This document shows, in pieces, positions 1-64,000 of a stretch of 64,000 nt of DNA (positions are counted from its first letter, which is position 1; every line of letters starts with the position of its first letter). This stretch comes from Halorussus marinus (GTDB lineage Archaea > Halobacteriota > Halobacteria > Halobacteriales > Haladaptataceae), in contig NZ_SBIV01000008.1 of NCBI RefSeq assembly GCF_004765795.1, positions 124,001 to 188,000 of the forward strand. Direction: 5' to 3'. The notes beneath the pieces were generated by a model. The model did not search any database, was not told where the DNA came from, and worked only from the letters and a program-made list of their open reading frames with translations. A program made the translations under genes and the position numbers.

Positions 1-2021
1 GCGGCCATCTCCCATCGGTTCCGATCGTCCGAGAGCAACGCGTCGAGGAGCCGATCCAGTTCGGCCCGCAACGCCGGCGACTCGATCGGCGCCACCGCCT
101 CGACTCGATTGTCGAGGTTCCGACTCATCCAGTCGGCCGACCCGAGGTAGTAGCCGGGGTCGTCGTTCGCGAAGCGCCAGACCCGCGAGTGTTCGAGGAA
201 TCGCCCGACGACGCTGTAAACGTCGATGTTCTCGCTGACGCCCTCCACGCCCGGTCGGAGCCGGCAGATGTCTCTGACCACGAGGTCGACGTCGACGCCG
301 GCCATCGACGCCTCGTACAGTTCGGCGACGAGTTCGGGGTCCTCGAGCCGGTTCATCTTCGCGACGATGCGGGCGTCCTCGCCCCGACGCGCACACTCGG
401 CCTCGTTCCGGACGAGGTCGACGAACCGCTCGCGCATGTTGCCGGGCGCGACCAGCAGCTTGCGGTACTGCTCGTGGAGCGAGTGGCCGGTGAAGTAGTT
501 GAACAGCTTCACGAGGTCCTGGCCCACGTCCCGATCGGCGGTCAGCAGTCCGAGGTCCTCGTAACGCTTTGCGGTCTCGGAGTGGTAGTTGCCCGTCCCG
601 ACGTGCGAGTAGAGCCGGACCCGATCGCCCTCGTCGCGGACGACCAGCGACACCTTGGTGTGGGTCTTGTAGCCGATCGTCCCGTAGGCGACGTGGATGC
701 CCTCGGATTCGAGCTTCTTCGCCCACTCCAGGTTGTTCTGCTCGTCGAACCGGGCCTTGAGTTCGACCATCACCGCGACCTGCTTGCCGTTGCGCGCGGC
801 CTCGATGAGCGTCTCGATAATCCGCGAGTCGCTGGCGGTCCGGTAGATGGCGGCCTTGATCGCGAGCACGTCGGGGTCGCGAGCCGCGGATTCGAGGAAT
901 CGCTGGACGGTGCCTCCGAACGAGTGGTACGGGTGGTGGACGAGCACGTCGTCGTCCCGGATCGTGGCGAAGATGTCGTCGCTGTCGGCCAGCCGCGGGT
1001 GGGGCTTTGGAGTCCACTCGGCGAGCTTGTGGTCCGGGTACTCGAGGTCGGTCAGCGACGCGAAGTCCCGGAAGTCGAGCGGGCCGGGCAGTTCGAACAC
1101 CTCCCGCTCGGTGAGCCCGAGCTGTTCGGTGAGCACCTCGCGGATCGCGGGATGGGCGTCGGACTCGATCTCCAGTCGGACCACGGTGGCGAATCGGCGC
1201 TCTTCGAGGACCTCCTCGATCATCTCGATGAGGTCCTCGGCGACCTCCCCGTCGCGGCCGACCTCCGCGTTCCGTGTCACCCGAAACAGCGAGTGGTCGA
1301 CGAGTTCGACGTTCGGGAACAGCAGTTCGAGGTTGTCGGCGATCACGTCTTCGAGCAGGACGAACCGGTCGTCGGCGTCGTCACCGACCGAAACGAGCCG
1401 CGAGCGGTTCTGGGGCACCTTCACCCGCGAGAAAGTCGGATCAGCGCCGGGGTCCTCGCGGGTCAGCACCGCGAGCGACAGGCTCAGGTTCGAGATGTGG
1501 GGAAACGGATGCGCGGGGTCGAACGTCAGCGGCGTCAGCGTCGGCAACACCGAGCTCTCGAAGTACGTCCGCAGGTCGGCCCGCTCGGCGTCGGTGAGAT
1601 CGTCGTACTCGAGGATCTCGACGCCGATCTCGGCGAGCGCGGGCCGGATCGCCTCGCGGTAGCACTCGGTCTGGCGCTCGAAGAGCGGCCGAGCCGTCTC
1701 CAAGACCTCGATCCACTGCTCGCGGGGCGTGCGGCCGTCGGGGGTGCGCTCTTCGACGCCCGCCGCGATCTGCTGTTTCAGCCCGCCGACCCGCTTGCGG
1801 AAGAACTCGTCGAGATTCGTGGTGACGATCGCGAGGAACTTGACCCGCTCTAGGAGGGGGTTGTCGTCGTCGAGGGCCTCCGCGAGGACGCGCCGCTGAA
1901 AGGCGAGCTCCGAGAGCTCGCGGTTGAGATAGAGGTCGGGGTCGGTCCGATCGAAGCAGTCGAGCGTCCCGTCGTCGGCCGGTGGTTCGGCGTCGCCGGC
2001 TATCGACTCGTCGTCCGCCAT
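1..2021 (-). CDS. ppk1: Polyphosphate kinase 1 (C-terminus cut by window edge)
   Basis: Reversible transfer of the ATP gamma-phosphate to polyphosphate. The reading frame starts at an ATG ending at 2021 and stays open to base 1, giving about 673 residues without a stop, so only the extreme C-terminus is missing. The N-terminal domain is recognisable (LYLNRELSELAFQRRVL, then TTNLDEFFRKRVG). The phospholipase-D-like catalytic half contains HVGTGNYH with the first histidine near residue 473, the expected phosphohistidine, followed by YEDLGLL. It begins 2 bp after the stop of the phosphatase gene upstream (2024-2764), so the two are almost certainly co-transcribed. Identification is firm; polymer length or direction preferred in vivo cannot be read from sequence. 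Confidence 0.95.
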   Translation of the reverse strand, partial: MADDESIAGDAEPPADDGTLDCFDRTDPDLYLNRELSELAFQRRVLAEALDDDNPLLERVKFLAIVTTNLDEFFRKRVGGLKQQIAAGVEERTPDGRTPREQWIEVLETARPLFERQTECYREAIRPALAEIGVEILEYDDLTDAERADLRTYFESSVLPTLTPLTFDPAHPFPHISNLSLSLAVLTREDPGADPTFSRVKVPQNRSRLVSVGDDADDRFVLLEDVIADNLELLFPNVELVDHSLFRVTRNAEVGRDGEVAEDLIEMIEEVLEERRFATVVRLEIESDAHPAIREVLTEQLGLTEREVFELPGPLDFRDFASLTDLEYPDHKLAEWTPKPHPRLADSDDIFATIRDDDVLVHHPYHSFGGTVQRFLESAARDPDVLAIKAAIYRTASDSRIIETLIEAARNGKQVAVMVELKARFDEQNNLEWAKKLESEGIHVAYGTIGYKTHTKVSLVVRDEGDRVRLYSHVGTGNYHSETAKRYEDLGLLTADRDVGQDLVKLFNYFTGHSLHEQYRKLLVAPGNMRERFVDLVRNEAECARRGEDARIVAKMNRLEDPELVAELYEASMAGVDVDLVVRDICRLRPGVEGVSENIDVYSVVGRFLEHSRVWRFANDDPGYYLGSADWMSRNLDNRVEAVAPIESPALRAELDRLLDALLSDDRNRWEMA

Positions 2022-2023
2022 GA

Positions 2024-2764
2024 CTACGGGATCACGGCGTCGCGGTCGCCGTCGGGCGCGACGACCTTGTCGTCGCTCCTGTCGAGGTACTGCTCGCGGG
2101 CCGGCACCGAGACGAACGCCCCGGCCGCACAGTCGTAGGCGGTCAGCTCGCCGCCGTGGACACAGCCGGTGTCGAGCGCGACCGCGTGCTCGCGCTCGGT
2201 CGCGCGCCCGTGGACGGTGTGACCGAAGAAGATCCGGGGCGGGCCCTCGTACTCGTCGTACCAGAGCGGGCCCTCGTAGGCGTCGTCGGCCCGGGGCGCG
2301 CGCATGTTCAGCAGGTCGGTCGCATCGTGGTCGGCCAGCGCCCGCCGGGGGTCGACGCCGCCGTGGACCACGAGCCCGCCCGGCCACGAGATCGCGACCG
2401 GGAGGTTCTCGACGAACGTCGCGAGCGACTCGGGGAGGTCGAGTCCGGTCTCTCCCCGGAGGTACTTCGCCTCGTTGTTCCCGAGCACGCTCCTGAGGTT
2501 CGGGCTGTCGCGGACGAGTTCGAGCACGCCCCGGGTGTCGGGGCCCTTCCGGACCAGATCGCCGACGAACACGACGAGGTCGTCGTCGCCGGGGTCGAGC
2601 CGATCGAGGAGGGCTTCTAGCTCCCGACGACAGCCGTGGACGTCGCCGACGACGGTGACGCTGTGCCACTCGTCGGCGTCGAGGCGCTCGTGGCGGGGCT
2701 CGACTGCGGGGCCGAACACCGGTCGGATCTCCGAATCGCGTCGCTCGGTCCGTGTAACTCCCAT
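2024..2764 (-). CDS. PPP-family metallophosphoesterase (Ser/Thr phosphatase or ApaH-like)
   Basis: A 246-residue calcineurin-like phosphoesterase. The metal-binding motifs appear in canonical order: GDVHG (residues 40-44), GDLVRKGPD (from 68), GNNE (95-98, in place of the usual GNHE), HGG (134-136), GHT (181-183) and a final CVHGG. The family acts either as protein Ser/Thr phosphatases or as diadenosine tetraphosphate hydrolases; sequence alone does not decide. It is the first gene of a two-gene unit with polyphosphate kinase 2 bp downstream, so a role in phosphate, polyphosphate or dinucleotide metabolism is an attractive inference. The ATG start is supported by a TATA-like box about 28-36 nt upstream. 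Confidence 0.85.
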   Translation of the reverse strand: MGVTRTERRDSEIRPVFGPAVEPRHERLDADEWHSVTVVGDVHGCRRELEALLDRLDPGDDDLVVFVGDLVRKGPDTRGVLELVRDSPNLRSVLGNNEAKYLRGETGLDLPESLATFVENLPVAISWPGGLVVHGGVDPRRALADHDATDLLNMRAPRADDAYEGPLWYDEYEGPPRIFFGHTVHGRATEREHAVALDTGCVHGGELTAYDCAAGAFVSVPAREQYLDRSDDKVVAPDGDRDAVIP

Positions 2765-2791
2765 GTGATCGTCCAGCGGTTCGGAGAGCCG

Positions 2792-2800
2792 GTATTAACG
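2792..2800 (-). promoter_or_regulatory. TATA-like box of the phosphatase-ppk1 unit
   Basis: Reads CGTTAATACC on the minus strand, 28-36 nt upstream of the ATG ending at 2764, the spacing expected for a leaderless haloarchaeal transcript. A second AT-rich string, CTATATAGC at about 2813-2821, lies further upstream. Confidence 0.45.
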
Positions 2801-2870
2801 GATTGCTATGAACGCTATATAGGGGCCGGTAGCGGTCCGAAACCGACGGTCGAGGCGGGCGGTCGGGACC

Positions 2871-4049
2871 TCAGCCCCGGAGGGCCTCGACGGGCTCGGA
2901 CTCGGCGGCCTTCCACGCCGGATAGAGCCCGCCGACGACGCTCGCGGTCACGCCGAAGGCGAACCCGACCACGGCGTACCGGAGCGCCTCCGCGCTGAAC
3001 GCGAGCGGATCGCCGAGCAACGCGCCGTTGATCAGCGACCCGACCGCGAAGCTGATCGCGGTCCCGAGGATCGCGCCGGTCAGCCCGAGCAGCGCCGCCT
3101 CCGCGAGCATGATCCGGAGCACGTCCATCCGGTGGTAGCCGACCGCCCGGAGCACGCCGATCTCCTGCTTGCGTTCGATGACGCTCATCAGCATCACGTT
3201 GGTGATGCTGACCCCCGCCACCACCAGCGAGATGGCGCCGATCCCGATGAGAAAGAGGTTGATCTGTGCGAACGCCTGATCGATCTGCTCGGAGACGTCG
3301 GCGCGCTCGAAGACGTTGATGAGCTCCTCGCGACCGTTGAACTCGTCGCGGATCGCCATCGCGGTCGCGTTGGCCTCGGTCGCGCCGTCGGTCCGGACGA
3401 TGACCTGGCTGTAGCCCTCGCCGTCGAACTGCTCGACCGGCAGGACGACCGCGTCGTTCGGGCGCGCTGGCGCGGCCTGACCCTCGTCTTGGAGGACGGC
3501 CTGCACTCGATAGGTCTCGGTGACCTCGACCGGCTGGCCGTCGCGGGTGACGGTGCGCCGGAGTTCGAGCTTGTTGCCCGGTTCGAGGTCGTTCCGATCC
3601 GCGAACGTCTGGCCGATCAGCGCGCCCTTCCGCCAGTTGCCCGGGATCGACCCCCGACGGACCTCGTAGAGCGACTCGGGATCTGTGACTCCGTAGACGG
3701 TCACGCCGCCCGACCCCTCGCCGACCGTCCGGGACTGTCGCTGTTTCAGCGGCACGATCTCGCTGTCGCCGGCGAGGCGGTCGATGATCTGGACGTCGCT
3801 GTCGGTGAGGTAGGCGGGGTCTTTCTCGCCGCTCGCGTACACCTGGAGGTCGCTCCCGATCTCGCCGATAGTCTCGAGCTGGGCCTCCTTGAACGCGACG
3901 CCGAACATCCCGAGCGACGCGATGGCGACCACGCCGATGACGATCGCAAGCACCGCGAGCGCGGTCCGGGTGCGGGCCCGCGCGAGGTTTCGGCGGGCCA
4001 TCAGGAACGTCGGGACGCGCCGCCACAGCGGCTCAAGCACGCCGGTCAC
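2871..4049 (-). CDS. ABC transporter permease, MacB/FtsX type
   Basis: A 392-residue membrane subunit with the MacB/LolCE topology: one N-terminal membrane segment (about residues 26-50, after RNLARARTRTALAVLAIVI), a large extracytoplasmic domain (about 55-255), then three C-terminal segments. The FtsX-domain signature ERKQEIGVLRAVGY follows the second membrane segment. MacB-type machines are mechanotransducers or exporters of peptides, lipoproteins and drugs rather than importers. The GTG start overlaps the upstream ATPase gene by 17 bp; another GTG at 4040 would shorten the overlap to 8 bp. It is the last gene of a three-gene operon with the ATPase and a surface protein. Confidence 0.88.
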   Translation of the reverse strand: MTGVLEPLWRRVPTFLMARRNLARARTRTALAVLAIVIGVVAIASLGMFGVAFKEAQLETIGEIGSDLQVYASGEKDPAYLTDSDVQIIDRLAGDSEIVPLKQRQSRTVGEGSGGVTVYGVTDPESLYEVRRGSIPGNWRKGALIGQTFADRNDLEPGNKLELRRTVTRDGQPVEVTETYRVQAVLQDEGQAAPARPNDAVVLPVEQFDGEGYSQVIVRTDGATEANATAMAIRDEFNGREELINVFERADVSEQIDQAFAQINLFLIGIGAISLVVAGVSITNVMLMSVIERKQEIGVLRAVGYHRMDVLRIMLAEAALLGLTGAILGTAISFAVGSLINGALLGDPLAFSAEALRYAVVGFAFGVTASVVGGLYPAWKAAESEPVEALRG

Positions 4050-4740
4050 CCCGACTGTGTTCGGCGTCCGCGCCCGACACGATCGAGCCGTCGATGAGCT
4101 CGACCACCCGGTCGGCGTAGTCGGCGACGTAGTCGTCGTGGGTGACCGTCACCACCGCGACGTCGTCGTCCTCGCAGATCTGGCCGAACTCGTCGAGGAT
4201 GACGTCGCCGGTGTCCCGGTCGAGGTTGCCGGTCGGCTCGTCGGCCAACAGGAGGTCGGGCTGGTTCACCAGCGACCGGGCGATCGCGACCCGCTGTTTC
4301 TGGCCGCCCGACAGCTCGTCGGGGTAGTGGTCGAGCCGGTCGCCCAGCCCGACGCGTTCGAGCAGTTCGGTCGCCCGCCGGGTGGTCTCTTTGGGCTCGC
4401 CCGCGAGCAGTCGCGGGACCTCGACGTTCTCCCGGGCGGTCAGCGTCGGCACGAGGAAGAAACTCTGGAAGACGAATCCGATGGTCTCGCTCCGGCGGTC
4501 GGTCCGCTCGGCGGTCGTCAGCGTCGAGACGTCCTCGCCGTCGAGCAACACGGTTCCCCGCGTCGGGACGTCGAGCAGCCCGAGGATGTTGAGCAGGGTC
4601 GACTTCCCGCTCCCGCTGGGGCCGACGATGGAGACGAACTCGCCGCGCTCGACCTCGAAGTCGATGCCAGCGAGCGCGCGGACCGTCTCCCCGCCGGTCT
4701 CGTACTCCTTGACGACGTCGGTTCCGGTGACCAGCGACAT
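4033..4740 (-). CDS. ABC transporter ATP-binding protein, MacB/LolD type
   Basis: A 235-residue nucleotide-binding subunit. Walker A is GPSGSGKS (residues 40-47), the signature is LSGGQ (143-147), Walker B is LLLADE (163-168) followed by the D-loop, and the switch histidine is H201. The close resemblance to LolD/MacB ([17 protein letters not shown]) fits the MacB-type permease encoded next. It begins 1 bp after the stop of the upstream surface-protein gene, so the three genes form one tight operon. It acts at the cytoplasmic face of the membrane; the substrate is unknown. Confidence 0.93.
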
Positions 4741-4741
4741 C

Positions 4742-6235
4742 TTACCGGCGGGTCCACCAGACGCCCGCGACGATCAGGAGCGCGACCAGCCCGCCGATCG
4801 GGACCAGCGGGATCGAACTCCCGCCCGAGTTCGATTCGTCGCCGGACGGCGCGGGGCCGACGTCGACCTCGACGGTCCGAGTCCGGGTCACGTCGTCGAC
4901 GACGTAGCTCACCCGAAGCGGGACGGTCGTCCGGTTGTTCGAGAGTTCGGCGTTCACGTCGAAGGTGACGAAGTCGCTCGAGTCGACCGTCCCGACGAAG
5001 TACTCGGGCTGGGGCTGGGCCTTCCGGACGTTCTGGGCGTCGGCGACGCTCACGACCACGCTCTCGACCGCTTCGCCGCCGAGGTTGGCGGCGCTCCCCG
5101 AGACGGTGAGCCGGTCGCCCTGCCACTCGGCGTTCACGCCCGTCAGCGAGACGTTACCGGGGTTGTCGGGCGGAGTCAGGTCGGCGGTGGCGGTCCGGGT
5201 GATCCGGCGTTCGACGCCGTCGCCGTCGGTGTAGGTCAGGGTGAGGTTCACCGGATACGTCCCCGACTCGGCGCTCCGGGCGCGGTAGGAGAACGTCCGC
5301 TCGGACCCGCCGGCCAGCGAGGGAACGACCCGGCGGTTCTCGCGGATCGTGACGTCGTCGCTGTCGGCTTCGAGCGAGACCTGTCGGACCGCACTCTCCA
5401 TCCCGTTCGAGACGGTGACGTTGAGCGACCGCCACGCACCCTCGACGGCCGACTCCGTCTCGACCGCGAGCTGGGGGTGGTCGGTCGGCTGGGCCGGCGG
5501 CGTGAAGTCAGCCCGCAACAGCCGGGTCAGCCGGCGGCTCTCGCCGTCGGCGGTCGTGTACGAGAGCTCGACCTCGACGGGGTACTCGCCGGCTTCCTCG
5601 ACCCCGCCGGTGAACTCGAAGTCGGTTTCCGCGCCGCTCTCGAGGCGGGCTCGGATCTTGGCGTCCTCCTCGATCGAGACGTCCTCGCCGTCGACGTCGA
5701 CCGAGAGCTGTCTGATGGCGTCGTCGCGGCCGTTCGAGACGGTGACTGTCATCGTGCGGGCGTCGAGCGAGACCGCCGACTCGGTGTCGAGCGACAGCTG
5801 GGGGTGCTCGCCGTTCACGCGGAGCGTGAGCGGGTGGACGACCCGCCGCTGTTGGCCGTCGCGGCTCTCGAGGACGACGTGGACGTAGAGGTCGCGCTCG
5901 CCGGTGTTGTTGAGCGTGGCCTCGAACCCGCGACGTTCGGTCTCGCCCGGTTCGACCGTGGTCGGGCCGGGCTGGTGACTCTCGCGGAGCTTCGAGCTTC
6001 GCATCTCGCCGTCGCGGAGTTCGAGCCGGCTCACGCTGTAGGCGGTGTTCGACGACTCGGCGTTCGTGACGGTGGCCGCGATCCGGAACGGCTGTTCGGG
6101 CGACGGGAAGTCGGGGGCGTCGACCGACACCGAGACGAAGTCGTCGTCGGCGACCGCGGTGCCCGCGCCTGCTGGCGCGACGGTCGCGACGACGAGAATC
6201 GTTACGAGCAACGTTGGGACGGATTTTCGCGTCAT
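4742..6235 (-). CDS. Exported, C-terminally anchored surface protein with tandem Ig-like repeats
   Basis: A 497-residue secreted protein of unknown specific function. Residues 1-28 form a Sec signal peptide (cleavage likely after AGTAVA) and residues about 474-493 a C-terminal membrane segment followed by WWTRR, so the body should face outside. Two adjacent segments of about 115 residues are clear internal duplicates: one begins HPQLSLDTESAV, the next HPQLAVETESAV, and both continue with a TVSNG motif and an arginine before TR at the end. They look like beta-sandwich, CARDB-like modules. The gene leads an operon with a MacB-type ATPase and permease, suggesting a surface component or substrate adaptor of that transporter (inference). 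Confidence 0.75.
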   Translation of the reverse strand: MTRKSVPTLLVTILVVATVAPAGAGTAVADDDFVSVSVDAPDFPSPEQPFRIAATVTNAESSNTAYSVSRLELRDGEMRSSKLRESHQPGPTTVEPGETERRGFEATLNNTGERDLYVHVVLESRDGQQRRVVHPLTLRVNGEHPQLSLDTESAVSLDARTMTVTVSNGRDDAIRQLSVDVDGEDVSIEEDAKIRARLESGAETDFEFTGGVEEAGEYPVEVELSYTTADGESRRLTRLLRADFTPPAQPTDHPQLAVETESAVEGAWRSLNVTVSNGMESAVRQVSLEADSDDVTIRENRRVVPSLAGGSERTFSYRARSAESGTYPVNLTLTYTDGDGVERRITRTATADLTPPDNPGNVSLTGVNAEWQGDRLTVSGSAANLGGEAVESVVVSVADAQNVRKAQPQPEYFVGTVDSSDFVTFDVNAELSNNRTTVPLRVSYVVDDVTRTRTVEVDVGPAPSGDESNSGGSSIPLVPIGGLVALLIVAGVWWTRR

Positions 6236-6399
6236 TGTGTACAGTGAATCTCGTGGGGGTTGAAGCGGCGTCAGACGGCGACTCCGCGTGTGGAGGGTCG
6301 TGGTTCGGCGCCGTCGACTGAACCGTTCGGCTACCTGTGTAGACGTAACACGGGAAAGCGGCCGGATAACTATTACGATACAGACAGGAAAGTGTCGGT

Positions 6400-7551
6400 C
6401 TACAGCCGATCGAGGGCGAACAGGTCGAGGTCGTATTCGCGCTCGACAACCCCATCCACTGATAGGTCCGCGAGCGCCTCGCCGACCGCGCTACAGAACT
6501 TGAAGCCGTGGCCGGTGAACCCGGCGGCGACCGCCACCTGCGGGTGGTCGGGGTGGCGCCCGAGGTAGTGGTGGCCGTCGTGCGACCGGGTCAGGAGACA
6601 CGTCTTGAGCCCGAGAGTGGTCCCGGCGGCGGCCGGAAACTGGGCCTCGACGGCCGCCCGCAACCGGGCCGCCTCGGCGTCGGTCGGCTCGCGGTCCATC
6701 CGATCGGGGTCGACCGCCTCCGGATCCTCCGGGGTCCGGCCGATCTTGATGCCGGGCACGTCGTGGATCGGGAAGCCGTAGGTGTGGTGGTCCTCGCCGT
6801 CGACGATGAAGACCGGGAACGACTCGGGGGTGAACCGCTCGGGCGCCTCCGGACGGAACCACGCCATGACCCGGCGCTCGGGCGTGAGGTGCTCGCGCAA
6901 CGCCGGCAGGACCTCGCCGGTCCACGCTCCGGCGGCGACGACGAGTCGGTCCGCACGGTACCGACCCCGCTCGGTGGTGACCTCGACGCCGTCGCCGACG
7001 GGCCGCCAGTCGACCGCCGGCTCCCGGGCGCGGATCTCGGCCCCGGCGTCGAGCGCGCCTTCGACGTGGCCGACGATGCAGTCTTCGGGCACGAGAAAGC
7101 CGCCGTCGGGCTGGACGACCGCGCGGTACGACGCCGGGAGATCGTAGCCGGGGTATCGCTCGGACAGTTCGGCGCCGGTGAGCAGGTCGTACTCGAAGGC
7201 GTTCGCCTCACAGCACTCGATCGCGTCCGCGACGTACTCGCCGTCGGCGGGGCCGGCGTGGACCGACCCGGTGCGGTGCAGGAGGTCGCGGTCGGTCTCG
7301 GCCGCCAGCTCGTCCCAGAGGTCGCCGGCCCGGCTCGCGAGCCCCACGTAGTCGGGATGTTTCGTCTGGACGAGCCGGAAGATCCGGGTCTCGCCGTGCG
7401 AAGACCCCATGTCGTGTGGCACGTCGTAGCGTTCGAGTCCGAGGACGTCCAGTCCCCGGCGGGCGAGGTGGTAAACGGCCGCGCTTCCCATGCCGCCGAC
7501 GCCGACGACGATGACGTCGCGGCGCGCGCCGGTGTCGTTCGCGCGAGACAC
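6400..7551 (-). CDS. FAD-dependent amine oxidase, N-methyltryptophan/sarcosine oxidase family
   Basis: A 383-residue flavoprotein of the monomeric sarcosine oxidase/SolA family, which oxidatively demethylates secondary amines to produce formaldehyde and hydrogen peroxide. The N-terminal Rossmann dinucleotide motif VVGVGGMGSAAVYHL (from residue 15) and the family sequence MGSSHGETRIFRL are intact. C318, in the motif KTCLLT, matches the cysteine that binds FAD covalently in the family. C-terminal GFTGHGFKF is also typical. The gene is monocistronic, with a GTG start placed by a strong TATA box about 25 nt upstream. The substrate (sarcosine, N-methyltryptophan or another methylated amine) cannot be told from sequence. 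Confidence 0.88.
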   Translation of the reverse strand: MSRANDTGARRDVIVVGVGGMGSAAVYHLARRGLDVLGLERYDVPHDMGSSHGETRIFRLVQTKHPDYVGLASRAGDLWDELAAETDRDLLHRTGSVHAGPADGEYVADAIECCEANAFEYDLLTGAELSERYPGYDLPASYRAVVQPDGGFLVPEDCIVGHVEGALDAGAEIRAREPAVDWRPVGDGVEVTTERGRYRADRLVVAAGAWTGEVLPALREHLTPERRVMAWFRPEAPERFTPESFPVFIVDGEDHHTYGFPIHDVPGIKIGRTPEDPEAVDPDRMDREPTDAEAARLRAAVEAQFPAAAGTTLGLKTCLLTRSHDGHHYLGRHPDHPQVAVAAGFTGHGFKFCSAVGEALADLSVDGVVEREYDLDLFALDRL

Positions 7552-7573
7552 TGACGGTACTCCCGAGAGCGCG

Positions 7574-7585
7574 ATATTATATCTT
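7574..7585 (-). promoter_or_regulatory. TATA box of the amine oxidase gene
   Basis: GATATAATAT on the minus strand, 23-32 nt before the GTG start at 7551. It fixes that start as a leaderless GTG. Confidence 0.6.
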
Positions 7586-7735
7586 TCCCGTCCGACAGGG
7601 TCGCGAGGCCGACTCGCTTCGCGCGGGCTCGATCCGTCGGTCGCGAACGGGACGACCGACCGGCCGGGAATGTACGTCGACTAATACTTATGCGTGACGT
7701 GTAAACGCACAGACGACCGAACGGAGAGTTCGAAT

Positions 7736-9295
7736 ATGGTTGATCAATCGCTTCCCGGTTCGGACGACGGCGGCGGCAGAGAGATAACGCGCGGCGTCGC
7801 GGTCGCGGCGGCGGTCCTGGTGGCCGTCGCGCTCGCGATAGGGTGGTACTTCAGGCCGTGGTTCCAGGGGCTCGTCTACCTCCTGTACACGACGCCGATG
7901 GTGCTCGTCGCGGGCGCGGTCGCGGCCGCGGTGACAGCGACGCTGTGGCGGCGGGACTTCCCGCTCACCGCGAACGCCGCGCTCGGCATCTTCGTCGTCG
8001 TGCTCGTCGCGGGCACCGGCGCCGCGGGGCTGTTCGCGGGCGAGGAACTCGGGACCTCGACGATGGCCGACTCCGAGGTCACCGGCGGGCTCTCGGAGGT
8101 AGACCCCGACCGACCGCGGGTCGTCACCAAGAGCGTCGCGAGCCGGTACGCCTCGAACACGCTGAACTTCCCCCAGTACCGGATCAGCGGCGGCGACATC
8201 ACCGTCTACAACGGGACGCCCCACTGGTCGTACGCGCTCTCGCCCGACGGGACGTGGAACCACCTGACGAAACAACAGCACGGCACCGTTCTGGTCGATA
8301 TGACCCGCCAGAACGCCCAGACGGAGGTCGTCACCGGCGACCTCCGGAAGGGGATCGGGACCGCGTTCTACAACCACTACAAGTGGCACACCGTCAAGAA
8401 CGGGGAGTACCTCGTCGACTACGAGGACCCGTTCATGGTCGTCCACGAGGGCGAACAGTACGTCGCGGTCCCCTACACCAAACCGGAGTTTCACTGGACG
8501 CCGGTCCCCCACACGACGCCCGAGTGGGGCGGCGTCGCGCTGATCGACAGCGACGGCTCGCTCGAAGACCTCTCGCCGGCCGAGGCCCGGTCGCATCCGG
8601 TCCTCGAAGGCCAGAAGCTCTACCCGCTCTCGCTGGCGCGCCAGAAGGTGGCCGCGACCAAGTACCGCAACGGCATCGTCAACACCTTCACGAGCCACCG
8701 CGACGAGATCGAGGTCGCGCCGGTCCCCGGCGAGGACAACGACCAGCCGTTTGTGGTGCTGACCGAGAACGGCCCCGAGTACGTGGTGGCGGTCGAGCCC
8801 TACGGCGATGCACAGGGGCTCAAAGAGGTCTGGACCGTCGACAGCCGGACCGGCGACTTCCAGCGGTACTCGCCAAACGAGTCGCTGTTCGGGCCCCGGA
8901 AGGCGACCGACTACGTGCGACAGGCCGCCCGGACGACCGACTGGAACCGGTTTACCCCCTCCGAGCCGATCCCGGTGGTCGTTGACGGGGAGTTCTACTG
9001 GGAAGTCCGGGTGGTACCCGAGGACAGCAGTGGGATCGCGTACATCGCGTTCGTGAACGCGCGATCGAGCGACGTCGTCGAAGTCGAGCAGACCGAGGAG
9101 GTGTCGGCGTTCCTGCGGGGCGCGACCGTCGCGCCCGACGCCGGCGACGGCGAGGGGTCGACCGACGGCGACGCCCCCGAGATGATCGTCCAGCGCGTCG
9201 CCGATAACGGCACCGTGCTCGAAACGCTGGAAGTGTACGGCAACGAGTCGATCCAGATCGAACGGGGCGCTCGCAACGAAACCGACGGTCGGTGA
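7736..9295 (+). CDS. Unrecognised membrane protein with a large hydrophilic domain
   Basis: A 519-residue protein that I do not recognise. Three hydrophobic segments lie at the N-terminus (about residues 20-42, 50-72 and 82-104), followed by some 400 hydrophilic residues rich in beta-type sequence. That region has conserved-looking stretches such as GTAFYNHYKWH and VPYTKPEFHWTPVPHTTPEWGG, and histidine/tryptophan-rich patches that could bind a metal or ligand. The acidic C-terminus (SPDAGDGEGSTDGD-like composition) resembles a linker. The frame extends upstream to 7694, but the ATG at 7736 is preferred because AT-rich promoter elements lie at 7682-7692 and 7699-7706. It stands alone between divergent and convergent neighbours. 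Confidence 0.75.
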   Translation: MVDQSLPGSDDGGGREITRGVAVAAAVLVAVALAIGWYFRPWFQGLVYLLYTTPMVLVAGAVAAAVTATLWRRDFPLTANAALGIFVVVLVAGTGAAGLFAGEELGTSTMADSEVTGGLSEVDPDRPRVVTKSVASRYASNTLNFPQYRISGGDITVYNGTPHWSYALSPDGTWNHLTKQQHGTVLVDMTRQNAQTEVVTGDLRKGIGTAFYNHYKWHTVKNGEYLVDYEDPFMVVHEGEQYVAVPYTKPEFHWTPVPHTTPEWGGVALIDSDGSLEDLSPAEARSHPVLEGQKLYPLSLARQKVAATKYRNGIVNTFTSHRDEIEVAPVPGEDNDQPFVVLTENGPEYVVAVEPYGDAQGLKEVWTVDSRTGDFQRYSPNESLFGPRKATDYVRQAARTTDWNRFTPSEPIPVVVDGEFYWEVRVVPEDSSGIAYIAFVNARSSDVVEVEQTEEVSAFLRGATVAPDAGDGEGSTDGDAPEMIVQRVADNGTVLETLEVYGNESIQIERGARNETDGR

Positions 9296-9316
9296 GCAAG
9301 CCCCCGGTCGCCGGCC

Positions 9317-9685
9317 TCAGAGCCGATCGCGACACCCGTCGATGAACGACGAGAGCTTCGACCCGACTTCGGGCTCGACGCTCAACAGGACGCTGTGACA
9401 CTGCTCGTGGGGGAACTGGAACACGTAGGCGTTGTCGTGGTAGTGGACGATCGCGGCCTTCGATCCGATCTCGGTCTCGGGACGCTCGTGAACCCCCGCC
9501 TCGAAGTCGATCCGAAACGACTCGGCGACTCGCTCGTAGCGGTCCTCGGTGTAGGTCTGTCGGACGTCGTCGCGGATGTAGATCGGCTTCCAGTCGTCTT
9601 CGAAGAGGACGAACACGGTCCGTAAGGCGTCGCCTAACTGATCGGTCGCGTAGCCCGCCAGTCGCTCGCCCGTGGCAGACGGCAT
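9317..9685 (-). CDS. Small haloarchaeal protein of unknown function
   Basis: A 122-residue soluble acidic protein without signal peptide or membrane segment. The pattern LRTVFVLFEDDWKPIYIRDDV, a central HYHDNAYVFQFPHEQ and a C-terminal SVEPEVGSKLSSFIDGC resemble a large family of small haloarchaeal proteins that I recall as DUF7522 (unverified). Function unknown. It converges with the membrane protein gene ending at 9295, only 21 bp away. Confidence 0.7.
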   Translation of the reverse strand: MPSATGERLAGYATDQLGDALRTVFVLFEDDWKPIYIRDDVRQTYTEDRYERVAESFRIDFEAGVHERPETEIGSKAAIVHYHDNAYVFQFPHEQCHSVLLSVEPEVGSKLSSFIDGCRDRL

Positions 9686-9875
9686 GCGCTGGAGATGGCA
9701 ACACCCCCACTTAGAGCTAGTGGTACGGAATCACCGTCGGCCTCGTCCGGATCGACCGACGTCCGCCGACCGGCGCTGACGAGCGGGACGCTGTCGAAAG
9801 ATAAGTGCCGAAGTTAGGTGGCTGGGGAGTTGCGGCCCCAGTTTCCGGACGGACAGTCCCCGCCCGGAAAGGAGG

Positions 9876-9949
9876 TGGGCCAACACGGATTTGAACCGCG
9901 AACCTCCCGGTTATCAGCCGAGCGCTCAACCTGATTGAGCTATTGGCCC
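9876..9949 (-). tRNA. tRNA-Ile (anticodon GAT)
   Basis: A 74-nt cloverleaf on the minus strand. The 7-bp acceptor stem pairs GGGCCAA with TTGGCCC, the discriminator base is A, the anticodon arm reads CTGATAA with GAT in the loop, and the T arm contains GGTTCAAATCC. The 3' CCA is not encoded (CCT follows the discriminator). No intron is present. A TATA-like box lies 33-41 nt upstream of the 5' end. Confidence 0.95.
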
Positions 9950-9981
9950 AGGTGAGCGCATTCTTTGGTTGCCCCCTCGGA

Positions 9982-9992
9982 TGTTTAAGCGT
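9982..9992 (-). promoter_or_regulatory. TATA-like box of tRNA-Ile
   Basis: ACGCTTAAACA on the minus strand, about 33-41 nt before the mature tRNA 5' end, in a short AT-rich patch. Confidence 0.5.
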
Positions 9993-10074
9993 TTCCTTTC
10001 GCCGACGGTTCGGTACGCCCTCACGGGGTTTTCGACGCCGAGCCCCCCACGGCGATCCGATCGAAGCCGCCGGT

Positions 10075-10665
10075 CTACCGGTTTTCGTCGTCCTCGAAGT
10101 CGATGTCGTAGGCGTCGTCGTCCATCCGATAGGTGTCGTCGTCGGTCGACGAGTCGCGCGTCGCCTCCCCGGAGTCGGTACCGCCCGTGCCGGGACCGCC
10201 GGGACCGAACCCGCCGCCTGCGCCCGGACCCGCGCTCGCGTCCTCGGCGTTCGGGAACCCGAACGTGTAGACGTTGCCGGTGGCGAACCCGCCGGTCTTC
10301 TGCTCGACGTAGGGTTTGATCACCCACTTCTGGACCGCCTCGCGGACGAGGATGCGACTCGGCGGGAAGGCCAACAGGAACCCGACCGCGTCGGTCACCA
10401 GCCCGGGCGTGAGCAGGAACGCGCCCGCGGCGATGAGGAGCGCGCCGTCGGTGAGTTCGTCGGTCGGGACGCCGCCCTCGGCGAGGCGCCGCTGGAGTTT
10501 GCGGACGGTGTGGCGGCCCTCGGCGCGGACGAACAGCATGCCGAGCAGTGCGGTCAACACCACGAGCGCGACGGTCGGGACCGCGCCCAACTGCGCCGCC
10601 ACGAAGACGAGGAACAGGGCGTCCAGCAGCGGGATGAGGAGGAGCGCGGCGAGTGCGCGTTTCAT
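10075..10665 (-). CDS. fxsA: FxsA family membrane protein
   Basis: A 196-residue membrane protein. The hydrophobic N-terminal two thirds begins LLLIPLLDALFLVFVAAQLG and includes the family-typical middle GALLIAAGAFLLTPGLVTDAVGFLL, as in bacterial FxsA. In Escherichia coli FxsA was named for suppressing F-factor exclusion of phage T7; its cellular role is unknown. The C-terminal 55 residues form a Gly/Pro then Asp-rich tail, probably a disordered haloarchaeal extension. It is transcribed in the same direction as the GT2 gene upstream, 43 bp away. Confidence 0.85.
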   Translation of the reverse strand: MKRALAALLLIPLLDALFLVFVAAQLGAVPTVALVVLTALLGMLFVRAEGRHTVRKLQRRLAEGGVPTDELTDGALLIAAGAFLLTPGLVTDAVGFLLAFPPSRILVREAVQKWVIKPYVEQKTGGFATGNVYTFGFPNAEDASAGPGAGGGFGPGGPGTGGTDSGEATRDSSTDDDTYRMDDDAYDIDFEDDENR

Positions 10666-10708
10666 CGGTCGTTCTTGATCCGGATTGTCGCTCGCGCGGT
10701 AAAACCCT

Positions 10709-11374
10709 TTAGGTGCGAGGGCTTTCGTCGCGAAGCCGTCTCCAGTCGAGACGGAGGTAATGAACCAGCGTCCCGGTCAGCCCGAGGCGCTCGACGCGTC
10801 GCGGGGACGTCTCGACCAGCGCCTCGGGGTGGTAGCCCGTCGGGTACCGCCGCGCGAGTTCGCGGCTGAAGGCGGTGTCCTCGTTGGGCACGTTCGGGAA
10901 CCCGCCGACGTCGGCGTACGCGTTCCGGCGCACGAAGCAGTTGAACCCCGGAAGGATCGGCCGACCGAGCCGCGGGAAGACGTGGTTGATCGTCGCCGCC
11001 ATCGCCGTCGCTCGCAGACAGTCGGGCATGCGACATCGCGAGGACGCGGCCGCGAGCCCGTTCTTGCGGACGAACGCCAGCATCGCGTCGAGGTAGTCCG
11101 GATCGACCGCGGTATCGGCGTCGACGAACGCCAGCCACTCACCGTCGGTGGCCTGCGCCCCGCGGTGGCGGGCGGCGCCGATGCCGGGGTCGCGCTGGTC
11201 GACGACCGCGGCGCCGTACCGTCGCGCGATCGCGGCGGTGTCGTCGTCGCTGTCCCCATCGACGACGACGATCTCGTACTCTCGGTCGGTCCGCTGGTCG
11301 CGGATGCTCGCCAGCGCGTCCGGGAGGTAGGCCGCCTCGTCTTTCGCGGGGACGACGAAGCTGACTGCGGGCAT
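10709..11374 (-). CDS. Glycosyltransferase family 2
   Basis: A 221-residue GT-A fold transferase using a nucleotide-activated sugar. The start VSFVVPAKDEAAYLPDAL, the VVVDGDSDDDT motif and the metal-binding DADTA (about residues 89-93) are classical for the family, and the later NEDTAFSRELARR carries the ED acid pair of the acceptor site. No membrane segment is seen, so it probably acts in the cytoplasm or at the inner membrane face. There is no surrounding glycosylation cluster, so the acceptor (lipid, protein or polysaccharide) is unknown. The preceding 175 bp show no gene. Confidence 0.85.
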   Translation of the reverse strand: MPAVSFVVPAKDEAAYLPDALASIRDQRTDREYEIVVVDGDSDDDTAAIARRYGAAVVDQRDPGIGAARHRGAQATDGEWLAFVDADTAVDPDYLDAMLAFVRKNGLAAASSRCRMPDCLRATAMAATINHVFPRLGRPILPGFNCFVRRNAYADVGGFPNVPNEDTAFSRELARRYPTGYHPEALVETSPRRVERLGLTGTLVHYLRLDWRRLRDESPRT

Positions 11375-11549
11375 GGTGGGGACTCCGGTTCGGGTCGACG
11401 GAGTTCGAGGGCGAGGAGTAAGGGTCTTTCCGCCGGAGGTCGTAGGACCGACCGGCCGATGACGAGGCGATCGCTCCGAGCCGGTCTCGGCAGCCGGCGG
11501 TGACGAGCCCTATGAGTGCCGAGGCCGACGCCGTTCGAGCCGACGGGGC

Positions 11550-12098
11550 TCACTCGTTTCGTTCGCGATGACGCGCTTCGAGCCGCTGGTATCGGTCGTC
11601 GGCCCGCGCTCGCTCCAGCCAGACCGCGTAGACCAGCGCGGCCTCTCGCTTGTCGTGGTCGGCCCAGTGGACCGGCTCGCGAGGCTCGCCGTCCTCGTAC
11701 TTGCGCCCGCCGGGGTACCGGGCGTAGCGCATCGCCCGGGTGTAGCCCATCTGGAGGTACTTGCGCGCCATATCCATCCCGACGAACTCGCCGGTCCGGC
11801 CGTAGGCCCGAAACTGGTTGTAGATCGCTTCGCCGGCCTCGTCGGCGGTCTCGCGGTCGGCGTACCCCCACAGCGGGAGGAGTTCGGACTTGTACGGCTG
11901 GACTTTGAACACGCCCTCCTCGCCGCGGCCGATATCGTAGCGCTCGGGATGTCGCCGGTAATCGACGTCGTGGGCCGCCTCGTCGCGGACGTGGGGCGGC
12001 GCGGTCGCCTCGGCGCTATCGGGCGGCGAGTCTGTGGCCTCGTCGCCGTCGGACGCTCCGACCGTCTTCTCGTCCGGGTGCGAGTCGTCGGGTGTCAC
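11550..12098 (-). CDS. DUF4385 family protein
   Basis: A 182-residue soluble protein. After an acidic, probably disordered N-terminal 45 residues comes the conserved domain: YRRHPERYDIGRGEEGVF, VQPYKSELLPLW, FVGMDMARKYLQMGYTRA and RYARYPGGRKY, matching the DUF4385 family as I know it. Its function is not established. The gene is divergent from the iron-sulfur photolyase gene (start 12276), so the 177 bp between them would hold both promoters. The light-repair neighbourhood hints at a related role but does not prove one. Confidence 0.8.
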   Translation of the reverse strand: MTPDDSHPDEKTVGASDGDEATDSPPDSAEATAPPHVRDEAAHDVDYRRHPERYDIGRGEEGVFKVQPYKSELLPLWGYADRETADEAGEAIYNQFRAYGRTGEFVGMDMARKYLQMGYTRAMRYARYPGGRKYEDGEPREPVHWADHDKREAALVYAVWLERARADDRYQRLEARHRERNE

Positions 12099-12275
12099 GC
12101 TTTCGAGTTCGCGTTCGTCGGTGAAATGTCCTGCTCACCCGCCGGCCGACCGACAAAACAACCATGGGCCTGTCGTCCGAAGGGCCGGTATGAACAGCAC
12201 GTCCGTCCCCGCGGAGGGCCGACCGCGGCCGGCCGCGTCGGGGTCCGATCGCGACAGACGACCGCGAGGGCCGCG

Positions 12276-13802
12276 ATGACGGTCCTCGTGCTCGGCGACC
12301 AGCTCACGCGGCGGGTCGGGCCGGTCGCGGCCCGGCCCGACGACCGCGTGCTGTTGATCGAGGCCCGCGAGTTCGCCCGTCGGCTGCCGTACCACCCCCA
12401 CAAGCTCACGCTCGTGTTCGGCGCCATGCGGGCGTACCGCGACGAGCTCCGAGACGCGGGCCGCGAGGTCGAGTACGTCCGCGCCGAGACGTTCCGGGAG
12501 GGGCTCGCGACCCACTTCGACGCCCACCCGAACGACGACCTGACGGTCATGCGACCGTCGAGCCACGGCGGGGCCGAGCGGCTCCGACGGCTGGTCGAGC
12601 GTGAGGGGGGCCGGCTCGACGTCGTCGACAACGACCTGTTTCTCTGCTCGCGGTCGGCGTTCGCGTCGTTCGCGAGCGATCGGACCCAGCCGTACCGCCA
12701 CGAGGAGTTCTACCGGTTCATGCGCCGGAAGACCGGCTACCTGATGGCCGACGGCGAGCCGGTCGGCGGCGAGTGGAACTACGACGACCAGAACCGCGAG
12801 TTCCCCGACGAGTCGTACGATCCGCCCGACCCGCCGGCGTACGACCCCGACGAGCGCACTCGCGAAGTCGCCGAGTGGGTCCGCGAGGAGTTCGACGGCG
12901 GGTACGAAGCGCCGCCGTACGGCGGCGACTGGGCCGACCCCGAGCCGTTCCGCTGGCCGGTCACCCGCGCCGACGCCCTCGACGCGCTCGATCGGTTCGT
13001 CGACGAGCGCCTCGCGGCCTTCGGGCCGTATCAGGACGCCATGCTCGAAGACGAGTGGGCCATGCACCACGCCCTGCTGTCGGTCCCGCTCAACCTCGGG
13101 CTCCTCGGTCCCGACGAGGTCATCGAGCGAGTGCTCGACGGCGCCCGGGCCGATCCGGACGTCCCGCTGAACAGCGTCGAGGGGTTCGTCCGCCAGGTCC
13201 TCGGCTGGCGGGAGTTCGTCCGGGGCGTCTACGCCGAGACGATGCCGGAGCTCGCGACCGCGAACCAGCTCGAAGCCAGCCAAGCCCTCCCGGAGTTCTA
13301 CTGGACGGGGGAGACCGAGATGGCCTGCCTCGCGGACGCGGTCGACGGAGTTCGAAAGCGCGGGTACAGCCACCACATCCAGCGGCTCATGGTGCTTTCG
13401 AACTTCGGGCTCCTGTACGGCGTCGAGCCCCGCCGGCTCAACCGGTGGTTTCACGCCGGCTACGTCGACGCCTACCACTGGGTGACCACGCCCAACGTCG
13501 TCGAGATGGGCCTCTACGGCGCGGGGGCGTTCGCGAGCAAGCCGTACGCCGCGTCGGCCAACTACGTCGACGGGATGAGCGACTACTGCGGGGGCTGTGC
13601 CTACGATCCCGACGCGACCACGGACGAGGGCGCCTGCCCGTTCAACGCCCTCTACTGGGACTTCCTCGATCGGAACGAAGAGCGCCTGGGCGACAACTAC
13701 CGGATGGGCCTCGTCTACTCGCACCTCGAAGACAAGGACGTCGAGGCGATCCGCGAGCGCGCCGAGACGGTCCGGCGCATGACCGACGACGGGGTGGTCT
13801 GA
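12276..13802 (+). CDS. Iron-sulfur bacterial-type cryptochrome/(6-4) photolyase (FeS-BCP, PhrB-like)
   Basis: A 508-residue member of the photolyase-related FeS-BCP group, whose studied members (for example Agrobacterium PhrB) repair (6-4) photoproducts using FAD, a lumazine-type antenna and a [4Fe-4S] cluster. The four cluster cysteines are visible: C351 in EMACLAD, and C438, C441 and C454 in YCGGC and ACPFN, at almost exactly the PhrB numbers. YSHHIQRLMV and NYVDGMSDYC are also family hallmarks. The frame is open far upstream, but the ATG at 12276 begins MTVLVLGDQL, the normal start of the family. The CRY-DASH gene follows after 30 bp, probably in one transcript. Confidence 0.93.
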   Translation: MTVLVLGDQLTRRVGPVAARPDDRVLLIEAREFARRLPYHPHKLTLVFGAMRAYRDELRDAGREVEYVRAETFREGLATHFDAHPNDDLTVMRPSSHGGAERLRRLVEREGGRLDVVDNDLFLCSRSAFASFASDRTQPYRHEEFYRFMRRKTGYLMADGEPVGGEWNYDDQNREFPDESYDPPDPPAYDPDERTREVAEWVREEFDGGYEAPPYGGDWADPEPFRWPVTRADALDALDRFVDERLAAFGPYQDAMLEDEWAMHHALLSVPLNLGLLGPDEVIERVLDGARADPDVPLNSVEGFVRQVLGWREFVRGVYAETMPELATANQLEASQALPEFYWTGETEMACLADAVDGVRKRGYSHHIQRLMVLSNFGLLYGVEPRRLNRWFHAGYVDAYHWVTTPNVVEMGLYGAGAFASKPYAASANYVDGMSDYCGGCAYDPDATTDEGACPFNALYWDFLDRNEERLGDNYRMGLVYSHLEDKDVEAIRERAETVRRMTDDGVV

Positions 13803-13832
13803 GATGGCGACGATCGCCGACCGGAGGCACCG

Positions 13833-15269
13833 ATGAGCCGGCCCCGGACCGCCGTGGTCTGGTTCCGGCGGGACCTCCGGACCCACGATCACGAGCCCCT
13901 CGTCGAGGCCGCCGCGGCCGACCGGCTCCTGCCGGTCTACGTGTTCGACCCCGAACGCTACGGGACGCGGGAGTTCGGCGGCGACGACTCGTTCGCCTAC
14001 GAGAAGACCGGCGGGTTTCGCACGCGGTTCCGTCTGGAGGCCGTCGCGGACCTCCGGTCGCGGCTCCGGGCGGCGGGCAGTGACCTCCTCGTCCGCGTCG
14101 GCCCGGCGCCGGCCACGGTGGCCGACCTCGCCGACGACGTCGACGCCGACGCCGTGTACGCACACACCCGCCCGACGCCCGAAGAGCGCGCCGTCGAGAC
14201 CGCCCTCGCCGAGCGGCTCGCCGACGCCGGCGTCGCGTTCGAGCGGTACTGGGGCCACACGCTCTATCGGCCCGAGGACCTCCCCTCGAGCGTCGAGGAG
14301 ATCGACGACACGTACACGCCGTTCAGACACGCCGTCGAGTCGGAGGCGACCGTCCGGGAGCCCCTCGATCGGCCCGCGGTGCCGGCGCGACCGGCGGTCG
14401 AACCGGGCGAGATCCCGACCGCCGAGGCACTCGGCGTCGAGCCCGCGACCGACGACGACCGGGCGGCGCTGGCCTTCGAGGGCGGGGAGACCGCGGGACT
14501 CGACCGACTGGAGACGTACCTCTGGACGACCGACAGCCTCCGGGAGTACAAACAGACGCGCAACGGACTGGTGGGTCGGGACTACTCCTCGAAGCTCTCG
14601 GCGTGGCTCAACGAAGGGTGTCTGTCCCCGAGACGGGTCCACGAGGCGGTCGAGCGATACGAGGCCGAACGCGTCGCCAACGACTCGACCTACTGGCTCG
14701 TCTTCGAACTGCTGTGGCGGGACTTCTTCCAGTTCCAGTTCGCCAAACACGGCGCGCAGTTCTTCGCGCGGGAGGGGATCCGGCGCCGGGAGATCGACTG
14801 GCGCGAGGACCCCGCGGCGCTCGCCCGCTGGAAGCGGGGCGAGACCGGGATCCCGTTCGTCGACGCCGCGATGCGCGAACTCACCGAGACCGGCTACCTC
14901 TCGAACCGGGGCCGCCAGATCGCCGCGTCGTTTCTCGCCAACGACCTCCGGATCGACTGGCGACGCGGCGCCGCGTACTTCGAGACTCGGTTGGTCGACT
15001 ACGACCCCGCGTCGAACTACGGCAACTGGGCGTACGTCGCCGGCGTCGGCAACGACTCGCGGAACCGGAAGTTCGACGTGCTGGGTCAGGCCCACTACTA
15101 CGACCCCGAGGCGGCGTACGTGAAACGCTGGGTGCCCGCGGTCGAGCCCCTGGAGCCGGCGGACGCCCACGCACCGTGGCGGCTCTCGGCCGAGCGCCGA
15201 CGCGAACTCGGCGTCGAGTACCCCGACCCGGTGCTCGAACTCCCGCCCGCCGACGAGACCGACGAGTGA
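13833..15269 (+). CDS. DASH-type cryptochrome/photolyase
   Basis: A 478-residue flavoprotein. The N-terminal antenna domain begins [18 protein letters not shown] and contains the KTGGFRTRF stretch typical of the DASH branch; the C-terminal FAD domain has [32 protein letters not shown] and [22 protein letters not shown] proteins repair cyclobutane dimers, at least in single-stranded DNA, and may have signalling roles. The family length is about 480-490, so the gene is complete. It lies 30 bp downstream of the iron-sulfur photolyase gene, probably in the same operon. Distinguishing DASH from a class I CPD photolyase rests on motifs only, so dimer specificity is inferred. Confidence 0.9.
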
Positions 15270-15397
15270 CCGGCGGGGCGGACCGACCTCGCGCTTGCCG
15301 GCGCGGCGTCGCCGACGAGGTCCGACCGCGTCGCGTGCCCGCGGTCTCCGTGGGCGGAGAGCGAACGGTTTTTGGAGCGGTTGTCCGAACACGCGCC

Positions 15398-15943
15398 ATG
15401 GAGAAGCTACGCGAGTCGCTCCACGACGCACCGATCGTCGACAAGGACGGCTACCAGTACCTCGTCCACCCCATCAGCAACGGGGTGCCGATGCTCGAAC
15501 CCGAACTGCTCCGGGAGGTCGTGGTCGGGATCACGCAGGCGGCCGATCTCGACGTGGACAAGATCGTCGCGCCCGAGGCGATGGGGATCCACATCGCGAC
15601 CGCGCTGTCGCTCCAGACCGACGTGCCCCTCGTGGTCATCCGCAAGCGCGAGTACGGCCTCGACGGCGAGGTCGCGCTCCACCAGACCACCGGCTACTCG
15701 GAGTCAGAGATGTTCATCAACGACGTCGAGGCGGGCGACCGCGTGCTGATCGTCGACGACTTGCTGTCGACCGGTGGCACGCTGGTGGGCATCACCGACG
15801 CGCTCGACGACATCGGCGCCGAGATCGCCGACATCGCGGTGGTCATCCGGAAAGTCGGCGGATCGGCGCTCGACGACACCGACTACGAGGCGACCAGCCT
15901 CGTCGACATCTCGGTCGAGGACTACGAAGTGACCATCCACTGA
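15398..15943 (+). CDS. hpt: Hypoxanthine/guanine (or adenine) phosphoribosyltransferase
   Basis: A 181-residue type I phosphoribosyltransferase for purine salvage, transferring phosphoribosyl from PRPP to a free base. The PRPP loop [13 protein letters not shown] is at residues 116-128, and the N-terminal [15 protein letters not shown] matches the archaeal HGPRT-like group. The whole frame extends upstream, but [19 protein letters not shown] is the family start. The gene is followed after 182 bp by an NCS2 nucleobase permease with its own promoter, so uptake and salvage sit side by side. Base preference (hypoxanthine/guanine or adenine) needs assay. Confidence 0.9.
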
Positions 15944-16086
15944 CCCGCAGGTCCGGCCGTCGCGGACGCCGAGCGCGCGACGGTGATCGGCGAACCGCGC
16001 CGTCGGTCTCTGCGGGTCGCCAGATTCTTATGCACGAATTTGCCCATATCTCTGCATTCAGGGCCCGAATATACGCTCGAACGCGG

Positions 16087-16097
16087 AACTATTATTG
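16087..16097 (+). promoter_or_regulatory. TATA-like box of the nucleobase permease gene
   Basis: AACTATTATTG, 29-39 nt before the ATG at 16126. A further TATA-like string at 16023-16031 could serve a longer transcript. Confidence 0.5.
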
Positions 16098-16125
16098 AGG
16101 GCGACCGTCTCGTGGGGCGTACACA

Positions 16126-17508
16126 ATGTCGAGCGAGACGGACGGAGAGATAGACATCGAGTACGACCTCGACGAGCGACCGCCGCTGGCGAAGTCGCTC
16201 CTGCTCGGGGTACAGCACGTCGCGGTGATGATCGTGCCGGCGACCGCGGTCGCGTACATCGTCGCGGGCGCGGTCGGGCTGGACGCCGCCAACACCGCCT
16301 ACATCGTCCAGATGGTGTTGCTGTTCTCCGGGCTGGCGACCGTGGTACAGGCGTACACCGTCGGGCCGGTCGGCGCGCGCCTCCCGATCGTGATGGGGAC
16401 CAGTTTCACCTTCGTGGGCGCGGCCTCGACCATCGGCGTGAACTACGGGCTCGGCGCGGTGTTCGGCGCGATACTCGTCGCCGGCTTCGCGGTCGAGGGG
16501 CTGATCGGCTGGCAGTTCAAACGCATCAAACCCTTCTTCCCGCCGCTGGTGACCGGACTCGTGGTCCTCATCATCGGGCTCTACCTGATCCCGGTCGCGA
16601 TGGACTACTCGGCCGGCGGCGTCGGCGCGAGCGACTACGGCGCGCTCCACAACGTGGGGCTGGCCGCGCTGGTGCTTTTCGTCTCGGTCGGGCTCAACCT
16701 CTTTACCGACGGCGTCACGCGCCTACTGAGCACGCTGGTGGGGCTGGCGGTCGGCTACGTCGCCGCGCTCGGGATCGGACTGGTCGACTTCGGGCCCGTC
16801 GGGGCGGCGTCGTGGGTCGCGGTGCCCCAGCCGGGCGCGTTCGGCTTCGCGTTCGAACCGGTCCCGATCGTCACCTTCGCGTTCCTGTTTCTGGTGTCGG
16901 CGATGGAGACGGTCGGCGACATGTCGGGCATCACGGCCGCCGAGGGGCGAAACCCCGACAACGACGAACTCCGGGGCGGGCTGTTCACCGACGGCCTGCT
17001 GAGTTCGATCGGGGCGGCCTTCGGTGCGTTCCCCGTCACCTCGTTCTCCCAGAACGCCGGCATCGTCAACTTCACCGGCGTGATGAGCCGCCACGTCGTC
17101 GGCGTCGCCGGAGTGATCCTCGCCGTGCTGGGACTCAGCCCGAAGGTCGGCGCCGCGGTCGCTACCATCCCGAGCGCGGTGTTCGGCGGCGCGGTGTTGC
17201 TGATGGCCGGGATGGTCGCCGCCAGCGGGGCGCGGCTCGTCTTTCTCCACGTCGACCTCGACCGGCGGAACATGGTCATCCTCGCGACCTCGCTCGGGCT
17301 CGGGCTCGGGGTCGCGACCCGCCCCGACGCGCTCCAGGGCCTCCCGCAGGCCGCCCAGACGTTCTTCGGCGAGCCCGTCGTGGTGACCGCGCTCACGGCG
17401 CTGGTGTTCAACACGCTCACGCCCGGCGACCAGAGTCCGCTGTTCGACGCGCCGCCCGAGGAGACCGTCGACGAGGTCTCCGAGAGCCCCGCCCCGACCG
17501 ACGACTGA
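16126..17508 (+). CDS. Uracil/xanthine permease, NCS2 family
   Basis: A 460-residue integral membrane transporter with about a dozen hydrophobic segments, of the nucleobase:cation symporter-2 family. Family motifs are present: the MGTSFTFVGAAS stretch near the first re-entrant region, SAMETVGDMSGITAAEGR, and FSQNAGIVNFTGVMSR. The acidic N-terminus (SETDGEIDIEYDLDERPPL) is typical of haloarchaeal members. The upstream neighbour is a purine phosphoribosyltransferase, which favours purine or xanthine import, but uracil cannot be excluded. The promoter is close to the ATG. Confidence 0.92.
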   Translation: MSSETDGEIDIEYDLDERPPLAKSLLLGVQHVAVMIVPATAVAYIVAGAVGLDAANTAYIVQMVLLFSGLATVVQAYTVGPVGARLPIVMGTSFTFVGAASTIGVNYGLGAVFGAILVAGFAVEGLIGWQFKRIKPFFPPLVTGLVVLIIGLYLIPVAMDYSAGGVGASDYGALHNVGLAALVLFVSVGLNLFTDGVTRLLSTLVGLAVGYVAALGIGLVDFGPVGAASWVAVPQPGAFGFAFEPVPIVTFAFLFLVSAMETVGDMSGITAAEGRNPDNDELRGGLFTDGLLSSIGAAFGAFPVTSFSQNAGIVNFTGVMSRHVVGVAGVILAVLGLSPKVGAAVATIPSAVFGGAVLLMAGMVAASGARLVFLHVDLDRRNMVILATSLGLGLGVATRPDALQGLPQAAQTFFGEPVVVTALTALVFNTLTPGDQSPLFDAPPEETVDEVSESPAPTDD

Positions 17509-17602
17509 CCGGGCGGCGCTCGACCGAGTCGGCCCGTCTCCGCGTCGTCGGGCCGGCGTGTCGACCCACCGGTCCGAATCGCCGAACGGTTCTTTTCGTG
17601 CG

Positions 17603-20389
17603 TCACTCCGCGGCCGACGCGCCGCTCCCGGCGTCGTACTCGTAGTCGTCGCCGATCTCGTCGAGGACCCGATCGTGGAACTCCTGGAGGACCGCGCTCT
17701 CGTCCTCGGCGAGCACCACGTCGCTCGCCATCAGGGTGGCGAGTCCGAACGCCTTCGGCGTCGGGGAGTCGACTCGGTGTTGGACGACCTCGATGTCGCC
17801 GGCCCGCACGTCGGCGATCACGTCCTCGATCGCCGACACCGCCAGTTTGTCCTCGACGATCTCGCGGTAGGTCTCCTCGACGACCGCGAACCCGTCTAAC
17901 TCCTCGGCGAACCCGAGGAGCATCTCGCTCGAGATCTGCTGTTCGCTCGCGGACTTCTCGTAGCCCTTGTAGCGTTTGAGGATCATCAGCGCCCGAGTCG
18001 CGTTGATCCGGAAGTACCGCTGGAGGAGTTCGGTGCCCCCGAGCGCCGCCCGGAGGTCCGGCCGCACGTCGTCGGGGTCGATGTCCCGGACGATCTGGGC
18101 CACGTCGACCTTCCGGTTCAGCGGCATCGACACCGTGAAACCGTGGTCGGCGACCGCGACCGAGACGTTGGTGTTGGCGGCGTTGGCACACCGGTAGGCG
18201 ACCAGTCGCGAGAGGCCGTCGTTGAACTGCCGGCCGTAGTTCGAGTGGACGTAGTACCGGCGCTCGTACTCCGACCGGTCGAGTTCGACCTCGACCGGGA
18301 GCCGCGCGTCGGTCGCGACGCTCGCGGGGCCGGCGTACCGGACCTGCTCGTCGAACATCCGGGCGATCGCCCGGACGCTGTTCTCGTCGAGCGGGAACTC
18401 CCGGAGCCACACCCGGACCGCCGGCCGACCGCGCTTCTCGAAGCGATCGAGGAGGTCGGCCTGAAACGCGAGGATCCCCCGACCGAGGTCGTAGGACAGC
18501 GGGAGTCGCTCGGAGAACCACGACGGGACCGTCGGCCGGGCGTTGGTCCGATCGGCGTACACCTTCGAGCCACGTCGGTACCGGAACTCGAAGTTCTGGC
18601 CGCCGAGGACGAACACGTCGCCTTTCTCCAAGGTGTCGAGATACGACTCGTCGAGGTCGCCGACCCACTCGTCGTCGGCGCGGGTGAACACGTCGCAGGT
18701 GAACGAGTCGGGGATGGTTCCGATGTTGGTCATGTAGATGACCCGAGCCAGCCGGCCGCGCTTGCCGACCAGCGCCTCGCCCACGTCGTACTCGGGGTAG
18801 TGGTACTCGCCGTCGGGCGGGTCGTTGTCGTCGCGCCAGATCTTCGCGTAGACGTTCTTGTCTTCGAGCCCCTCGTAGTCCGAGGTGAGATACCGGAACA
18901 GCGTCTCGAACTGGCCGTCGTCGAACCCCCGGTACGGGTAGGCCCGCCGGAGCGTCTCCCGGACCTCTCGCTCGGGCCGGACCGCGTTTATCGCCATCCC
19001 GTAGACGTGCTGGGCCGCGACGTCGTAGGCCTCCTCGGGGACGAACACCCGGTCGACGAACCCCTCTTGGGCCTTCTTGAGCATGACCGCACACTCGACG
19101 AGTTCGTCGCGGTCGAGCGCCACGACCCGACCGGTGACCGTCTGGCCCAGCTGGTGGCCCGCCCGTCCGACGCGCTGGAGGAGCGACGCCACCGACTTCG
19201 GGGAGCCGACCTGCACCACCAGATCGATGTAAGGCATGTCGATGCCGAGTTCGAGGCTGGTCGAAGTGGTCACCACGTCGAGGCTCCCGGTCTTGAGGTC
19301 GGCCTCGATCGACTGGCGGGCCTCCTTCGAGAGACTGCCGTGGTGACAGCCCGAGTTAGACTCGTCGTAGGCGTCGTAGCGCTCCCGGAGGTTCTGGAGG
19401 ACGCGCTCGGCCCCCGACCGGGTGTTGGTGAACACCAGCGTGTTGGTGTGCTCCCCGATCAGATCGTGGAGTTGGTCGTAGAACCGGTCGGTGACGACCT
19501 CCCGGGGCGTGTTCACGAGGTCGTCGGTCGGACACCGGAGCTCGATGTCGAACTCCCGGACGAACCGGGTGTCGACGATCTCGCAGTCGCGGGGCGGTCC
19601 GACCGGCGCGGTCGAAGCGCCGTCGCCGTCGTCCGCGCCAGCGCTCGGCTCCCGGCCGACGAGGAACTCCGCGATGGTGTCGAGGGGCTCGACGGTCGCC
19701 GAACAGCCGATCCGGGTCGGCGACGACTCGGTCATGTTCTCCAGTCGCTCGAGGCTCACCGCGAGGTGGGTGCCTCGCTTGCCGCCGGCGAGGCTGTGAA
19801 TCTCGTCGACGACGACGTACTCGACGGTTTCGAGCTTCCGCTTGAACTTCGGGGAGTTGAGCAAGATCGCGAGCGTCTCGGGAGTCGTGTTCAGGATGTG
19901 TGGCGTCTCCTCGAGCATCCGCTGGCGCGCCGAGTCCTCGGTGTCGCCGTGCCGGATGGCGTGGCGGATCTCGGGGTCGCCGTCGGCCCGCGCCGCGATC
20001 CCCGAGAGGGGTACCTCCAGATTCCGGTGGATGTCGTTGGCAAGCGACTTGAGCGGCGAGACGTACAGGCAGTAGACGGAGTTTTCGAGTCCCTCCTCGC
20101 GTTCGCGGCGGAACAGTTCGTTGAGTATCGCCGTGAACGACGCCAGCGTCTTCCCGCTCCCGGTCGGGGAGGCCACCAGCGCGTTCTCGCGCTCGCGGAC
20201 AAGCGGGATCGCCTCCTTCTGGGGCGGCGTGAAGAAGCCGCCGTTCTCCGGGACGAACTCGCCGAACCGATCGACCCACCACTCCCGGACCGCGGGTTCC
20301 AGCGACTCCAGCACCGGGGCGTCGTCTATCTCGACCGATTCCGGGTCGAAGTCGTTCTCCCCGCGCGCCAGCAACTCGCGGGCTCCCAT
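17603..20389 (-). CDS. lhr: Lhr-type ATP-dependent helicase
   Basis: A 928-residue superfamily 2 helicase. The Q-motif region FTPPQKEAIPLV precedes Walker A SPTGSGKT (residues 74-81); the DEAD-box variant is DEIH (195-198); the second RecA domain contains VFTNTRSGAER, STSLELGIDM and LQRVGRAGHQLGQ. A winged-helix and Lhr-core extension fills residues about 430-930. Archaeal Lhr-core enzymes unwind and anneal DNA and are linked to repair of stalled forks. The gene is monocistronic with a short TATA-like CTTATG about 25 nt before the ATG, and converges with the permease gene ending at 17508. Confidence 0.9.
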   Translation of the reverse strand: MGARELLARGENDFDPESVEIDDAPVLESLEPAVREWWVDRFGEFVPENGGFFTPPQKEAIPLVRERENALVASPTGSGKTLASFTAILNELFRREREEGLENSVYCLYVSPLKSLANDIHRNLEVPLSGIAARADGDPEIRHAIRHGDTEDSARQRMLEETPHILNTTPETLAILLNSPKFKRKLETVEYVVVDEIHSLAGGKRGTHLAVSLERLENMTESSPTRIGCSATVEPLDTIAEFLVGREPSAGADDGDGASTAPVGPPRDCEIVDTRFVREFDIELRCPTDDLVNTPREVVTDRFYDQLHDLIGEHTNTLVFTNTRSGAERVLQNLRERYDAYDESNSGCHHGSLSKEARQSIEADLKTGSLDVVTTSTSLELGIDMPYIDLVVQVGSPKSVASLLQRVGRAGHQLGQTVTGRVVALDRDELVECAVMLKKAQEGFVDRVFVPEEAYDVAAQHVYGMAINAVRPEREVRETLRRAYPYRGFDDGQFETLFRYLTSDYEGLEDKNVYAKIWRDDNDPPDGEYHYPEYDVGEALVGKRGRLARVIYMTNIGTIPDSFTCDVFTRADDEWVGDLDESYLDTLEKGDVFVLGGQNFEFRYRRGSKVYADRTNARPTVPSWFSERLPLSYDLGRGILAFQADLLDRFEKRGRPAVRVWLREFPLDENSVRAIARMFDEQVRYAGPASVATDARLPVEVELDRSEYERRYYVHSNYGRQFNDGLSRLVAYRCANAANTNVSVAVADHGFTVSMPLNRKVDVAQIVRDIDPDDVRPDLRAALGGTELLQRYFRINATRALMILKRYKGYEKSASEQQISSEMLLGFAEELDGFAVVEETYREIVEDKLAVSAIEDVIADVRAGDIEVVQHRVDSPTPKAFGLATLMASDVVLAEDESAVLQEFHDRVLDEIGDDYEYDAGSGASAAE

Positions 20390-20522
20390 TTACCCACGGT
20401 TGGGACCCGGCGCATAAGACCGTTTGGCCACCGGAGTGAAAGTGAAACCGCCACCGGTCGATCGCCTGCGGTGTGGGGGAGTTCGGTTCGATACCTCCTC
20501 GGAGGAGGCAAGCGAAAATAGT

Positions 20523-20533
20523 ATTTAAATTTA
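20523..20533. promoter_or_regulatory. Orphan TATA-like element
   Basis: ATTTAAATTTA in a low-GC patch, about 280 bp from the nearest plus-strand start and 134 bp from the lhr start. It reads as a promoter in either direction; no gene is correctly spaced from it. Confidence 0.35.
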
Positions 20534-20782
20534 TGCCACCTTGTGGAAGTGTATTCCGATCCGAGACAGCTTCCTGCTCTGCTTAGGAGCGGTCGCGCCA
20601 TCACACGTACTACTTAAAGAGATTCGGGTCGGTCCCCGATGCGCCGGTGAGCGACCAGCGAGCCGGTTTCTGAGGCCGGGATACCGAGAGCGATTCGGGC
20701 GAAAGGGCCCCAGGCTGGCCGTCGGTCGCCGGCCGTGCCACGGGCCCCCGAATAACTGGCGATAGGGCGCGCACCCGAAGCC

Positions 20783-20789
20783 GTTAACC
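20783..20789 (+). promoter_or_regulatory. TATA-like box of the RNase Z-like gene
   Basis: GTTAACC, 24-30 nt upstream of the ATG at 20813, consistent with leaderless transcription. Confidence 0.4.
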
Positions 20790-20812
20790 GGGTCCGACCC
20801 GCCGGTTCCCAC

Positions 20813-21550
20813 ATGCGAGTCACGTTTCTCGGAACCGGGAGTGCGATGCCGACGGGCGAGCGCTACCAGACCGGCCTCGTGGTCGAGGACGACGACCGCA
20901 CCCTCCTCGTGGACTGCGGGAGCGGGATCCTCCACCGCCTCCAGCAGTCGGGCGTCGGCTACGAGGCGATCTCGACGGTGCTTTTGACTCACCACCACCT
21001 CGATCACGTCGCGGACCTCCTGCCGCTGTTGAAAGCCCGGTGGCTCGCGGGCGAAGACCACCTCGAAGTCGTCGGCCCGGCGGGCACGAAAGACTTCGTC
21101 GACGACCTGCTCGGGGTCCACGACTACCTCGAGGGCCGGGTCGATCTGCAGGTCCGGGAGGTCGGCGAGCACGGCTTCGAGGCGGCGGGATTCGAGATCG
21201 AAGGGTTCGAGACCCGCCACTCGGTGCCGTGTCTGGCCTACCGCTTCGGCGACGCGGTCACCTTCGGCGCCGACAGCGAGGCGTTCGAGGGGCTGGCGAA
21301 CTTCGCCGACGGCTGTTCGGCGCTGGTCCACGACTGCTCGTTCCCCGACGACGTCGACGTCGACAACCACCCGACGCCGACCCAGCTCGGCCGGGCGCTC
21401 GCCGACTCGGAGACCCGGGTCGAGACGGTGTTTCTGACCCACCTCTACCCCCACACCGACGGTCGCCACGAGGAGATGCTCCAGTCGATCGAAGCCGCCT
21501 ACGACGGCGACGTGCGGTTCGCCGAGGACCTCCGGTCGATCGAGGTGTGA
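20813..21550 (+). CDS. Metallo-beta-lactamase-fold hydrolase, RNase Z-like
   Basis: A 245-residue MBL-fold enzyme. The start VTFLGTGSAMPTGERYQTG, the zinc motif HHHLDH (residues 60-65), ADSEAFEGL and the late HLYPHTD histidines resemble RNase Z (tRNA 3' processing) and arylsulfatase-like relatives. It is clearly shorter than a standard RNase Z (about 300 residues) and I see no full exosite arm for tRNA binding, so the substrate may differ. Its stop codon directly abuts the stop of the convergent pelota gene, with no spacer. Confidence 0.75.
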   Translation: MRVTFLGTGSAMPTGERYQTGLVVEDDDRTLLVDCGSGILHRLQQSGVGYEAISTVLLTHHHLDHVADLLPLLKARWLAGEDHLEVVGPAGTKDFVDDLLGVHDYLEGRVDLQVREVGEHGFEAAGFEIEGFETRHSVPCLAYRFGDAVTFGADSEAFEGLANFADGCSALVHDCSFPDDVDVDNHPTPTQLGRALADSETRVETVFLTHLYPHTDGRHEEMLQSIEAAYDGDVRFAEDLRSIEV

Positions 21551-22618
21551 TCACTCCAGGCGGTAGCGCAACAGCGCCGCGATCCCGCCGAACCCCGAGA
21601 GCTGATCGCCGGGGGCGAACTCGCTGGAGAAGACGGTCACGTCCCCGCCCTTGCGCTCGACCGACGTGATGAGGTCGTTGACGTCGAGGTCCCACTCGCC
21701 CTCGCCGCCGCGCTCGGCCCGGAGTCGCTCGTCGAGGATCAGGAGGTGCTCGATCGCGCCGAAGTCGGCGGCCTTCTCGACCTGATCGATGCCGTACGCG
21801 ACCCTCGCGCCCTCGCCGATGCGCTTGGTGAGTTCGTCGATGAGTTCGGCCTCCTCGGCGATCCGGGTCTCCTGTTGGACCTCCTCGACCGCGCCGCGCT
21901 TGAGCACCTCGTGGACGCCCCGGTCGCCGACCGCGCTGGTGTCGACCGTCGAGATCTTCTCGGTGAGGTCGGGCGCGTTTTCCTCGATGTAGTCGTAGGC
22001 GTCCTGCTTGGTGAACCCCGGACCGGCGAGCACGATCGCGTCGACGTCCATCCGCGCGAGCGCGTCGGTGAGTTCGGCGAACAGCTCGTCGCGACCGCGG
22101 GCGTACTCGCCCTTGCCGGTCGTCCCCGAGAACTCCCCCTGCTCGTCGGCGCCGTACTGGGTGACGGCGTGGATGTGTGCCTTGCCCTCCTCGACGGTGG
22201 CGATGGCCACGTCGGGGTTGTCGGTGGCCGCCTCGGCCTCTTCGAGTCGGTCGAGCTGGTCGCGCTTCCAGCGTTTTTCGATCTCGATCTCTTTGGTCTC
22301 CTCGACGTTGAGGGTGTGGTGCTGGTCGAGCTGATCTTCCCGCGAGCAGTCGGCGATGGTGCCGCTCACCCGGAGCCGGTTGGCGAACTTGTGGAACTCC
22401 ACGTCGTCGACCTCGATGGTGACGTACATGTGCTCGCGCTCGCCGCCGGTGTCGCGCATCTGGTCGTCGTTGCGCTGGATGCGCCGGGTGGTGTCGCCCG
22501 ACACCCGGTCGCCGGGTTCGAGCACGTAGGTGAGATGCCAGAGGTCGTCGAGGCTCTCGGGGACGAGCGAGATGCGCTCGCCGCCGCCCTCGACGCGCTG
22601 GCGGCTCTGGATTCGCAT
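21551..22618 (-). CDS. pelA: mRNA surveillance/ribosome rescue factor Pelota
   Basis: A 355-residue archaeal Pelota (Dom34), the eRF1-like factor that with ABCE1 splits ribosomes stalled on broken or long-paused mRNA. Recognisable features are the N-terminal Sm-like domain ([20 protein letters not shown]), the central domain without a GGQ motif (so it does not release peptide) and the C-terminal [24 protein letters not shown]. The length is normal. It ends back-to-back with the RNase Z-like gene. RqcH lies 1.6 kb upstream on the same strand, separated by two DUF4013 genes, which is a suggestive functional grouping. Confidence 0.95.
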
Positions 22619-22646
22619 GTGTCGACGTGGGCCGCCGGTCGATAAG

Positions 22647-23330
22647 TCACCTGCGGTCGACGCCGCCGGCCGCCCGCGCGCCCAGCCCCGCGAGGCGAGC
22701 GACCGCGACGAGCGCGTAGGCGCCGACCGCGAGCCCGACCAGCTCGCCGACCCGGCCCAAGCCGGCGAGCGCGAACCCCGCGGTACCGCCGACCGCGAGC
22801 AGAATTAGCGCGAACGTCCACGCCACGAAGTAGCCCCCGTCGGTCGCGCCGGTCCGGAGCGCGCTCGAATCCAGCGCACCGCGGAGCGACCGACGCTCGG
22901 CGGTCGCGGCGAGCGCCGCGGGCAACAGGTACGCGAGACCGGCCGAGACGAAGAGTAACGCCGTCCCCGCGCCGAAGACGAAGACGCTCGTCGCCGGCGT
23001 CTCGGGGCGCCCGGCGGCGGCCGCACCGTCGAGCGTGACCCCGAGGGCGAGGCCCGGAACGAGCAGGTAGCCGACCGCGACCGCCAGCGCGCGCGCGCCG
23101 TCGCGTGCCAGCGTCCGGAGGTCGGCGAACGCGGGCGGCTCGGCCGCGCCCTGGGCTGTCGTCCGGATCACGGCGAGCGCGTAGCCGGCGAGCAACACCA
23201 CCGCCGGGACCGCCAGCACCGCGAGCGCGCCGAGGCGAGCGAACAGTCCGGCGGCGACGGCGAGCGCCGCCCCGGCAAGCAGGGTCTCCTCGTCGGCCCG
23301 ACCGGGGTACGTGAGCGCCTCGCGGAACAC
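22647..23330 (-). CDS. DUF4013-type membrane protein (first copy)
   Basis: A 227-residue polytopic membrane protein with about six hydrophobic stretches. It begins [20 protein letters not shown], and an N-terminal loop with [18 protein letters not shown] matches the layout of DUF4013 proteins as I know them. Function unknown. A neighbouring gene (23383-24138) encodes a clear paralogue starting MFETALTYLVESDDGVETTL, so the pair arose by duplication. The pair sits between rqcH and pelota, all on one strand with short spacers, compatible with co-transcription. Confidence 0.75.
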
Positions 23331-23382
23331 GGTCGAGCATTCGGACGCGGGAAGATAGGTCTGACTACTCGGGGTCGTCGGA

Positions 23383-24138
23383 CTACGCGACTGTCCGGCG
23401 ATCCCCGGCGGCCTCGCGACCGCCGGCCCGGGTCGCCTCGCGGTAGCCCTGTCCGTAGAGCGAGACGGCGACGGCGGTGAAGTAGAAGATCGCGAACGGG
23501 GCGAGCGCCCACCCGAGGAACGGGATCGACGCCAGCGCGCCGACGACGGCGCCGTCGACGACGAGCACGGCGAGCGCGAGCAGCCAGCCGGTCGCGTACG
23601 GGGCGGTCGCGACGACGCTCGCGAGCTCGCGGAGCTCGAACGCCGCGCCGAACCGCCCCTCGACCGCCAGCCGGGCGAGCGCGGCGGGCAGGACGTACCA
23701 CGCCACCAGTCCCGTGACGCCGGCGAGCGCGAGGCCGCCGAAGACGACCGCGACTCCGAGGAGCCCGGGATCGGCCGAGGCCACCGGCTCGACGACCGCC
23801 CGGGGATCGGTCGCGACGCCGGCGTCTGTCACCACGGTCGTCTCGACCGTGAACGCGAGCAGGCTCGCCAAGACCGCACCCAGCAGGACGACCGGGAGCG
23901 CGGCGTACGCCACCACGACGCCGATCGCTCGCAGTCCCTCGCCGAACAGGCCGCCCCAGTCGCCGAACGACGGGGCGGGCTCGCCCGCGTTCGTGGCGGC
24001 GAGCGCGCGCTGGAAGTAGCCCGCGACGACGATCGCCGGGATCAGGAGCCACGCGAGCAGCGTGAGGATACTCCCGGTCAGGGTGGTTTCGACGCCGTCG
24101 TCGCTCTCTACGAGATACGTGAGTGCTGTTTCGAACAT
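23383..24138 (-). CDS. DUF4013-type membrane protein (second copy)
   Basis: A 251-residue polytopic membrane protein, paralogous to the next gene downstream (22647-23330): both share the MF-E-ALTY start, a glycine/leucine-rich first membrane segment and a PSFGDWGGLFGEGLRAIG-like cytoplasmic loop. The frame is open for 16 codons upstream, but the internal ATG at 24138 is chosen because it aligns with the paralogue's start. The C-terminus GQGYREATRAGG is also typical of the family. Function unknown. Confidence 0.75.
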   Translation of the reverse strand: MFETALTYLVESDDGVETTLTGSILTLLAWLLIPAIVVAGYFQRALAATNAGEPAPSFGDWGGLFGEGLRAIGVVVAYAALPVVLLGAVLASLLAFTVETTVVTDAGVATDPRAVVEPVASADPGLLGVAVVFGGLALAGVTGLVAWYVLPAALARLAVEGRFGAAFELRELASVVATAPYATGWLLALAVLVVDGAVVGALASIPFLGWALAPFAIFYFTAVAVSLYGQGYREATRAGGREAAGDRRTVA

Positions 24139-24234
24139 CGTGGGCTCCGGATCGAGAGAAACGGCTCGATTGACGTACAGACACACGCGACGGGCTTAAC
24201 CGTTGTGTGGCGGGGTCGGGCGAGCCGACCGGAC

Positions 24235-26331
24235 TCAGTCGTCTTTCGTCCGGCTTCCGCCGGGGGGCAGGAACTCCTGTATCAGGTCCGGGCTCGCGAC
24301 CTTCCGCACGAACGAGGTGTCCTCGAAGCGCTCGCGGAACGTCCGGTAGATGCGCTTGCCGACGTCGTTCTGGGCGTACCGGCCGGGTTCGACCTCGACG
24401 TGGGTCTCGACTCGCGGGACGATCGCCTCGGGCGGCCCGCCGAGCACCCGAGTGTGGGGCTCGCAGGCGATCCCGACCGCGACCCCGACCGCCACGTCCC
24501 GGAAGTATGTGCGGTCCCCGCGGATCGCGAACCCGCCTTTTTCGAGGTACTCGCCGCTCTCGGGGGTCTTGCTCACCTGATCCGGGGTCACCATGTAGGC
24601 GTCCCCGGAGAACCGAGCGTCCTTCCAGACCGACGAGTACGAGACCGCGAACTGGGCGGCCTCCCGCTTGCTCGCGTCGGGCACGTCCACGTCCCGGGAG
24701 GGCTCGCTCGGGTCGGAGGTCTTCAGGATCGTCACCGGGCCGCCGTGGGCCTGCGCGTGGAAGAACAGGTCGTTGCCGTCCATGTACTTCTGGACGAGCT
24801 CCTCGTTCTGGTCGGCGTTCCGGCCGCCGATCACGAGGAAGTCGTCGCTCGTGCGGAACCACCGGAAGCGCTCGTACCACTGCTCCTGTTTGCGGATCGG
24901 GATCGAGGGCCGCGAGAGCCAGTCGACGTCCTCGCGGTCGCCCTCGTCGTCGGGCTCGTCGTCGGGGTCGGCCTCCCACTCGTCCCTGCGGCGCTTTGCC
25001 GCGGCCAGATCCTCGCGGGTGTCTTCGATCGCGGCCTTCGCGCCCTCCTTTTTGTCTTCGATGCGCTTTGCCTCCTTGTAGAGCCGGTCGGCGTTCTTCT
25101 CGACGCCCATCGAGGCGTCGAGGGGCACCTCGACGCCGTCGAGTTCGACCGTGACGACCCCCGACTCGGGGTCGACGCGCCGGACGGCCTCGGCGGCCTC
25201 GATCCCCTTCTGGGCGCCTTCCTCGAACCGGGCTTCGATCTCCGCCCACGAGGTCCCCTCCTCGAGGGCGTTCCGGACCGTGGTGAGGATGTCGTCGGCC
25301 AGCCCGTAGTGACCGTAGAGGCGCTCTGCGCGCTCGCGCTCGGCGTCGGCCTGCTCGTCGAACCCCTCGATCGCCTGCTCTTGCTGTTCGATGATCCGGC
25401 GGTGTTTCTCGATCTCGGCCTCGAAGTCGGGGCGCTGGTCGCCGGGGTCGGCGTCGCCGGGCTCGTCGGGTTCGAGGTTGTGGTAGTAGAAGTCGACCGC
25501 CTCGTTGAAGGTGTCGAACGCCTCCGATTCGAGGTCGTCGTACTCCGCGAGCGGGAGCGGCGTCACGTCCACCGGCCGGCCGTCCTCCCGATAGACGCGG
25601 GGGTCGAACTGGGCCTCTCGCACGGGGTCGGCCAGCCGCTCGATGGCGTCGAAGATCGCCTCGTAGTCGGTCTCGTCGGCGTCGGCGATGTCGATTCCCT
25701 TCTCGACCCCGGCGCGCGTACACACCTCCTCGGCGTAGAGTCCGCCGAAGTTGAGCTGGGTCGCCAGCGTCCGCACGATGTCGGTGTCCGACTCCTCCAT
25801 GTAGGCGACGAACGTCTCGTAGTCGACGTCCAGCGGATCGATGCGCTCGTCGGGGAACTCGTACTGGCTCCCGGGCGCGACCGTCCGGGACTTGAGCCGG
25901 ACGGTGTCGAGGCTGTCGACGACCTCGCGGCTCTCGTCGAGGACCGCGAGGTTGCCCTGACCGAACAGCTCGGCGACGATGGTCGTGTCCTCGTCGTCAC
26001 GCTCGAAGTGAAACTCCAGAATCCGGTCGAAGCCGTACTGCTCGACGCCCGCGAAGTCCGCGCCCGACAGCCGGTTGCGAAGCATCATGGCGAAGTTCGG
26101 CGGCCGGCCCGGCGCGTCGGGTACGTTCTCGGGCGCGGAAACGTGGGCGCGCTTGTTCTCGCCGACCTCCACGATGAGCTCGACCCGTCCGCGGTCGAAA
26201 TCCCGCATCTTGAGTCGCAAGAGGTCGTCGCCGTAGAGGTACGCCTTGTCGAGCTTCGCACCCTCGTAGGCCCCGAGCTCCGCGACCACGGCCGCGAGGT
26301 CGATGCTCGACAGTTCCCGCTTGCTGTCCAT
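24235..26331 (-). CDS. rqcH: RqcH/NEMF-type ribosome-associated quality control factor
   Basis: A 698-residue protein with NFACT-N (residues about 1-190), helix-hairpin-helix and coiled-coil regions (about 290-450), and an NFACT-R domain (WYERFRWFRTSDDFLVIGGRNA, then HGGPVTILK). The DR pair of NFACT-N is present (D102-R103 in FDRILEF), which in RqcH is needed for tRNA recruitment and C-terminal alanine tailing of stalled chains. Such proteins bind peptidyl-tRNA on obstructed 60S/50S subunits. In older annotation this is called fibronectin-binding protein. The start MDSKRELSSIDLAAV is standard. It lies on the same strand as Pelota. Confidence 0.93.
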   Translation of the reverse strand: MDSKRELSSIDLAAVVAELGAYEGAKLDKAYLYGDDLLRLKMRDFDRGRVELIVEVGENKRAHVSAPENVPDAPGRPPNFAMMLRNRLSGADFAGVEQYGFDRILEFHFERDDEDTTIVAELFGQGNLAVLDESREVVDSLDTVRLKSRTVAPGSQYEFPDERIDPLDVDYETFVAYMEESDTDIVRTLATQLNFGGLYAEEVCTRAGVEKGIDIADADETDYEAIFDAIERLADPVREAQFDPRVYREDGRPVDVTPLPLAEYDDLESEAFDTFNEAVDFYYHNLEPDEPGDADPGDQRPDFEAEIEKHRRIIEQQEQAIEGFDEQADAERERAERLYGHYGLADDILTTVRNALEEGTSWAEIEARFEEGAQKGIEAAEAVRRVDPESGVVTVELDGVEVPLDASMGVEKNADRLYKEAKRIEDKKEGAKAAIEDTREDLAAAKRRRDEWEADPDDEPDDEGDREDVDWLSRPSIPIRKQEQWYERFRWFRTSDDFLVIGGRNADQNEELVQKYMDGNDLFFHAQAHGGPVTILKTSDPSEPSRDVDVPDASKREAAQFAVSYSSVWKDARFSGDAYMVTPDQVSKTPESGEYLEKGGFAIRGDRTYFRDVAVGVAVGIACEPHTRVLGGPPEAIVPRVETHVEVEPGRYAQNDVGKRIYRTFRERFEDTSFVRKVASPDLIQEFLPPGGSRTKDD

Positions 26332-26433
26332 GCCTACCCGTTTTCCGTTGCGGGGGAAAGGCCTATCGTTACGTCGGGTCGTCGCCCCCGGAGTCGGGCG
26401 CGACGGCGCCCGTTCGACCCACTCGACGGCCCC

Positions 26434-26835
26434 TCACAGGGCCAGCGCCACGAGCCGTCGGGCTCCGGCGCCGACCGCGAACCCCACGAGCCCGAGCGGC
26501 ACCGCGAACGTCGCGGCGCTCGCGACCCCCCACAGGACCGACTCGCTCGGGGAAACAAGCTCGAACAGCGTCAGCGGGACGTAGAACCCGAGGGCCGGTC
26601 CCGCCGCGAGCGCGACGCTGACCAGCGCCCCGTCGTTGAGATACGCCCCGGCGACGGGCAGAACCGTCGCGAGCCCGAACAGGACCGCCAGATTCGGCCG
26701 GACCGCGAGGTCGACCCCCAGAACCGACGGCGGGGTGTGGAAGACGAAGACGGCGACGAACACCGCGACGGCGACCGTCAGCAGTCGCTCGGTGGTCGCC
26801 CGGTCGCGGCCCACCACCAGTCCCGAGTACTCCAT
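26434..26835 (-). CDS. Small membrane protein of unknown function
   Basis: A 133-residue protein with four hydrophobic segments (about residues 19-36, 44-66, 72-92 and 103-128) and little else. The frame continues upstream, but the ATG at 26835 follows a GC-rich non-coding-like stretch and gives a normal N-terminus, MEYSGLVVGRDRATTERLLT. I do not recognise the family. It is on the same strand as rqcH, 103 bp upstream of it, and downstream of the MBL hydrolase. Confidence 0.6.
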   Translation of the reverse strand: MEYSGLVVGRDRATTERLLTVAVAVFVAVFVFHTPPSVLGVDLAVRPNLAVLFGLATVLPVAGAYLNDGALVSVALAAGPALGFYVPLTLFELVSPSESVLWGVASAATFAVPLGLVGFAVGAGARRLVALAL

Positions 26836-26897
26836 ACGGTCCGAACGGGCGTCGAGGCCAAAACGCTTCGGCCCCGGCCGGCTCCGGGACCGGGCGT

Positions 26898-27767
26898 TCA
26901 GAGTTCGATGTCCATCCCGTCGCGGCCGAACTCGACGCTGAGATCGGCGTGCTCGGTCGCCAGTCGGGCGTACTCGTCGGGGCGGCGCCGGTAGATCTCC
27001 TCGATTTCGGTGAGGACGGTGCGGTCGGGGTCGACGGTCCGGACCTGTTCGAGCGTCTGGTCGAAGGTGGTCTGGTGGTCGCGCTCGTCGGCCCACAGGT
27101 CGTCGCTCAGGATGGGGTCGCCGTCGGGCGTCTCGCGGAACATGCCACACTCTTTGACCCACAGGTCGAGGTCCTCGGGCACCTTCTCGAGGTCCAGAAA
27201 CGTCGTCTCGTCGGGGGAGACGAGCGCCGAGTCGTCGCTCTCCTCGAACAGATACCCCATCGCGGCGTCCGCCGGACCGCCGGGGTCGAGGGGCGCGCCG
27301 AGCCCCGTCACTTCGACGCCATCTCCGAGCGCCATCGTCTCGCCGTCGGCCAGAAACTCGAACTCGGCGTAGCCCCGATCGTCGTACTGGGCCTCGATAT
27401 CGAGCGAGTCGGCGATGCGGTCGTAGGTGGTCTCGCTCATCACGACGGTGGCGGGGTCCTCGTTGTCCCAGTCGTCGAGGGGGTACTGCGGGCGACCAAT
27501 CGCCTGGACGACGCGCAGGCCCCCGACGTGGTCCATGTGGTGATGCGAGAGGAAGATGTACGCCACGTCGCGCACGTCCTCGCGGTTGAGCATCGCCCAG
27601 ACGGACTCGGGGGCGTCCACTACGGCGTCGGCCTCGTGGACGAACGTGGCGTTGCCGTATCTCGCGTGGGGAAGGCCCTCCTCGCGGGCGGGGTCACAGA
27701 CGCGACACTCGCAGGTCGGCATCGGGGTCTGGGAGTCGCCGCCCGAGCCGAGCAGGGTGAGACGCAT
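26898..27767 (-). CDS. MBL-fold metallohydrolase, PhnP-like
   Basis: A 289-residue hydrolase. Near the N-terminus is an extra cysteine set C19/C21/C24 (PTCECRVCDPARE), found in PhnP-type cyclic phosphodiesterases, where it binds a second zinc. The catalytic motif HHHMDH lies at residues 75-80. PhnP acts on cyclic ribose phosphates in phosphonate breakdown, but relatives are diverse and no phn genes are nearby, so the substrate is open. The open frame extends to 27899, but MRLTLLGSGGDSQTP is the proper start and a TATA-like TTCTTTACC lies 21-29 nt upstream. Confidence 0.8.
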   Translation of the reverse strand: MRLTLLGSGGDSQTPMPTCECRVCDPAREEGLPHARYGNATFVHEADAVVDAPESVWAMLNREDVRDVAYIFLSHHHMDHVGGLRVVQAIGRPQYPLDDWDNEDPATVVMSETTYDRIADSLDIEAQYDDRGYAEFEFLADGETMALGDGVEVTGLGAPLDPGGPADAAMGYLFEESDDSALVSPDETTFLDLEKVPEDLDLWVKECGMFRETPDGDPILSDDLWADERDHQTTFDQTLEQVRTVDPDRTVLTEIEEIYRRRPDEYARLATEHADLSVEFGRDGMDIEL

Positions 27768-27851
27768 GGAACCGGTAGCCGACCCGCGGTAAAGAACTCG
27801 GTGGCCGGACCGACCGCCCCGAGAGCCGACCCGTCGGACGCTGGGTGGTCG

Positions 27852-27865
27852 TTCCTTCCAAGGAA
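27852..27865. promoter_or_regulatory. Inverted repeat upstream of the histidine kinase gene
   Basis: TTCCTT-CC-AAGGAA, a perfect 6-bp inverted repeat with a 2-bp spacer, 34-47 nt upstream of the ATG at 27899 and immediately before a TATA-like TGCTTTTGA. The position suits a regulator or BRE-proximal site. Confidence 0.35.
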
Positions 27866-27898
27866 ATGCTTTTGACGCTGACCGGCGGAGAGAGTCCA

Positions 27899-30007
27899 AT
27901 GACTCCCGGTCGAATCAGCCCCGAGGCGGTACTCGCCGCGAGCGAGCGCGCGGGAATCCGCGACGAGCCGGTGACCGCAAGCGAGGTCGCCGCGGAGGTG
28001 GGATGTACTCGCCGGACCGCGCTGAGCAAACTCGATACGCTGGCCGACCGGGGGACGATCCGAACCAAGAAGGTGGGCGCCCGGAGCCGCGTCTGGTGGC
28101 TCCCCGACGACGGCGACGCGCCGCCCGAGCCCGCGACGGCCGGCCTCGACGGCGTCCCGCCGGACGGCGGCGAGTCCGACCGCCTCGAGAGCGAGTTCCG
28201 CGAGATGTTCGAGCGAATCTCCGACGCGTTCTACGCGCTCGACGACGACTGGCAGTTCACGTACGTCAACGACCGCGCCGAGGAACTCATCGACTACCGC
28301 GACGCGGGTCTCGTCGGGCAGGACTTCTGGGAGGTGTTCGAGTGGGCGACCGACTCGACGCTCGGCGAGGAGTACCGGACCGCGATGGAGACCCAGGAGC
28401 CGACCGCCTTCGAGTTCTACTACCCGGAACCGCTCGAAGCGTGGTACGAGGTCTCGGCATACCCCTCCGAGACCGGGCTGTCGGTCTACTTTCGGGACAT
28501 CACCGACCGCAAGCGACGCGAGCGCGAGATCGAGGAGTACCGCTCGCAGTACGAGACGCTGGTCGAGAACTTCCCGAACGGCGCCGTCGCGCTGGTGGAC
28601 CCGGACCTCCGGTACGAGGTCTTTGGCGGTTCGCCCGAGAGCACCGAGGAGCTGACCCGGACGGACCTCGAAGGCAAAGGCGTCCGGGAATCACTGCCCG
28701 AAGAGCTCGCGGACGTCGTCGTCCCGGGCTACGAGGCGGCGCTCGACGGCGAGTCCTCGGAGTTCGAGGCCGCGGTCGGCGACCGATCCTACCGGTTTCA
28801 CTTCCTCCCGGTCCGGGACGACGCCGGCGACGTCTTCGCGGCACTGGGGATGTCGCAGGACGTAACCGAACGCAAGGAGCGCGAGCGGCGGCTCCAGCGG
28901 TATCAGGAGTACATCGACGCCGTCCTCGACGCGATCGACGACGTGTTCTACATCCTCGACGAGTCCGGACAGTTCCGACAGTGGAACGACAGCGTGCCCG
29001 CGGTGACGGGCTACCGCGACGAGGAGATCGCCTCGATGTCCCCGCTCGAGTTCTTCGACGAGTCGGATCGGGCGCGGGTCGCGGCGGCGATCCGGGAGGG
29101 GTTCGAGAACGGGAGCGTACAGATCGAGGCCGAGACCGTGACCAAGACCGGCGATCGAGTCCCCTTCGAGTTCGTCGCCTCGGCGCTCGACAGCCCGTCG
29201 GGCGACCGCGTTCTGGCGGGCGTCGGACGCGACATCACCGAGCAGGTCGAGCGCGAGCGAAAGCTTGAAGCGGCGGTCGACGAACTCGAAGCCTCGAACG
29301 AGCGCCTCGAGAGCTTCGCGAGCATGCTCGCACACGAGCTCCGCAACCCCGTCACGATCGGCCAGATCTACACCCGCCAGCTCCCCGACGAAACCGACTC
29401 GACGGCGGTCGAGTACGTCACCGAGGCGTTCGACCGTATCGAAGACATGATCGACGTGATGTTGGTGTTGACCCGCGGCACCGAAGCGGTCGGCGAGCGA
29501 GTGCCGGTCGATCTCGCGGCGGTCGCTCGTTCCGTGTGGGACGAGCTTTCGGTCCCGGACGCGACGCTCACAGTCGCGGTCGACCGCACGATTCGGGCGG
29601 ACGAGACGTACGTCCGCCACCTGTTCCGGAACCTCTTCGAGAACGCCGTCGAGCACGGCTCGACGAGCAATCGTCCGGAGGACGATGACGCCGTGGAACA
29701 CTGTTCGACGGGGGATCAGCCGTCTGCCGCCGAGCGCGACGGCCGCGGTGTGGCGGTGACGGTCGGCGACCTGCAGACCGGGTTCTACGTCGCCGACGAC
29801 GGCGCCGGGATTCCGCCCGACGAGCGCGACGCGGTGTTCGAGGCCGGCTACACGACCGCGGCCGACGGGGGCGGAACCGGCCTCGGGCTGGCGTTCGTTC
29901 AGGAGCTCGCCGACGTCTACGGCTGGGAGTGTACCGCGACCGAGAGCGACGCCGGCGGTGCGCGATTCGAGTTCCGAGACGTCGAGCGCGACCCGCCGTG
30001 TCTCTGA
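27899..30007 (+). CDS. Multi-PAS sensor histidine kinase with N-terminal winged helix
   Basis: A 702-residue soluble kinase without membrane segments. Order: winged helix-turn-helix (residues about 1-60, ASEVAAEVGCTRRTALSKL), three PAS domains (about 85-205, 212-325, 332-450), HisKA with the phospho-acceptor H479 in ASMLAHELRNPV, and HATPase with DDGAGIPPDERD and GGTGLGLAFVQELA. The PAS2 and PAS3 openings resemble each other. No receiver domain or cognate regulator is adjacent, so it is an orphan. A DNA-binding-like N-terminus on a kinase is a haloarchaeal habit. The frame opens earlier at 27845; the ATG at 27899 fits the promoter. The ATPase domain carries an internal repeat. Confidence 0.9.
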   Translation: MTPGRISPEAVLAASERAGIRDEPVTASEVAAEVGCTRRTALSKLDTLADRGTIRTKKVGARSRVWWLPDDGDAPPEPATAGLDGVPPDGGESDRLESEFREMFERISDAFYALDDDWQFTYVNDRAEELIDYRDAGLVGQDFWEVFEWATDSTLGEEYRTAMETQEPTAFEFYYPEPLEAWYEVSAYPSETGLSVYFRDITDRKRREREIEEYRSQYETLVENFPNGAVALVDPDLRYEVFGGSPESTEELTRTDLEGKGVRESLPEELADVVVPGYEAALDGESSEFEAAVGDRSYRFHFLPVRDDAGDVFAALGMSQDVTERKERERRLQRYQEYIDAVLDAIDDVFYILDESGQFRQWNDSVPAVTGYRDEEIASMSPLEFFDESDRARVAAAIREGFENGSVQIEAETVTKTGDRVPFEFVASALDSPSGDRVLAGVGRDITEQVERERKLEAAVDELEASNERLESFASMLAHELRNPVTIGQIYTRQLPDETDSTAVEYVTEAFDRIEDMIDVMLVLTRGTEAVGERVPVDLAAVARSVWDELSVPDATLTVAVDRTIRADETYVRHLFRNLFENAVEHGSTSNRPEDDDAVEHCSTGDQPSAAERDGRGVAVTVGDLQTGFYVADDGAGIPPDERDAVFEAGYTTAADGGGTGLGLAFVQELADVYGWECTATESDAGGARFEFRDVERDPPCL
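29642..29731 (+). repeat. Two-copy 45-bp repeat in the kinase ATPase domain
   Basis: Residues 582-596 (NAVEHGSTSNRPEDD) and 597-611 (DAVEHCSTGDQPSAA) are degenerate copies of the N-box region, encoded by adjacent 45-bp units. The repetition sits just after the catalytic asparagine. I recall similar expansions in other haloarchaeal kinases, unverified here. Confidence 0.6.
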
Positions 30008-30029
30008 GCTCGCCCGTCAACAGCCCTCG

Positions 30030-30271
30030 CGCGACTTCCGGTCGCGCTCTCGCTTGCAAAACGTCGACGAAAAGCCCTCAGAGTCGCTTCGAAACGTACG
30101 GCCCGTCCTGATGGTACCCTAATTTCTCGCGATAGCACTCGACCTTTTCCGGCGCTCGATCGCGACTTCCGGTCGCGCTCTCGCTTGCAAAACGTCGACG
30201 AAAAGCCCTCAGAGTCGCTTCGAAACGTACGGCCCGTCCTGATGGTACCCTAATTTCTCGCGATAGTACTC
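30030..30271. repeat. Direct repeat of 111 bp (elp3 3' end and trailer)
   Basis: 30030-30140 and 30161-30271 are identical except for one base (C at 30136, T at 30267), with a period of 131 bp and a 20-bp spacer. The second copy contains the last 20 codons of elp3 plus 48 bp beyond its stop; the first is a detached duplicate. Each begins with a CGCGAC/GTCGCG hairpin (the first copy extends to a 7-bp stem at 30029-30047), which could act as a terminator between the convergent genes. Confidence 0.95.
30078..30140 (-). pseudogene. Duplicated C-terminal fragment of elp3
   Basis: Within the first repeat copy, the minus strand reads CYREKLGYHQDGPYVSKRL and a stop, the elp3 C-terminus with one substitution (Y to C). 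It has no start, promoter or upstream domain, so it is a remnant of partial tandem duplication, not a gene. Confidence 0.85.
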
Positions 30272-31864
30272 CCGGGCGCCGATCCCCGAGATGACGCTGA
30301 CCTTGTCGTAGCCCGCGTCGGCCGCGAGGCCCTCGGCCTTCCCGAGGAGCTTCCGTCCGTATCCCTTGTGCTGCCAGTCGTGGCTCTCGTCGCCGACTTC
30401 GACCATGGGGCCGTAGACGTGGAGCTCCCGGACGAGCGCGGCGTCGGTGAGCTCCCGACGGACGGGGTCGCCCGGGAACCGGAGCCGACAGAACCCGATC
30501 AGGAGGTCCTTGTCGGGATCCTCGTAGCTGATGAAGTGTTCGGTGCCGCCCGCGGCCTCGTAGGTCGTGACGTCGAGTTCGACGTTCTCGGGGTTCTCGT
30601 CGTTCATCCCGACCTCTCGACACCGGATACAGTCACAGCTCCAGCCGTGCTCGTCCATGCGCTTTCGGGCGAGCTGGCGGAGGTTCGACTTCCAGACGCC
30701 GGCGTCGATGAAGTCGGCGGGGATATCGCGCTGGACCCGCTGGAGCCGGGTGTACTTCGGGATCATCGACTTGATCTCGGCGACGAGCTCGGCGGCCTCC
30801 TCGTTGGTGAGCGGGTCGTACTCGTCGCGGTGCCACCAGTCGTAGGTCGCGGTCCCGCGGACCACCAGCGTGGGGTAGATCTTGAGGTAGTCCGGGCGCC
30901 ACTTCTCGTCCTCGAACAGCCGCCGGAAGTCCTCCAGACACATCTCCTGGGACATGCCGGGCTGGCCGGGCATCATGTGGAACCCGACCTTGAACGCGGC
31001 GTCCCGGAGCCGCCGGTTCGCGTCGATCGACGCCTGCACGCCGTGGCCCCGGTGCATCTCGCGGTTGATTCGCTCGTAGGTGGTCTGGACGCCCACCTCG
31101 ACCTTCGTCCCGCCCAGATCGAGCATCCGGTCGATCTGCTCGGGATCACACCAGTCGGGCTTGGTCTCGAAGGTAGTGCCGATGTTGCGGACGTCGTTGG
31201 TCTCGTTTTCGGCGATGACGTCTTCGAGGTACCGGAACTCGACCTCGTCGGGGTCCTCGGCGAAGCTCTCGCCCTCGGCGGGCGCGGGCTCGCCGTTCAC
31301 GTCGTAGTCGTTCATTGCCTCCAGCGCGCGCTTGACGAACCACTCCTGGTAGTCGTGGCTCCGGGCGGTCATCGTCCCGCCCATCAGGATGAGCTCGACC
31401 TTGTCGACGGGGTGGCCGATCTCCCGGAGCTGTTCGAGCCGCAAGGTGACCTGTCCGTACGGGTCGTAGTCGTTCTGGACCCCGCGGGCGGCCGCCGGCT
31501 CGTGGCCGGTGTAGCTCTGCGAGGAGGAGAACTCCGAACCGGGCCCGCCCGGACAGTAGAGACACTTGCCGTGGGGACACTGGTGCGGGCTGGTCATGAT
31601 TGCGACCGGCGAGACGCCCGACGCGGTGCGGACGGGCTTGTTCTGGAGGACCTCCTGGAGGTCCTCGCGTCGCTCGTCGGGCGCGTAGTCGAGCAGTTCG
31701 GAGTTCTTCGGCACCTTCGGCGAGGAGAACTCCGAGCAGACCTCGAGCTTCGCACTCTCTAGGTCGTCGCGCTCGATGTCGTCGGCGAGGATGCGCTCGA
31801 CCAGCTCCTCACAGACCCGCTCGAACGCCTCGGTCTCGGTGGCGTCCGGCGTCTCGGTACTCAT
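30209..31864 (-). CDS. elp3: Elp3: tRNA U34 carboxymethyl-type radical SAM/GNAT enzyme
   Basis: A 551-residue tRNA-modifying enzyme that adds a carboxymethyl-type group to wobble uridine-34. The radical SAM domain has a CX4CX2C cluster motif (C96, C101, C104 in CPHGKCLYC), followed by GGPGSEFSSSQSYTG. The C-terminal GNAT acetyltransferase domain begins near residue 400 and contains HKGYGRKLLGKAEGLA. In archaea Elp3 acts without the other Elongator subunits. The start MSTETPDATETEAF is supported by the length of the family. The 3' end and its trailer are duplicated immediately downstream. Confidence 0.95.
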   Translation of the reverse strand: MSTETPDATETEAFERVCEELVERILADDIERDDLESAKLEVCSEFSSPKVPKNSELLDYAPDERREDLQEVLQNKPVRTASGVSPVAIMTSPHQCPHGKCLYCPGGPGSEFSSSQSYTGHEPAAARGVQNDYDPYGQVTLRLEQLREIGHPVDKVELILMGGTMTARSHDYQEWFVKRALEAMNDYDVNGEPAPAEGESFAEDPDEVEFRYLEDVIAENETNDVRNIGTTFETKPDWCDPEQIDRMLDLGGTKVEVGVQTTYERINREMHRGHGVQASIDANRRLRDAAFKVGFHMMPGQPGMSQEMCLEDFRRLFEDEKWRPDYLKIYPTLVVRGTATYDWWHRDEYDPLTNEEAAELVAEIKSMIPKYTRLQRVQRDIPADFIDAGVWKSNLRQLARKRMDEHGWSCDCIRCREVGMNDENPENVELDVTTYEAAGGTEHFISYEDPDKDLLIGFCRLRFPGDPVRRELTDAALVRELHVYGPMVEVGDESHDWQHKGYGRKLLGKAEGLAADAGYDKVSVISGIGAREYYREKLGYHQDGPYVSKRL

Positions 31865-32010
31865 TAGGTGCTAATTGGTCGGTTCGCCGGGATAAGGGTG
31901 TCGTCTACGGGTGCGCTCGGCGCCTCGACTCGGCCCTCGCGGACGGGTCGGCTCGGGCCTCGAAAGCCGAGTCCGCGCTCGAAAAGAGAGCTGAACCCGA
32001 ACCGGCCGAC

Positions 32011-34098
32011 TTACAGCCGGTCGGCGATGGCTTCGACGACGGCGTCCTCGGCGGCCTCGCGCTCGCCGGCGAGGAAGTCGATGGTGCCGTCGATGGTGCC
32101 CGACGCCGACAGGCCGGCCTCGGGGGCGATCTCGTCGGCGGCCGCCGCGACCTCGCGGGCGTTCACGCGACCGTCGCTCCGGATGTGGATGTCGTCCTCG
32201 TCGACGCCGAGGGTGACGTGGTCCTCGCCTGGGGCGCCCTCGGCGCCGAGCTTCCGGCGGTGGACCTCCTCGACCAGTAGGGCGGCCGGCGGGAAGTCGA
32301 ACCGGTGGGTGAACGACTCGGCGTCGAGGACGGTGAACGACACGTCGCCGACGCCCCGGACCGAGAGGTTCGGTTCGACGGTGTCGAGTTCGGTCTGGAG
32401 CTTCTGGCGGAACTGCTCGGCGACGTGCTCGGCGAGGTCGCGCTTCTCGTGTTCGAACAGGAGGTCGGTGATGAGCTCGCGTTTGTCCTCGTAGGACTGG
32501 TAGAACGCTTCGAGCGCGACCGCCTCGCGGAGCGCGGTGGTGTGGTCGGCGTCGTAGCCGGCCTCGTCGGCGAGGTCGACGTACGCCTGCGGGGCGTCCT
32601 CCCAGTAGCTGACCGCCGGGAGGTGAGAGACGCCGCTCCGGACGTCGTCGTTGACGTGGGCCGCGAGGTTCGCGCCCAGCGCGCCGACGGTCACGTCGCT
32701 CGCGTCGCCGCCGTCGAGGTGGGGGTTGACCGCCACGTCGGCGAGGTCGGCGACGCCCTCGTCGGGGAAGGTCGCGTCGACGGTGACCCGCGGCGCGTCG
32801 TAGATGTCGAGCAGTTCGAGACCGTCGCGGGACTCGTCGGTGCTTCCGGCGGCCGCCAGCACGAATAGCGGGAGCTTCTCGTCGTGGCGATCGCGGTTCT
32901 CCAGCATCTGGGTCACGTCCTTGGTGGCGTCGGCCATGTCGTAGTCGCCGCCCTCCAAGGGACGCCGGTCGAAGTAGTGGTACTCGGCGTCGCTTTTGGC
33001 GTGCTCGTCGCGGACCAGCGGGAGGACCGCCCGCTCGATGGCCGCGCCGGCCACGTAGCCGTCGGCGGTGGCGTTGTGCCGAACGATGACCGGCCGGGAC
33101 TCGATGACCGCCCGGCGGATCGCCTCGGCCGCGTCGCGGATGGTGTCGTGAACCGCCGCGACGCCGTCGTGGTCGGCGAGCAGTTCGACGTCCTCGGGGC
33201 GGGCCTCGTCGCGCAGGGCGTCTTCGAGCCGGGTTTCGACCGTCTCGCGGCCCTCACCGGTCAGCTTCTCGAGCTCCTCGGTCTCGACCTGAAGCTCGTT
33301 GTGGCGGAGTTCGACCTCGCCGTCGAGCCGGACGAAATCGCCCGTGTCGACCTCGGGGTAGGCCCGGACGCCGGCCTCGACGAACGCGGCGCAGTCGACG
33401 GTCGCGGTCTCGTCGCGGACCTCGAACACCGTCGGGCCGCTCGTCTGGCGGGCGCCGACGACCTCGCCCTCGATGCGGAGCGTCTCGCCGACCCGGTCGC
33501 GAAGCGACGCGATCTGGGCGCGGGGCGGGGCCGACTCGGTCTCCGAGTCGGCGTCGGCGCCGACGGCGTTCGCGCCGGCGCCGTCGGTGGTCGCCTGCTG
33601 GCCGTCGTCGGCGTCGTCGGTCTCGTCGGTGTCGGTCCCGCGGTCGGCGTCGGTCTCGTCGGGCTCGGCGCGGCGAGTCGACGCCGACACCGCCCCGTCG
33701 TCGTCATCGTCGGACTCGTCGGCGGGGACCGCCCCGCGCTCGGGGTCGTCGATCAGCTTCCCGCGGAACTCGCGCTCGGACTGGCGGAGCGACCAGCCGA
33801 GGTCGACGTTACCGTTGTCGCGGACGCCGGTAACTTGGACGAACACGGTCTCGCCGTCGTCCCAGTCGAGCGAGTCGAGACGGCGGTCGAGCTCGCTCTT
33901 GTGGAGGAGCCCCGTAACGTGGTCGCTGATGTTGATGAACACGCCGAACTCGGCGAACCCGTCGACTGTTCCTTTGTAGTAGCGACCCGAGGTCAGCTGA
34001 TCGGGCGAATCGCCGGCAAACTCGAAGAGGACGTCCTGCTCGTGGCTCTGACAGATCGCGCCGTCGGCAGGAGTCCCGCAGATGATACACGAACCCAT
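32011..34098 (-). CDS. RecJ/DHH-type protein with zinc ribbon, S1 and OB domains
   Basis: A 695-residue multidomain protein. Residues 1-20 form a zinc knuckle (C4, C7, C16, H19 in SCIICGTPADGAICQSH); residues about 35-105 form an S1 domain (YYKGTVDGFAEFGVFINISD); a long Asp/Glu/Thr-rich linker runs to about 190; an OB-fold follows (about 195-270); the C-terminal 400 residues resemble archaeal RecJ-like DHH phosphoesterases, with VIVRHNATADGYVAGAAIER. DHH/RecJ relatives degrade single-stranded DNA or RNA and in archaea associate with the replisome. The strict DHH triplet is replaced by HNATADG, so activity is uncertain. Start ATG at 34098 is placed by a TATA-like box. Confidence 0.8.
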   Translation of the reverse strand: MGSCIICGTPADGAICQSHEQDVLFEFAGDSPDQLTSGRYYKGTVDGFAEFGVFINISDHVTGLLHKSELDRRLDSLDWDDGETVFVQVTGVRDNGNVDLGWSLRQSEREFRGKLIDDPERGAVPADESDDDDDGAVSASTRRAEPDETDADRGTDTDETDDADDGQQATTDGAGANAVGADADSETESAPPRAQIASLRDRVGETLRIEGEVVGARQTSGPTVFEVRDETATVDCAAFVEAGVRAYPEVDTGDFVRLDGEVELRHNELQVETEELEKLTGEGRETVETRLEDALRDEARPEDVELLADHDGVAAVHDTIRDAAEAIRRAVIESRPVIVRHNATADGYVAGAAIERAVLPLVRDEHAKSDAEYHYFDRRPLEGGDYDMADATKDVTQMLENRDRHDEKLPLFVLAAAGSTDESRDGLELLDIYDAPRVTVDATFPDEGVADLADVAVNPHLDGGDASDVTVGALGANLAAHVNDDVRSGVSHLPAVSYWEDAPQAYVDLADEAGYDADHTTALREAVALEAFYQSYEDKRELITDLLFEHEKRDLAEHVAEQFRQKLQTELDTVEPNLSVRGVGDVSFTVLDAESFTHRFDFPPAALLVEEVHRRKLGAEGAPGEDHVTLGVDEDDIHIRSDGRVNAREVAAAADEIAPEAGLSASGTIDGTIDFLAGEREAAEDAVVEAIADRL

Positions 34099-34124
34099 CT
34101 TATACGCGAGCAAAATAGCCCCGG

Positions 34125-34133
34125 CCTAAAACT
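34125..34133 (-). promoter_or_regulatory. TATA-like box of the DHH-family gene
   Basis: AGTTTTAGG on the minus strand, 27-35 nt before the ATG at 34098; it favours that start over one five codons upstream. Confidence 0.4.
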
Positions 34134-34151
34134 GTTGTCGAAATCCTCGGG

Positions 34152-34361
34152 CTACTCCTCGAACGCCTCGACCCCCGGGAGGTCGGCGATGCCGTCGTGG
34201 GTGCCGAGGTAGTCGGCGTCGGCGACCGCCGCCGCGAACGCCTCGACGCTCGGATACTCCCGAACCGCGAGGACGCGACCCTCCTCGACCGCGAAGACGA
34301 TCTCGTCGGTGCCGTCGCCGTGCTGGTAGTGGTCGGCCTGCTGTGGGTCGTCTGGCTCCAT
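34152..34361 (-). CDS. Small acidic protein of unknown function
   Basis: A 69-residue acidic protein, MEPDDPQQADHYQHGDGT at the start, then IVFAVEEGRVLAVREYPSVEAF. The frame is open further upstream, but that extension is arginine/proline-rich and unlike the rest, so the inner ATG is chosen. It resembles small conserved haloarchaeal proteins; no function can be assigned. Confidence 0.6.
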   Translation of the reverse strand: MEPDDPQQADHYQHGDGTDEIVFAVEEGRVLAVREYPSVEAFAAAVADADYLGTHDGIADLPGVEAFEE

Positions 34362-34506
34362 CGACAGTAGTCGCGACGCCGAGGCCCTTGAACCTTGGCG
34401 GCGTCGAACGTCCCGTCCGATCGACGGCTCGGCGAACCGCCGCGCGATCCCCGGACGAGGCCGCGCCATCGCCGGGGTTAAGCCGGGCGAGCGCCCACGG
34501 TCGGCC

Positions 34507-35013
34507 ATGTTCCGACCCGGCCACTACGGGGTCTCGCTGGTCCTGTACGCCCCCGTGGGGTGTTGGCTCCTCGTGCTCGGCGAGCCAACCGCCGCGCTGG
34601 CGGGCGGGGCCGCGCTGTTGTGGCTCGCGATGCTCCCCGACTGGGACTCCCGGCTCCCGTTCGTCTCCCACCGCGGACCGACCCACACGCTCCCGTTCGG
34701 GGCGTTGGTCGCCGGCGCCGGGTGGGTCGCGGCGACCGCGTCCGGGTTCGGCTCGGCCCCGATCGGGCCGATCGACCTCCGGACGTTCGCGGCCGGCATC
34801 GGCGGGCTCGCCGTCCTCGCGCACCTCGCGGCCGACCTGCTCACGCCGATGGGCGTCGCCCTCCTCTGGCCGGCGACGGGTCGCCGGTACACGGTGTCTC
34901 TGTGCCGGGCGGACAACCGCCTCGCGAACGCCGCGCTGTTCGCGCTCGGGGTGTTCGCCGCCGCGAGCGCGACGTACCTCGGAGTCGTGCTGTTCGCCGG
35001 CGGACCGACGTAG
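34507..35013 (+). CDS. YdjM/DUF457-type membrane-bound metal-dependent hydrolase
   Basis: A 168-residue membrane protein with about four hydrophobic segments. The family signature is present: histidine at the start (PGHYGV), LPDWDSRLP and the HRGPTHTL motif (about residues 56-63), with HLAADLLTPMG later. Members of this family are predicted zinc-dependent hydrolases of the membrane; in Escherichia coli the relative YdjM is part of the SOS regulon. No operon partner is apparent. Confidence 0.85.
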   Translation: MFRPGHYGVSLVLYAPVGCWLLVLGEPTAALAGGAALLWLAMLPDWDSRLPFVSHRGPTHTLPFGALVAGAGWVAATASGFGSAPIGPIDLRTFAAGIGGLAVLAHLAADLLTPMGVALLWPATGRRYTVSLCRADNRLANAALFALGVFAAASATYLGVVLFAGGPT

Positions 35014-35087
35014 CGCCCGCGACGGGCGACCCTCGCGGCGGTCGTGAGACCGGACCGGGCGGCCGACGCGCGATCCGAACCGGGAAC

Positions 35088-35504
35088 CTAGAACTCCGAG
35101 AGCGTCGCGCTCGCCGACGCCCGGCGGAGGGTCAGCCCTTCGTCGGCCGCGGCGGCGGTGAGGTACTCGCGCAAGCGCCCCGAGTCGTCGCCGAGCCGGA
35201 CGCTTCCCGTCTCGTGGTCGAACTCGACCGCACCGGCGTCGTCGAGCTTTGGCAGGTGGACGTGCCGGAGCGCGGTGGCGACGCGGGGGAGTTCGACGCC
35301 CTCGCGGGTCGCCACCTCGTCGGCGAGCGCCGAGACCTGAATCGGGCCGGGACGCCGGTACAACACGTACAGCGCGTTCCGTCGGCGCTCCGACCGCAAC
35401 ATCTCGAAGACCGCGTCCAGCGACCGATCGCGCGAGCCATGGCCCGCCCCGGACGGCTCGCTTGTCTGTTGTACCCCGGCAAAGGTGTTGGGAGTCTGAC
35501 CCAT
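35088..35504 (-). CDS. Winged-helix DNA-binding protein, ArsR-like (DUF7344 type)
   Basis: A 138-residue putative regulator. Residues about 28-95 form a winged helix-turn-helix (AVFEMLRSERRRNALYVLYR, then VSALADEVATREGV and TALRHVHLPKLDDAG). I recall this layout as the haloarchaeal DUF7344 group. No membrane segment or ligand domain is evident. The promoter is clear: TATA-like ATTTATAAT 28-36 nt before the ATG, consistent with a leaderless mRNA. Its targets are unknown; nearby candidates are the small zinc-finger gene and msrB. Confidence 0.75.
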   Translation of the reverse strand: MGQTPNTFAGVQQTSEPSGAGHGSRDRSLDAVFEMLRSERRRNALYVLYRRPGPIQVSALADEVATREGVELPRVATALRHVHLPKLDDAGAVEFDHETGSVRLGDDSGRLREYLTAAAADEGLTLRRASASATLSEF

Positions 35505-35531
35505 GACTCTAGCGGCCGTATGTAGACCTTC

Positions 35532-35540
35532 ATTATAAAT
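35532..35540 (-). promoter_or_regulatory. TATA box of the HTH gene
   Basis: ATTTATAAT on the minus strand, 28-36 nt upstream of the ATG ending at 35504, in a notably AT-rich patch. Confidence 0.6.
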
Positions 35541-35584
35541 CTACGTAGAACTGGCACGTCCGTGAAAATTTCCTCGTCGTGATA

Positions 35585-35731
35585 TTACCACTCCCGATAG
35601 CTGAGTTCGTCGGCCTTGTTCGTGACCGCCCGCATCATACAGCCGTGACACACCCACAGGTCAGCGCCGGTCCGCGCGACCAGTCTGGTGCCGTCGGATT
35701 TGCGCTCCTCGCAGACGTCACACAACCGCAT
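35585..35731 (-). CDS. 48-residue zinc-finger protein
   Basis: A minute protein, MRLCDVCEERKSDG at the start, with two CxxC pairs (CDVC at residues 4-7 and CHGC at 28-31) that would form a treble-clef or zinc-ribbon fold. The frame is open for 146 codons upstream, but that part is the antisense of msrB, so the ATG at 35731 is taken. Such haloarchaeal micro-proteins are common; function unknown, possibly in nucleic acid or protein binding. Confidence 0.6.
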   Translation of the reverse strand: MRLCDVCEERKSDGTRLVARTGADLWVCHGCMMRAVTNKADELSYREW

Positions 35732-35842
35732 AGCTCCGGTTCGGCGCCGGAGGGTTTCAATCTCTCGCCCGGAGTCCCGGCGCCGGGGCGTCGGCTGTCG
35801 GACACGCGCAAGCCCTAACGGGCTCGCGCCCCTACGGATGGT

Positions 35843-36247
35843 ATGAGCGGAGAGGCGACCGACGACGTGCCCGAGACCGACGCCGAGTGGCGCGAGCGAC
35901 TGACCGACGAGGAGTACCGCGTGCTCCGCGAGCAGGGGACCGAGCGCCCGTTCTCCGGCGAGCACGTCGACCGCAAAGACGACGGCACGTACGCCTGTGC
36001 GGGCTGTGGGGCCGAACTGTTCGATTCGGACACCAAGTTCGAGTCGAACTGCGGGTGGCCCAGTTTCTACGACACCGACGACGACCGCATCGAGACCCGC
36101 GAGGACCGGTCCAACGGCATGGTCCGGACCGAGGTCGTCTGCGCGAACTGCGGCGGTCACCTCGGCCACGTCTTCGACGACGGCCCGGAGCCGACCGGCA
36201 AGCGCTACTGCATCAACTCGGTCGCGATGGACTTCGAGGGGGAGTGA
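35843..36247 (+). CDS. msrB: Peptide-methionine (R)-S-oxide reductase
   Basis: A 134-residue complete MsrB that reduces methionine-R-sulfoxide in oxidised proteins. Structural zinc cysteines are C52/C55 (CAGC) and C100/C103 (CANC); the catalytic cysteine is C123 in RYCINS, and C70 in ESNCGWPSF is the likely resolving residue. The starting ATG at 35843 gives [16 protein letters not shown], the usual length. It is 80-1500 bp from the HTH gene, PRC-barrel and Mn-catalase genes, a small oxidative-stress neighbourhood. Confidence 0.95.
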
Positions 36248-36334
36248 CCCGCGGCGCGTCGCTCGACTCGGCGGCGATCACCGAGCGGCGACGAGCGCGC
36301 TTGCGCCCGCACCGTCCGGGACTGTCGCGCGAGA

Positions 36335-36571
36335 CTACACTCGCAACCGGACCGTCTGCTCGGTGATATCGGTCACGTAGCTGTCTTCGAGCCGGTGGAC
36401 GTCCTGGTTCACCTGTCCGTCCCAGCCGAGTTGGGACACCGCGTCCCGGTCGGCGTCGGGGTCGACGCCGACGTGGAGGTCCCCGTCGCGCACGTCCTCG
36501 ACCGTCCCCAGCCGCGTTCCGTTCTGGGCGAGGACCCGCTTGCCGACGTGGTCGTCGGAGAACGCCGCCAT
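36335..36571 (-). CDS. PRC-barrel-like protein
   Basis: A 78-residue protein. The sequence VGKRVLAQNGTRLGTVEDV and the following VDPDADRDAVSQLGW fit a PRC-barrel-like beta-barrel domain, found in photosynthetic reaction centres, ribosome maturation factor RimM and many small archaeal proteins. The gene starts 5 bp after the stop of the Mn-catalase gene and is almost certainly co-transcribed with it. No catalytic residues are seen; a structural or chaperone-like role with the catalase would be inference. Confidence 0.75.
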   Translation of the reverse strand: MAAFSDDHVGKRVLAQNGTRLGTVEDVRDGDLHVGVDPDADRDAVSQLGWDGQVNQDVHRLEDSYVTDITEQTVRLRV

Positions 36572-36576
36572 GGCGA

Positions 36577-37386
36577 TCAGTTGACCTCGTTGTGCATCTC
36601 CTCGATTGCCTTTTCGAGGTCGGGTTCGCCCCCGCCGGGCTGGCGGCCGAACGAGAACTCCCCTTTACCGTCGAACGACGTGCCGGTGGTCCAGGGCTGT
36701 TCGGGGTCCTCGTGCTCCTCGCGGAACGTGGACATGAACTCGTAGTTGAACTCCTGGTTCTCTTTCTCTTGAGGGAAACTAGCCGGGACCGGGACGTGTT
36801 CGCCGAGGCTCTCGAGGGCGGCGTGCCACTGGTTCTGGTGCATGGTGTCCCGCGCGATCAGATACGACAGCATGTCCTCCATACCCGGGTCGTCGGTGAT
36901 CTCGTAGAGCCGGCTGGCGAGCAGTCGCCCGGTCGACTCGGCCATCACGTTGGCGTACATGTCGGCCGCGAGGTTGCCGCTGGCGACGACGTAGTTGCCG
37001 GTGAACGGGGCGCCGTTGGCGTCGACCGGCATCGCGTTGAGCCCGGCCGAGAGGGCTTGGCGCGGTTGACCGCCGCTCAGCATCATGTCGATCACGGCGT
37101 CGTCGCGGGCCTGCTCGCGGACCTCCTCGGGCGCGCCTTCGAGGTTCTTCGCGATGGCGGTCGCGAGCATCTCGATGTGGCCCAGCTCCTCGACCGCGGT
37201 CTCCATCAGCAGGGTGCGGTACTCGGACATCTCCTTGGGCACGCCGAACGCCTGAAACATGTACTGGAGCGCGACCCGCATCTCGCCCTCGGCCCCGCCG
37301 ACCGCCTGCTGGAGCATCTTCGCGAAGTACGGATCCGGTTCCTCGACCTCGACCTCGTACTGCAGTTCGTTGTCGTGGAAGAACAT
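36577..37386 (-). CDS. Manganese catalase
   Basis: A 269-residue non-haem catalase with a dimanganese four-helix bundle, converting hydrogen peroxide to water and oxygen. It begins MFFHDNELQYEVEVEEPDPY, the standard start. Helix motifs EGEMRVALQYMFQAFG, ETAVEELGHIEMLATAI (Glu-Glu-His ligands) and ARDTMHQNQWHAALE (second ligand set) are all present. The frame extends with a GTG to 37431, but the ATG at 37386 is placed by family length and a TATA-like GTTAAG 28-33 nt upstream. A PRC-barrel gene follows after 5 bp. Confidence 0.93.
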   Translation of the reverse strand: MFFHDNELQYEVEVEEPDPYFAKMLQQAVGGAEGEMRVALQYMFQAFGVPKEMSEYRTLLMETAVEELGHIEMLATAIAKNLEGAPEEVREQARDDAVIDMMLSGGQPRQALSAGLNAMPVDANGAPFTGNYVVASGNLAADMYANVMAESTGRLLASRLYEITDDPGMEDMLSYLIARDTMHQNQWHAALESLGEHVPVPASFPQEKENQEFNYEFMSTFREEHEDPEQPWTTGTSFDGKGEFSFGRQPGGGEPDLEKAIEEMHNEVN

Positions 37387-37413
37387 TCCGGGAACTGTTG
37401 CTACGCTAACGTT

Positions 37414-37419
37414 CTTAAC
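37414..37419 (-). promoter_or_regulatory. TATA-like box of the Mn-catalase gene
   Basis: GTTAAG on the minus strand, 28-33 nt before the ATG at 37386. It supports this start rather than the upstream GTG. Confidence 0.4.
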
Positions 37420-37513
37420 GGTCGTGGCCACGTCTCACGATCCATTAATAACGGGCCTGATACCCGGACTCCCCGAGGCTTATGCGTGTCGGCCGGGTAC
37501 TATCGACCGTCGC

Positions 37514-38044
37514 ATGGAGGGAGCCGCCCAGCGGACGGGAACCGAGAAGCGCGAGTACGAGCGACTTCGGGCCAGCAAAAAGCGGCGCACGGGCAACGAG
37601 GAGGTCGCGACGGTTCGGGACGTGTTCGTCGGCGAGGAGCGGGTCGTCCTCACGCTCGGGTTCGAGTGGACGACCGACACCGAGCGGCTCGCCTACGATC
37701 TGGCCGACGACCGCGACGTCCTCAAGCTGGAGGCGCTCGCCGAGTCGCAGGGCTTCGAGTTCGAGCACGTCTCGTTTCTGGAGGGCGAGCGCTTGCCGGT
37801 GGTCGCCACCGAGGGCGGCTGGGTGCCGAGCGCCCACCGGGGGTACGCCCCCGACGAGGGGTCGGTCCGGGAGACGTTCGTCACCGAGTGCAGACTGCTG
37901 GCCCGCGAACTGGCTCAGACGCCCGGCGTCTTTCGCCGGCTGGTCCGGATCGGCCGGACGATGACCACCAGACAGCTGATCATCGCGGTCATCGTCGTCA
38001 AGAAGCTCCTCATCGTGGCGCTGGTGGCGTGGCTGGTGCTGTGA
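37514..38044 (+). CDS. Unknown protein with a C-terminal membrane anchor
   Basis: A 176-residue protein, charged N-terminus (EKREYERLRASKKRRTGNEE), a central mixed domain (VFVGEERVVLTLGFEWTTDTER, then FLEGERLPVVATEGGWVPS) and a single hydrophobic C-terminal segment (about residues 155-176), so it is probably tail-anchored facing the cytoplasm. The frame extends upstream to 37259 through sequence antisense to the catalase gene; the ATG at 37514 is preferred. I do not recognise the family. Confidence 0.65.
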   Translation: MEGAAQRTGTEKREYERLRASKKRRTGNEEVATVRDVFVGEERVVLTLGFEWTTDTERLAYDLADDRDVLKLEALAESQGFEFEHVSFLEGERLPVVATEGGWVPSAHRGYAPDEGSVRETFVTECRLLARELAQTPGVFRRLVRIGRTMTTRQLIIAVIVVKKLLIVALVAWLVL

Positions 38045-38087
38045 TCCGGACCAAACCGTTTTGTCGGGGTCGGCCGTGTGTCGCGCC

Positions 38088-38477
38088 ATGTCGAACCCGG
38101 TTCCCGAGGCCGCCGAACAGCTCCTGACCAGCGAGCCGCTGATGGCCCACTTCGGGACGTGTGCCGACGGCCGCCCGCACGTCGCCCCGGTGTGGTACCA
38201 CTACGACGACGGCGTCGTGGAGGTGCTGACCGGCGGCCGGAAGCTCGCGAACGTCCGACAGAACCCGCGGGTCGCGATCTCGGTCCAGAAAGACGAGGGC
38301 GGGCGCGCCGAGTGGATGGTGTCGCTCCGCGGCACCGCGACCGTCCTCGAAGACGAGGACGCCCGCCGCGAGGCCGCCGCCCGCATCAACCCGAAGTACG
38401 ACGCCGACCCCGACGAGTACCCCGAGAACCTGCTGGTCCGGGTCGAGGTCGGGTCCGCGAGCTACCAGACCTACTAG
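38088..38477 (+). CDS. Pyridoxamine 5'-phosphate oxidase-fold flavin protein
   Basis: A 129-residue split-barrel protein of the PNPOx-like/F420-binding superfamily. Typical elements are LMAHFGTCADGRPHVAPVWY, VEVLTGGRKLANVRQNPRVAISV and VSLRGTATV. Members bind FMN or F420 and include general-stress proteins and deazaflavin-dependent reductases. The substrate is not predictable. Its last 4 bp overlap the convergent Vms1-like gene. The ATG at 38088 is chosen because the preceding nine codons are not family-like. Confidence 0.85.
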   Translation: MSNPVPEAAEQLLTSEPLMAHFGTCADGRPHVAPVWYHYDDGVVEVLTGGRKLANVRQNPRVAISVQKDEGGRAEWMVSLRGTATVLEDEDARREAAARINPKYDADPDEYPENLLVRVEVGSASYQTY

Positions 38478-39583
38478 TCGATCGGGAACCGGAGGAGCGC
38501 GCCCGCGCCCCCGAACCCGTCGCGGAACTGGACGCCCCGCTCGAAGTCCTCGGGGACGACCAGACAGTCCCCGCCCGCTTCGGTCGCACGCTCCTGTAAC
38601 TCCCGGACATCGGCGATCGATTGGGCCCCGGAGACCAGCAGGGTCTCGACCGCGTCGTACTCCAGCGCCGTCTCCACGTCCTCGCGGCCGTAGACGACGT
38701 CCCCGTCGTCGCCGTCGTGAAGCGCCTCGAAGAAGCGATCGAGCGCCGCGTCGGTCTCGCGGCGTTCCTCGTCTTCGATGCGATCCGTGGCCTTCTCGGC
38801 GAGTTCGCGGAGCCCCTGCTCGGAGGCGTACTCGACCGAGAACGTGTCGACCAGCGCCTCGCGGAGGCGGTGATCGAGGTGGTCGCCCTCCCGGAAGTCC
38901 TCGGCCGTGACGGTCGTTCCGCCGAGCACCAGCCCCTCGACCGTCGTCTCGGCGCTGGCCGACTCGGCGGCGTGCTCGCCGAGGAACGCCCGCCGGGCCT
39001 CGTCGGCGACCGTCTCGAAGAACTCCTCTTTCTGGCGTTCGCGGTCGCGCTCGAACCGGTCGGCCGACTGGCCGCCGGCCTTCGTCTTGCCCATCACGTC
39101 GCTGTCGATCGTCTCGACGACCGTCACCGAGTCGCCGGCGGTCAGACCGAGCGCCGCGCCGCCGCGCTCGACCACCAGCAGGCCGTAGGTGCCCGACGAC
39201 TCGGCGACCGCGTCGAGCGGACCGGGGTCGAACTCGTTGTCCCGGACGTACTGGTACTCCGGGACCGGCGTCGGCAAGTCGTCGAAGACGTAGTCGACGA
39301 CCTCGCCGTCGACGACCCCCGCGTAGACGACGAGCCCGGATTCGGGAGTCCCGTCGTACCCCTGCACGACCCGCCGGACGCGTTCGAGCGCCCGACGAAC
39401 CGCCTTGTCGGACTCGTCGGCGTCGATGTACTCGGCTTGGGCCCGATCTTCCTCGATCCGTTCGAGCGCCGCCCCGAGGGACTCGTCGGGCGGCACCGCG
39501 AGGGTCACCAGATCGTCGCCGTTCGCGCTCGCCGCCCGAACGCGTTCGATGCGCTCGCGGAGCTCGTGGCTCTCGACGTTCAT
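38474..39583 (-). CDS. Vms1/ANKZF1-like release factor (VLRF1-type peptidyl-tRNA hydrolase)
   Basis: A 369-residue eRF1-superfamily protein lacking the N-terminal decoding domain (no NIKS or YxCxxxF seen). The GGQ motif is present in GKTKAGGQSADRFERDR (GGQ at residues 170-172), followed by a domain resembling eRF1 domain 3 (EFREGDHLDHRL, then LVSGAQSIADV) ending GFGGAGALLRFP. In Vms1/ANKZF1, such proteins cleave peptidyl-tRNA on subunits stalled after splitting, acting with RqcH/NEMF. The frame runs upstream to 39775; MNVESHELRERIERVRAA is the proper start. The assignment to Vms1 rather than an aRF1 paralogue is by domain pattern. Confidence 0.82.
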   Translation of the reverse strand: MNVESHELRERIERVRAASANGDDLVTLAVPPDESLGAALERIEEDRAQAEYIDADESDKAVRRALERVRRVVQGYDGTPESGLVVYAGVVDGEVVDYVFDDLPTPVPEYQYVRDNEFDPGPLDAVAESSGTYGLLVVERGGAALGLTAGDSVTVVETIDSDVMGKTKAGGQSADRFERDRERQKEEFFETVADEARRAFLGEHAAESASAETTVEGLVLGGTTVTAEDFREGDHLDHRLREALVDTFSVEYASEQGLRELAEKATDRIEDEERRETDAALDRFFEALHDGDDGDVVYGREDVETALEYDAVETLLVSGAQSIADVRELQERATEAGGDCLVVPEDFERGVQFRDGFGGAGALLRFPID

Positions 39584-39747
39584 CGGCGATCGGCTACCCT
39601 CCCGCGGAGGGTCGGGGCTGTCTCGTCGGCGGGCGCCGGCCGGGAGTCGAGTGGGTCGTCCATCGTCGGGGTGACGACCCGGCGGGTCAAAGGCCTGCGG
39701 GCCGGAACGAGCCGACTCGCCTCGCGACACTGCCGCGCACTCGGAAC

Positions 39748-40377
39748 TCACTCGCCGTCGCGCGACCGGGAACACTCGACGCTCGCCTCACAACAGGACG
39801 AACGGTACCGCTCGGGCTCGCGGACGATAGCACACTCCCGATACCGTCGTCCGACCACCGTACCGCACGCCGAACACCGGAGGACGTACTTCGGGTCCGC
39901 GAACGGCCGACACCGGACCGCGGCGTCGACCGCCTCGGCGCGCTCGCGGAACGCGGCGCCGTGGTCGGTCGTTCCGAACCGCTGGAACTGCTCGACGTGG
40001 ATCAGTTCGTGGCGGAGCGTCGCGGCCCACTCCGCCCGGTCGAACGCCTCGTAGGCCGCCCACGTCAGCGACACCGTACACCGCCGCGGGTCGGTCCCGT
40101 CGGCCCAGTCGCCGGCGAGCGACGCCCAGTCGAGGGGGTCGCCGATCTCCGCGTCCGGGATCTTCGGTCGCTTGACCGCGGCCGCCCGGCGCTTCGCGCG
40201 GGTCGAGACCTCCCAGTCGAGCCGGGAGAACGCCACGTCGAGGCCGTACTCGCGGGCGGCCTCGCGGCAGTAGGCCCGCGAGGCCGGAATCAGCTCCTCC
40301 CGACGCCCGACCGCGCCGAGCGCCCGCTCGGTCGGGGAGGGCGACTCGGGCGCGTCGATCGCCTCGAACGCTGTCAT
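39748..40377 (-). CDS. SprT-like zinc metalloprotease
   Basis: A 209-residue protein with HELIH (residues 123-127) and a later zinc-ribbon set C168/C171 (CSAC) with further cysteines at 182 and 195-196, the architecture of SprT/Spartan proteins, which digest DNA-protein crosslinks in eukaryotes. The N-terminal domain has WEVSTRAKRRAAAVKRP, typical of SprT. No signal peptide; the protein is cytoplasmic. The lone gene is downstream of the dhs gene on the same strand, with a 61-bp gap. Confidence 0.85.
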   Translation of the reverse strand: MTAFEAIDAPESPSPTERALGAVGRREELIPASRAYCREAAREYGLDVAFSRLDWEVSTRAKRRAAAVKRPKIPDAEIGDPLDWASLAGDWADGTDPRRCTVSLTWAAYEAFDRAEWAATLRHELIHVEQFQRFGTTDHGAAFRERAEAVDAAVRCRPFADPKYVLRCSACGTVVGRRYRECAIVREPERYRSSCCEASVECSRSRDGE

Positions 40378-40438
40378 CCGTCGGCGGACGCGACGCAGTC
40401 GGGGCTCATCGGTCTCCCGGCTTCGCGGGCCGGGTCGA

Positions 40439-41458
40439 TCACTCGATCCGTTCGCGGGCGGCCGCGACCACCAGCGGCAGGGTGATCGTCGCGTCGGCGT
40501 ACACCGAGGCGTTGCGCGCGGCCTTCTCCAGCTTGCCCCACGAGCGGGCCTCGTCGAGCGTCGCGCCCGAGAGGCCGCCGGTCTGGGGCGGGTCCATCGT
40601 GAGCTGGACCGCGTAGTCGTAGGCGTCGGGCGCGACCAGCATGGTCTGGAGGACGTAGTTCTTCGGGACGCCGCCGCCGACCACCACCGCGCCGGCCTCC
40701 TCGGCCTCGAACGCCTGATCGGTGATGGTCGTCATGTCCGCGAGCGCGTCGAGCGAGAACTCCGACGTCTGGGAGTACATCCACGCCTGCAGGCCGAGCA
40801 CGGAGTCTTGAACCGCCGGACAGTAGATCGGCACGTCGTTCTCGGAGGCCGCGGCCGCGATTCCCGGCCCCTCGTCGATCTCCTCGCGGGCGTTGACCTC
40901 GCTGTTCGCCCGGCCGAGCGCCTCGGTGAACCGCTGGATGCTGACGACGCCCTCCGCTTCGAGCGGCGGGAACACCTCGGATCGAAGGTGGTTCTCGAAC
41001 AGCGCGAAATGCTCCTGGGGGAGATAGACGTTGTATATCCGGTCGACCTGCTCGTCCCGAAGCCGTTCGTCGTGTTCGCGGGGCGTCTTGTCCGGCGCTT
41101 CTTCCGATCCATGGTGGTGCTTGCCGCCGATTGCCTCGATCGCGTCGTGGGTCAGGTTCGCACCAGTGGTGACCAGCGCGTCGATGTGGCCGTCCCGAAT
41201 CAGATCGGCGACGATCCGTCGCATCCCGGTCGGCACCATCGCGCCCGCGAGTCCGAAGAAGGTGGTCACGTCGTCGTCGAGCATCTCGGCGTAGACGTCG
41301 ACCGCCTCGTGGAGGTCGGCCGCGCCGATGCCCGCCGCGCCGTACTCGTCGACGAGCTCGCCGACGGTCATCCCCGCCCGCGCCTCGGCGTGGGCGATGG
41401 GGTCGTGGCGGAACTCCTCGCGGTGGGGCTCGTGGGCGTCGTCGTGGTCGTCGCTCAT
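40439..41458 (-). CDS. dys: Deoxyhypusine synthase
   Basis: A 339-residue enzyme that transfers the aminobutyl group of spermidine to a lysine of translation factor aIF5A, the first step of hypusination. The NAD-binding and active-site stretches VTTGANLTHDAIEAIGGKHHHG and VVGGGVPKNYVLQ are present, and the catalytic lysine is K266 in GVPKN. Length is normal. The start MSDDHDDAHEPHREEF is an acidic haloarchaeal N-terminus. It lies 55 bp downstream of the sensory rhodopsin gene, on the same strand, probably by read-through chance rather than function. Confidence 0.95.
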   Translation of the reverse strand: MSDDHDDAHEPHREEFRHDPIAHAEARAGMTVGELVDEYGAAGIGAADLHEAVDVYAEMLDDDVTTFFGLAGAMVPTGMRRIVADLIRDGHIDALVTTGANLTHDAIEAIGGKHHHGSEEAPDKTPREHDERLRDEQVDRIYNVYLPQEHFALFENHLRSEVFPPLEAEGVVSIQRFTEALGRANSEVNAREEIDEGPGIAAAASENDVPIYCPAVQDSVLGLQAWMYSQTSEFSLDALADMTTITDQAFEAEEAGAVVVGGGVPKNYVLQTMLVAPDAYDYAVQLTMDPPQTGGLSGATLDEARSWGKLEKAARNASVYADATITLPLVVAAARERIE

Positions 41459-41513
41459 GGTCCGACGTGTGAGGTCCAGCGGCTTGAACGCCGCGGTACG
41501 AAAAAGAGCGCGG

Positions 41514-42230
41514 TCAGTCGGCGGTCGACAGCTCGGCCGAGTCGGCGAGCGCCGCGCCCGTCCGGAGCTGGTCGAGCGCGTCGGCGCCGTTGACCGCCAT
41601 CGCCACGAACCCGACCTTGCTGATGAGGTCGAGGTAGGTGACGACCATGATCTCGGTCCCCGGCTGGAGCAGTCCGGCCCCGAGCGGCCCGAGGATCCAC
41701 ACGACCGGGTAGAGCGTCCACAGCACCACGGTCAGGTTCCGGAGCTTGGTGAACACCGCATCGACCCGATCGCCGTGGAGGGTGGCCTGCTGGGGCAACA
41801 CCACGACCAGCAGGTAGAGCAGTCCCACGTAGGCCACACAGCCGACGACGTACGCGGCGAGGCCGTAGGGGTCCGGCAACAGTCCGGCGGCCACGCCCGC
41901 ACCGATGACGACCACGTCGACCCCGACAAGCGCGGTGTAGATTCGCCGGTCGGGCCGACAGAGCATCCCGAGGAACAACACCAAAAGCGGCGTCGTCACG
42001 AGCCAGTCGACGTACCGGGGGACGTACAGCACGCCCTCGCCGACCGGAATCCGCCCGATGTCGAAGAACATCGCCAGATACGCGACCGCCGCGAACCCGG
42101 TGACGCCCGCCAGCACCGCGTAGTAGGCCCGATCGCGGGGGTCGGTCGCGAGCCGCCACAGCGGCGGTACGGTCCCGGCCGCCATCCCGATCGTTCCCAG
42201 CAGGAACCACACCGACGTGAGGTCGATCAC
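41514..42230 (-). CDS. sopII: Sensory rhodopsin II
   Basis: A 238-residue seven-helix retinal protein that triggers a repellent response to blue light through HtrII. K205 (in DLISKVGF) is the retinal Schiff base lysine; D75 (RYVDWLVTTPL) and D201 are its counter-ions; R72 and Y174 match the NpSRII numbering. The proton-donor position (96 in bacteriorhodopsin) is F86, as in SRII, so it is not a pump. Residue 204, a threonine in Natronomonas SRII that helps signalling, is serine here. The gene overlaps the last 4 bp of htrII and is in the same operon. Confidence 0.93.
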   Translation of the reverse strand: MIDLTSVWFLLGTIGMAAGTVPPLWRLATDPRDRAYYAVLAGVTGFAAVAYLAMFFDIGRIPVGEGVLYVPRYVDWLVTTPLLVLFLGMLCRPDRRIYTALVGVDVVVIGAGVAAGLLPDPYGLAAYVVGCVAYVGLLYLLVVVLPQQATLHGDRVDAVFTKLRNLTVVLWTLYPVVWILGPLGAGLLQPGTEIMVVTYLDLISKVGFVAMAVNGADALDQLRTGAALADSAELSTAD

Positions 42231-44548
42231 GCGTCGTTCACCTCCGCGGACTGGAAGTCGGTCTCGTCCATCGGCCCGGCGCCCTGCGCGACCCGGAAGT
42301 CGTCGAGGAGCCGGGAGAGTTCGGCAGAGCGTTCGGCGAGGTCTTCGGCGTCCTCGCTGACCGACGCGAGCGTCTGAGTCTGTTGCTCGGCGGCGTCGGC
42401 GACGCCCTCGGCCTGACTCGCGGTCTCCTCGCTGATCGAGGCGACCTCGTCGACCATCTCGACGACCGCGCCCGAGGAGTCGGCCTGGGCCTCGGTCGCC
42501 TCGTGGATCTCCTGAATCCGTCGGTCGGTCTCCTCGACGTACTCGGCGATCTCTTCGAGCGCGTCGATCGCGCCCTCGACCGTCTCGACGCCGGCCGAGA
42601 TGCGGTCGCTCGTCTCGTGCATCCCCTCGACGGACCGCTCGGTCTTGGCCTGCACCCGCTCGATGCGGCCCTCGATCTCGGCGGCCGATTCTTTGGTCTC
42701 CTCGGCGAGCGCCTTCACTTCGTCGGCGACGACCGCGAAGCCCTCGCCGCCCGCCTCGGTGCGTGCGGCCTCGATAGATGCGTTGAGCGCGAGCATGTTG
42801 GTCTGTTCGGCGATCTCGGTGATGACCTCCACGACGTCGCCGATCGCGGCCATCTCCTCGTCGAGTTCCTCGATCTCGGAGGCGGTCTGTTCGGTCGCCT
42901 CCTCGACGGCGTCCATCTCGGCGAGGGCGTCCTCGGCGGCCTCGCGGCCGAGTTCGCCCGCGGCGGCCGCCTGCTCGGAGGTGGCCGCGACCTCCTCGAC
43001 GGTCGCCGCGACCTCCTGAGCGCTCGACGAGAGGGTGTTCATCTCGTCGGCGACCTCGCCGAGGTGGTCGGTCTGGCGGGTCGCGCCGGCCGAGATCTCC
43101 GACACCGATTCGCTGACCTCCTCGCCGGTCGCCATCACGTCCTCGGCGCTCTCCTCGACGTCGACGACCGCGTTCGAGACGTGCGAGGAGAACCGCTTGA
43201 CGTTGGCGACGGTCCGCTCGATGTCGACGAGCATGTCGTTGAGCGACTCGCCGATGGCGACCATCGCGTCGCTCCGGCTCTCGGGTTCGACCCGGACGCT
43301 GAGATCGCCGTCGGCGGCCGCGTTCATCACCTCCTCGTAGTGGCTCGCCTTGGTTTCGAGGTGCGTCGACAGCGTCTGGGCCTCCTCGCGTTCGGCCTCG
43401 GCCTTCTCGCGTGCGGTCTCGGCCTCGGCTTTCGCGGCTTCGGCCGCTTGGCGGGCTTCGCGGGCCTCGGTTATCTGTTCGCGAAGCGAGTCGCGCATGC
43501 CGGCGAACGACTTGTACAGCGTGCCGAACTCGTCGGTCCGCGGGGTCTCGAGTTCGACGTCGAGGTCGCCGTCCTCCATCGCCCGGGCCTTCCGGGAGAG
43601 CTGGCGAAGCGAGATGACGGTGTTGCTCCCGACCGAGACGCCCACGAGCCCGAGGCTCACCACCGCGATCAGGATGAGCCCGAGGATGTTCGACGTGACG
43701 GTCTCGCTGAGGGCGTAGGCCTCGCTCGCCGGCGCGTGGACCACGACCACCCAGTCCGACGACGACATCGGAGCGTAGGCCATCAGAGTCCCGCCGTCCA
43801 TCTCCATGAAGCCGGTCTCGCCAGCGAGCCCGTTCTCGACCGCCATGCTGTCGGCGCCGCCGTGATGCTGGGTCAGCAGTTTCTCGCCGTCGGGGTGTGC
43901 GATGAAGTGCCCCGTCGAGTTGAGAACCGCGGTGTAGCCGCCCTCGACGCCGCCGGTCACCGACGCGGTGCGCTTTTCGATGTTCACCATATAGATAACG
44001 CGCTTGTCGGGTCGATCGGCGACCGGCGAAATCACCGCCACGACCGGGAAGTCGACGGCCGGCACCGTGAACGGCGAGGAGACGTAGACGTCGTCGCCGT
44101 CGAACGACGGCGGATCGGCGGCGAACGGCGCGCCCTGCTCGGCCGGGCTGACGCCGGTCATCGCGTCGCTCGAACTCGCCACGATCGTTCCCTCGGCGGC
44201 GTCGTAGTAGTGGACCGCGACCACGCCATCAGGCGTCTTTCCGTCCTCGACCAGTCCCGAGACGTGCGAGTCGATCGCGTCGGTGTCGCCCGTCCGAAGG
44301 GTGGGGTGGTCCGCGGTCATCCGCGTCTGGGACTTCACGCTCGAGAGCCACGTATCGAGGTTGTCCGCCCGCGACTCCGAGAGCGCGCTCAACTCTTCCT
44401 GTACGTCGGTCCGTACCTGATCGGCGGTCTGGGCCTGAACCACCGCGCCCACCGCGACCGTGAGCGCGACGATCGACACCAGCGCGACCGCCAACTTCAA
44501 CGCGTAGCTTCGTCGAATACGCTCGACGATTGACGATCCTTGTTCCAT
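42227..44548 (-). CDS. htrII: HtrII: SRII transducer with extracellular sensor domain
   Basis: A 773-residue chemotaxis transducer. TM1 is about residues 17-38, an extracytoplasmic domain spans 39-285, and TM2 is about 286-308, followed by HAMP regions (from about 312) and a long coiled coil. The methyl-accepting signalling hairpin contains EIAEQTNMLALNASIEAARTE. HtrII relays light from SRII to CheA/CheW. The large external domain resembles the Halobacterium HtrII form (which also senses serine), not the short Natronomonas form, so light and a chemical ligand may be integrated here (inference). The sopII start overlaps its end. Confidence 0.93.
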   Translation of the reverse strand: MEQGSSIVERIRRSYALKLAVALVSIVALTVAVGAVVQAQTADQVRTDVQEELSALSESRADNLDTWLSSVKSQTRMTADHPTLRTGDTDAIDSHVSGLVEDGKTPDGVVAVHYYDAAEGTIVASSSDAMTGVSPAEQGAPFAADPPSFDGDDVYVSSPFTVPAVDFPVVAVISPVADRPDKRVIYMVNIEKRTASVTGGVEGGYTAVLNSTGHFIAHPDGEKLLTQHHGGADSMAVENGLAGETGFMEMDGGTLMAYAPMSSSDWVVVVHAPASEAYALSETVTSNILGLILIAVVSLGLVGVSVGSNTVISLRQLSRKARAMEDGDLDVELETPRTDEFGTLYKSFAGMRDSLREQITEAREARQAAEAAKAEAETAREKAEAEREEAQTLSTHLETKASHYEEVMNAAADGDLSVRVEPESRSDAMVAIGESLNDMLVDIERTVANVKRFSSHVSNAVVDVEESAEDVMATGEEVSESVSEISAGATRQTDHLGEVADEMNTLSSSAQEVAATVEEVAATSEQAAAAGELGREAAEDALAEMDAVEEATEQTASEIEELDEEMAAIGDVVEVITEIAEQTNMLALNASIEAARTEAGGEGFAVVADEVKALAEETKESAAEIEGRIERVQAKTERSVEGMHETSDRISAGVETVEGAIDALEEIAEYVEETDRRIQEIHEATEAQADSSGAVVEMVDEVASISEETASQAEGVADAAEQQTQTLASVSEDAEDLAERSAELSRLLDDFRVAQGAGPMDETDFQSAEVNDA

Positions 44549-44912
44549 CTATTGTGTCTTATTCTGGATATTTGGATTGATACAGTATAAGCGTACGTGG
44601 TCGTATCATTGGTGATAATCACGCTCTGGGGACCGATACGTCGCTCGAAAAGCGGTGTTGCCAACTACCGCGGGGGCCCGCGTGACGGCGGTCGGTCGCC
44701 AGCGGCGGTTCAATTAGCCGCAACCGTGAGGTTCGGCTGTTGGGGCCGGTTGGCCGCGGCCCGTGTCCGGCGAGAACCGTCGCGTGACCGATAGCTCCGG
44801 CAACCGCAGGGGTTGTTGAAACCCGGCGGACACGTAAATCAACTTCGCCGGAGGGGTTTTAATAGTATCCCTTTCGACCGCGTCCGACGAGCGACGCCAC
44901 GCCCGGCGGCGG
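44549..44912. other. 364-bp intergenic region with promoter and hairpins
   Basis: Between htrII and the Nif3-like gene. It contains the htrII promoter at its left end, a CAACC/GGTTG hairpin (about 44801-44815), a CCGGCG/CGCCGG hairpin (44823-44828 with 44846-44851) and a TTTT-rich string TTTTAATAG (44857-44865). The hairpins may terminate the nif3-like transcript. I see no coding capacity and no recognised RNA. Confidence 0.45.
44584..44592 (-). promoter_or_regulatory. TATA-like box of the htrII-sopII operon
   Basis: CTTATACT on the minus strand, 36-43 nt before the htrII ATG, in a strongly AT-rich patch (a second AT run, AAATATCC, lies at 44567-44574). Confidence 0.4.
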
Positions 44913-45680
44913 TCAGAGCCCGGTCGGCGCGTCGACGAACGTCGTCTCCAGCCCCCAGTCTTCGGCGAGCGCCTGTAGCGAGCGCACGCCGAACGTCTCG
45001 GTCGCGTAGTGGCCGGCCAGAAACACGGTGAGCCCGGCTTCTCGGGCCTCGTGGTAGGCCTTCTGCTTGCCCTCGCCCGTGATCAGGGCGTCGACGCCCT
45101 TCCGGGCGGCCTCGTCGATCCAGTCGACCCCGCTCCCGGTGACGACCGCGACGTCCTCGATGCGCTCGGGGCCGAACTCCAGCACGCGGACGCCCTGCCC
45201 GAAGTGATCGAGTTCCGCCTCCAGCGTCTCGCGCATCCGGTCGGTCGGCACCGGGTCGGGCGTGCGACCGCGCTGGCCGACGTGTTCGGGGCCCAGCTCG
45301 CCGAACGGCTCGCGGTCGCCGAGGTCGAACACGTCGGCGACGCCGGCCGCGTTGCCCAGTTCGGGGTGGGCGTCGAGCGGGAGGTGTGCGACGTACAGCG
45401 CCAGATCGTTCTCGACGAGCGGTGCGATGCGACCGTACGCCCGGCCGGTCACGCGCTCGATGCCGCCCCACGAGACGCCGTGGTGGACGACGAGCGCGTC
45501 GGCACCGCGGTCGGCGGCCGTCTCGATCGTCTGCTCTGCGGCGTCCACCGCGAACGCCGCGGTCTCGACCTCCCGGTGGTCGGGGCCGACCTGGAGGCCG
45601 TTGGCGCTGGCGTCCACGTCGGCGAAATCGCCCGTGCGTAGCTTCTCGTCGTATCGCGCGGTGAGGTCGGCGAGGTCCAT
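44913..45680 (-). CDS. Nif3/GTP cyclohydrolase I type 2-like protein
   Basis: A 255-residue protein of the NIF3 family, whose members form hexamers with a dinuclear metal centre. The metal-binding motifs VVHHGVSWGG (about residues 64-73), the ANGLQVG start and a late AGHYATETFG are present. The role is unproven despite old labels; relatives are described as dinuclear metal-centre hydrolases or possible GTP cyclohydrolase I type 2. It is divergent from the Tat-exported protein gene. Confidence 0.88.
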   Translation of the reverse strand: MDLADLTARYDEKLRTGDFADVDASANGLQVGPDHREVETAAFAVDAAEQTIETAADRGADALVVHHGVSWGGIERVTGRAYGRIAPLVENDLALYVAHLPLDAHPELGNAAGVADVFDLGDREPFGELGPEHVGQRGRTPDPVPTDRMRETLEAELDHFGQGVRVLEFGPERIEDVAVVTGSGVDWIDEAARKGVDALITGEGKQKAYHEAREAGLTVFLAGHYATETFGVRSLQALAEDWGLETTFVDAPTGL

Positions 45681-45822
45681 GCGTGAGGTGTGTGGCCGGG
45701 AGGGGCTTGTATCTGTATGACTCGACGCTTCGTCGACGAGGTCGGGGCCGCGGGTCCGACCGCCCGCTTAATTGATAACAGTTAACACACACCGGGTCGA
45801 AGGTCGTCGGGGTGCAACGGGA

Positions 45823-46542
45823 GTGACAGACGACATATCGCGTCGGCGAGTGCTCGAACTGGGGGGTGCGGTGCTCGGCGGTGGCTTCGCGACCGGGACG
45901 ACCGGAGCCGACCAAGCGCAGTTCGAGGCCGAGATACAGGGATGGGTGATACGCGGCGACCGGACCGAGATCACCGGGCGGGTGAGCGTCGTCGAGGCGT
46001 TTCAGCACCGGGGAATGAACCTGTGTAACGACGGGAAGGTCTATCGGTGTCGGACGTGCGAGAGAGTAGCGTTCTACCTCCTCGTGGCGAACGGCGCCTC
46101 GGAGCCGACGCCCGGCGACAGGTACCGCGTCGAGTCGACCGGAGAGGAGAGTAGGTGTGGCAACGTCCGCGTTCGCCTCCGCGCCGGCGCGGAATGTGGC
46201 GACAGCGGTGGCACGCCGGAGAACACGTCGACTCGATCCGACGGCGACGGTCCGGAATCGCAGTCAACCGAGGAACCGGAAACACGGTCAGCCGACGGTC
46301 GCACGACGACCGGCGATCCGGAACCGCCCTCGACTGACGATCCGGAAACGACAACGACTGACGATCCGGAACCGCCCTCGACCACCGTCGAAGCCGACTC
46401 CGAGACGGCCCCCGCCGGCGAGCAGGCGGACCCCGCGACGACCGACGCCGCCGCGAGGACGACACCCGAGCCAGCACCGGCGCCGACGAGCGAGGCGACG
46501 CGACTCCCGACGGACACCGAGACGACGACCGACGGGGACTGA
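45823..46542 (+). CDS. Tat-exported protein with Asp/Pro/Thr repeat tail
   Basis: A 239-residue secreted protein. The GTG start at 45823 gives [19 protein letters not shown], a twin-arginine signal peptide ([10 protein letters not shown]) with cleavage near TTGA, as is usual in haloarchaea. A GTG start is preferred over the ATG at 45772 because a TATA-like element lies at about 45764-45775. The mature part has a small domain with four to six cysteines ([12 protein letters not shown], then [16 protein letters not shown]), then a tail of Thr/Pro/Asp/Glu repeats, apparently a disordered or wall-spanning linker. Function unknown. Confidence 0.7.
46312..46383 (+). repeat. Three 24-bp repeats in the exported protein tail
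   Basis: Adjacent 24-bp units encode [16 protein letters not shown] and DDPEPPST; the first and third units share 21 identical bases. It lies in the disordered C-terminal tail and is likely prone to slippage. Confidence 0.8.
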
Positions 46543-46627
46543 GGGCGCCGATCGGCGAGCGTCGCGTCGGCCGAACCCCTCGGCGTGCAGGAAAAAGTTG
46601 TTTAGCCGGGGGGGAGTACCGTACGGT

Positions 46628-47353
46628 ATGATACCACTCGAAGAAGCGGTGACCGCGCGCCTCGAATCCCACGGCGAGCGGTTCGAAGTGCTGGTCGACC
46701 CCGACGCCGCGCTCGCGATCAAGCGCGGGGAGTTCGACGGCGACCTCGAAGACGTCATCGCGGCCGAGGACGTCTTCGAGGACGCGAGCCGGGGCGACCG
46801 CCCCGCCGAGAGCGCGCTCGAAGAGGTGTTCGACACGACCGAGCCCCTCGAAGTCATCCCCGAAGTCATCGAGCGCGGGGAGATTCAGATCACCGCCGAA
46901 CAGCGCCGCGAGATGCAAGAGCAAAAGCACAAGCAGTTGGTCAACCGGATCACGCGCAACGCGGTCAACCCCCAGATGGACAACGCGCCCCACCCGCCCG
47001 AGCGGATCGAGAGCGCTCTGGAGGAGACCGACTTTCGCATCGACCCGATGGAGCCGGTCGAGACGCAGGTCGACGACGCGCTCGACGCGCTCCGGCCGGT
47101 GATCCCGATCCGGTTCGACGAGGTCACCATCGCGGTCCAGGTGCCGGCCGACTACGCCGGGAGCGCCCAGTCCCAAATCCGGCAGTTCGGCGAGCTCGAA
47201 CGCGAGGAGTGGCAGAACGACGGCTCGTGGGTCGGCGTACTCACGTTCCCGGCGGGGATGCAAAACGAGTTCTACGATCTGGTCAACGAGATCACGAGCG
47301 GCGAGGCCGAGACCCAGATCATCAAGGACGAAGACGAACTGCAGACGCGGTGA
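46628..47353 (+). CDS. sdo1: Ribosome assembly factor SDO1/SBDS
   Basis: A 241-residue SBDS ortholog that in eukaryotes works with EFL1 in releasing eIF6 during large-subunit maturation; an archaeal role in ribosome assembly is expected. Three domains: N-terminal FYSH (residues about 5-85), a helical bundle (85-160) with [20 protein letters not shown] and a ferredoxin-like C-terminal part with [19 protein letters not shown]. The ATG at 46628 is the family start; the open frame extends upstream in non-family sequence. The stop is 10 bp from the convergent FUN14 gene. Confidence 0.95.
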
Positions 47354-47363
47354 GCGCGGGAAA

Positions 47364-47684
47364 CTATCCCTTCCGGAAGCCGACCATGAAGCCGCCGGTG
47401 AACCCGGCGCCGATCGAGAGCGTCGAGATGACCGAAGTCAGCCACGAGGGCGGGGTGCCGTTCTGTGCGACTTCGCCGGTCTTCAGCACCCCGGCCGAGA
47501 GCCGGTCCCAGTCGACCGTGAGGATGCCCCGAGATTCGAGGAATTTGAACAGCGCGAGTTCGATGCCGACGATCACCGCGATGAGCTTCGCGATCTTTTT
47601 CGCCGCGAACCCGATCACGCCGCCGATGACGGCGCCCGAGCCGAATTCCAGCCCGAGTTGCTGGGGGTCGATTCCGAGTTCCAT
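47364..47684 (-). CDS. FUN14-family membrane protein
   Basis: A 106-residue small membrane protein with two glycine-rich hydrophobic segments (GAVIGGVIGFAAKKIAKL and later LSIGAGFTGGFMVGFRKG at the end), the FUN14 pattern. In eukaryotes FUNDC1 is a mitochondrial receptor; in prokaryotes the function is unknown. A TATA-like CTTAAC lies 23-28 nt upstream of the ATG. Confidence 0.82.
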   Translation of the reverse strand: MELGIDPQQLGLEFGSGAVIGGVIGFAAKKIAKLIAVIVGIELALFKFLESRGILTVDWDRLSAGVLKTGEVAQNGTPPSWLTSVISTLSIGAGFTGGFMVGFRKG

Positions 47685-47849
47685 GGCCGGATGATCTAAG
47701 TACTACGTTAAGACTTTTGTGGGTTAGAGAGGTTCGGCGCTGAACGTTTCTGGGTCGGTCGACGATCCCGGAGTTCGGGGAACGGGCGTTCGATTCGGGG
47801 CGGGCTTTCGACCCGACCCCGAGCGATCGACGCCGACGCCGAGCCGAGA

Positions 47850-49160
47850 TTACCAGTTGTAGAGGGCGTCGGTGAAGATCTCCTCGGCGTCTTCTTTCGT
47901 CACCGGTCGGGGGTTGCACCGAAGCAGACGCTTTTGGGTCTCGACGGTCTGGTCGGCGAGCCAGCCCACGTCCTCCTCGGTGATGCCCGCCAGCTCGTTG
48001 AGACCGCTCGGCAGGACGTTGAGGTCTCGCTGTAACCGGACGTACTCCTCTTTCGCGCGGTCGGCGGCCTCGCGCGTGCTCACGCCGTCGGTCTCGGCGC
48101 CCAGCATCTCCGCGATCCGCGCGAAGCGTTCTGGGTCGCTCGCGGCGTTGTACCCGAGCGTGCTCGCGGGGGTGAGCGCGGCGATCGTCTCGCCGTGGTA
48201 GGTGTGGTACTTGTTTCCGACCGGATACGCCATCGCGTGACAGAGGCTCGCGCCGGCGGTCAGTCCGGCGATGGCGCCGAACAGCGCCCCCTTCAGCATC
48301 TTCGAGCGGGCCTCCAGATCGTCGCCGTTGTTGACGACCCGCCGGACGTTGTTCGACAGCAGTCGGATCGCCCGTTCGCTGAACGCCTCGGTGAAGTCGG
48401 TCCGGCCGGCGTACACCGGTCGTTCGGCCGGGTCAGACGGCCGGAGCAGGTCGTCGTAGCGGTGGGTCGTGTACCCCTCGATGGCGTGGCCGAGCGCGTC
48501 CATCGCGGTCTTGGCGGTCACGTCGGCGGGCAGAGTCGTCGTGAGCGTCGGGTCGAGCACCGCGGCGTCGGCCCGGACGTGGTGGCTCGAAATGGCCTCC
48601 TTGATGTCTTTGTCCTCGACCGAGAGGATGGCGACCGGCGAGATTTCGGCCCCGGTGCCCGCGGTCGTCGGCATCAACACGAGCGGCGGCCCCGACTCGG
48701 TCAGGTCCTCGCCGCGGCCGGTGGGCTCGGCGACGTAGTCGAGGATCTCACCGCCGTTGGCGGTGACCGCCCGGGTCGTCTTCGCGATGTCGATACAGCT
48801 CCCGCCGCCGAGCCCGACGTAGAAGTCGTAGCCGTCCTCGCCGCGCTCGTCGCGGACGAACGAGATGCACGACTCGACGGTCTCGATCGAGGGCTCGCGT
48901 TCGGCGCCGTCCCAGACGTCGACGCCGAACCCGGCGGCCTCGAGCTGGTCGGTGACCCGATCGGCGTGACCGAGGTCGACGAGCGTCTGGTCGGTCACCA
49001 CCAGTCCGGCGGCGCCCTCGGCCGCGCCGAGGTCCCCGAGCTGAAATCCGAGCTCTTCGACGGCGTTCGCGCCGAACCTGATCTCGGGCATCTGGATGTG
49101 CCAGACAGTCTCGGAGCCGAGTTCGTGGGCCGACGCCGAGACCGAGCGGTCGTAGCTCAC
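47850..49160 (-). CDS. Iron-containing alcohol dehydrogenase
   Basis: A 436-residue group III alcohol dehydrogenase binding NAD(P) and a divalent iron. The family motifs are visible: YVGLGGGSCIDIAKTTRAV (dinucleotide binding), MPTTAGTGAEISPVA, DALGHAIEGY and GLTAGASLCHAMAYPVG with metal histidines. The GTG start at 49160 overlaps the lactonase stop by 4 bp; an alternative ATG lies at MPEIRFGANAV, but the overlap makes translational coupling likely. Such enzymes include 4-hydroxybutyrate dehydrogenase. Together with the upstream lactonase this suggests lactone use, for example gamma-butyrolactone to 4-hydroxybutyrate to succinic semialdehyde (inference). Confidence 0.88.
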   Translation of the reverse strand: MSYDRSVSASAHELGSETVWHIQMPEIRFGANAVEELGFQLGDLGAAEGAAGLVVTDQTLVDLGHADRVTDQLEAAGFGVDVWDGAEREPSIETVESCISFVRDERGEDGYDFYVGLGGGSCIDIAKTTRAVTANGGEILDYVAEPTGRGEDLTESGPPLVLMPTTAGTGAEISPVAILSVEDKDIKEAISSHHVRADAAVLDPTLTTTLPADVTAKTAMDALGHAIEGYTTHRYDDLLRPSDPAERPVYAGRTDFTEAFSERAIRLLSNNVRRVVNNGDDLEARSKMLKGALFGAIAGLTAGASLCHAMAYPVGNKYHTYHGETIAALTPASTLGYNAASDPERFARIAEMLGAETDGVSTREAADRAKEEYVRLQRDLNVLPSGLNELAGITEEDVGWLADQTVETQKRLLRCNPRPVTKEDAEEIFTDALYNW

Positions 49161-49963
49161 TGGCCCCACCCCGAGCGGATCGCCTCGAACTGGTCGGGGT
49201 CGTGGCCGTACACCACCTCGGCGTCGTGGGTCCGCTGGAGGTCCTTGATGCGCTGGAGGCTCTCGAACCAGTCGCGTTTCGCCCAGGTCAGCGGGCCGCC
49301 GAGGGGCTGTTCGTCCTCGTAGTTCTCCGACTGGTACACCTCGTCGCCGGTGAAGATGACCGTCCCGTCGCCGTCGAGGTGGATCACGGTTCCGGTCAGC
49401 CCCGGGGTGTGGCCCGGGAACCGGACGAACTCCACGTCCTCGAAGTGCTTTTCTCGGTCGCGGTGGAGGACCCGCCAGTTGAGGTCCCGATCGAAGTCCT
49501 CGAGGACGTACGCGTCGCTTCCCTTCGAGGTCTTTGCGCTGTAGTACGCGAACTTGAGCTCTTCTTCGTGGACGAAGATCGGCACGTCCGTCCCCTCGAA
49601 GAACTCCAGTCCGCCCGCGTGGTCGAGGTGGAGGTGGGTCTGGAACACGTAGTCGATGTCGTCGAGCGCGTACCCCGCGGCCTCGAGGTCGTCGTCCAGC
49701 CGGTGGTCCCGGACGTCGTGGGGGTAGAACGCCTGGAGGAGCCCCTCGGGCCAGTAGCCGTCGAGCGCCTCGTGGTGCGAGCCGGTGTCCCAGAGGATCG
49801 TCCCCTCGGGGTGGTCGATCACGAGGCTCCACACCGGAATCTCGACGTAGTCGGTGTCGGGGTTCGGCGCGTCGTGGGAGCCGATGGTGTTCGCCTCGAC
49901 GAGGTAGTTGAGGTCGCACTTGAGTCCGCCGCGGTCGAGCACGTCGACGGTTGCCTGAACCAT
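49157..49963 (-). CDS. MBL-fold lactonase, N-acyl homoserine lactonase family
   Basis: A 268-residue metallo-beta-lactamase-fold hydrolase with the lactonase motif HLHLDH (residues 110-115), GHTPGLTGTVIHL and a late YGHDPDQFE. Similarity is to AiiA/AttM-type enzymes that open acyl-homoserine lactones or small lactones such as gamma-butyrolactone. It is the first gene of a unit with an iron alcohol dehydrogenase and has a clear TATA-like box. As quorum-signal lactones are not a well-established archaeal trait, a small-lactone substrate is as likely as quorum quenching. The ATG at 49963 is well supported. Confidence 0.85.
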   Translation of the reverse strand: MVQATVDVLDRGGLKCDLNYLVEANTIGSHDAPNPDTDYVEIPVWSLVIDHPEGTILWDTGSHHEALDGYWPEGLLQAFYPHDVRDHRLDDDLEAAGYALDDIDYVFQTHLHLDHAGGLEFFEGTDVPIFVHEEELKFAYYSAKTSKGSDAYVLEDFDRDLNWRVLHRDREKHFEDVEFVRFPGHTPGLTGTVIHLDGDGTVIFTGDEVYQSENYEDEQPLGGPLTWAKRDWFESLQRIKDLQRTHDAEVVYGHDPDQFEAIRSGWGQ

Positions 49964-49990
49964 GTTGCGAACGGTACGTCGGATGTCAGT

Positions 49991-50000
49991 ATCATAAACT
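49991..50000 (-). promoter_or_regulatory. TATA box of the lactonase-ADH unit
   Basis: AGTTTATGAT on the minus strand, 28-37 nt before the ATG at 49963. A GTTAACTTAT string on the plus strand at 50011-50020 could serve a divergent transcript. Confidence 0.55.
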
Positions 50001-50183
50001 TTCTGTGCGTGTTAACTTATCCGGGTGCGAATACGTACGCTGGAAACCGATCCCGGGATGCGTTCGGACGATGGAGCGCGAAACGAAAAGTCGGATTCAA
50101 AAGGCCCGACGACGTACCCGGGGGTATGGGCACCGTGGGTGCGCCAACCGAGGTGAAGGGCCGGCGCGGCTGAGGTCGTCGGC

Positions 50184-50540
50184 GTGGACGTGAGCGGCCG
50201 CCACGAGGAGGACGGCGAGTACCTCATGGTGGCCGCGGCCGTCCACGCGGTCGTCGGCGCTACCGCTCCGCGGAGCGTCGAGGGGATGGGCTTTGCCACC
50301 GACCGCAGTCCGCCGACCTTCGAGAACGTCGCCCGACTCGTCGCCGACGCGGTCGCCGACCTCCCCGCGCCGCCCGACGGCCCCGTGGTCGCCGAGCGCG
50401 GCGAGTTCTACGAGGAGCCCGAGTGGGAGGTCGCGCCGTTTTTCGACACGGAGTTCAAGTACGTCGAAAGCATAGCTCAACGCGAGACAGTGCAGGCCGC
50501 ACACCACGCCGCGTACGCCGCCCGAAAACTGCTCTTATGA
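50184..50540 (+). CDS. DUF2209 family protein
   Basis: A 118-residue protein starting with a GTG (VDVSGRHEEDGEYLMVAAAV), matching the archaeal DUF2209 family as I recall it. The DVSGRH start with an aspartate next to a beta strand looks like an RNase H-fold protein, but the catalytic set cannot be verified. Its stop overlaps the hflX start (ATGA), a sign of translational coupling. Function unknown; the link with HflX is a lead. Confidence 0.7.
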   Translation: MDVSGRHEEDGEYLMVAAAVHAVVGATAPRSVEGMGFATDRSPPTFENVARLVADAVADLPAPPDGPVVAERGEFYEEPEWEVAPFFDTEFKYVESIAQRETVQAAHHAAYAARKLLL

Positions 50541-51832
50541 AAGCGATAATCGCAAAGCGAGTCGACTCAGGCACGCCAGACACCGAGGAGATCCGCGACC
50601 TGACCCGCGCCGCGGGCTACGACGTGGTCGCGGAGTTCACCCAGACGCGCACCGAGGACGCCGCGCTCCAGATCGGCGAGGGGAAAGCCGAGGAGCTGGC
50701 GGCGGCCGTCGCCGACACCGGCGCGGAGGTCGTGGTCTTCGACAACGAGCTCGGGCCGTACCAGACGTACAATCTGGGCCAGAAGCTCCCCGATGGCGTC
50801 AAGGTGATCGACCGGTTCCGGCTCATCCTCGAGATCTTCGGCCAGCGCGCACAGACCCGGAAGGCCCAGCTCCAAGTCGAGCTCGCCGAGCTCCGGTACG
50901 AACTGCCGCGTGCGGAGGCCAAGACCAGCCTCGCCAAGCGCGACGAGCGCCCGGGGTTCATGGGACTGGGCGAGTACGACGAGAGCCGCGAGCAGGACAT
51001 CAAAGACCAGATCTCCCGGATCAACGACGAGCTAGACTCCATCGCCCGGACCGAGGCCGACCGCCGCGACCGGCGCCGCGAGTCGGGGTTCGATCTGGTG
51101 GCGATGGCGGGCTACACCAACGCCGGCAAGTCGACGCTGATGCAGAGCCTCGCGGCCGACATCGAACTGGGCGAGAACGACGACCTCCACCCCGACCTCG
51201 ACACCACCGCCGAGGCACAGGACCGGCTGTTCACGACGCTCGGCACCACCACCCGGAAGATGGACATGGACCGCCGGGACGTGCTGTTGACCGACACGGT
51301 CGGGTTCATCAGCGACCTGCCCCACTGGCTGGTCGAGTCGTTCAAGTCCACCCTCGATGCGGTGTACTACGCCGATCTGGTGTTGCTCGTCGTCGACGTG
51401 AGCGAGCCGATCGACGAGATCCGCGAGAAGCTGGTCACCTGCCACGACACCCTCTACGAGCGCAACGAGGCGCCGATCGTCACGGTACTCAACAAGATCG
51501 ACGCGGTGAGCGACGCGGAGCTCGAAGAGAAACGCGAGGCCCTCTCGGCGCTCGCGCCCGATCCGATCGCAGTCTCGGGCAGAGAACAGCTCAACCTCGA
51601 CGACCTTCGGGCCCGGATCGACGCCGAGCTCCCCGACTGGCGGCGCGAGCGGCTGGTCCTCCCGATGACCGACGACACCATGAGCGCGGTGTCGTGGATC
51701 CACGACCACGCGCGGGTCGACGACGTGACCTACGCCGACGACGAAGTGGTCGTCGACTTCGAGGCCCGGCCCTCGGTCGTCGAACGGGCGCGGGCGAAGG
51801 CCGGCGATCTGGCGTCCGCGCCCTCGGCGTGA
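50537..51832 (+). CDS. hflX: GTPase HflX
   Basis: A 431-residue Obg-like GTPase that binds the large ribosomal subunit; bacterial HflX splits stalled ribosomes under stress, and archaeal members bind the 50S. The N-terminal HflX domain (residues about 1-180, with DNELGPYQTYNLGQKL and KRDERPGFMGLGE) precedes the G domain: G1 GYTNAGKST (192-200), G3 DTVGFISDLP, G4 NKID. The ATG at 50537 overlaps the upstream stop by 4 bp. The start of the reading frame at 50423 is a shadow of the upstream gene. Confidence 0.93.
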   Translation: MKAIIAKRVDSGTPDTEEIRDLTRAAGYDVVAEFTQTRTEDAALQIGEGKAEELAAAVADTGAEVVVFDNELGPYQTYNLGQKLPDGVKVIDRFRLILEIFGQRAQTRKAQLQVELAELRYELPRAEAKTSLAKRDERPGFMGLGEYDESREQDIKDQISRINDELDSIARTEADRRDRRRESGFDLVAMAGYTNAGKSTLMQSLAADIELGENDDLHPDLDTTAEAQDRLFTTLGTTTRKMDMDRRDVLLTDTVGFISDLPHWLVESFKSTLDAVYYADLVLLVVDVSEPIDEIREKLVTCHDTLYERNEAPIVTVLNKIDAVSDAELEEKREALSALAPDPIAVSGREQLNLDDLRARIDAELPDWRRERLVLPMTDDTMSAVSWIHDHARVDDVTYADDEVVVDFEARPSVVERARAKAGDLASAPSA

Positions 51833-51919
51833 GCGGCGCTCTCGGCCCGGTTTTTCTCGCCCGGCGCGACCCCATAACTGACAAACACCTATAATTAGCG
51901 GTTCGGTGTACCCCGGGCC

Positions 51920-52846
51920 ATGGCGGCTATCGAAACGACGGGGTTGACCAAGCGGTTCGGCGACGTACGGGCGGTCGAGGAGCTCGATCTGACCGTCGAG
52001 TCCGGGGAGGTGTTTGGCTTTCTCGGCCCGAACGGCGCGGGCAAGTCGACGACGATCGACATACTGCTCGATTTCGTCCGGCCGACGGCGGGCACCGCGG
52101 AGGTGCTCGGCTACGACGCCCAGCGGTCGCCGACCGAGATCCACCAGCGCGTCGGGATCCTGCCGGAGGGCTACGGGCTCTACGACCGGCTCTCGGGCCG
52201 GAAGCACGTCGAGTTCATGATCGAGTCGAAGGAGGTCGACGACGATCCCGGCCGGCTCCTCGATCTGGTCGGGCTCGACGCCGAGGACGCCGAGCGAGCC
52301 GTCGGCGGTTACTCGAAGGGGATGGCCCAGCGGCTCGTGCTCGGGATGGCGCTTGTCGGCGACCCCGACCTGCTGATCCTCGACGAGCCCTCGACCGGTC
52401 TCGACCCCAACGGCGCCCGGGAGGTCCGCCGGATCGTCCGGGACCTCGCCGACGGCGGGACGACGGTGTTTTTCTCGAGTCACGTCCTCGGGCAGGTCGA
52501 GGCGGTGTGTGACCGCGTCGGCATCATGCGCGAGGGGCGGCTTGTCGCGGTCGACACCATCGACGGGCTCAGAGACTCCATCGGGAGCGGCGCGACAATC
52601 GAACTGGAAGTCGATCGAGTTCCCGACGGCGTCGAGTCGCTGTCGATCGACGGCGTCAGCGACCTGACCGCGGCGGACGGGACGATCCGGGCGACCTGCC
52701 TCGACCCGAGCGCGAAGCTGGCCGTGATCGATCGGGTCCGCGAGGAGGGCGCCGCGATCCGGGACATCACGACCCGCGAGTCGTCGCTCGAAGACCTCTT
52801 TACGGCCTACACGGTCGACCGCCAAACGGAGGGGGTTCGGGCGTGA
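51920..52846 (+). CDS. ABC transporter ATP-binding protein (ABC-2 exporter type)
   Basis: A 308-residue nucleotide-binding subunit. Walker A FLGPNGAGKST (residues about 34-44), VGGYSKGMAQRLVLG (signature), DEPSTGLDPN (Walker B) and FFSSHVLGQVEAVCDR are intact. The C-terminal 80 residues (after about 220) form the extra domain seen in DrrA/NatA-type exporters. The next gene, overlapping by 4 bp, encodes the permease; together they form an ABC-2 exporter, perhaps for multidrug, lipid or sodium ions. A TATA-like string lies 20-30 nt upstream. Substrate unknown. Confidence 0.9.
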   Translation: MAAIETTGLTKRFGDVRAVEELDLTVESGEVFGFLGPNGAGKSTTIDILLDFVRPTAGTAEVLGYDAQRSPTEIHQRVGILPEGYGLYDRLSGRKHVEFMIESKEVDDDPGRLLDLVGLDAEDAERAVGGYSKGMAQRLVLGMALVGDPDLLILDEPSTGLDPNGAREVRRIVRDLADGGTTVFFSSHVLGQVEAVCDRVGIMREGRLVAVDTIDGLRDSIGSGATIELEVDRVPDGVESLSIDGVSDLTAADGTIRATCLDPSAKLAVIDRVREEGAAIRDITTRESSLEDLFTAYTVDRQTEGVRA

Positions 52847-53706
52847 GCTGGCGCGTCGTCGCCCGGAAGGACTTCGCGGACGCGGTCCGGTCGCGGATGC
52901 TGTGGGGCATCGTCGGGCTGTTCGCGCTCCTGATGGGGGTCTCGGCGCTCGTCCCGAGCCTCCTCGATATCGGGGGAGCGACCCTCGGTTACAATTTCGC
53001 GGCGGACCTCGCCCAGACGCTGGTGCCGGTGACCGCGCTCGTCGCGGCCTACCTCGCTATCGCGGGCGAGCGCGAGTCGGGCAGTATCAAGCTCCTGCTC
53101 GGGGCGCCCCACTCGCGGTTGGACGTGACCGTCGGGAAATTCGTCGGGCGCGCGGGCGTCGTTCTGGTCGGCGTGCTCGCCGGGTTCGTCGTCGCGGGGC
53201 TGGTCGCGGTGGTCGCTTACGGCGAGCTCGCGATCGGCGAGTTCGTCTCGGTGACGGTGCTGACCGCGGCGCTCGGGGTGACGTTCGTCGGCATCGCGGT
53301 CGGCATCTCGGCCGCGACCAGCACCCGCTCGCGGGCGATGGCGCTGGCTATCGGGGTGTTCTTCGTGTTCGCGCTCCTGTGGGATCTGGTCCCGTTCGCG
53401 CTCACCTACCTCCGGACCGGCGGGCTGGATCTCGGCGGAACGGTGCCGGCCTGGCAGGTGCTCGTCGAGCAGTCGAACCCCTCGCGGGCGTTCAGCCAGC
53501 TCGTGGACGCCGCACTCGGCTCGGGCGCCGAGATGACCGCGGGCGGTGGCGGGGGCGGCGAGGGCGCCGCCAACCCCTTCCAGAGCCGGATAGCCGGAGC
53601 AGAGCCGTTCTACCTGAAAGACTGGTTCATGCTCGTCATCCTCGGGGCGTGGACCGTCCTGCCCGTGATCGCGGGCCACCTCCGATTCCGGAGCGCCGAC
53701 CTATAG
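52843..53706 (+). CDS. ABC-2-type permease
   Basis: A 287-residue membrane subunit with six hydrophobic segments and the ABC-2 pattern: short cytoplasmic start (SWRVVARKDFADAVRSR), and the loop ERESGSIKLLLGAPHSRLDVTVGKFVGR between segments two and three. The GTG start overlaps the ATPase stop by 4 bp (GTGA), so translation is coupled. It pairs with the preceding ATPase as an exporter. A Gly-rich loop (about 225-250) precedes the last segment. Its end overlaps the convergent moaC end by 6 bp. Confidence 0.88.
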   Translation: MSWRVVARKDFADAVRSRMLWGIVGLFALLMGVSALVPSLLDIGGATLGYNFAADLAQTLVPVTALVAAYLAIAGERESGSIKLLLGAPHSRLDVTVGKFVGRAGVVLVGVLAGFVVAGLVAVVAYGELAIGEFVSVTVLTAALGVTFVGIAVGISAATSTRSRAMALAIGVFFVFALLWDLVPFALTYLRTGGLDLGGTVPAWQVLVEQSNPSRAFSQLVDAALGSGAEMTAGGGGGGEGAANPFQSRIAGAEPFYLKDWFMLVILGAWTVLPVIAGHLRFRSADL

Positions 53707-54183
53707 CTCGCGTTTCTGCTTGTCGAGGACCCGGACGCGGTCGATCGCGGTGTCGGGGTACTGGCCGTCGGCGTCCTTCTCGGCGGCCTTCACCATGTCC
53801 CAGACCACGTTCAGCCCGGTCGTGACCCCTTCTAAGGCCTCCATCTCACAGCCGGTCTTGCCGGTCGTCTCGACCGCGACCTCCAGAGTCACCCGATCGT
53901 CGTCGAGTTCGAAGTCGGTCTCGACGTTCGTGATCGGGATCTGGTGGCACATCGGGATCGTCTCCCAAGTGTGTTTGACCGCCTGCACCGCCCCGACCCG
54001 GGCGGTCGCGAGCACGTCGCCCTTGCTCACTTCGTCGTCGCGGATGGCCGCGATCGTCTCGGGCCGGAGGGTGAGTTCGCCCGCCGCGACCGCCCGCCGG
54101 GCGGTGTCTGGCTTGTCGCCCACGTCGACCATCTGGACGTCGCCGTCGGCGTCGGTGTGGGTCAGGTCGTCGGAGTCACTCAT
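53701..54183 (-). CDS. moaC: Cyclic pyranopterin monophosphate synthase
   Basis: A 160-residue enzyme of molybdenum cofactor synthesis, making cPMP with MoaA from GTP. The MoaC motifs KGDVLATARVGAVQAVKHT, PMCHQIPIT and KTGCEMEALEGVTTGLN are present, with the expected active-site histidines and lysines. The open frame extends upstream to 54216, but MSDSDDLTHTDADGD is the family start. It overlaps nnr by 8 bp and converges with the ABC permease by 6 bp. Confidence 0.95.
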   Translation of the reverse strand: MSDSDDLTHTDADGDVQMVDVGDKPDTARRAVAAGELTLRPETIAAIRDDEVSKGDVLATARVGAVQAVKHTWETIPMCHQIPITNVETDFELDDDRVTLEVAVETTGKTGCEMEALEGVTTGLNVVWDMVKAAEKDADGQYPDTAIDRVRVLDKQKREL

Positions 54184-55672
54184 CGCGATCACCCCACACG
54201 GCGCGGGGCAGGGCATCCAGCAGGTCCGAGGCGACCAGTCCGCCGCGGCGGTCGTCGAGCAGTTCGGCCGCCCGGCCGTTCGCGTAGGTCCCCATGCAGG
54301 CGGCCGCGAACGCGTCGTGGCCGGCGAGCAGGCCGGCGATCGCGCCCGCGAGGGTGTCGCCGGTGCCGCCGACGGTCATGCCGGAGGTGCCGGCTCGCGA
54401 GACGCGGGTCCGCTCGCCGTCCTCAGAACTCTGGGAGTTCTGATGGGCTCGGAAATCGTCCGCCGATTTCCGACCGTCGGCCACGACGTCCTCGCGGGCC
54501 TTCGCGACCACGACGTGGCCGAGGTCGGCCGCGAAGTCCGCGATCTCGTCGGCGCGCTCGCCCAGTTCGTCGGCGCCCTCGATCTCGGGGCCGCCCATCT
54601 CCGCGAGTTCTTTGCGGTTCGGGGTGCAGACCAGCTCGGCGTCGGTCTCGACTGCGGGCACCACCGACACTGCGTCGGCGTCGACGACCGCCCTCCCGGA
54701 GAACGATTCGAGGAAGCGCTCGGCGGCCTCGACGGTCTCGTCGGCGGTCCCGAGGCCGGGCCCGAGCACCACGACGTCGTCGTACGCCTCGGCGGTCTCG
54801 ACGAGGGCGTCGACCTGATCGGGCGCGAGTCGCTCGCCGTCGTACGACTGGACGATGAGGTCCTCGGCGAACCCCTGAATCCCGTCGGCGACCGTCTCGG
54901 GCGCGGCGACGAACGAGAGGTCCGCGCCCGCCCGGAGGGCGGCCTGCGCGGCGAGCGCCGGCGCTCCGGTGTAGGGGCCGCCGCCAACGACGAAGACCCG
55001 GGCGTCGTCGGCCGGGGGACCGCGACGGACCGGTCGCATGTCGCCGGGCCCGAGGTATCGTTCGGCGGCCGCTGGGATGCCGATGTCCGCGACCGTCACC
55101 GCGGCCTCGAGCGCGTCGAGGCCGGGCTTTTGGTCGTGGAAGGTCACGACGCGGTCGGCCGCGACCGCGGCGCCCGGGGCCACACCCGTGTCGGCGTCGA
55201 CGCCCGACGGGACGTCGACCGCGACGACGGTCGCCTCGGCGTCGTTGATCGCTCGGGCGGCGGTGGCCTCGGGGTCCCGAAGCGCGCCGGTCACCCCGGT
55301 CCCGAGCATCGCGTCGACGACCACGTCGGCGTCCGGGAGGTCGACGTCACGGGAATCGCCGACCGCCTCGCGGTCGATCCCCGCCCGCCCGAGCGCGTCC
55401 CAGTTCTCGCGGGCGATGTCGGTCGCGATCGTCTCGGCCCTCCCGAGGAGGTGGACCGACACGTCGTACGCCGAGAGAAACCGGGCGGCGACGAAGGCGT
55501 CACCGCCGTTGTTACCCCGCCCGGCGACGACCGCGACGCGGGCGCCCGGATCCGCGACCGCTCGGACTTCGCGGGCGACGGCGTTGCCGCTCGACTCCAT
55601 CAACTGCTTGCGCGGGATTCCGAGTGCGGCCGCGTTCTCGTCGACCTGCGCCATTCGCTCGGCGGAAATCAT
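54176..55672 (-). CDS. nnr: Bifunctional NAD(P)H-hydrate epimerase/dehydratase
   Basis: A 498-residue repair enzyme for hydrated NAD(P)H (NAD(P)HX). Residues 1-215 form the epimerase domain (VAVVAGRGNNGGDAFVAARFL, then VVAVDVPSGVDADTG); residues about 225-498 form the ADP-dependent (S)-NAD(P)HX dehydratase domain, with GTGGTGDTLAGAIAGLLAG-like motif (here MTVGGTGDTLAGA). An unusual stretch at about residues 401-417, RKSADDFRAHQNSQSSE, interrupts the dehydratase domain before the GTGD motif and is encoded by two hairpins. The ATG at 55672 is supported by a TATA-like CATTTAACG 24-32 nt upstream. It overlaps moaC. Confidence 0.9.
   Translation of the reverse strand: MISAERMAQVDENAAALGIPRKQLMESSGNAVAREVRAVADPGARVAVVAGRGNNGGDAFVAARFLSAYDVSVHLLGRAETIATDIARENWDALGRAGIDREAVGDSRDVDLPDADVVVDAMLGTGVTGALRDPEATAARAINDAEATVVAVDVPSGVDADTGVAPGAAVAADRVVTFHDQKPGLDALEAAVTVADIGIPAAAERYLGPGDMRPVRRGPPADDARVFVVGGGPYTGAPALAAQAALRAGADLSFVAAPETVADGIQGFAEDLIVQSYDGERLAPDQVDALVETAEAYDDVVVLGPGLGTADETVEAAERFLESFSGRAVVDADAVSVVPAVETDAELVCTPNRKELAEMGGPEIEGADELGERADEIADFAADLGHVVVAKAREDVVADGRKSADDFRAHQNSQSSEDGERTRVSRAGTSGMTVGGTGDTLAGAIAGLLAGHDAFAAACMGTYANGRAAELLDDRRGGLVASDLLDALPRAVWGDRDE
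54423..54473. repeat. In-frame double-hairpin element inside nnr
   Basis: Two adjacent perfect palindromes: a 9-bp stem with 3-nt loop (54423-54443, TCAGAACTC/GAGTTCTGA) and a 10-bp stem with 5-nt loop (54449-54473, TCGGAAATCG/CGATTTCCGA). The 51-bp span is a multiple of three and keeps the frame, encoding a polar, low-complexity stretch. It resembles a mobile or REP-like palindromic element. Confidence 0.65.
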
Positions 55673-55765
55673 ACCCGGGCGTTGGCCTGCGAGCGCGTTA
55701 AATGCTGTCGTCGACGGATCGCCGCGAGGACACGTTTTATCGGGGCGGCCCGCAATTGAGAGAGT

Positions 55766-56668
55766 ATGTCACCCGAGACGGTCGGCTTCGTCGGCCTCGG
55801 ACTCATGGGCGAACCGATGGCGAAAAACCTCCTCGACGCGGGCTACCTCGTGGTGGGCCACAACCGCTCGCAGGAGCCGGTCGAGGCGATCGTCGAGTAC
55901 GGCGGGGAAGGCGCCGACACCGCGAGCGAGGCCGCCTCGCGGTCGGACGTGGTGATCACCTGCCTGCCGGACTCGGCGGTCGTCGCCGAGGTGATGCGCG
56001 CCGACGACGGTATCATCGCGGGGCTCGACGGCGGCGAGACGGTGATCGACATGTCGACCATCTCGCCGACCGTGACCGAGGAGCTCGCCGAGGAGCTCGC
56101 GGCGATCGACGTCGAGATGCTCGACGCGCCGATCAGCGGCGGCGAGGAGGGCGCGATCGACGGGACGCTCTCGATCATGGTCGGCGGCGACGAGGCGGTG
56201 GTAGACGACCACCGCGACCTGCTTTCGGCGATGGGCGAGACCATCACCCACTGCGGGCCCGCCGGCTCGGGGCAGGTCACGAAGGCGTGCAACCAGATCG
56301 TCGTGGCCAACACGATGGAGGCGATCAGCGAGGCGCTGGTGTTCGCCGAGAAGGCGGGCGCGGACCTGCAGGCGGTAGTCGACGCGATCAGCGGCGGCGC
56401 CGCGGGCTGTTGGGCGCTCGACAACCGCGCGCCGTCGATGATCCGGGGCGACTTCGAGCCGGGCTTTTTCGCGAGCTACCAGTACAAGGACCTCCGGATC
56501 GCGACCGACGCGGGCGAGGCGTTCGGCGCGCCGATGCCGGCGACCGAGGTCACCCACGAGATGTACAAGTCGATGGAGGAAAACGGGATGGGCCTCGACG
56601 ACAACTCCGGGGTCATGCAGGTGGTCGAGATGCTCGCGGGAACCGAGGCCCGGGTCGACGAGGAGTGA
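55766..56668 (+). CDS. NAD(P)-dependent beta-hydroxyacid dehydrogenase
   Basis: A 300-residue enzyme of the 3-hydroxyisobutyrate dehydrogenase/tartronate semialdehyde reductase family. It opens with a Rossmann motif GFVGLGLMGEPMAKNLL, then has DAPISGGEEGAIDGTLSIMVGG and the catalytic lysine in KACNQIVVANTMEA. Reactions are reversible reductions of beta-hydroxyacids; the exact substrate is unclear. A TATA-like GTTTTATC lies 27-33 nt upstream. It stands apart from a pathway cluster. Confidence 0.88.
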   Translation: MSPETVGFVGLGLMGEPMAKNLLDAGYLVVGHNRSQEPVEAIVEYGGEGADTASEAASRSDVVITCLPDSAVVAEVMRADDGIIAGLDGGETVIDMSTISPTVTEELAEELAAIDVEMLDAPISGGEEGAIDGTLSIMVGGDEAVVDDHRDLLSAMGETITHCGPAGSGQVTKACNQIVVANTMEAISEALVFAEKAGADLQAVVDAISGGAAGCWALDNRAPSMIRGDFEPGFFASYQYKDLRIATDAGEAFGAPMPATEVTHEMYKSMEENGMGLDDNSGVMQVVEMLAGTEARVDEE

Positions 56669-56712
56669 CACCGGCGGCGTCGGGGCGACCGCTCGTCGGC
56701 GTCGGGGCGACG

Positions 56713-56994
56713 CTACCGGCGGATCCGGAACCCGTCCTCGCCCTCGGGGTCGGCGTACTCAACCGCGACGTCCCCGACCTCGGCGGCCGGACTGCCGGTG
56801 TGACACCACTCGACCATCGACTCGACGGCCGCCACGGGCCCCTCGAAGACGGCCTCAACCCGACCGTCGGCGAGGTTGCGGACCCAGCCGTCGACGCCCT
56901 TCTCGCGGGCCGCGTCCCGGGTGTTCGCCCGGTAGTAGACGCCCTGTACCGTGCCGGAGACGAAGACGTGTGCGCGGGTTCGGTCCTCGGACAT
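56713..56994 (-). CDS. acyP: Acylphosphatase
   Basis: A 93-residue enzyme hydrolysing acyl phosphates. The motif VQGVYYRANTRDAA with the catalytic arginine (and GWVRNLADGRVEAVFEG with the catalytic asparagine) is classical. The open frame extends upstream beyond 57000, but MSEDRTRAHVFVSGTVQG at 56994 is the family start and a TATA-like CTTTACC lies about 25-32 nt upstream. It is divergent from gpmI. Confidence 0.92.
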   Translation of the reverse strand: MSEDRTRAHVFVSGTVQGVYYRANTRDAAREKGVDGWVRNLADGRVEAVFEGPVAAVESMVEWCHTGSPAAEVGDVAVEYADPEGEDGFRIRR

Positions 56995-57076
56995 AGTCGG
57001 TCGGGAGTTCGTCCGGGAGGGGTAAAGTCGGTCGGGGTTCGAAGAGTAGTTAGGCGCCCACGCCGACGTCCCGACC

Positions 57077-58594
57077 ATGAAAGCCGCGCTCATCGTGCTG
57101 GACGGGTGGGGGCTCGGACCCGAGGACGGGAGACGGAACGCGGTCGAGGCCGCCGACACGCCGAACTTCGATCGGTTCGTCGCGACCGGCGCCGACGGCA
57201 CCCTCACCGTGTCCGGACGGCGGGTCGGCCTCCCGGAGGGACAGATGGGCAACAGCGAGGTCGGCCACCTCAACATCGGGGCGGGCCGGGTCGTCAAACA
57301 GGAGTACACCCGGATCACCGACGCGATCGAGGCGGGTGAACTGGGCGACAACGACGCGATCGCCCGGGCGTTCGACTACGCGACCGACAACGACGGCCGG
57401 GTCCACTTCGTGGGGTTGGTGAGCGACGGCGGGGTCCACTCCGATCAGGACCACCTCCACGCGCTGATCGCGCTCGCGGCCGACCGGGGCGTCGACGCCG
57501 TCACCCACGCGTTCACCGACGGTCGGGACACCCCGCCCGAGAGCGGCGCGGGGTTCCTCGGTGACCTCCGAGACGTGATCGACCGCGAGGGGACCGGCGA
57601 GGTGGCGACCGTCTCGGGACGCTACTACGCGATGGACCGCGATCAGAACTGGGATCGCACCCGGCGGGCGTACGACGCCATCGTGAACCGGGAGGCCGAC
57701 CACACCGCCGAGTCGGGGGTCGGCGCCGTCGAGGAGAGCTACGACCGGGGCGAGACCGACGAGTTCGTCGAGCCGACGCTGATCGAGGGCGGCCCCGCCC
57801 TCTCGGACGGGGACGCGGCGCTCTTTTTCAACTTCCGGGCCGACCGCGCGCGCCAGCTCACCCGGATGCTCGCGGACATCGAGCCGGCGTGGCCGTTCGA
57901 GACCGACCCGCCCGAGATCGAACTGGCGACGATGACCCAGTACGACGCGGCGTTCGACCTGCCGGTCGCGTTCCCGCCCCACCGCCCCGAGGACGTGCTC
58001 GGCGAGGTGCTCGCCGAGGCGGGGCTCACCCAGTTGCGGATCGCCGAGTCCGAGAAGTACGCCCACGTCACCTACTTCCTGAACGGCGGCCGAGAAGTCG
58101 AGTTCCCGGGCGAGCGCCGCGAGATCGTCCCCTCGCCGGACGTGGCGACCTACGACCGCCGGCCCGAGATGAGCGCGCCCGAGGTCACAGACACCGCGAT
58201 CGCGTCAATCGAGGAAGACGACCCCGACGTGTTGGTGCTCAACTACGCGAACCCCGACATGGTGGGCCACACCGGCGACTTCGACGCCGCGGTCGCGGCG
58301 GTCGCGGCGGTCGACGAACAGCTCGGCCGGCTCGTCGCCGCGGTCGAATCGGCGGGCGGCCACGTCCTGGTGACCGCCGACCACGGCAACGCCGACGACA
58401 TGGGGACGCCCGAGGACCCCCACACCGCCCACACGCGCAACCCGGTGCCGTTCGTCTACCGGTCGCCGGCCGGCGACGACGCCGGGCGACTCGTCCGGGA
58501 GGGCGGGTCGCTCTGTGACGTCGCGCCGACGCTACTCGAACTCGTCGGCGTCGACCGGCCGGCCGCGATGACCGGCCGGTCGCTGTTGGAGTAG
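57077..58594 (+). CDS. gpmI: 2,3-bisphosphoglycerate-independent phosphoglycerate mutase
   Basis: A 505-residue manganese enzyme of glycolysis/gluconeogenesis interconverting 3- and 2-phosphoglycerate. The N-terminal metal motif is VLDGWGLGPED; the phospho-serine region is GNSEVGHLNIGAGR; later ligands lie in FNFRADRARQL, NYANPDMVGHTG and TADHGNADDM. The length is typical of the bacterial-type iPGM rather than the archaeal aPGM type. The ATG at 57077 is preceded by a TATA-like string at 57045-57052. Confidence 0.95.
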   Translation: MKAALIVLDGWGLGPEDGRRNAVEAADTPNFDRFVATGADGTLTVSGRRVGLPEGQMGNSEVGHLNIGAGRVVKQEYTRITDAIEAGELGDNDAIARAFDYATDNDGRVHFVGLVSDGGVHSDQDHLHALIALAADRGVDAVTHAFTDGRDTPPESGAGFLGDLRDVIDREGTGEVATVSGRYYAMDRDQNWDRTRRAYDAIVNREADHTAESGVGAVEESYDRGETDEFVEPTLIEGGPALSDGDAALFFNFRADRARQLTRMLADIEPAWPFETDPPEIELATMTQYDAAFDLPVAFPPHRPEDVLGEVLAEAGLTQLRIAESEKYAHVTYFLNGGREVEFPGERREIVPSPDVATYDRRPEMSAPEVTDTAIASIEEDDPDVLVLNYANPDMVGHTGDFDAAVAAVAAVDEQLGRLVAAVESAGGHVLVTADHGNADDMGTPEDPHTAHTRNPVPFVYRSPAGDDAGRLVREGGSLCDVAPTLLELVGVDRPAAMTGRSLLE

Positions 58595-58657
58595 CCGTCG
58601 TCGACGTCGCCTCCGGAAGTGGAAGCCGTTTAGTGGCCCGGCCGTCTCGACCGTGAT

Positions 58658-58816
58658 ATGATCTCACCGTTGCACGTCGGGGTCGAACATCCGAACCTGC
58701 TCTGGGTCGGCGCGGCCGGGCTCGTCGCGTTCGTCGCGGGGCTCGCGGTCAACCTCTATCGGTCGACCCGAGACGCCGCCCCGACCGAGTCGCCAGCGCC
58801 CGACGACGCGGAGTAG
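58658..58816 (+). CDS. 52-residue single-membrane-span protein
   Basis: A short frame starting MISPLHVGVEHPNLLWVG, with one hydrophobic segment (LVAFVAGLAVNLY, about residues 17-35) and an acidic C-terminal tail (TESPAPDDAE). It lies 63 bp after gpmI on the same strand, with a TTTAG element between. I do not recognise it; codon use and the hydrophobic-acidic layout resemble small haloarchaeal membrane peptides. Confidence 0.5.
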   Translation: MISPLHVGVEHPNLLWVGAAGLVAFVAGLAVNLYRSTRDAAPTESPAPDDAE

Positions 58817-58883
58817 CCGACAGGGCCGACCGCCCCAGCTCTCGGCCGTGTTCGCCGCGGGTCCCAGTCGCCCCGTTCGGTCG

Positions 58884-59696
58884 CTACTCGCCGGTCCGGA
58901 ACGACAGGTCCAGCGACGCCGCCGAGTGGGTCAGCGACCCCATCGAGATCACGTCCACGCCGGTGGCCGCGTACTCCCGAACGGCTTCGACGGTGATCCC
59001 ACCGCTCGCCTCGGCGAGAACGCCGTCCGGGAGCGTCTCGACGCTCTCGCGGACCGTCTCGGGGTCCATGTTGTCTAACAGCACGACGTCCGCCCCGGCC
59101 TCGGCGGCCCGGACGGCGTCGTCGGGGGATTCGACCTCGACCTCGATCTTCGTCGCGAACGACTTCTCGGCGCGGAAGTGCGCCACCGCATCCTCCAGCC
59201 CCATCTCGGCGACGTGGTTGTCCTTGACCATCACCAGCCCCGACAGCGTGAGTCGGTGGGTGTCTCCGCCCCCGGCCGCGACCGCGCGCTTCTCCACCCC
59301 GCGGAGGCCGGGCGTGGTCTTGCGGGTGGCCGCGACGGCGACGTCGTCGTTCACCTCGCGGACCGCTTCGACCGCCCGGCGAGTCTTCGTCGCCACCCCC
59401 GAGGCGTGGCCCGCGATGTTGACCGCGACGCGCTCGCCCCGGAGGACCGATTCCGCGGGCCCTTCGACCGCGAGAACCGTCTCTCCCGGTGCGATCCTGT
59501 CGCCGGCTTCCGCGGTCGCTTCGCAGTCCGCGTCGAGGTACTCGAAGACGGCCCCGGCGGCGTCGAGTCCCGCCGCGACGCCGCCCTCCTTCGCGACGAG
59601 GCGACCTGTGGTCTCGCCGGGAACGTGGTTGGTCACGTCGCGGTGGCCCACGTCCTCTCGGAGCCACTCCTCGACCGTCCGGTCAGTCACTCGCAT
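58884..59696 (-). CDS. nadC: Nicotinate-nucleotide diphosphorylase (quinolinate PRTase)
   Basis: A 270-residue enzyme making nicotinate mononucleotide from quinolinate and PRPP. The family stretches VAVNIAGHASGVATKTRRAV, TRKTTPGLRGVEKRAVAAGG, HRLTLSGLVMVKDNH and EASGGITVEAVREY are present with their basic residues. It is the third gene of the nad operon; its start overlaps nadB by 14 bp. Confidence 0.95.
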   Translation of the reverse strand: MRVTDRTVEEWLREDVGHRDVTNHVPGETTGRLVAKEGGVAAGLDAAGAVFEYLDADCEATAEAGDRIAPGETVLAVEGPAESVLRGERVAVNIAGHASGVATKTRRAVEAVREVNDDVAVAATRKTTPGLRGVEKRAVAAGGGDTHRLTLSGLVMVKDNHVAEMGLEDAVAHFRAEKSFATKIEVEVESPDDAVRAAEAGADVVLLDNMDPETVRESVETLPDGVLAEASGGITVEAVREYAATGVDVISMGSLTHSAASLDLSFRTGE

Positions 59697-61251
59697 TCGC
59701 GGTCACCTCCTCGGCGTCCGCCAGCGCGTGACAGCCAACTGGCTCGGCCGCCATCGCCTCGCGCGCGACGAGGAGCGCGACGACGCTGGCGTTTCTGAGC
59801 TCGTAGAGGCTCCGACTCGTCCGGGTGCGCGTGTAGGCGTCGACCTCACCCTTGAGCCGCCGAAGGACCGCAGTCGCCCGCTCGAGTCCCTCGGGCGTCC
59901 GCCGGAGTCCCACCCGGTCGTCCATCACGCGACGCAGGCGGACGAACTTCTCGCGGGCGAACCCCTCGGGGAGGTCGGGGTCGCTATCGCGGCAGTCCGG
60001 CGCGTCGACGCGGTCGTGGTCGAGGCCGGTCGCCGACTCGTCGGCCGCCGACTCCCCGGCGCGCAGGCCCCAGACCAGCCCCTCCAGCAGGCTCGTCGAG
60101 GCGAGGCGGTTCGCGCCGTGGACGCCGGTCCGGGCACACTCGCCGACCGCGAACAGCCGGTCGAGGTCGGTCCGGCCGCGGTCGTCCACCGCGATCCCGC
60201 CACAGAGGAAGTGCTCGCTCGGTTCGACCGGAATCCCCTCGCGCCAGTCGACGCCCCGGGCCTCGCACTTGGCCGCGAGACCGGGGAACTCCCCGGCGAA
60301 CTCGACGGGCCCCACGTCCAGCGCGACCTCGCCCGTGCGCTCGCGCTCGTCGGCGACGGCGCGGGCGACCACGTCGCGGGGGGCCAGTTCGGCGTCCTCG
60401 TGGTAGTCGGGCATGAAGCGCTCGCCGTCCCCGTTCCAGAGGAGCGCGCCCTCGCCCCGGACCGCCTCGCTGACGAGGAAGGGGTCCTCGCCCGCGTACG
60501 CAGTGGGGTGAAACTGGACGTAGGCCACGTCTTCGACGTCTGCCCCCGCCAGCGCGGCCATCGCGATGCCGTCGCCCGTCGCGGTCGCCGGGTTGGTCGA
60601 GCGCTCGTAGAGCGCGCCGATTCCGCCGGTGGCGAGGACGGTCGCGCCCGCGAAGACCGGGGCCGTCTCGCCGTCGGTCTCCACGACCGCGCCGTGGACC
60701 CGGCCCTCGTCGGCGATCAGGTCGAGCGCGGCGGTGTCCTCTCGCAACGTCACGCGTTCGTGGGCGTCGAGATGATTCAGGAACGGTCCGCGGACGTGCT
60801 TGCCGGTGCTGGCGTCGACGTGCAGGATGCGCTCCTCGGAGTGGGCGGCCTCGCGGGCGTAGTCGAACCCGGCGGAGTCGGACTCGTCCGCCACGCGGTC
60901 GAAGGGCACCTCGAGCGTCTCGACCAGTACGTCCTCGACCGCCTCGCGCGATTCGTCGACCAGCACCGCCACGGCTTCGGGGTCGGCGGTGGCGGCGCTG
61001 GCGGCGAGCACGTCCTGCTCGAACGACTCGGGATCGCTCCGGGCGATGGCGACCCCGCCCTGCGCCCAATGGGTGGTGGTCTCCTCGGGCCGAGTCGCCT
61101 TCGTGACGAGGAGCACGTCCGCACCCTCGCGTGCGGCCGCGAGCGCGGTTGCACAGCCCGCGATACCGCTTCCGACGACGAGGACGTCGGTCTCTGTCGG
61201 AGCGTCGAGTACGTCGGGCTCCGATGGGGTGTGGCGTTCGTGCATCGTCAT
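59683..61251 (-). CDS. nadB: L-aspartate oxidase
   Basis: A 522-residue FAD enzyme oxidising L-aspartate to iminoaspartate for quinolinate synthesis. The dinucleotide-binding LVVGSGIAGCATALAAA, THWAQGGVAIAR, YVQFHPTAY and the late FAVGECARTGVHGANRLAS motifs are all present. The ATG at 61251 overlaps the nadA stop by 4 bp; the open frame runs further upstream in nadA antisense sequence. Second gene of the nad operon. Confidence 0.95.
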   Translation of the reverse strand: MTMHERHTPSEPDVLDAPTETDVLVVGSGIAGCATALAAAREGADVLLVTKATRPEETTTHWAQGGVAIARSDPESFEQDVLAASAATADPEAVAVLVDESREAVEDVLVETLEVPFDRVADESDSAGFDYAREAAHSEERILHVDASTGKHVRGPFLNHLDAHERVTLREDTAALDLIADEGRVHGAVVETDGETAPVFAGATVLATGGIGALYERSTNPATATGDGIAMAALAGADVEDVAYVQFHPTAYAGEDPFLVSEAVRGEGALLWNGDGERFMPDYHEDAELAPRDVVARAVADERERTGEVALDVGPVEFAGEFPGLAAKCEARGVDWREGIPVEPSEHFLCGGIAVDDRGRTDLDRLFAVGECARTGVHGANRLASTSLLEGLVWGLRAGESAADESATGLDHDRVDAPDCRDSDPDLPEGFAREKFVRLRRVMDDRVGLRRTPEGLERATAVLRRLKGEVDAYTRTRTSRSLYELRNASVVALLVAREAMAAEPVGCHALADAEEVTANASD

Positions 61252-62393
61252 AGCTCCAGCATGCGCTCCATCGCCGCGTTCGCCAGTTTCGCCTCCCGGG
61301 GCGGGACCTCGACGACGTTGCGTTCGCGCCCGGCGACCAGTTCCTCTAGCACCCACGTCAGGTAGTTGGGGTCGATCTGGCGCATCGCGTTGCAGTCCAT
61401 GCAGGCCTCCCCGCAGAGGGGCACGACGTTCACCTCGGGGTGCCACCGCTGGAGGTGGTTCACGAGGTGGATCTCCGTCCCGACGGCCCACGTCTCGCCG
61501 GGGTCGGCCGCCTCGATCGTCCGGGTGATGGTCGACGTCGACCCCGCCACGTCGGCGGCCTCGACGACCTCTCGGCGGCACTCGGGGTGGACGACCACCT
61601 CGGCCTCGGGGTGGTCGTCGCGTATCCGCTCGACGTGGTCGGCCCCGAAGCGCTCGTGGACCTGACAGTAGCCGTCCCAGAGGACGATGTCGGCCGCCGC
61701 GACCTCCGCGGCCGACTTGCCCGCGGGATCCCACGGGTCCCACTCGGCGATCTCGTCGGCCATGCCGAGCCGGTGGGCGGTGTTCTCGCCGAGGTGCTTG
61801 TCGGGCAGGAACAGCACCTTGTCGCCCCTGTCGAGCGCCCACTCGAACACGTCGTGGGCGTTCGAGGAGGTACAGACCGCCCCGCCCTGCTCGGCGCAGA
61901 ACGCCTTCAGGTCGGCGTAGGAGTTCATGTACGTGACCGGGACGATCTCGGCGTCGGGCGCGGCGTCAGTGATCTCGGCCCACGCCGCGTCCACCTGCAG
62001 GGCTTCTGCCATCCCCGCCATCGGACACGACGCCTCCATCGAGGGCAGGAGGACCGTCTGGTCGTCGCCGGTGATGATGTCGGCCGACTCGGCCATGAAC
62101 GTCACGCCCCCGAAGACGACGTACTCGGCGTCGGCCTCGGCCGCCTCGACGCTCAACTGGTAGGAGTCCCCGACGGAGTCGGCGTGCTCGACGATCTCCC
62201 GGCGCTGGTAGTTGTGGCCCAGTATCACGACGTCGTCGCCCAGTTCGGCCTTCGCGGCCGCGATGCGCTCCGTTCGCTCTTCTTCGCTCAACCCCCGATA
62301 CGTTTCGGGTAACTGCTCGACGTCGTCGTATTTGAAGAGGCTCAGTTCCGTTTCGATGTCTGCCGTTTCCATTTTTGGCACAGTCGTTTGCAC
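61248..62393 (-). CDS. nadA: Quinolinate synthase
   Basis: A 381-residue [4Fe-4S] enzyme that condenses iminoaspartate with dihydroxyacetone phosphate to quinolinate. The features are HNYQRREIVEHADSVGDS, a first cysteine region (GGAVCTSSNAHDVFEWAL), HPECRREV and CGEACMDCNAMRQ at the end; the cysteine near residue 183 and two later ones should bind the cluster. It is the first gene of nadA-nadB-nadC. The start MQTTVPKMETAD at 62393 is used; an inner ATG at METADIETEL (62372) is an alternative. A perfect palindrome lies at the promoter. Confidence 0.94.
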   Translation of the reverse strand: MQTTVPKMETADIETELSLFKYDDVEQLPETYRGLSEEERTERIAAAKAELGDDVVILGHNYQRREIVEHADSVGDSYQLSVEAAEADAEYVVFGGVTFMAESADIITGDDQTVLLPSMEASCPMAGMAEALQVDAAWAEITDAAPDAEIVPVTYMNSYADLKAFCAEQGGAVCTSSNAHDVFEWALDRGDKVLFLPDKHLGENTAHRLGMADEIAEWDPWDPAGKSAAEVAAADIVLWDGYCQVHERFGADHVERIRDDHPEAEVVVHPECRREVVEAADVAGSTSTITRTIEAADPGETWAVGTEIHLVNHLQRWHPEVNVVPLCGEACMDCNAMRQIDPNYLTWVLEELVAGRERNVVEVPPREAKLANAAMERMLEL

Positions 62394-62423
62394 CGAGTTC
62401 TCTAGGCATCATAGGACTGTATT

Positions 62424-62435
62424 GAAAATATTTTC
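62424..62435. promoter_or_regulatory. Perfect palindrome at the nadA promoter
   Basis: GAAAATATTTTC, a perfect 12-bp palindrome, 31-42 nt upstream of the nadA ATG at 62393, in the TATA-box position. It may be only the TATA element, or an operator for a regulator of NAD synthesis. Confidence 0.4.
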
Positions 62436-62655
62436 TCTTCACAGACGCGGTTCGGAGCTCAAGCAGACTACGAAGAGCGAACAGAGTGAGGAGAGGTCTG
62501 TTTAGGTAGTTTCGAATAGGATTCTCCGAGAGAGCCGCGGAGAAAAGCGCGGCGCGCACGCCTCCGACAGTTACGTCGTCGAAGATTCCGGTATCCGACT
62601 CGCCGCCGCCGACGATTCCGCCGGTCTACCGCCCCTCGTCGATAGTCTCGCGGGT

Positions 62656-64000
62656 TTATCGTCCGTCGTAGACGACCTCGCCGTCGACGACGGTCATCGC
62701 CACGTCGATGTCCTCGATCGTCTCGGGGTGGTCCCACGGGGAGCGCTCAAGCACCGTGAAGTCGGCCCTTTTGCCCGGTTCGACCGTCCCGAGTCGATCC
62801 TCGTCGAAGCCCGCGTACGCCGCCCCGCCGGTGTAGGCCCGGACCGCCTCGGTGACCGAGAGGCGCTGGCAGTCGGCGGGCGCGTTGACGGTCTGGTGGA
62901 TCCCGAGCAGGGGGTCGAGGGGCATACAGTCGCTCCCGAACGCGAGGTTCACGCCGGCTTCGAGCATGTCGGCGTAGCGGTTCGAGCGCTCGCGGCGCTC
63001 GGTGCCGATCCGGTCGTCGTAGAGGCCGCCCTCCCGGGCCCACTTCAGGAAGTTCGGCTGGACCGACGCGACCGCGCCCGAGTCGGCGAACCGATCGAGC
63101 GCGTCGTCGTCGGTGAGTTCGGCGTGCTCGACCCGGTGGCGGGCCTCGCCGGGGTCGTCGGTGTCGTCGTACGCGGCCAGCACCTCTCGGACCGCCTCGT
63201 CGCCGATGGCGTGGGCGGTCAGCTGATAGCCCGCGTCGGCGGCCTCCTCGACGAACGCCCGGAGCGACTCGGGATCGACCACCCACTGACCGGTCTCGCC
63301 GTCGGCGTCGGCGTACGGCTCCGAGAGCTTCGCGGTCCGGCCGCCGAGGCTCCCGTCGGTGAACGTCTTGACGCCCCCGACCGCGACGAACTCCGAGCCG
63401 TGGTTCGTCCGGAGCCCCGTCTCGATCAGGGCGTCGAGGTGGTCCGACCAGTAGTTGAGCCGGACCCGGAGCGACAGGTCGTCGTCGAGATCCATCTCGC
63501 GGTACACCTCCGGAGCCCGCGAGTTCCGGACCATGTCGTGGACGCCCGTCACGCCCTTGCGGTTGGCCTCCCGCTGGGCCGCCTCGAGGAGTTCGCGCAT
63601 CTCCGCGGCGTCCGGTTCGATGGCCTCGTAGACGACGTCGACCGCCTCCTCGACGATGACGCCGGTCGGCTCGCCGCCCTCGGCCTTCACGTCGGCGTCG
63701 GGCATCTCGTCGCCGTACCGGTCGAGCGCGACGGAGTTGACCGCCGCGATGTGCATGTCCTCGCGGAACGCCGCGACCGGCCGCTCCTCGCTCACTCGAT
63801 CGAGATCGGCACGGGTGAGGTATCGGGAGTCGTCCCACGTACTCTCGTCGTAGCCGAACCCGAGGACCCACTCGCGGTCGGTGTCGGCGGCGTCGGCGAC
63901 GCGCTCGACCGCGTCGGCCGGCGAGTCGGCCCCCGAGAGGTCGGCGTAGACCAGCGAGCGACCGAGGTGCTGGAGGTGGGTGTGGGCGTCGATGAACCCC
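62656..64000 (-). CDS. Amidohydrolase (YtcJ-like), N-terminus cut by window edge
   Basis: A metal-dependent hydrolase, about 448 residues visible. The N-terminal end inside the window reads GFIDAHTHLQHLGRS, the HxH metal site; later come HAIGDEAVREVLAAY, HRVEHAELTDDD and GSDCMPLDPLLGI, the second-site histidines and aspartate, then the C-terminal beta strand LGTVEPGKRADFTVLE. It resembles exoenzyme-like YtcJ amidohydrolases with broad cyclic substrates. The start lies beyond 64000. It is upstream of nadA on the same strand, 262 bp away. Confidence 0.85.
   Translation of the reverse strand, partial: GFIDAHTHLQHLGRSLVYADLSGADSPADAVERVADAADTDREWVLGFGYDESTWDDSRYLTRADLDRVSEERPVAAFREDMHIAAVNSVALDRYGDEMPDADVKAEGGEPTGVIVEEAVDVVYEAIEPDAAEMRELLEAAQREANRKGVTGVHDMVRNSRAPEVYREMDLDDDLSLRVRLNYWSDHLDALIETGLRTNHGSEFVAVGGVKTFTDGSLGGRTAKLSEPYADADGETGQWVVDPESLRAFVEEAADAGYQLTAHAIGDEAVREVLAAYDDTDDPGEARHRVEHAELTDDDALDRFADSGAVASVQPNFLKWAREGGLYDDRIGTERRERSNRYADMLEAGVNLAFGSDCMPLDPLLGIHQTVNAPADCQRLSVTEAVRAYTGGAAYAGFDEDRLGTVEPGKRADFTVLERSPWDHPETIEDIDVAMTVVDGEVVYDGR

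Follow-up and report, generated by a model that had tools for sequence, protein, structure and literature searches.

The window analysed here is a stretch of 64,000 nucleotides from the archaeon Halorussus marinus (contig NZ_SBIV01000008.1, positions 124,001 to 188,000). Near its middle lies elp3, the gene for a tRNA U34 radical SAM/GNAT enzyme, whose assignment follows from a TIGR01211 match of 799.7 bits against a cut-off of 350. The gene is on the minus strand, converges with a gene for a PAS histidine kinase on the plus strand, and has a doubled 3' end. The features, in window coordinates, are these:

27845-30007, plus strand: PAS histidine kinase gene, convergent with elp3
30030-30077, minus strand: shortened second E element, which repeats the elp3 trailer over its initial 48 nt and lacks the right arm of E (repeat search)
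30078-30140, minus strand: copy of the elp3 tail, 63 nt with one mismatch, beginning at the right end of E; stop codon at 30078-30080
30140-30204, minus strand: E element, TTTT-N8-TTTTGC, hairpin, GGAAAAGGTCG; pattern match at contig positions 154140-154204 (window offset 124000); predicted fold of -24.5 kcal/mol
30161-30271, minus strand: main repeat copy (direct repeat D1; repeat search), spanning the final 20 codons of elp3, its stop and 48 nt of the trailer; stop codon at 30209-30211
30209-31864, minus strand: elp3, open reading frame of 551 aa (TIGR01211), 3' end doubled

The repeat search returned two direct copies of 111 nt each (30030-30140 and 30161-30271), 99% identical and spaced by 131 bp, the repeated unit being the final 20 codons and stop of elp3 together with 48 nt of its trailer; the single mismatch sits near the junction. 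Tandem Repeats Finder reported the same region (30030-30271) with a period of 131 and a score of 477, the runner-up among 15 rows in the window scoring 110. An earlier note, made from the sequence alone, had described the 3' end of elp3 as tandemly repeated with just this length, period and single mismatch, and the extra copy as a pseudogene-like tail between convergent genes; both descriptions stand. Read along the minus strand, the order is elp3 and its stop codon, 4 nt, E, the tail copy and the 48-nt trailer repeat, beyond which the sequence toward the kinase gene is unrelated. The note had also taken the hairpin to be doubled, and this holds for a part of it, T-tracts included, the second E being without its right arm. 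Elsewhere in the genome the 321-base repeat region has one match, of 31 nt at 90% identity, to the trailer (expect value at most 0.001).

Some further features of the window may be recorded here. A minus-strand open reading frame at 30078-30623, in a frame other than that of elp3, reads through the end of elp3 and E into the tail copy and finishes on the same residues as Elp3; the period of 131 is not a multiple of three. The second-highest tandem array of the window, at 46307-46382, has a 24-bp unit in 3.2 copies. A tRNA-Ile (GAT) gene lies at 9874-9949 and an sR-tMet C/D box RNA at 11454-11526.

Tail copies recur behind elp3 in other haloarchaea. An Elp3 protein search across 99 relatives gave second, partial C-terminal matches directly behind the gene in H. 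marinus and in genomes G015, G033 and G091. An elp3 match was present in 97 genomes, and the downstream survey covered the end of the gene and about 19 kb beyond it in 80 of them: a strong tail copy lies within 300 nt of the gene in seven of the 80, H. marinus included, and weaker copies of 17-19 nt are present in three more (G002, G050 and G081), that of G050 standing directly behind the stop codon without E. In a set of 80 named loci, tail copies occur at six, those of Halorussus ruber, Haladaptatus sp. DYF46, Halococcus thailandensis, Halorientalis salina, Halalkalicoccus paucihalophilus and Haloferax sulfurifontis. Across 392 genomes of the order a degenerate tail pattern, which overlooks shorter or degraded copies (for example in G024, G085, G195 and G310), had at least two matches in 24, and in 19 of these, from seven families, the matches lie within 300 bp. 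The other five were not counted, their second match lying on another contig: in G046, G112 and G345, and presumably in G273, it looks like another gene, and G106 has it in a second elp3-like gene. The two elp3-like genes of G106, on contigs C20 and C40, may represent a second gene or a mixed assembly.

The spacers of the elp3 pairs measure about 68-228 bp. Most end in a hairpin of the form TTTT-N8-TTTT(T), stem-loop, AAAA(A)GGT(C/G)G, with the tail copy starting at most about 15 nt from its right end. A loose form of E is present in the spacer of 14 of the 19 genomes with a near tail copy; the exceptions (G081, G139, G252, G276 and G323) have, by eye, variant or interrupted spacers. Four genomes (G085, G279, G313 and G393) carry tandem units of tail plus E. 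Two genomes of different families, G104 and G124, have a common 13-nt junction, AAAAGGTCGTCGT, followed by the same position of elp3, and each tail nonetheless matches its own gene. Other local direct repeats were seen in relatives at L094:7491-7709 and L034:18037-18266, with periods of 123 and 119.

That the repeat is an assembly artefact is exceedingly improbable: the H. marinus genome is in 37 contigs and the repeat is known here from the assembly rather than from reads, but the same arrangement is found in other assemblies, with different junctions and spacers. The earlier note favored a local event, and a one-off tandem duplication by replication slippage or microhomology repair, with the hairpin as its trigger, is consistent with one mismatch in 111 nt; moreover, both the tandem units of the four genomes above and the shortened second E of H. 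marinus look like duplications of tail plus E. Such an event does not account for recurrence of the arrangement behind elp3 in seven families, for a spacer that belongs to a dispersed element, or for the several filled sites (described below) at which native DNA, and not a second E, follows the copy. We regard it as an unlikely explanation of the arrangement as a whole. It may fit the latest step in H. marinus: given the shortened second E beyond the copy, a tail-plus-E unit may have slipped or been exchanged unequally there. The doubling of the elp3 end is, however, probably not a lone copying slip, and the phenomenon is not an isolated accident. The earlier note had allowed, as the alternative to its account, for an independently conserved element in relatives, and this is largely what was found, in the form of a dispersed hairpin family and of tail copies in seven families and at other genes.

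The consensus of E comprises two T-tracts, a stem-loop and an A-tract ending in AAAAGGTSG. The search pattern, TTTTSRYSVASVTTTTN{16,46}AAAAGGTSG, is present in 294 of the 392 haloarchaeal genomes, at up to 43 copies per genome, 13 of them in H. marinus (G000); among the matches listed for these 392 genomes there was none to the reversed pattern. In a survey of 246 genomes of the phylum the pattern occurs in 26, all within the 43 haloarchaea, and in none of the other 203; the reversed pattern matches one genome. E is thus haloarchaeal in distribution. A shorter query, AAAAGGTCG, with 15 matches in 1.56 Mb, nine of them behind elp3 and followed by the tail, had suggested a feature of elp3 only; this reading was rejected because the fuller pattern matched so many genomes. 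One pair of facing positions covaries, with C/G in 58 and G/C in 43 of 101 E copies and no exception, the pattern having permitted other combinations, and the fold energy is clearly lower than that of base shuffles, with a mean z of -4.0. As its T-tracts are readable in both directions, E is predicted to act, probably, as a transcription terminator. Rfam gave no family match for five E loci up to an expect value of 1, and none at E within the window at gathering scores.

Several observations concern variation and carriage. Most of the 43 E copies of G098 (L265-L294) have a common arm, GATCCACA, pointing to genome-specific subfamilies. Genus g7 of family f5 is nearly without E though other genera there are rich in it, a natural contrast for tracing a helper gene. 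A number of Haloferax E copies (in G139, G277, G310 and G313; L124, L356, L330 and L123) are interrupted between GGTCCA and GATTTTTGC by a similar nested insert that is itself rich in hairpins; this is seen both at elp3 and at a further gene. Viral carriage was considered and rejected: the four matches of the pattern among viral contigs lie where G+C is 32-58% and E-like sequence is absent, and we judged them to be chance. Plasmids gave no match to one 101-nt query from a single E locus, so that no carrier was found among viral contigs searched by pattern or plasmids searched by that query. The open-licence literature searched, chiefly titles and the starts of abstracts with some passages, yielded no description of E or of E-plus-tail cassettes.

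Gene-end copies accompany E at genes other than elp3 as well. We examined 101 E copies, a non-random set made up of one locus from each of 30 genomes, all loci of H. marinus, 30 loci of G098 and loci of four genomes selected for carrying the elp3 cassette. At 22 of the 101, E is flanked by a copy of sequence from its opposite side, mostly the 3' end of the neighboring gene and in two cases part of a tRNA gene; the 22 include tandem neighbors (L303 and L312) and doubtful gene tails (L293 and L319). Leaving out the four elp3 sites, 18 of 97 copies have a gene-end copy, and in the sample of one E per genome the figure is 8 of 31. Applied to controls, the same test was positive at 13 of 1500 positions chosen at random and, in a set of 1500 gene ends that includes elp3 sites, at 22. 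In H. marinus a tail copy accompanies one of the 13 E copies, that at elp3, and in G098 two of 30 loci passed. The flanking repeats vary in length from 15 to 78 nt, and similarity between gene tail and copy usually stops at the stop codon; in G276 and at L312 the common segment extends 13-15 nt past the stop, up to the T-tract. At L249 and L285 the neighbor of E is a tRNA gene, and 15-17 nt of tRNA sequence are repeated across the element.

The remaining 79 of the 101 E copies have no detectable gene-end copy, and in 37 of these the right end of E lies at most 6 nt from an opposing stop codon, an arrangement that the cassette interpretation developed below does not explain. A distance of only 0-3 nt is frequent (L239, L253, L255, L257 and L260-L263).

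A restored gene 3' end with the displaced end further downstream is the classic outcome of integration by an element that uses the gene end as its attachment site, and the elp3 repeat could be the scar of such an integrase-type element. In the downstream survey (80 genomes, about 19 kb beyond elp3) no second tail at a distance was convincing, and the same arrangement is found at many unrelated genes, which makes this origin very improbable. A large integrated element still in place was likewise rejected, the matches listed (up to four per genome) being scattered and 13-24 nt long.

Filled and empty sites can be compared in Haloferax (genus g51). At elp3, G238 is empty, the gene being joined straight to the downstream DNA, and G310 is filled, E and a 21-nt tail copy standing between elp3 and the downstream DNA that it has in common with G238. 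At a second gene, compared in 12 species, the site is empty in G283, G238, G310 and G313, filled once in G378, G139, G277 and G392, and filled by two tandem units in G393; G348 has a remnant of E without a tail, and G195 and G381 show neither. Here too the copy is followed by native downstream DNA. The filled state is uncoupled between the loci: three genomes, G283, G310 and G313, combine a filled elp3 site with an empty second gene. The empty state may be either ancestral or the product of a clean loss through the two tails.

The second gene also bears on which of the two ends is native. In four of the five filled species the main stop and the sequence after it are the same (TAACCTAAG) and differ from the native form. 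In G393 the downstream DNA is closest to that of G313 and G277, and the last copy has the arginine codon of these two genomes; in the main tail and first copy the arginine codon is the other clade's, and the E that goes with them matches that of G378 and G139 exactly. This is a hint, carried by one codon plus the post-stop sequence, that in G393 the main end arrived with E and the last copy is the native one.

In 21 distinct elp3 pairs, 22 of the codon changes between main tail and copy are synonymous and 7 are not, against an expected synonymous share of 27% (p about 7e-8, counting changes in related species as independent and taking the best-matching copy of each array), and third codon positions carry 21 of 33 changes. 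Candidates scoring below 13, including the shorter or degraded copies of G081, G088, G095, G208 and G323, were left out, and L204 and L221, which repeat G252 and G277, were removed from the 22:7 count; further array copies in G279 and G313 carry non-synonymous changes. Fourteen pairs at other genes gave 9:9, with no synonymous excess, some of the frames being doubtful (L247 and L295); this set excludes eight rows, namely the four elp3 sites, the two tRNA sites, L293 and L319. In Haloferax the elp3 copies differ from their own gene by 1.3 mismatches of 24 and from the genes of other species by 2.1, a modest gap. Because the differences at elp3 are mostly synonymous, and so bear the mark of coding constraint, the copies there appear, judged from sequence, to have been exchanged with the gene or to have been its functional end until recently; they are not simply decaying. 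For the same reason near-identity need not mean recency, and the recent origin that the earlier note read from it is not required. More generally, near-identical short duplications next to genes need not be recent accidents.

These data can be set against the possibility that E is a transposable element and that the gene-end copy is a long target-site duplication, variable from insertion to insertion, with later changes reflecting decay. At two loci the filled site equals the empty site plus E plus a second copy of the target segment, copies are found at many different genes and at tRNAs, E forms genome-specific subfamilies, and in G276 and at L312 the common segment continues past the stop codon to the T-tract. 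Decay sits poorly with the synonymous excess between elp3 tail and copy; target-site duplication, for its part, would not predict that similarity usually stops at the stop codon, nor the common, non-native post-stop sequence seen at the second Haloferax gene in four of the five species that are filled there, and a repeat of 15-78 nt is unusually variable. As a full account we consider transposition possible, if doubtful; transposition with target-site duplication may nevertheless have been the founding step.

With a confidence somewhat above even, we favor the view that E and the copied gene end together form a cassette which is gained, homogenized and lost by recombination through the duplicated end. 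The 131-bp period of H. marinus would correspond to one unit, in which the 3' end of a gene is followed by the E hairpin and then by a copy of that 3' end. The copied end would serve as a portable right-hand homology arm, and because it supplies homology on the right side, the cassette could be placed, multiplied and cleanly lost by recombination: homologous recombination with a donor allele would insert E behind the gene, whatever DNA lies downstream, chromosome copies would multiply or homogenize units by unequal exchange, and recombination between both tails would remove the cassette cleanly. Homologous recombination is the mode of exchange that we infer. Exchange of this kind is plausible in that Haloferax volcanii is reported to be polyploid and to carry out very efficient unselected gene conversion, even between genes of very different species (PMC8223754). 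For the first arrival of E at a gene, together with a copy of 15-80 nt of the gene's end, candidate routes include a long target-site duplication, template switching at the hairpin, an RNA- or recombinase-mediated step, and some other enzyme.

A bolder proposal, which we offer only tentatively, is that E is an active haloarchaeal mobile element without a protein gene, which rewrites gene 3' ends and is placed at new genes by a helper. Each arrival of E would bring a new tail, stop codon, untranslated region and terminator, and the old end would stay behind as a scar that becomes the portable homology arm of the element; the helper might be a recombinase, an HUH enzyme or an RNA-templated step.

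Should the cassette interpretation hold, tiny cassettes with no protein of their own would be swapping the gene ends of haloarchaea, organisms known for polyploidy and efficient gene conversion. Scattered duplicated gene tails would then be explained, and the evolution of terminators would be tied to recombination between species. Filled and empty sites within one tractable genus would, in addition, provide a countable natural assay for the gain and loss of a non-coding element.

Among known systems, casposons and proviruses insert at the 3' ends of tRNA or protein genes and leave a duplicated end; their length runs to kilobases, and they have an integrase gene and a preferred target. E, in contrast, is short and uses many genes, and no convincing tail that would mark the far end of a kilobase element lies within about 19 kb downstream of elp3 in the 80 genomes surveyed. 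Closer in size are miniature inverted-repeat transposable elements (MITEs), which, like E, are small, non-coding, dispersed and flanked by direct repeats. Their target-site duplication is short and of roughly fixed length, whereas the repeat flanking E, at 15-78 nt, is the gene's own end, and the arms of E are imperfectly complementary.

E has one hallmark of REP-type sequences in being a multi-copy dispersed hairpin, as its copy number (up to 43 per genome), stem covariation and fold energy indicate. As REP- and REPIN-type palindromes are described (PMC1525189, PMC3116915, PMC12306157), the likeness extends to short, dispersed, extragenic hairpins with genome-specific subfamilies; the sequence of E differs, and gene-end copies flank it. 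The main text of one of these papers (PMC12306157) contains no occurrence of haloarchaea, Haloferax or Halobacteri. The T-tracts of E, close behind the stop codon, also recall haloarchaeal T-stretch terminators: the paper that maps 3' ends in Haloferax volcanii gives a termination of 95% at a T stretch and of 59% at a hairpin that it tested (PMC7237163). Such terminators need be neither conserved dispersed elements nor trailed by a copy of the gene end.

The closest parallel in outcome comes from fungal mitochondria, in which mobile-ORF elements are reported to replace the C-terminal ends of genes (atp6 in Allomyces; atp6, atp9, cox2 and nad3 in Glomus; PMC3630166). The order described for these elements, of gene, new 3' end, insert and native 3' end left behind, is like that of E, and gene, new end, insert and old end joined to native downstream DNA is the order found at elp3 and at the second Haloferax gene. 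In the same account the native ends differ from those of relatives mostly at synonymous sites and the elements spread between species, two further points in which the cassette reading of E would resemble them; the fungal inserts, though, encode a homing endonuclease, and with an identity of about 64-81% the end that they bring is plainly foreign (PMC3630166). By comparison with that description, the spacer of E is a short non-coding hairpin, too short behind elp3, at about 68-228 bp, for a homing endonuclease gene; identity between the two gene ends is mostly 90-100%, and tandem multiplication of units occurs. E is not a member of this class and resembles these C-terminal-replacing elements, by analogy, at most in outcome.

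What the first reader, a model, noticed from the sequence alone, without database searches (positions are those of the whole stretch)
47850..49963. Lactonase and iron alcohol dehydrogenase in one translationally coupled unit
The MBL lactonase (HLHLDH) and iron ADH overlap by 4 bp. A lactonase followed by a hydroxyacid dehydrogenase matches the logic of bacterial gamma-butyrolactone utilisation (attKLM/blcABC, which adds an aldehyde dehydrogenase). In an archaeon this could be lactone catabolism, not quorum quenching. I do not recall it described in haloarchaea.
Basis: inference. Interest (0 to 1): 0.52.

Follow-up and report, generated by a model that had tools for sequence, protein, structure and literature searches.

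The report
Archaeal lactone-degrading gene pair
A salt-loving archaeon carries a transferable two-gene unit, a ring-opening lactonase overlapping the gene of an enzyme that resembles the animal GHB-oxidising transhydrogenase, which looks like a pathway for eating gamma-butyrolactone-type compounds and suggests a testable job for an enzyme whose role in microbes was reported as unknown.

Summary
In detail: an AhlS/GcL-type metallo-beta-lactamase-fold lactonase (49157-49963, minus) overlaps by 4 bp an iron-type alcohol dehydrogenase (47850-49160, minus). In a sample of 392 Halobacteriales genomes, 58 of 62 lactonase orthologues lie within 8 bp upstream of the dehydrogenase orthologue, in seven families and many unrelated surroundings. 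In the window's genus the pair sits in a spot that is empty in 12 of 17 congeners, so it behaves as a transferable cassette. The dehydrogenase is not of the Agrobacterium BlcB type. It resembles hydroxyacid-oxoacid transhydrogenase (HOT), with one of HOT's two diagnostic insertions. In 3 of 58 loci, including Halobacterium hubeiense, a succinate-semialdehyde dehydrogenase follows directly: lactonase-HOT-SSADH. Best reading: catabolism of gamma-butyrolactone-like lactones through a 4-hydroxy acid and its semialdehyde, analogous to blcABC but differently assembled. The substrate, and whether electrons go to 2-oxoglutarate or to NAD, are inferred, not shown. My full-text searches found no description of it. 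New variant of a known kind.

The parts
49157..49963 (-). MBL-fold lactonase, 268 aa, first gene of the unit
   Evidence: Pfam PF00753 1.6e-25; NCBIfam best model AhlS NF047976, 162.5 bits, below its cut-off of 475; best PDB relatives AaL 6cgy and GcL 6n9q; metal ligands and active-site Tyr aligned with Planococcus, Deinococcus and Agrobacterium lactonases; model's top fold matches are GcL and AiiA.
47850..49160 (-). HOT-like iron alcohol dehydrogenase, 436 aa, GTG start overlapping the lactonase stop by 4 bp
   Evidence: Pfam Fe-ADH; orthologues are named hydroxyacid-oxoacid transhydrogenase in RefSeq-derived records; first HOT insertion present, second absent.
49157..49160 (-). GTGA overlap of stop and start codons
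   Evidence: sequence read directly
49990..49998 (-). TATA-like AT-rich stretch (TTTATGATA on the minus strand) about 27-35 bases upstream of the lactonase ATG; putative promoter with a short leader
   Evidence: sequence read directly; function inferred
47723..50089 (.). approximate extent of the inserted DNA relative to the empty site of congener G066
   Evidence: blastn homology to locus L176 ends at window 47722 and resumes at 50090

Best explanation
A transferable catabolic cassette. Step 1 (fold and catalytic residues shown, activity inferred): the di-metal MBL lactonase hydrolyses a small gamma-lactone such as gamma-butyrolactone inside the cell to its 4-hydroxy acid. Step 2 (family shown, activity inferred): the HOT-like iron-dependent dehydrogenase oxidises the 4-hydroxy acid to the semialdehyde, either by handing the hydride to 2-oxoglutarate (giving D-2-hydroxyglutarate) or to free NAD. 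Step 3 (gene linkage shown in 3 of 58 loci, activity inferred): a succinate-semialdehyde dehydrogenase, linked in some genomes and elsewhere in the window's genome, makes succinate for the citric acid cycle. The overlap is expected to keep the two enzymes co-produced. It is lactone feeding or detoxification rather than quorum quenching.
For: Tight, conserved order lactonase-ADH in 58 of 62 cases and seven families. Lactonase-HOT-SSADH in consecutive same-strand order in Halobacterium hubeiense pSTJ001 (4 bp overlap, then 20 bp) and in G183 and G375. Own genome has a 70% identical SSADH at C5:191603-192958; such an SSADH (E <= 1e-120) is in 51 of 58 pair genomes against 200 of 334 others, Fisher p 2e-5, not corrected for kinship. 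Bacterial parallels: blcABC = SSADH, Fe-ADH, AttM lactonase; Planococcus lenghuensis lactonase, Fe-ADH, ALDH; Deinococcus wulumuqiensis pDrdI HOT plus AttM-type lactonase 15 bp apart. HOTs of Mycobacterium dioxanotrophicus, Rhodococcus pseudokoreensis and Peribacillus lie near SSADH genes. Mammalian HOT oxidises gamma-hydroxybutyrate to succinic semialdehyde with reduction of 2-oxoglutarate (PMC5125639 section 14). Three YdiJ-like FAD/Fe-S proteins in the own genome could recycle D-2-hydroxyglutarate. Haloferax mediterranei fed gamma-butyrolactone incorporates 4-hydroxybutyrate into its polymer (PMC3880725, passages), so at least one haloarchaeon takes it up and opens it.
Against: No substrate has been tested. 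Only 3 of 58 loci carry the SSADH; in the window there is none within the stretch examined. The lactonase is closest to enzymes studied as AHL lactonases. The second HOT insertion is missing, so the transhydrogenase step is less secure than the hydroxyacid oxidation. AMP-forming acyl-CoA ligases lie within 5 kb in 9 of 58 loci and TctA-type permeases in 14 of 58, which could mean a longer or different acid. No regulator like BlcR was found beside the window's pair. 13 of 72 ADH orthologues stand without an intact adjacent lactonase for reasons other than a broken pair.
Confidence: 0.62

Rival explanations
1. Quorum quenching: the lactonase destroys AHL-type signals of neighbours or of other haloarchaea, and the ADH is incidental or processes a by-product.
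For: Closest named families and solved relatives are AHL lactonases. AHL-like activity has been reported for haloarchaea including Natronococcus occultus (PMC10223598, passages), whose plasmid 2 carries the pair.
Against: The partner is a hydroxyacid-type dehydrogenase in 58 of 62 cases and SSADH in three; opened AHLs are not natural substrates of that chain. The BlcC precedent is catabolic, and its operon answers to GBL, GHB and SSA, not to AHLs (PMC5924552, passages). PMC10223598 itself reports failing to detect lactone bonds in the bioactive extract.
Confidence: 0.12
2. Catabolism of a different or longer hydroxy-acid lactone (for example gamma-valerolactone, delta-lactones or gamma-lactones of fatty acids), with the product activated by an acyl-CoA ligase.
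For: AMP-forming ligases within 5 kb in 9 of 58 loci (families); a short-chain fatty acid transporter (TIGR00366) beside the pair in N. occultus and in one other locus. Rhodococcus qsd pairs a lactonase with a fatty acyl-CoA ligase (PMC6262395, passages).
Against: Where a third gene follows directly it is an SSADH homologue. The ligases are of several sub-types, on either strand, and neighbours are otherwise not conserved.
Confidence: 0.18
3. The ADH is an ordinary NAD-dependent 4-hydroxybutyrate dehydrogenase, not a transhydrogenase; the unit is simply a haloarchaeal equivalent of blcBC.
For: Second HOT insertion absent; NAD-binding GGGSxxD motif in 70 of 71 orthologues; BlcB does the same job without either insertion.
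Against: First HOT insertion present, and the tree places it on the same side as bacterial HOTs, with modest support 94/85 and midpoint root. GGGS motifs are also present in the HOTs with both insertions, so the motif does not decide.
Confidence: 0.45

Closest known systems
blcABC (attKLM) operon of Agrobacterium, gamma-butyrolactone utilisation
   Same: MBL lactonase + iron-type alcohol dehydrogenase + SSADH in one unit; same proposed chemistry.
   Different: Order is SSADH-ADH-lactonase there, lactonase-ADH(-SSADH) here; the ADH here has the HOT insertion that BlcB lacks; lactonases 29% identical; no BlcR-like regulator seen; SSADH mostly unlinked.
Hydroxyacid-oxoacid transhydrogenase (HOT, ADHFE1, cd08190)
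   Same: Iron-ADH fold family, NAD-binding and metal motifs, first of the two HOT-specific insertions; database name of orthologues.
   Different: 13-residue second insertion absent; about 34-36% identical to bacterial HOTs that have both.
Planococcus lenghuensis plasmid cluster: AhlS-like lactonase, Fe-ADH, ALDH
   Same: Same gene order and nearest lactonase type outside archaea with such neighbours.
   Different: The Fe-ADH has neither HOT insertion; ALDH always in place in that one example.
Deinococcus wulumuqiensis pDrdI: HOT + AttM-type lactonase
   Same: HOT gene adjacent to an MBL lactonase, TctABC genes nearby.
   Different: HOT comes first and has both insertions; lactonase is BlcC-like; two other Deinococcus HOTs have no lactonase beside them.
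GcL / AaL / AhlS quorum-quenching lactonases
   Same: About 30% identity over the full length, same fold and ligands.
   Different: Below the AhlS family cut-off (162.5 of 475 bits); gene context is catabolic.

Membership tests
blcABC operon | MBL lactonase with HxHxDH and further metal ligands | tested here: met
   62 of 62 orthologues have HxHxDH
blcABC operon | BlcB-type iron ADH in the same unit | tested here: not met
   ADH present but with the HOT-type insertion that BlcB lacks; 32% identical to BlcB
blcABC operon | SSADH gene in the operon | tested here: not met
   not in the window's unit; met in 3 of 58 related loci
blcABC operon | adjacent IclR-type repressor BlcR | tested here: not met
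   8 neighbouring window proteins have other Pfam families or none
blcABC operon | growth on gamma-butyrolactone | not testable with these tools
   needs cultures
HOT subfamily cd08190 | 19-residue insertion between helices 5 and 6 | tested here: met
   18-19 residues relative to BlcB, Planococcus Fe-ADH and solved methanol dehydrogenases; definition from PMC5125639 section 14
HOT subfamily cd08190 | 13-residue insertion between helices 8 and 9 | tested here: not met
   absent in window, N. occultus and Natrinema proteins; present in Deinococcus, Mycobacterium and Rhodococcus HOTs
HOT subfamily cd08190 | NAD-binding and metal-binding motifs | tested here: met
   GGGSxxD and DALxHAxE each in 70 of 71 orthologues
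HOT subfamily cd08190 | grouping with known HOTs in a tree | tested here: inconclusive
   same side as bacterial HOTs, support 94/85, long branches, midpoint root, no animal HOT included
HOT subfamily cd08190 | transhydrogenase activity with tightly bound cofactor | not testable with these tools
   needs purified enzyme
AhlS-family AHL lactonase (NF047976) | score above the curated cut-off | tested here: not met
   162.5 bits, cut-off 475
AHL lactonase fold group | MBL lactonase fold and full-length similarity to solved members | tested here: met
   phmmer to AaL 6.3e-39; Foldseek GcL 1e-19 with a model of mean pLDDT 69.5

The most novel reading that the evidence does not exclude
Haloarchaea carry a mobile lactone-catabolic cassette whose oxidation step is a transhydrogenase: the 4-hydroxy acid is oxidised by passing its hydride to 2-oxoglutarate, with no free NAD, making D-2-hydroxyglutarate as an obligatory by-product that YdiJ-type dehydrogenases re-oxidise into the respiratory chain. 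This would be the first role for HOT-like enzymes in prokaryotes and a redox-distinct alternative to the blc pathway.
Probability: 0.33. Interest if true: 0.66.

Novelty: new variant of a known kind. Interest (0 to 1): 0.5.

Why it matters
Lactonases of this fold are usually discussed as quorum quenchers. A conserved, transferable archaeal unit that ties one to hydroxyacid oxidation and, in some genomes, to SSADH argues for feeding on lactones. [quoted passage not shown] Haloferax mediterranei is already fed gamma-butyrolactone to make 4-hydroxybutyrate polymers, so knowing which haloarchaea burn 4-hydroxybutyrate has a practical side.

Tried and rejected
BlcB identity of the ADH: rejected by the insertion test. 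Full HOT membership: not claimed, second insertion missing. A conserved third gene: looked for by gene calling and clustering around 53 loci (one, L071, gave no anchor by the gene caller although tblastn found its lactonase) and by marker search in 76 loci; none is general. TctA upstream in 14 of 58 pair loci sits in what looks like a conserved chromosomal stretch of one family, so I do not count it as part of the unit. Conserved operator: upstream regions of 62 orthologues were printed; all start with ATG and many have AT-rich TATA-like stretches, no shared palindrome was evident by eye; no motif statistics were run. AlphaFold of the ADH gave mean pLDDT 59.9 and was not used. Sequence co-divergence of the two proteins (Mantel r 0.83, 0 of 2000 permutations) fits joint inheritance but vertical descent alone would also give it. 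Gene-family names from NCBIfam for the ADH were uninformative (all far below cut-offs). Control for lactonase paralogues: only 13 listed paralogues below 430 bits were entered in the adjacency script and none paired with the ADH orthologue; the remaining listed paralogues were not entered.

Full report
What is there. On the minus strand an MBL-fold protein of 268 aa (49157-49963) is followed by an iron-ADH-family protein of 436 aa (47850-49160); stop and start codons share GTGA. The lactonase carries HLHLDH, GHT, GDxxY and GHD segments that align with solved GcL/AaL lactonases and with Planococcus, Deinococcus and Agrobacterium lactonases. Its best NCBIfam model is AhlS, well under the cut-off. 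A model from 13 sequences (mean pLDDT 69.5) has GcL, AiiA and AaL as top fold matches. The labels for the active-site residues are recalled from the AiiA and GcL literature; their alignment is from the calls.

Where it is. The genome (G000) belongs to the same genus as G136, whose ADH coordinates coincide with those of the Halorussus limi plasmid record CP096661; so Halorussus is inferred. Neighbours are housekeeping or unrelated: NIF3, SBDS and FUN14 on one side; DUF2209, a GTPase of HflX type (name recalled) and others on the other. In 12 of 17 congeners FUN14 and DUF2209 are next to each other with no pair between; in four there are other stretches of roughly 1.2 to 3.2 kb between them and one contig ends inside. 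Against G066 the homology breaks at 47722 and resumes at 50090, so about 2.37 kb stand in place of about 310 bp. None of the 17 other genus members in the order sample has a lactonase match at 1e-30; two of them, G097 and G130, have the ADH orthologue without a lactonase. The pair is thus a likely recent acquisition.

How conserved the unit is. Of 392 Halobacteriales genomes, 62 have a lactonase orthologue (at least 66% identity) and 72 an ADH orthologue (71 at least 66%, plus one fragmentary); 58 genomes have them side by side in the same order, spacing -4 to +8 bp: -4 in 11, -1 in 19, 0 in 9, positive in 19. The 58 fall in seven families (family labels, tallied from the table). The four lactonases without ADH are in G175, G010, G069, G390. 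Of 14 ADHs without an intact adjacent lactonase, one (G152) is a broken pair and one (G302) keeps a deleted remnant of the lactonase just upstream. Outside the 392, Halococcus dombrowskii has the lactonase alone beside an L-lactate permease. Surroundings differ widely.

What the ADH is. RefSeq-derived annotation calls orthologues hydroxyacid-oxoacid transhydrogenase. [quoted passage not shown] In a ten-sequence alignment the window protein has the first insertion but not the second; Deinococcus, Mycobacterium and Rhodococcus HOTs have both; Agrobacterium BlcB and the Planococcus Fe-ADH have neither; a second haloarchaeal group (Natrinema salinisoli) has only the first, and a Peribacillus protein has a shorter first one. 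In a 28-row tree the paired ADHs form one clade (100/100), as do the bacterial HOTs (100/100); these and the second haloarchaeal group are separated from BlcB and the rest with 94/85 support, midpoint root, with long branches. I therefore call it HOT-like.

Why lactone catabolism. In Halobacterium hubeiense plasmid pSTJ001 the order is lactonase, HOT (4 bp overlap), NAD-dependent succinate-semialdehyde dehydrogenase (20 bp on). Two further genomes of another family (G183, G375) have an 86-88% identical SSADH in the same place; these are 3 of 58. The G095 and G183 ADHs are sisters in the tree (100/99) although the genomes belong to different families, which suggests transfer of the three-gene form. 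The window's genome has a 70% identical SSADH at C5:191603-192958. Genomes with the pair have such an SSADH more often (51 of 58 against 200 of 334; p 2e-5 without correction for kinship). The best NCBIfam model of the linked SSADH is an NADP-dependent succinic semialdehyde dehydrogenase at 603.7 of 730 bits, so its substrate is likely rather than proven. In bacteria the same logic was assembled at least in three ways: blcABC, Planococcus lactonase-FeADH-ALDH and Deinococcus HOT-AttM. HOT genes also stand near SSADH genes on Mycobacterium dioxanotrophicus, Rhodococcus pseudokoreensis and Peribacillus plasmids, and beside a FAD/Fe-S protein, whose best model is D-2-hydroxyglutarate dehydrogenase YdiJ (442 of 1350 bits), on the M. 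dioxanotrophicus plasmid; a protein of the same description follows HOT in Rhodococcus ruber YYL. G000 has three full-length relatives of the former, 32-35% identical. That the two actinobacteria grow on cyclic ethers is recalled; the listing did not settle it.

Against quorum quenching as the main role. BlcC cleaves both gamma-butyrolactone and AHLs, yet its operon responds to GBL, GHB and SSA and not to AHLs (PMC5924552, passages). The haloarchaeal lactonase is genetically tied to a hydroxyacid dehydrogenase. Natronococcus occultus, the organism of an early report of AHL-like signals (cited in PMC10223598, passages), has the pair on plasmid 2 next to a TIGR00366 transporter-family gene (that this family carries short-chain fatty acids is recalled). 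Side activity on AHLs is quite possible.

What is shown and what is inferred. Shown: sequences, families, adjacency, transfer signature, linked SSADH in three loci. Inferred: all enzyme activities, substrate size, electron acceptor, translational coupling, promoter. Novelty: searches for lactonase with haloarchaea, 4-hydroxybutyrate/HOT/butyrolactone/archaea, homoserine lactonase with HOT (no paper) and butyrolactone/haloarchaea/semialdehyde dehydrogenase (four papers whose titles and abstract starts are on polymers) gave no description; only open-licence papers are held, and of most hits I saw the listing only.

Noticed in passing
L127:1886-7696 (Halobacterium hubeiense pSTJ001): AMP-binding protein, then lactonase, HOT and SSADH: the complete three-gene form of the unit.
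   Followed up: yes
window 47685-50183 and L175-L190: The FUN14-DUF2209 intergenic spot is variable in the genus: empty in 12 of 17 congeners, other stretches of about 1.2 to 3.2 kb in four.
   Followed up: partly
L068:6094-9085: In G078 an Amidohydro_2 family protein, a family that includes other lactonases (recalled), lies upstream of the HOT-like ADH where the MBL lactonase would be, with a 121-aa ORF between; possible non-orthologous replacement.
   Followed up: no
L096:3172-5804 and L104:3196-5804: A lactonase paralogue (about 60% identical) in Natrinema thermotolerans and Halorientalis marina stands without an ADH and divergent to an AMP-binding ligase.
   Followed up: no
L101, L121, L122: A second haloarchaeal HOT-like group (about 44% identical) with only the first HOT insertion shown for L101, not linked to lactonases.
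   Followed up: partly
L057:5956-6168: G302 keeps an intact HOT-like ADH behind a lactonase remnant that has lost its middle.
   Followed up: partly
L100 and L118: Actinobacterial plasmids carry HOT next to a large FAD/Fe-S protein, as expected if D-2-hydroxyglutarate must be recycled.
   Followed up: partly
L094:3146-7120: Natronococcus occultus plasmid 2: TIGR00366 family gene, lactonase, HOT in a row.
   Followed up: no
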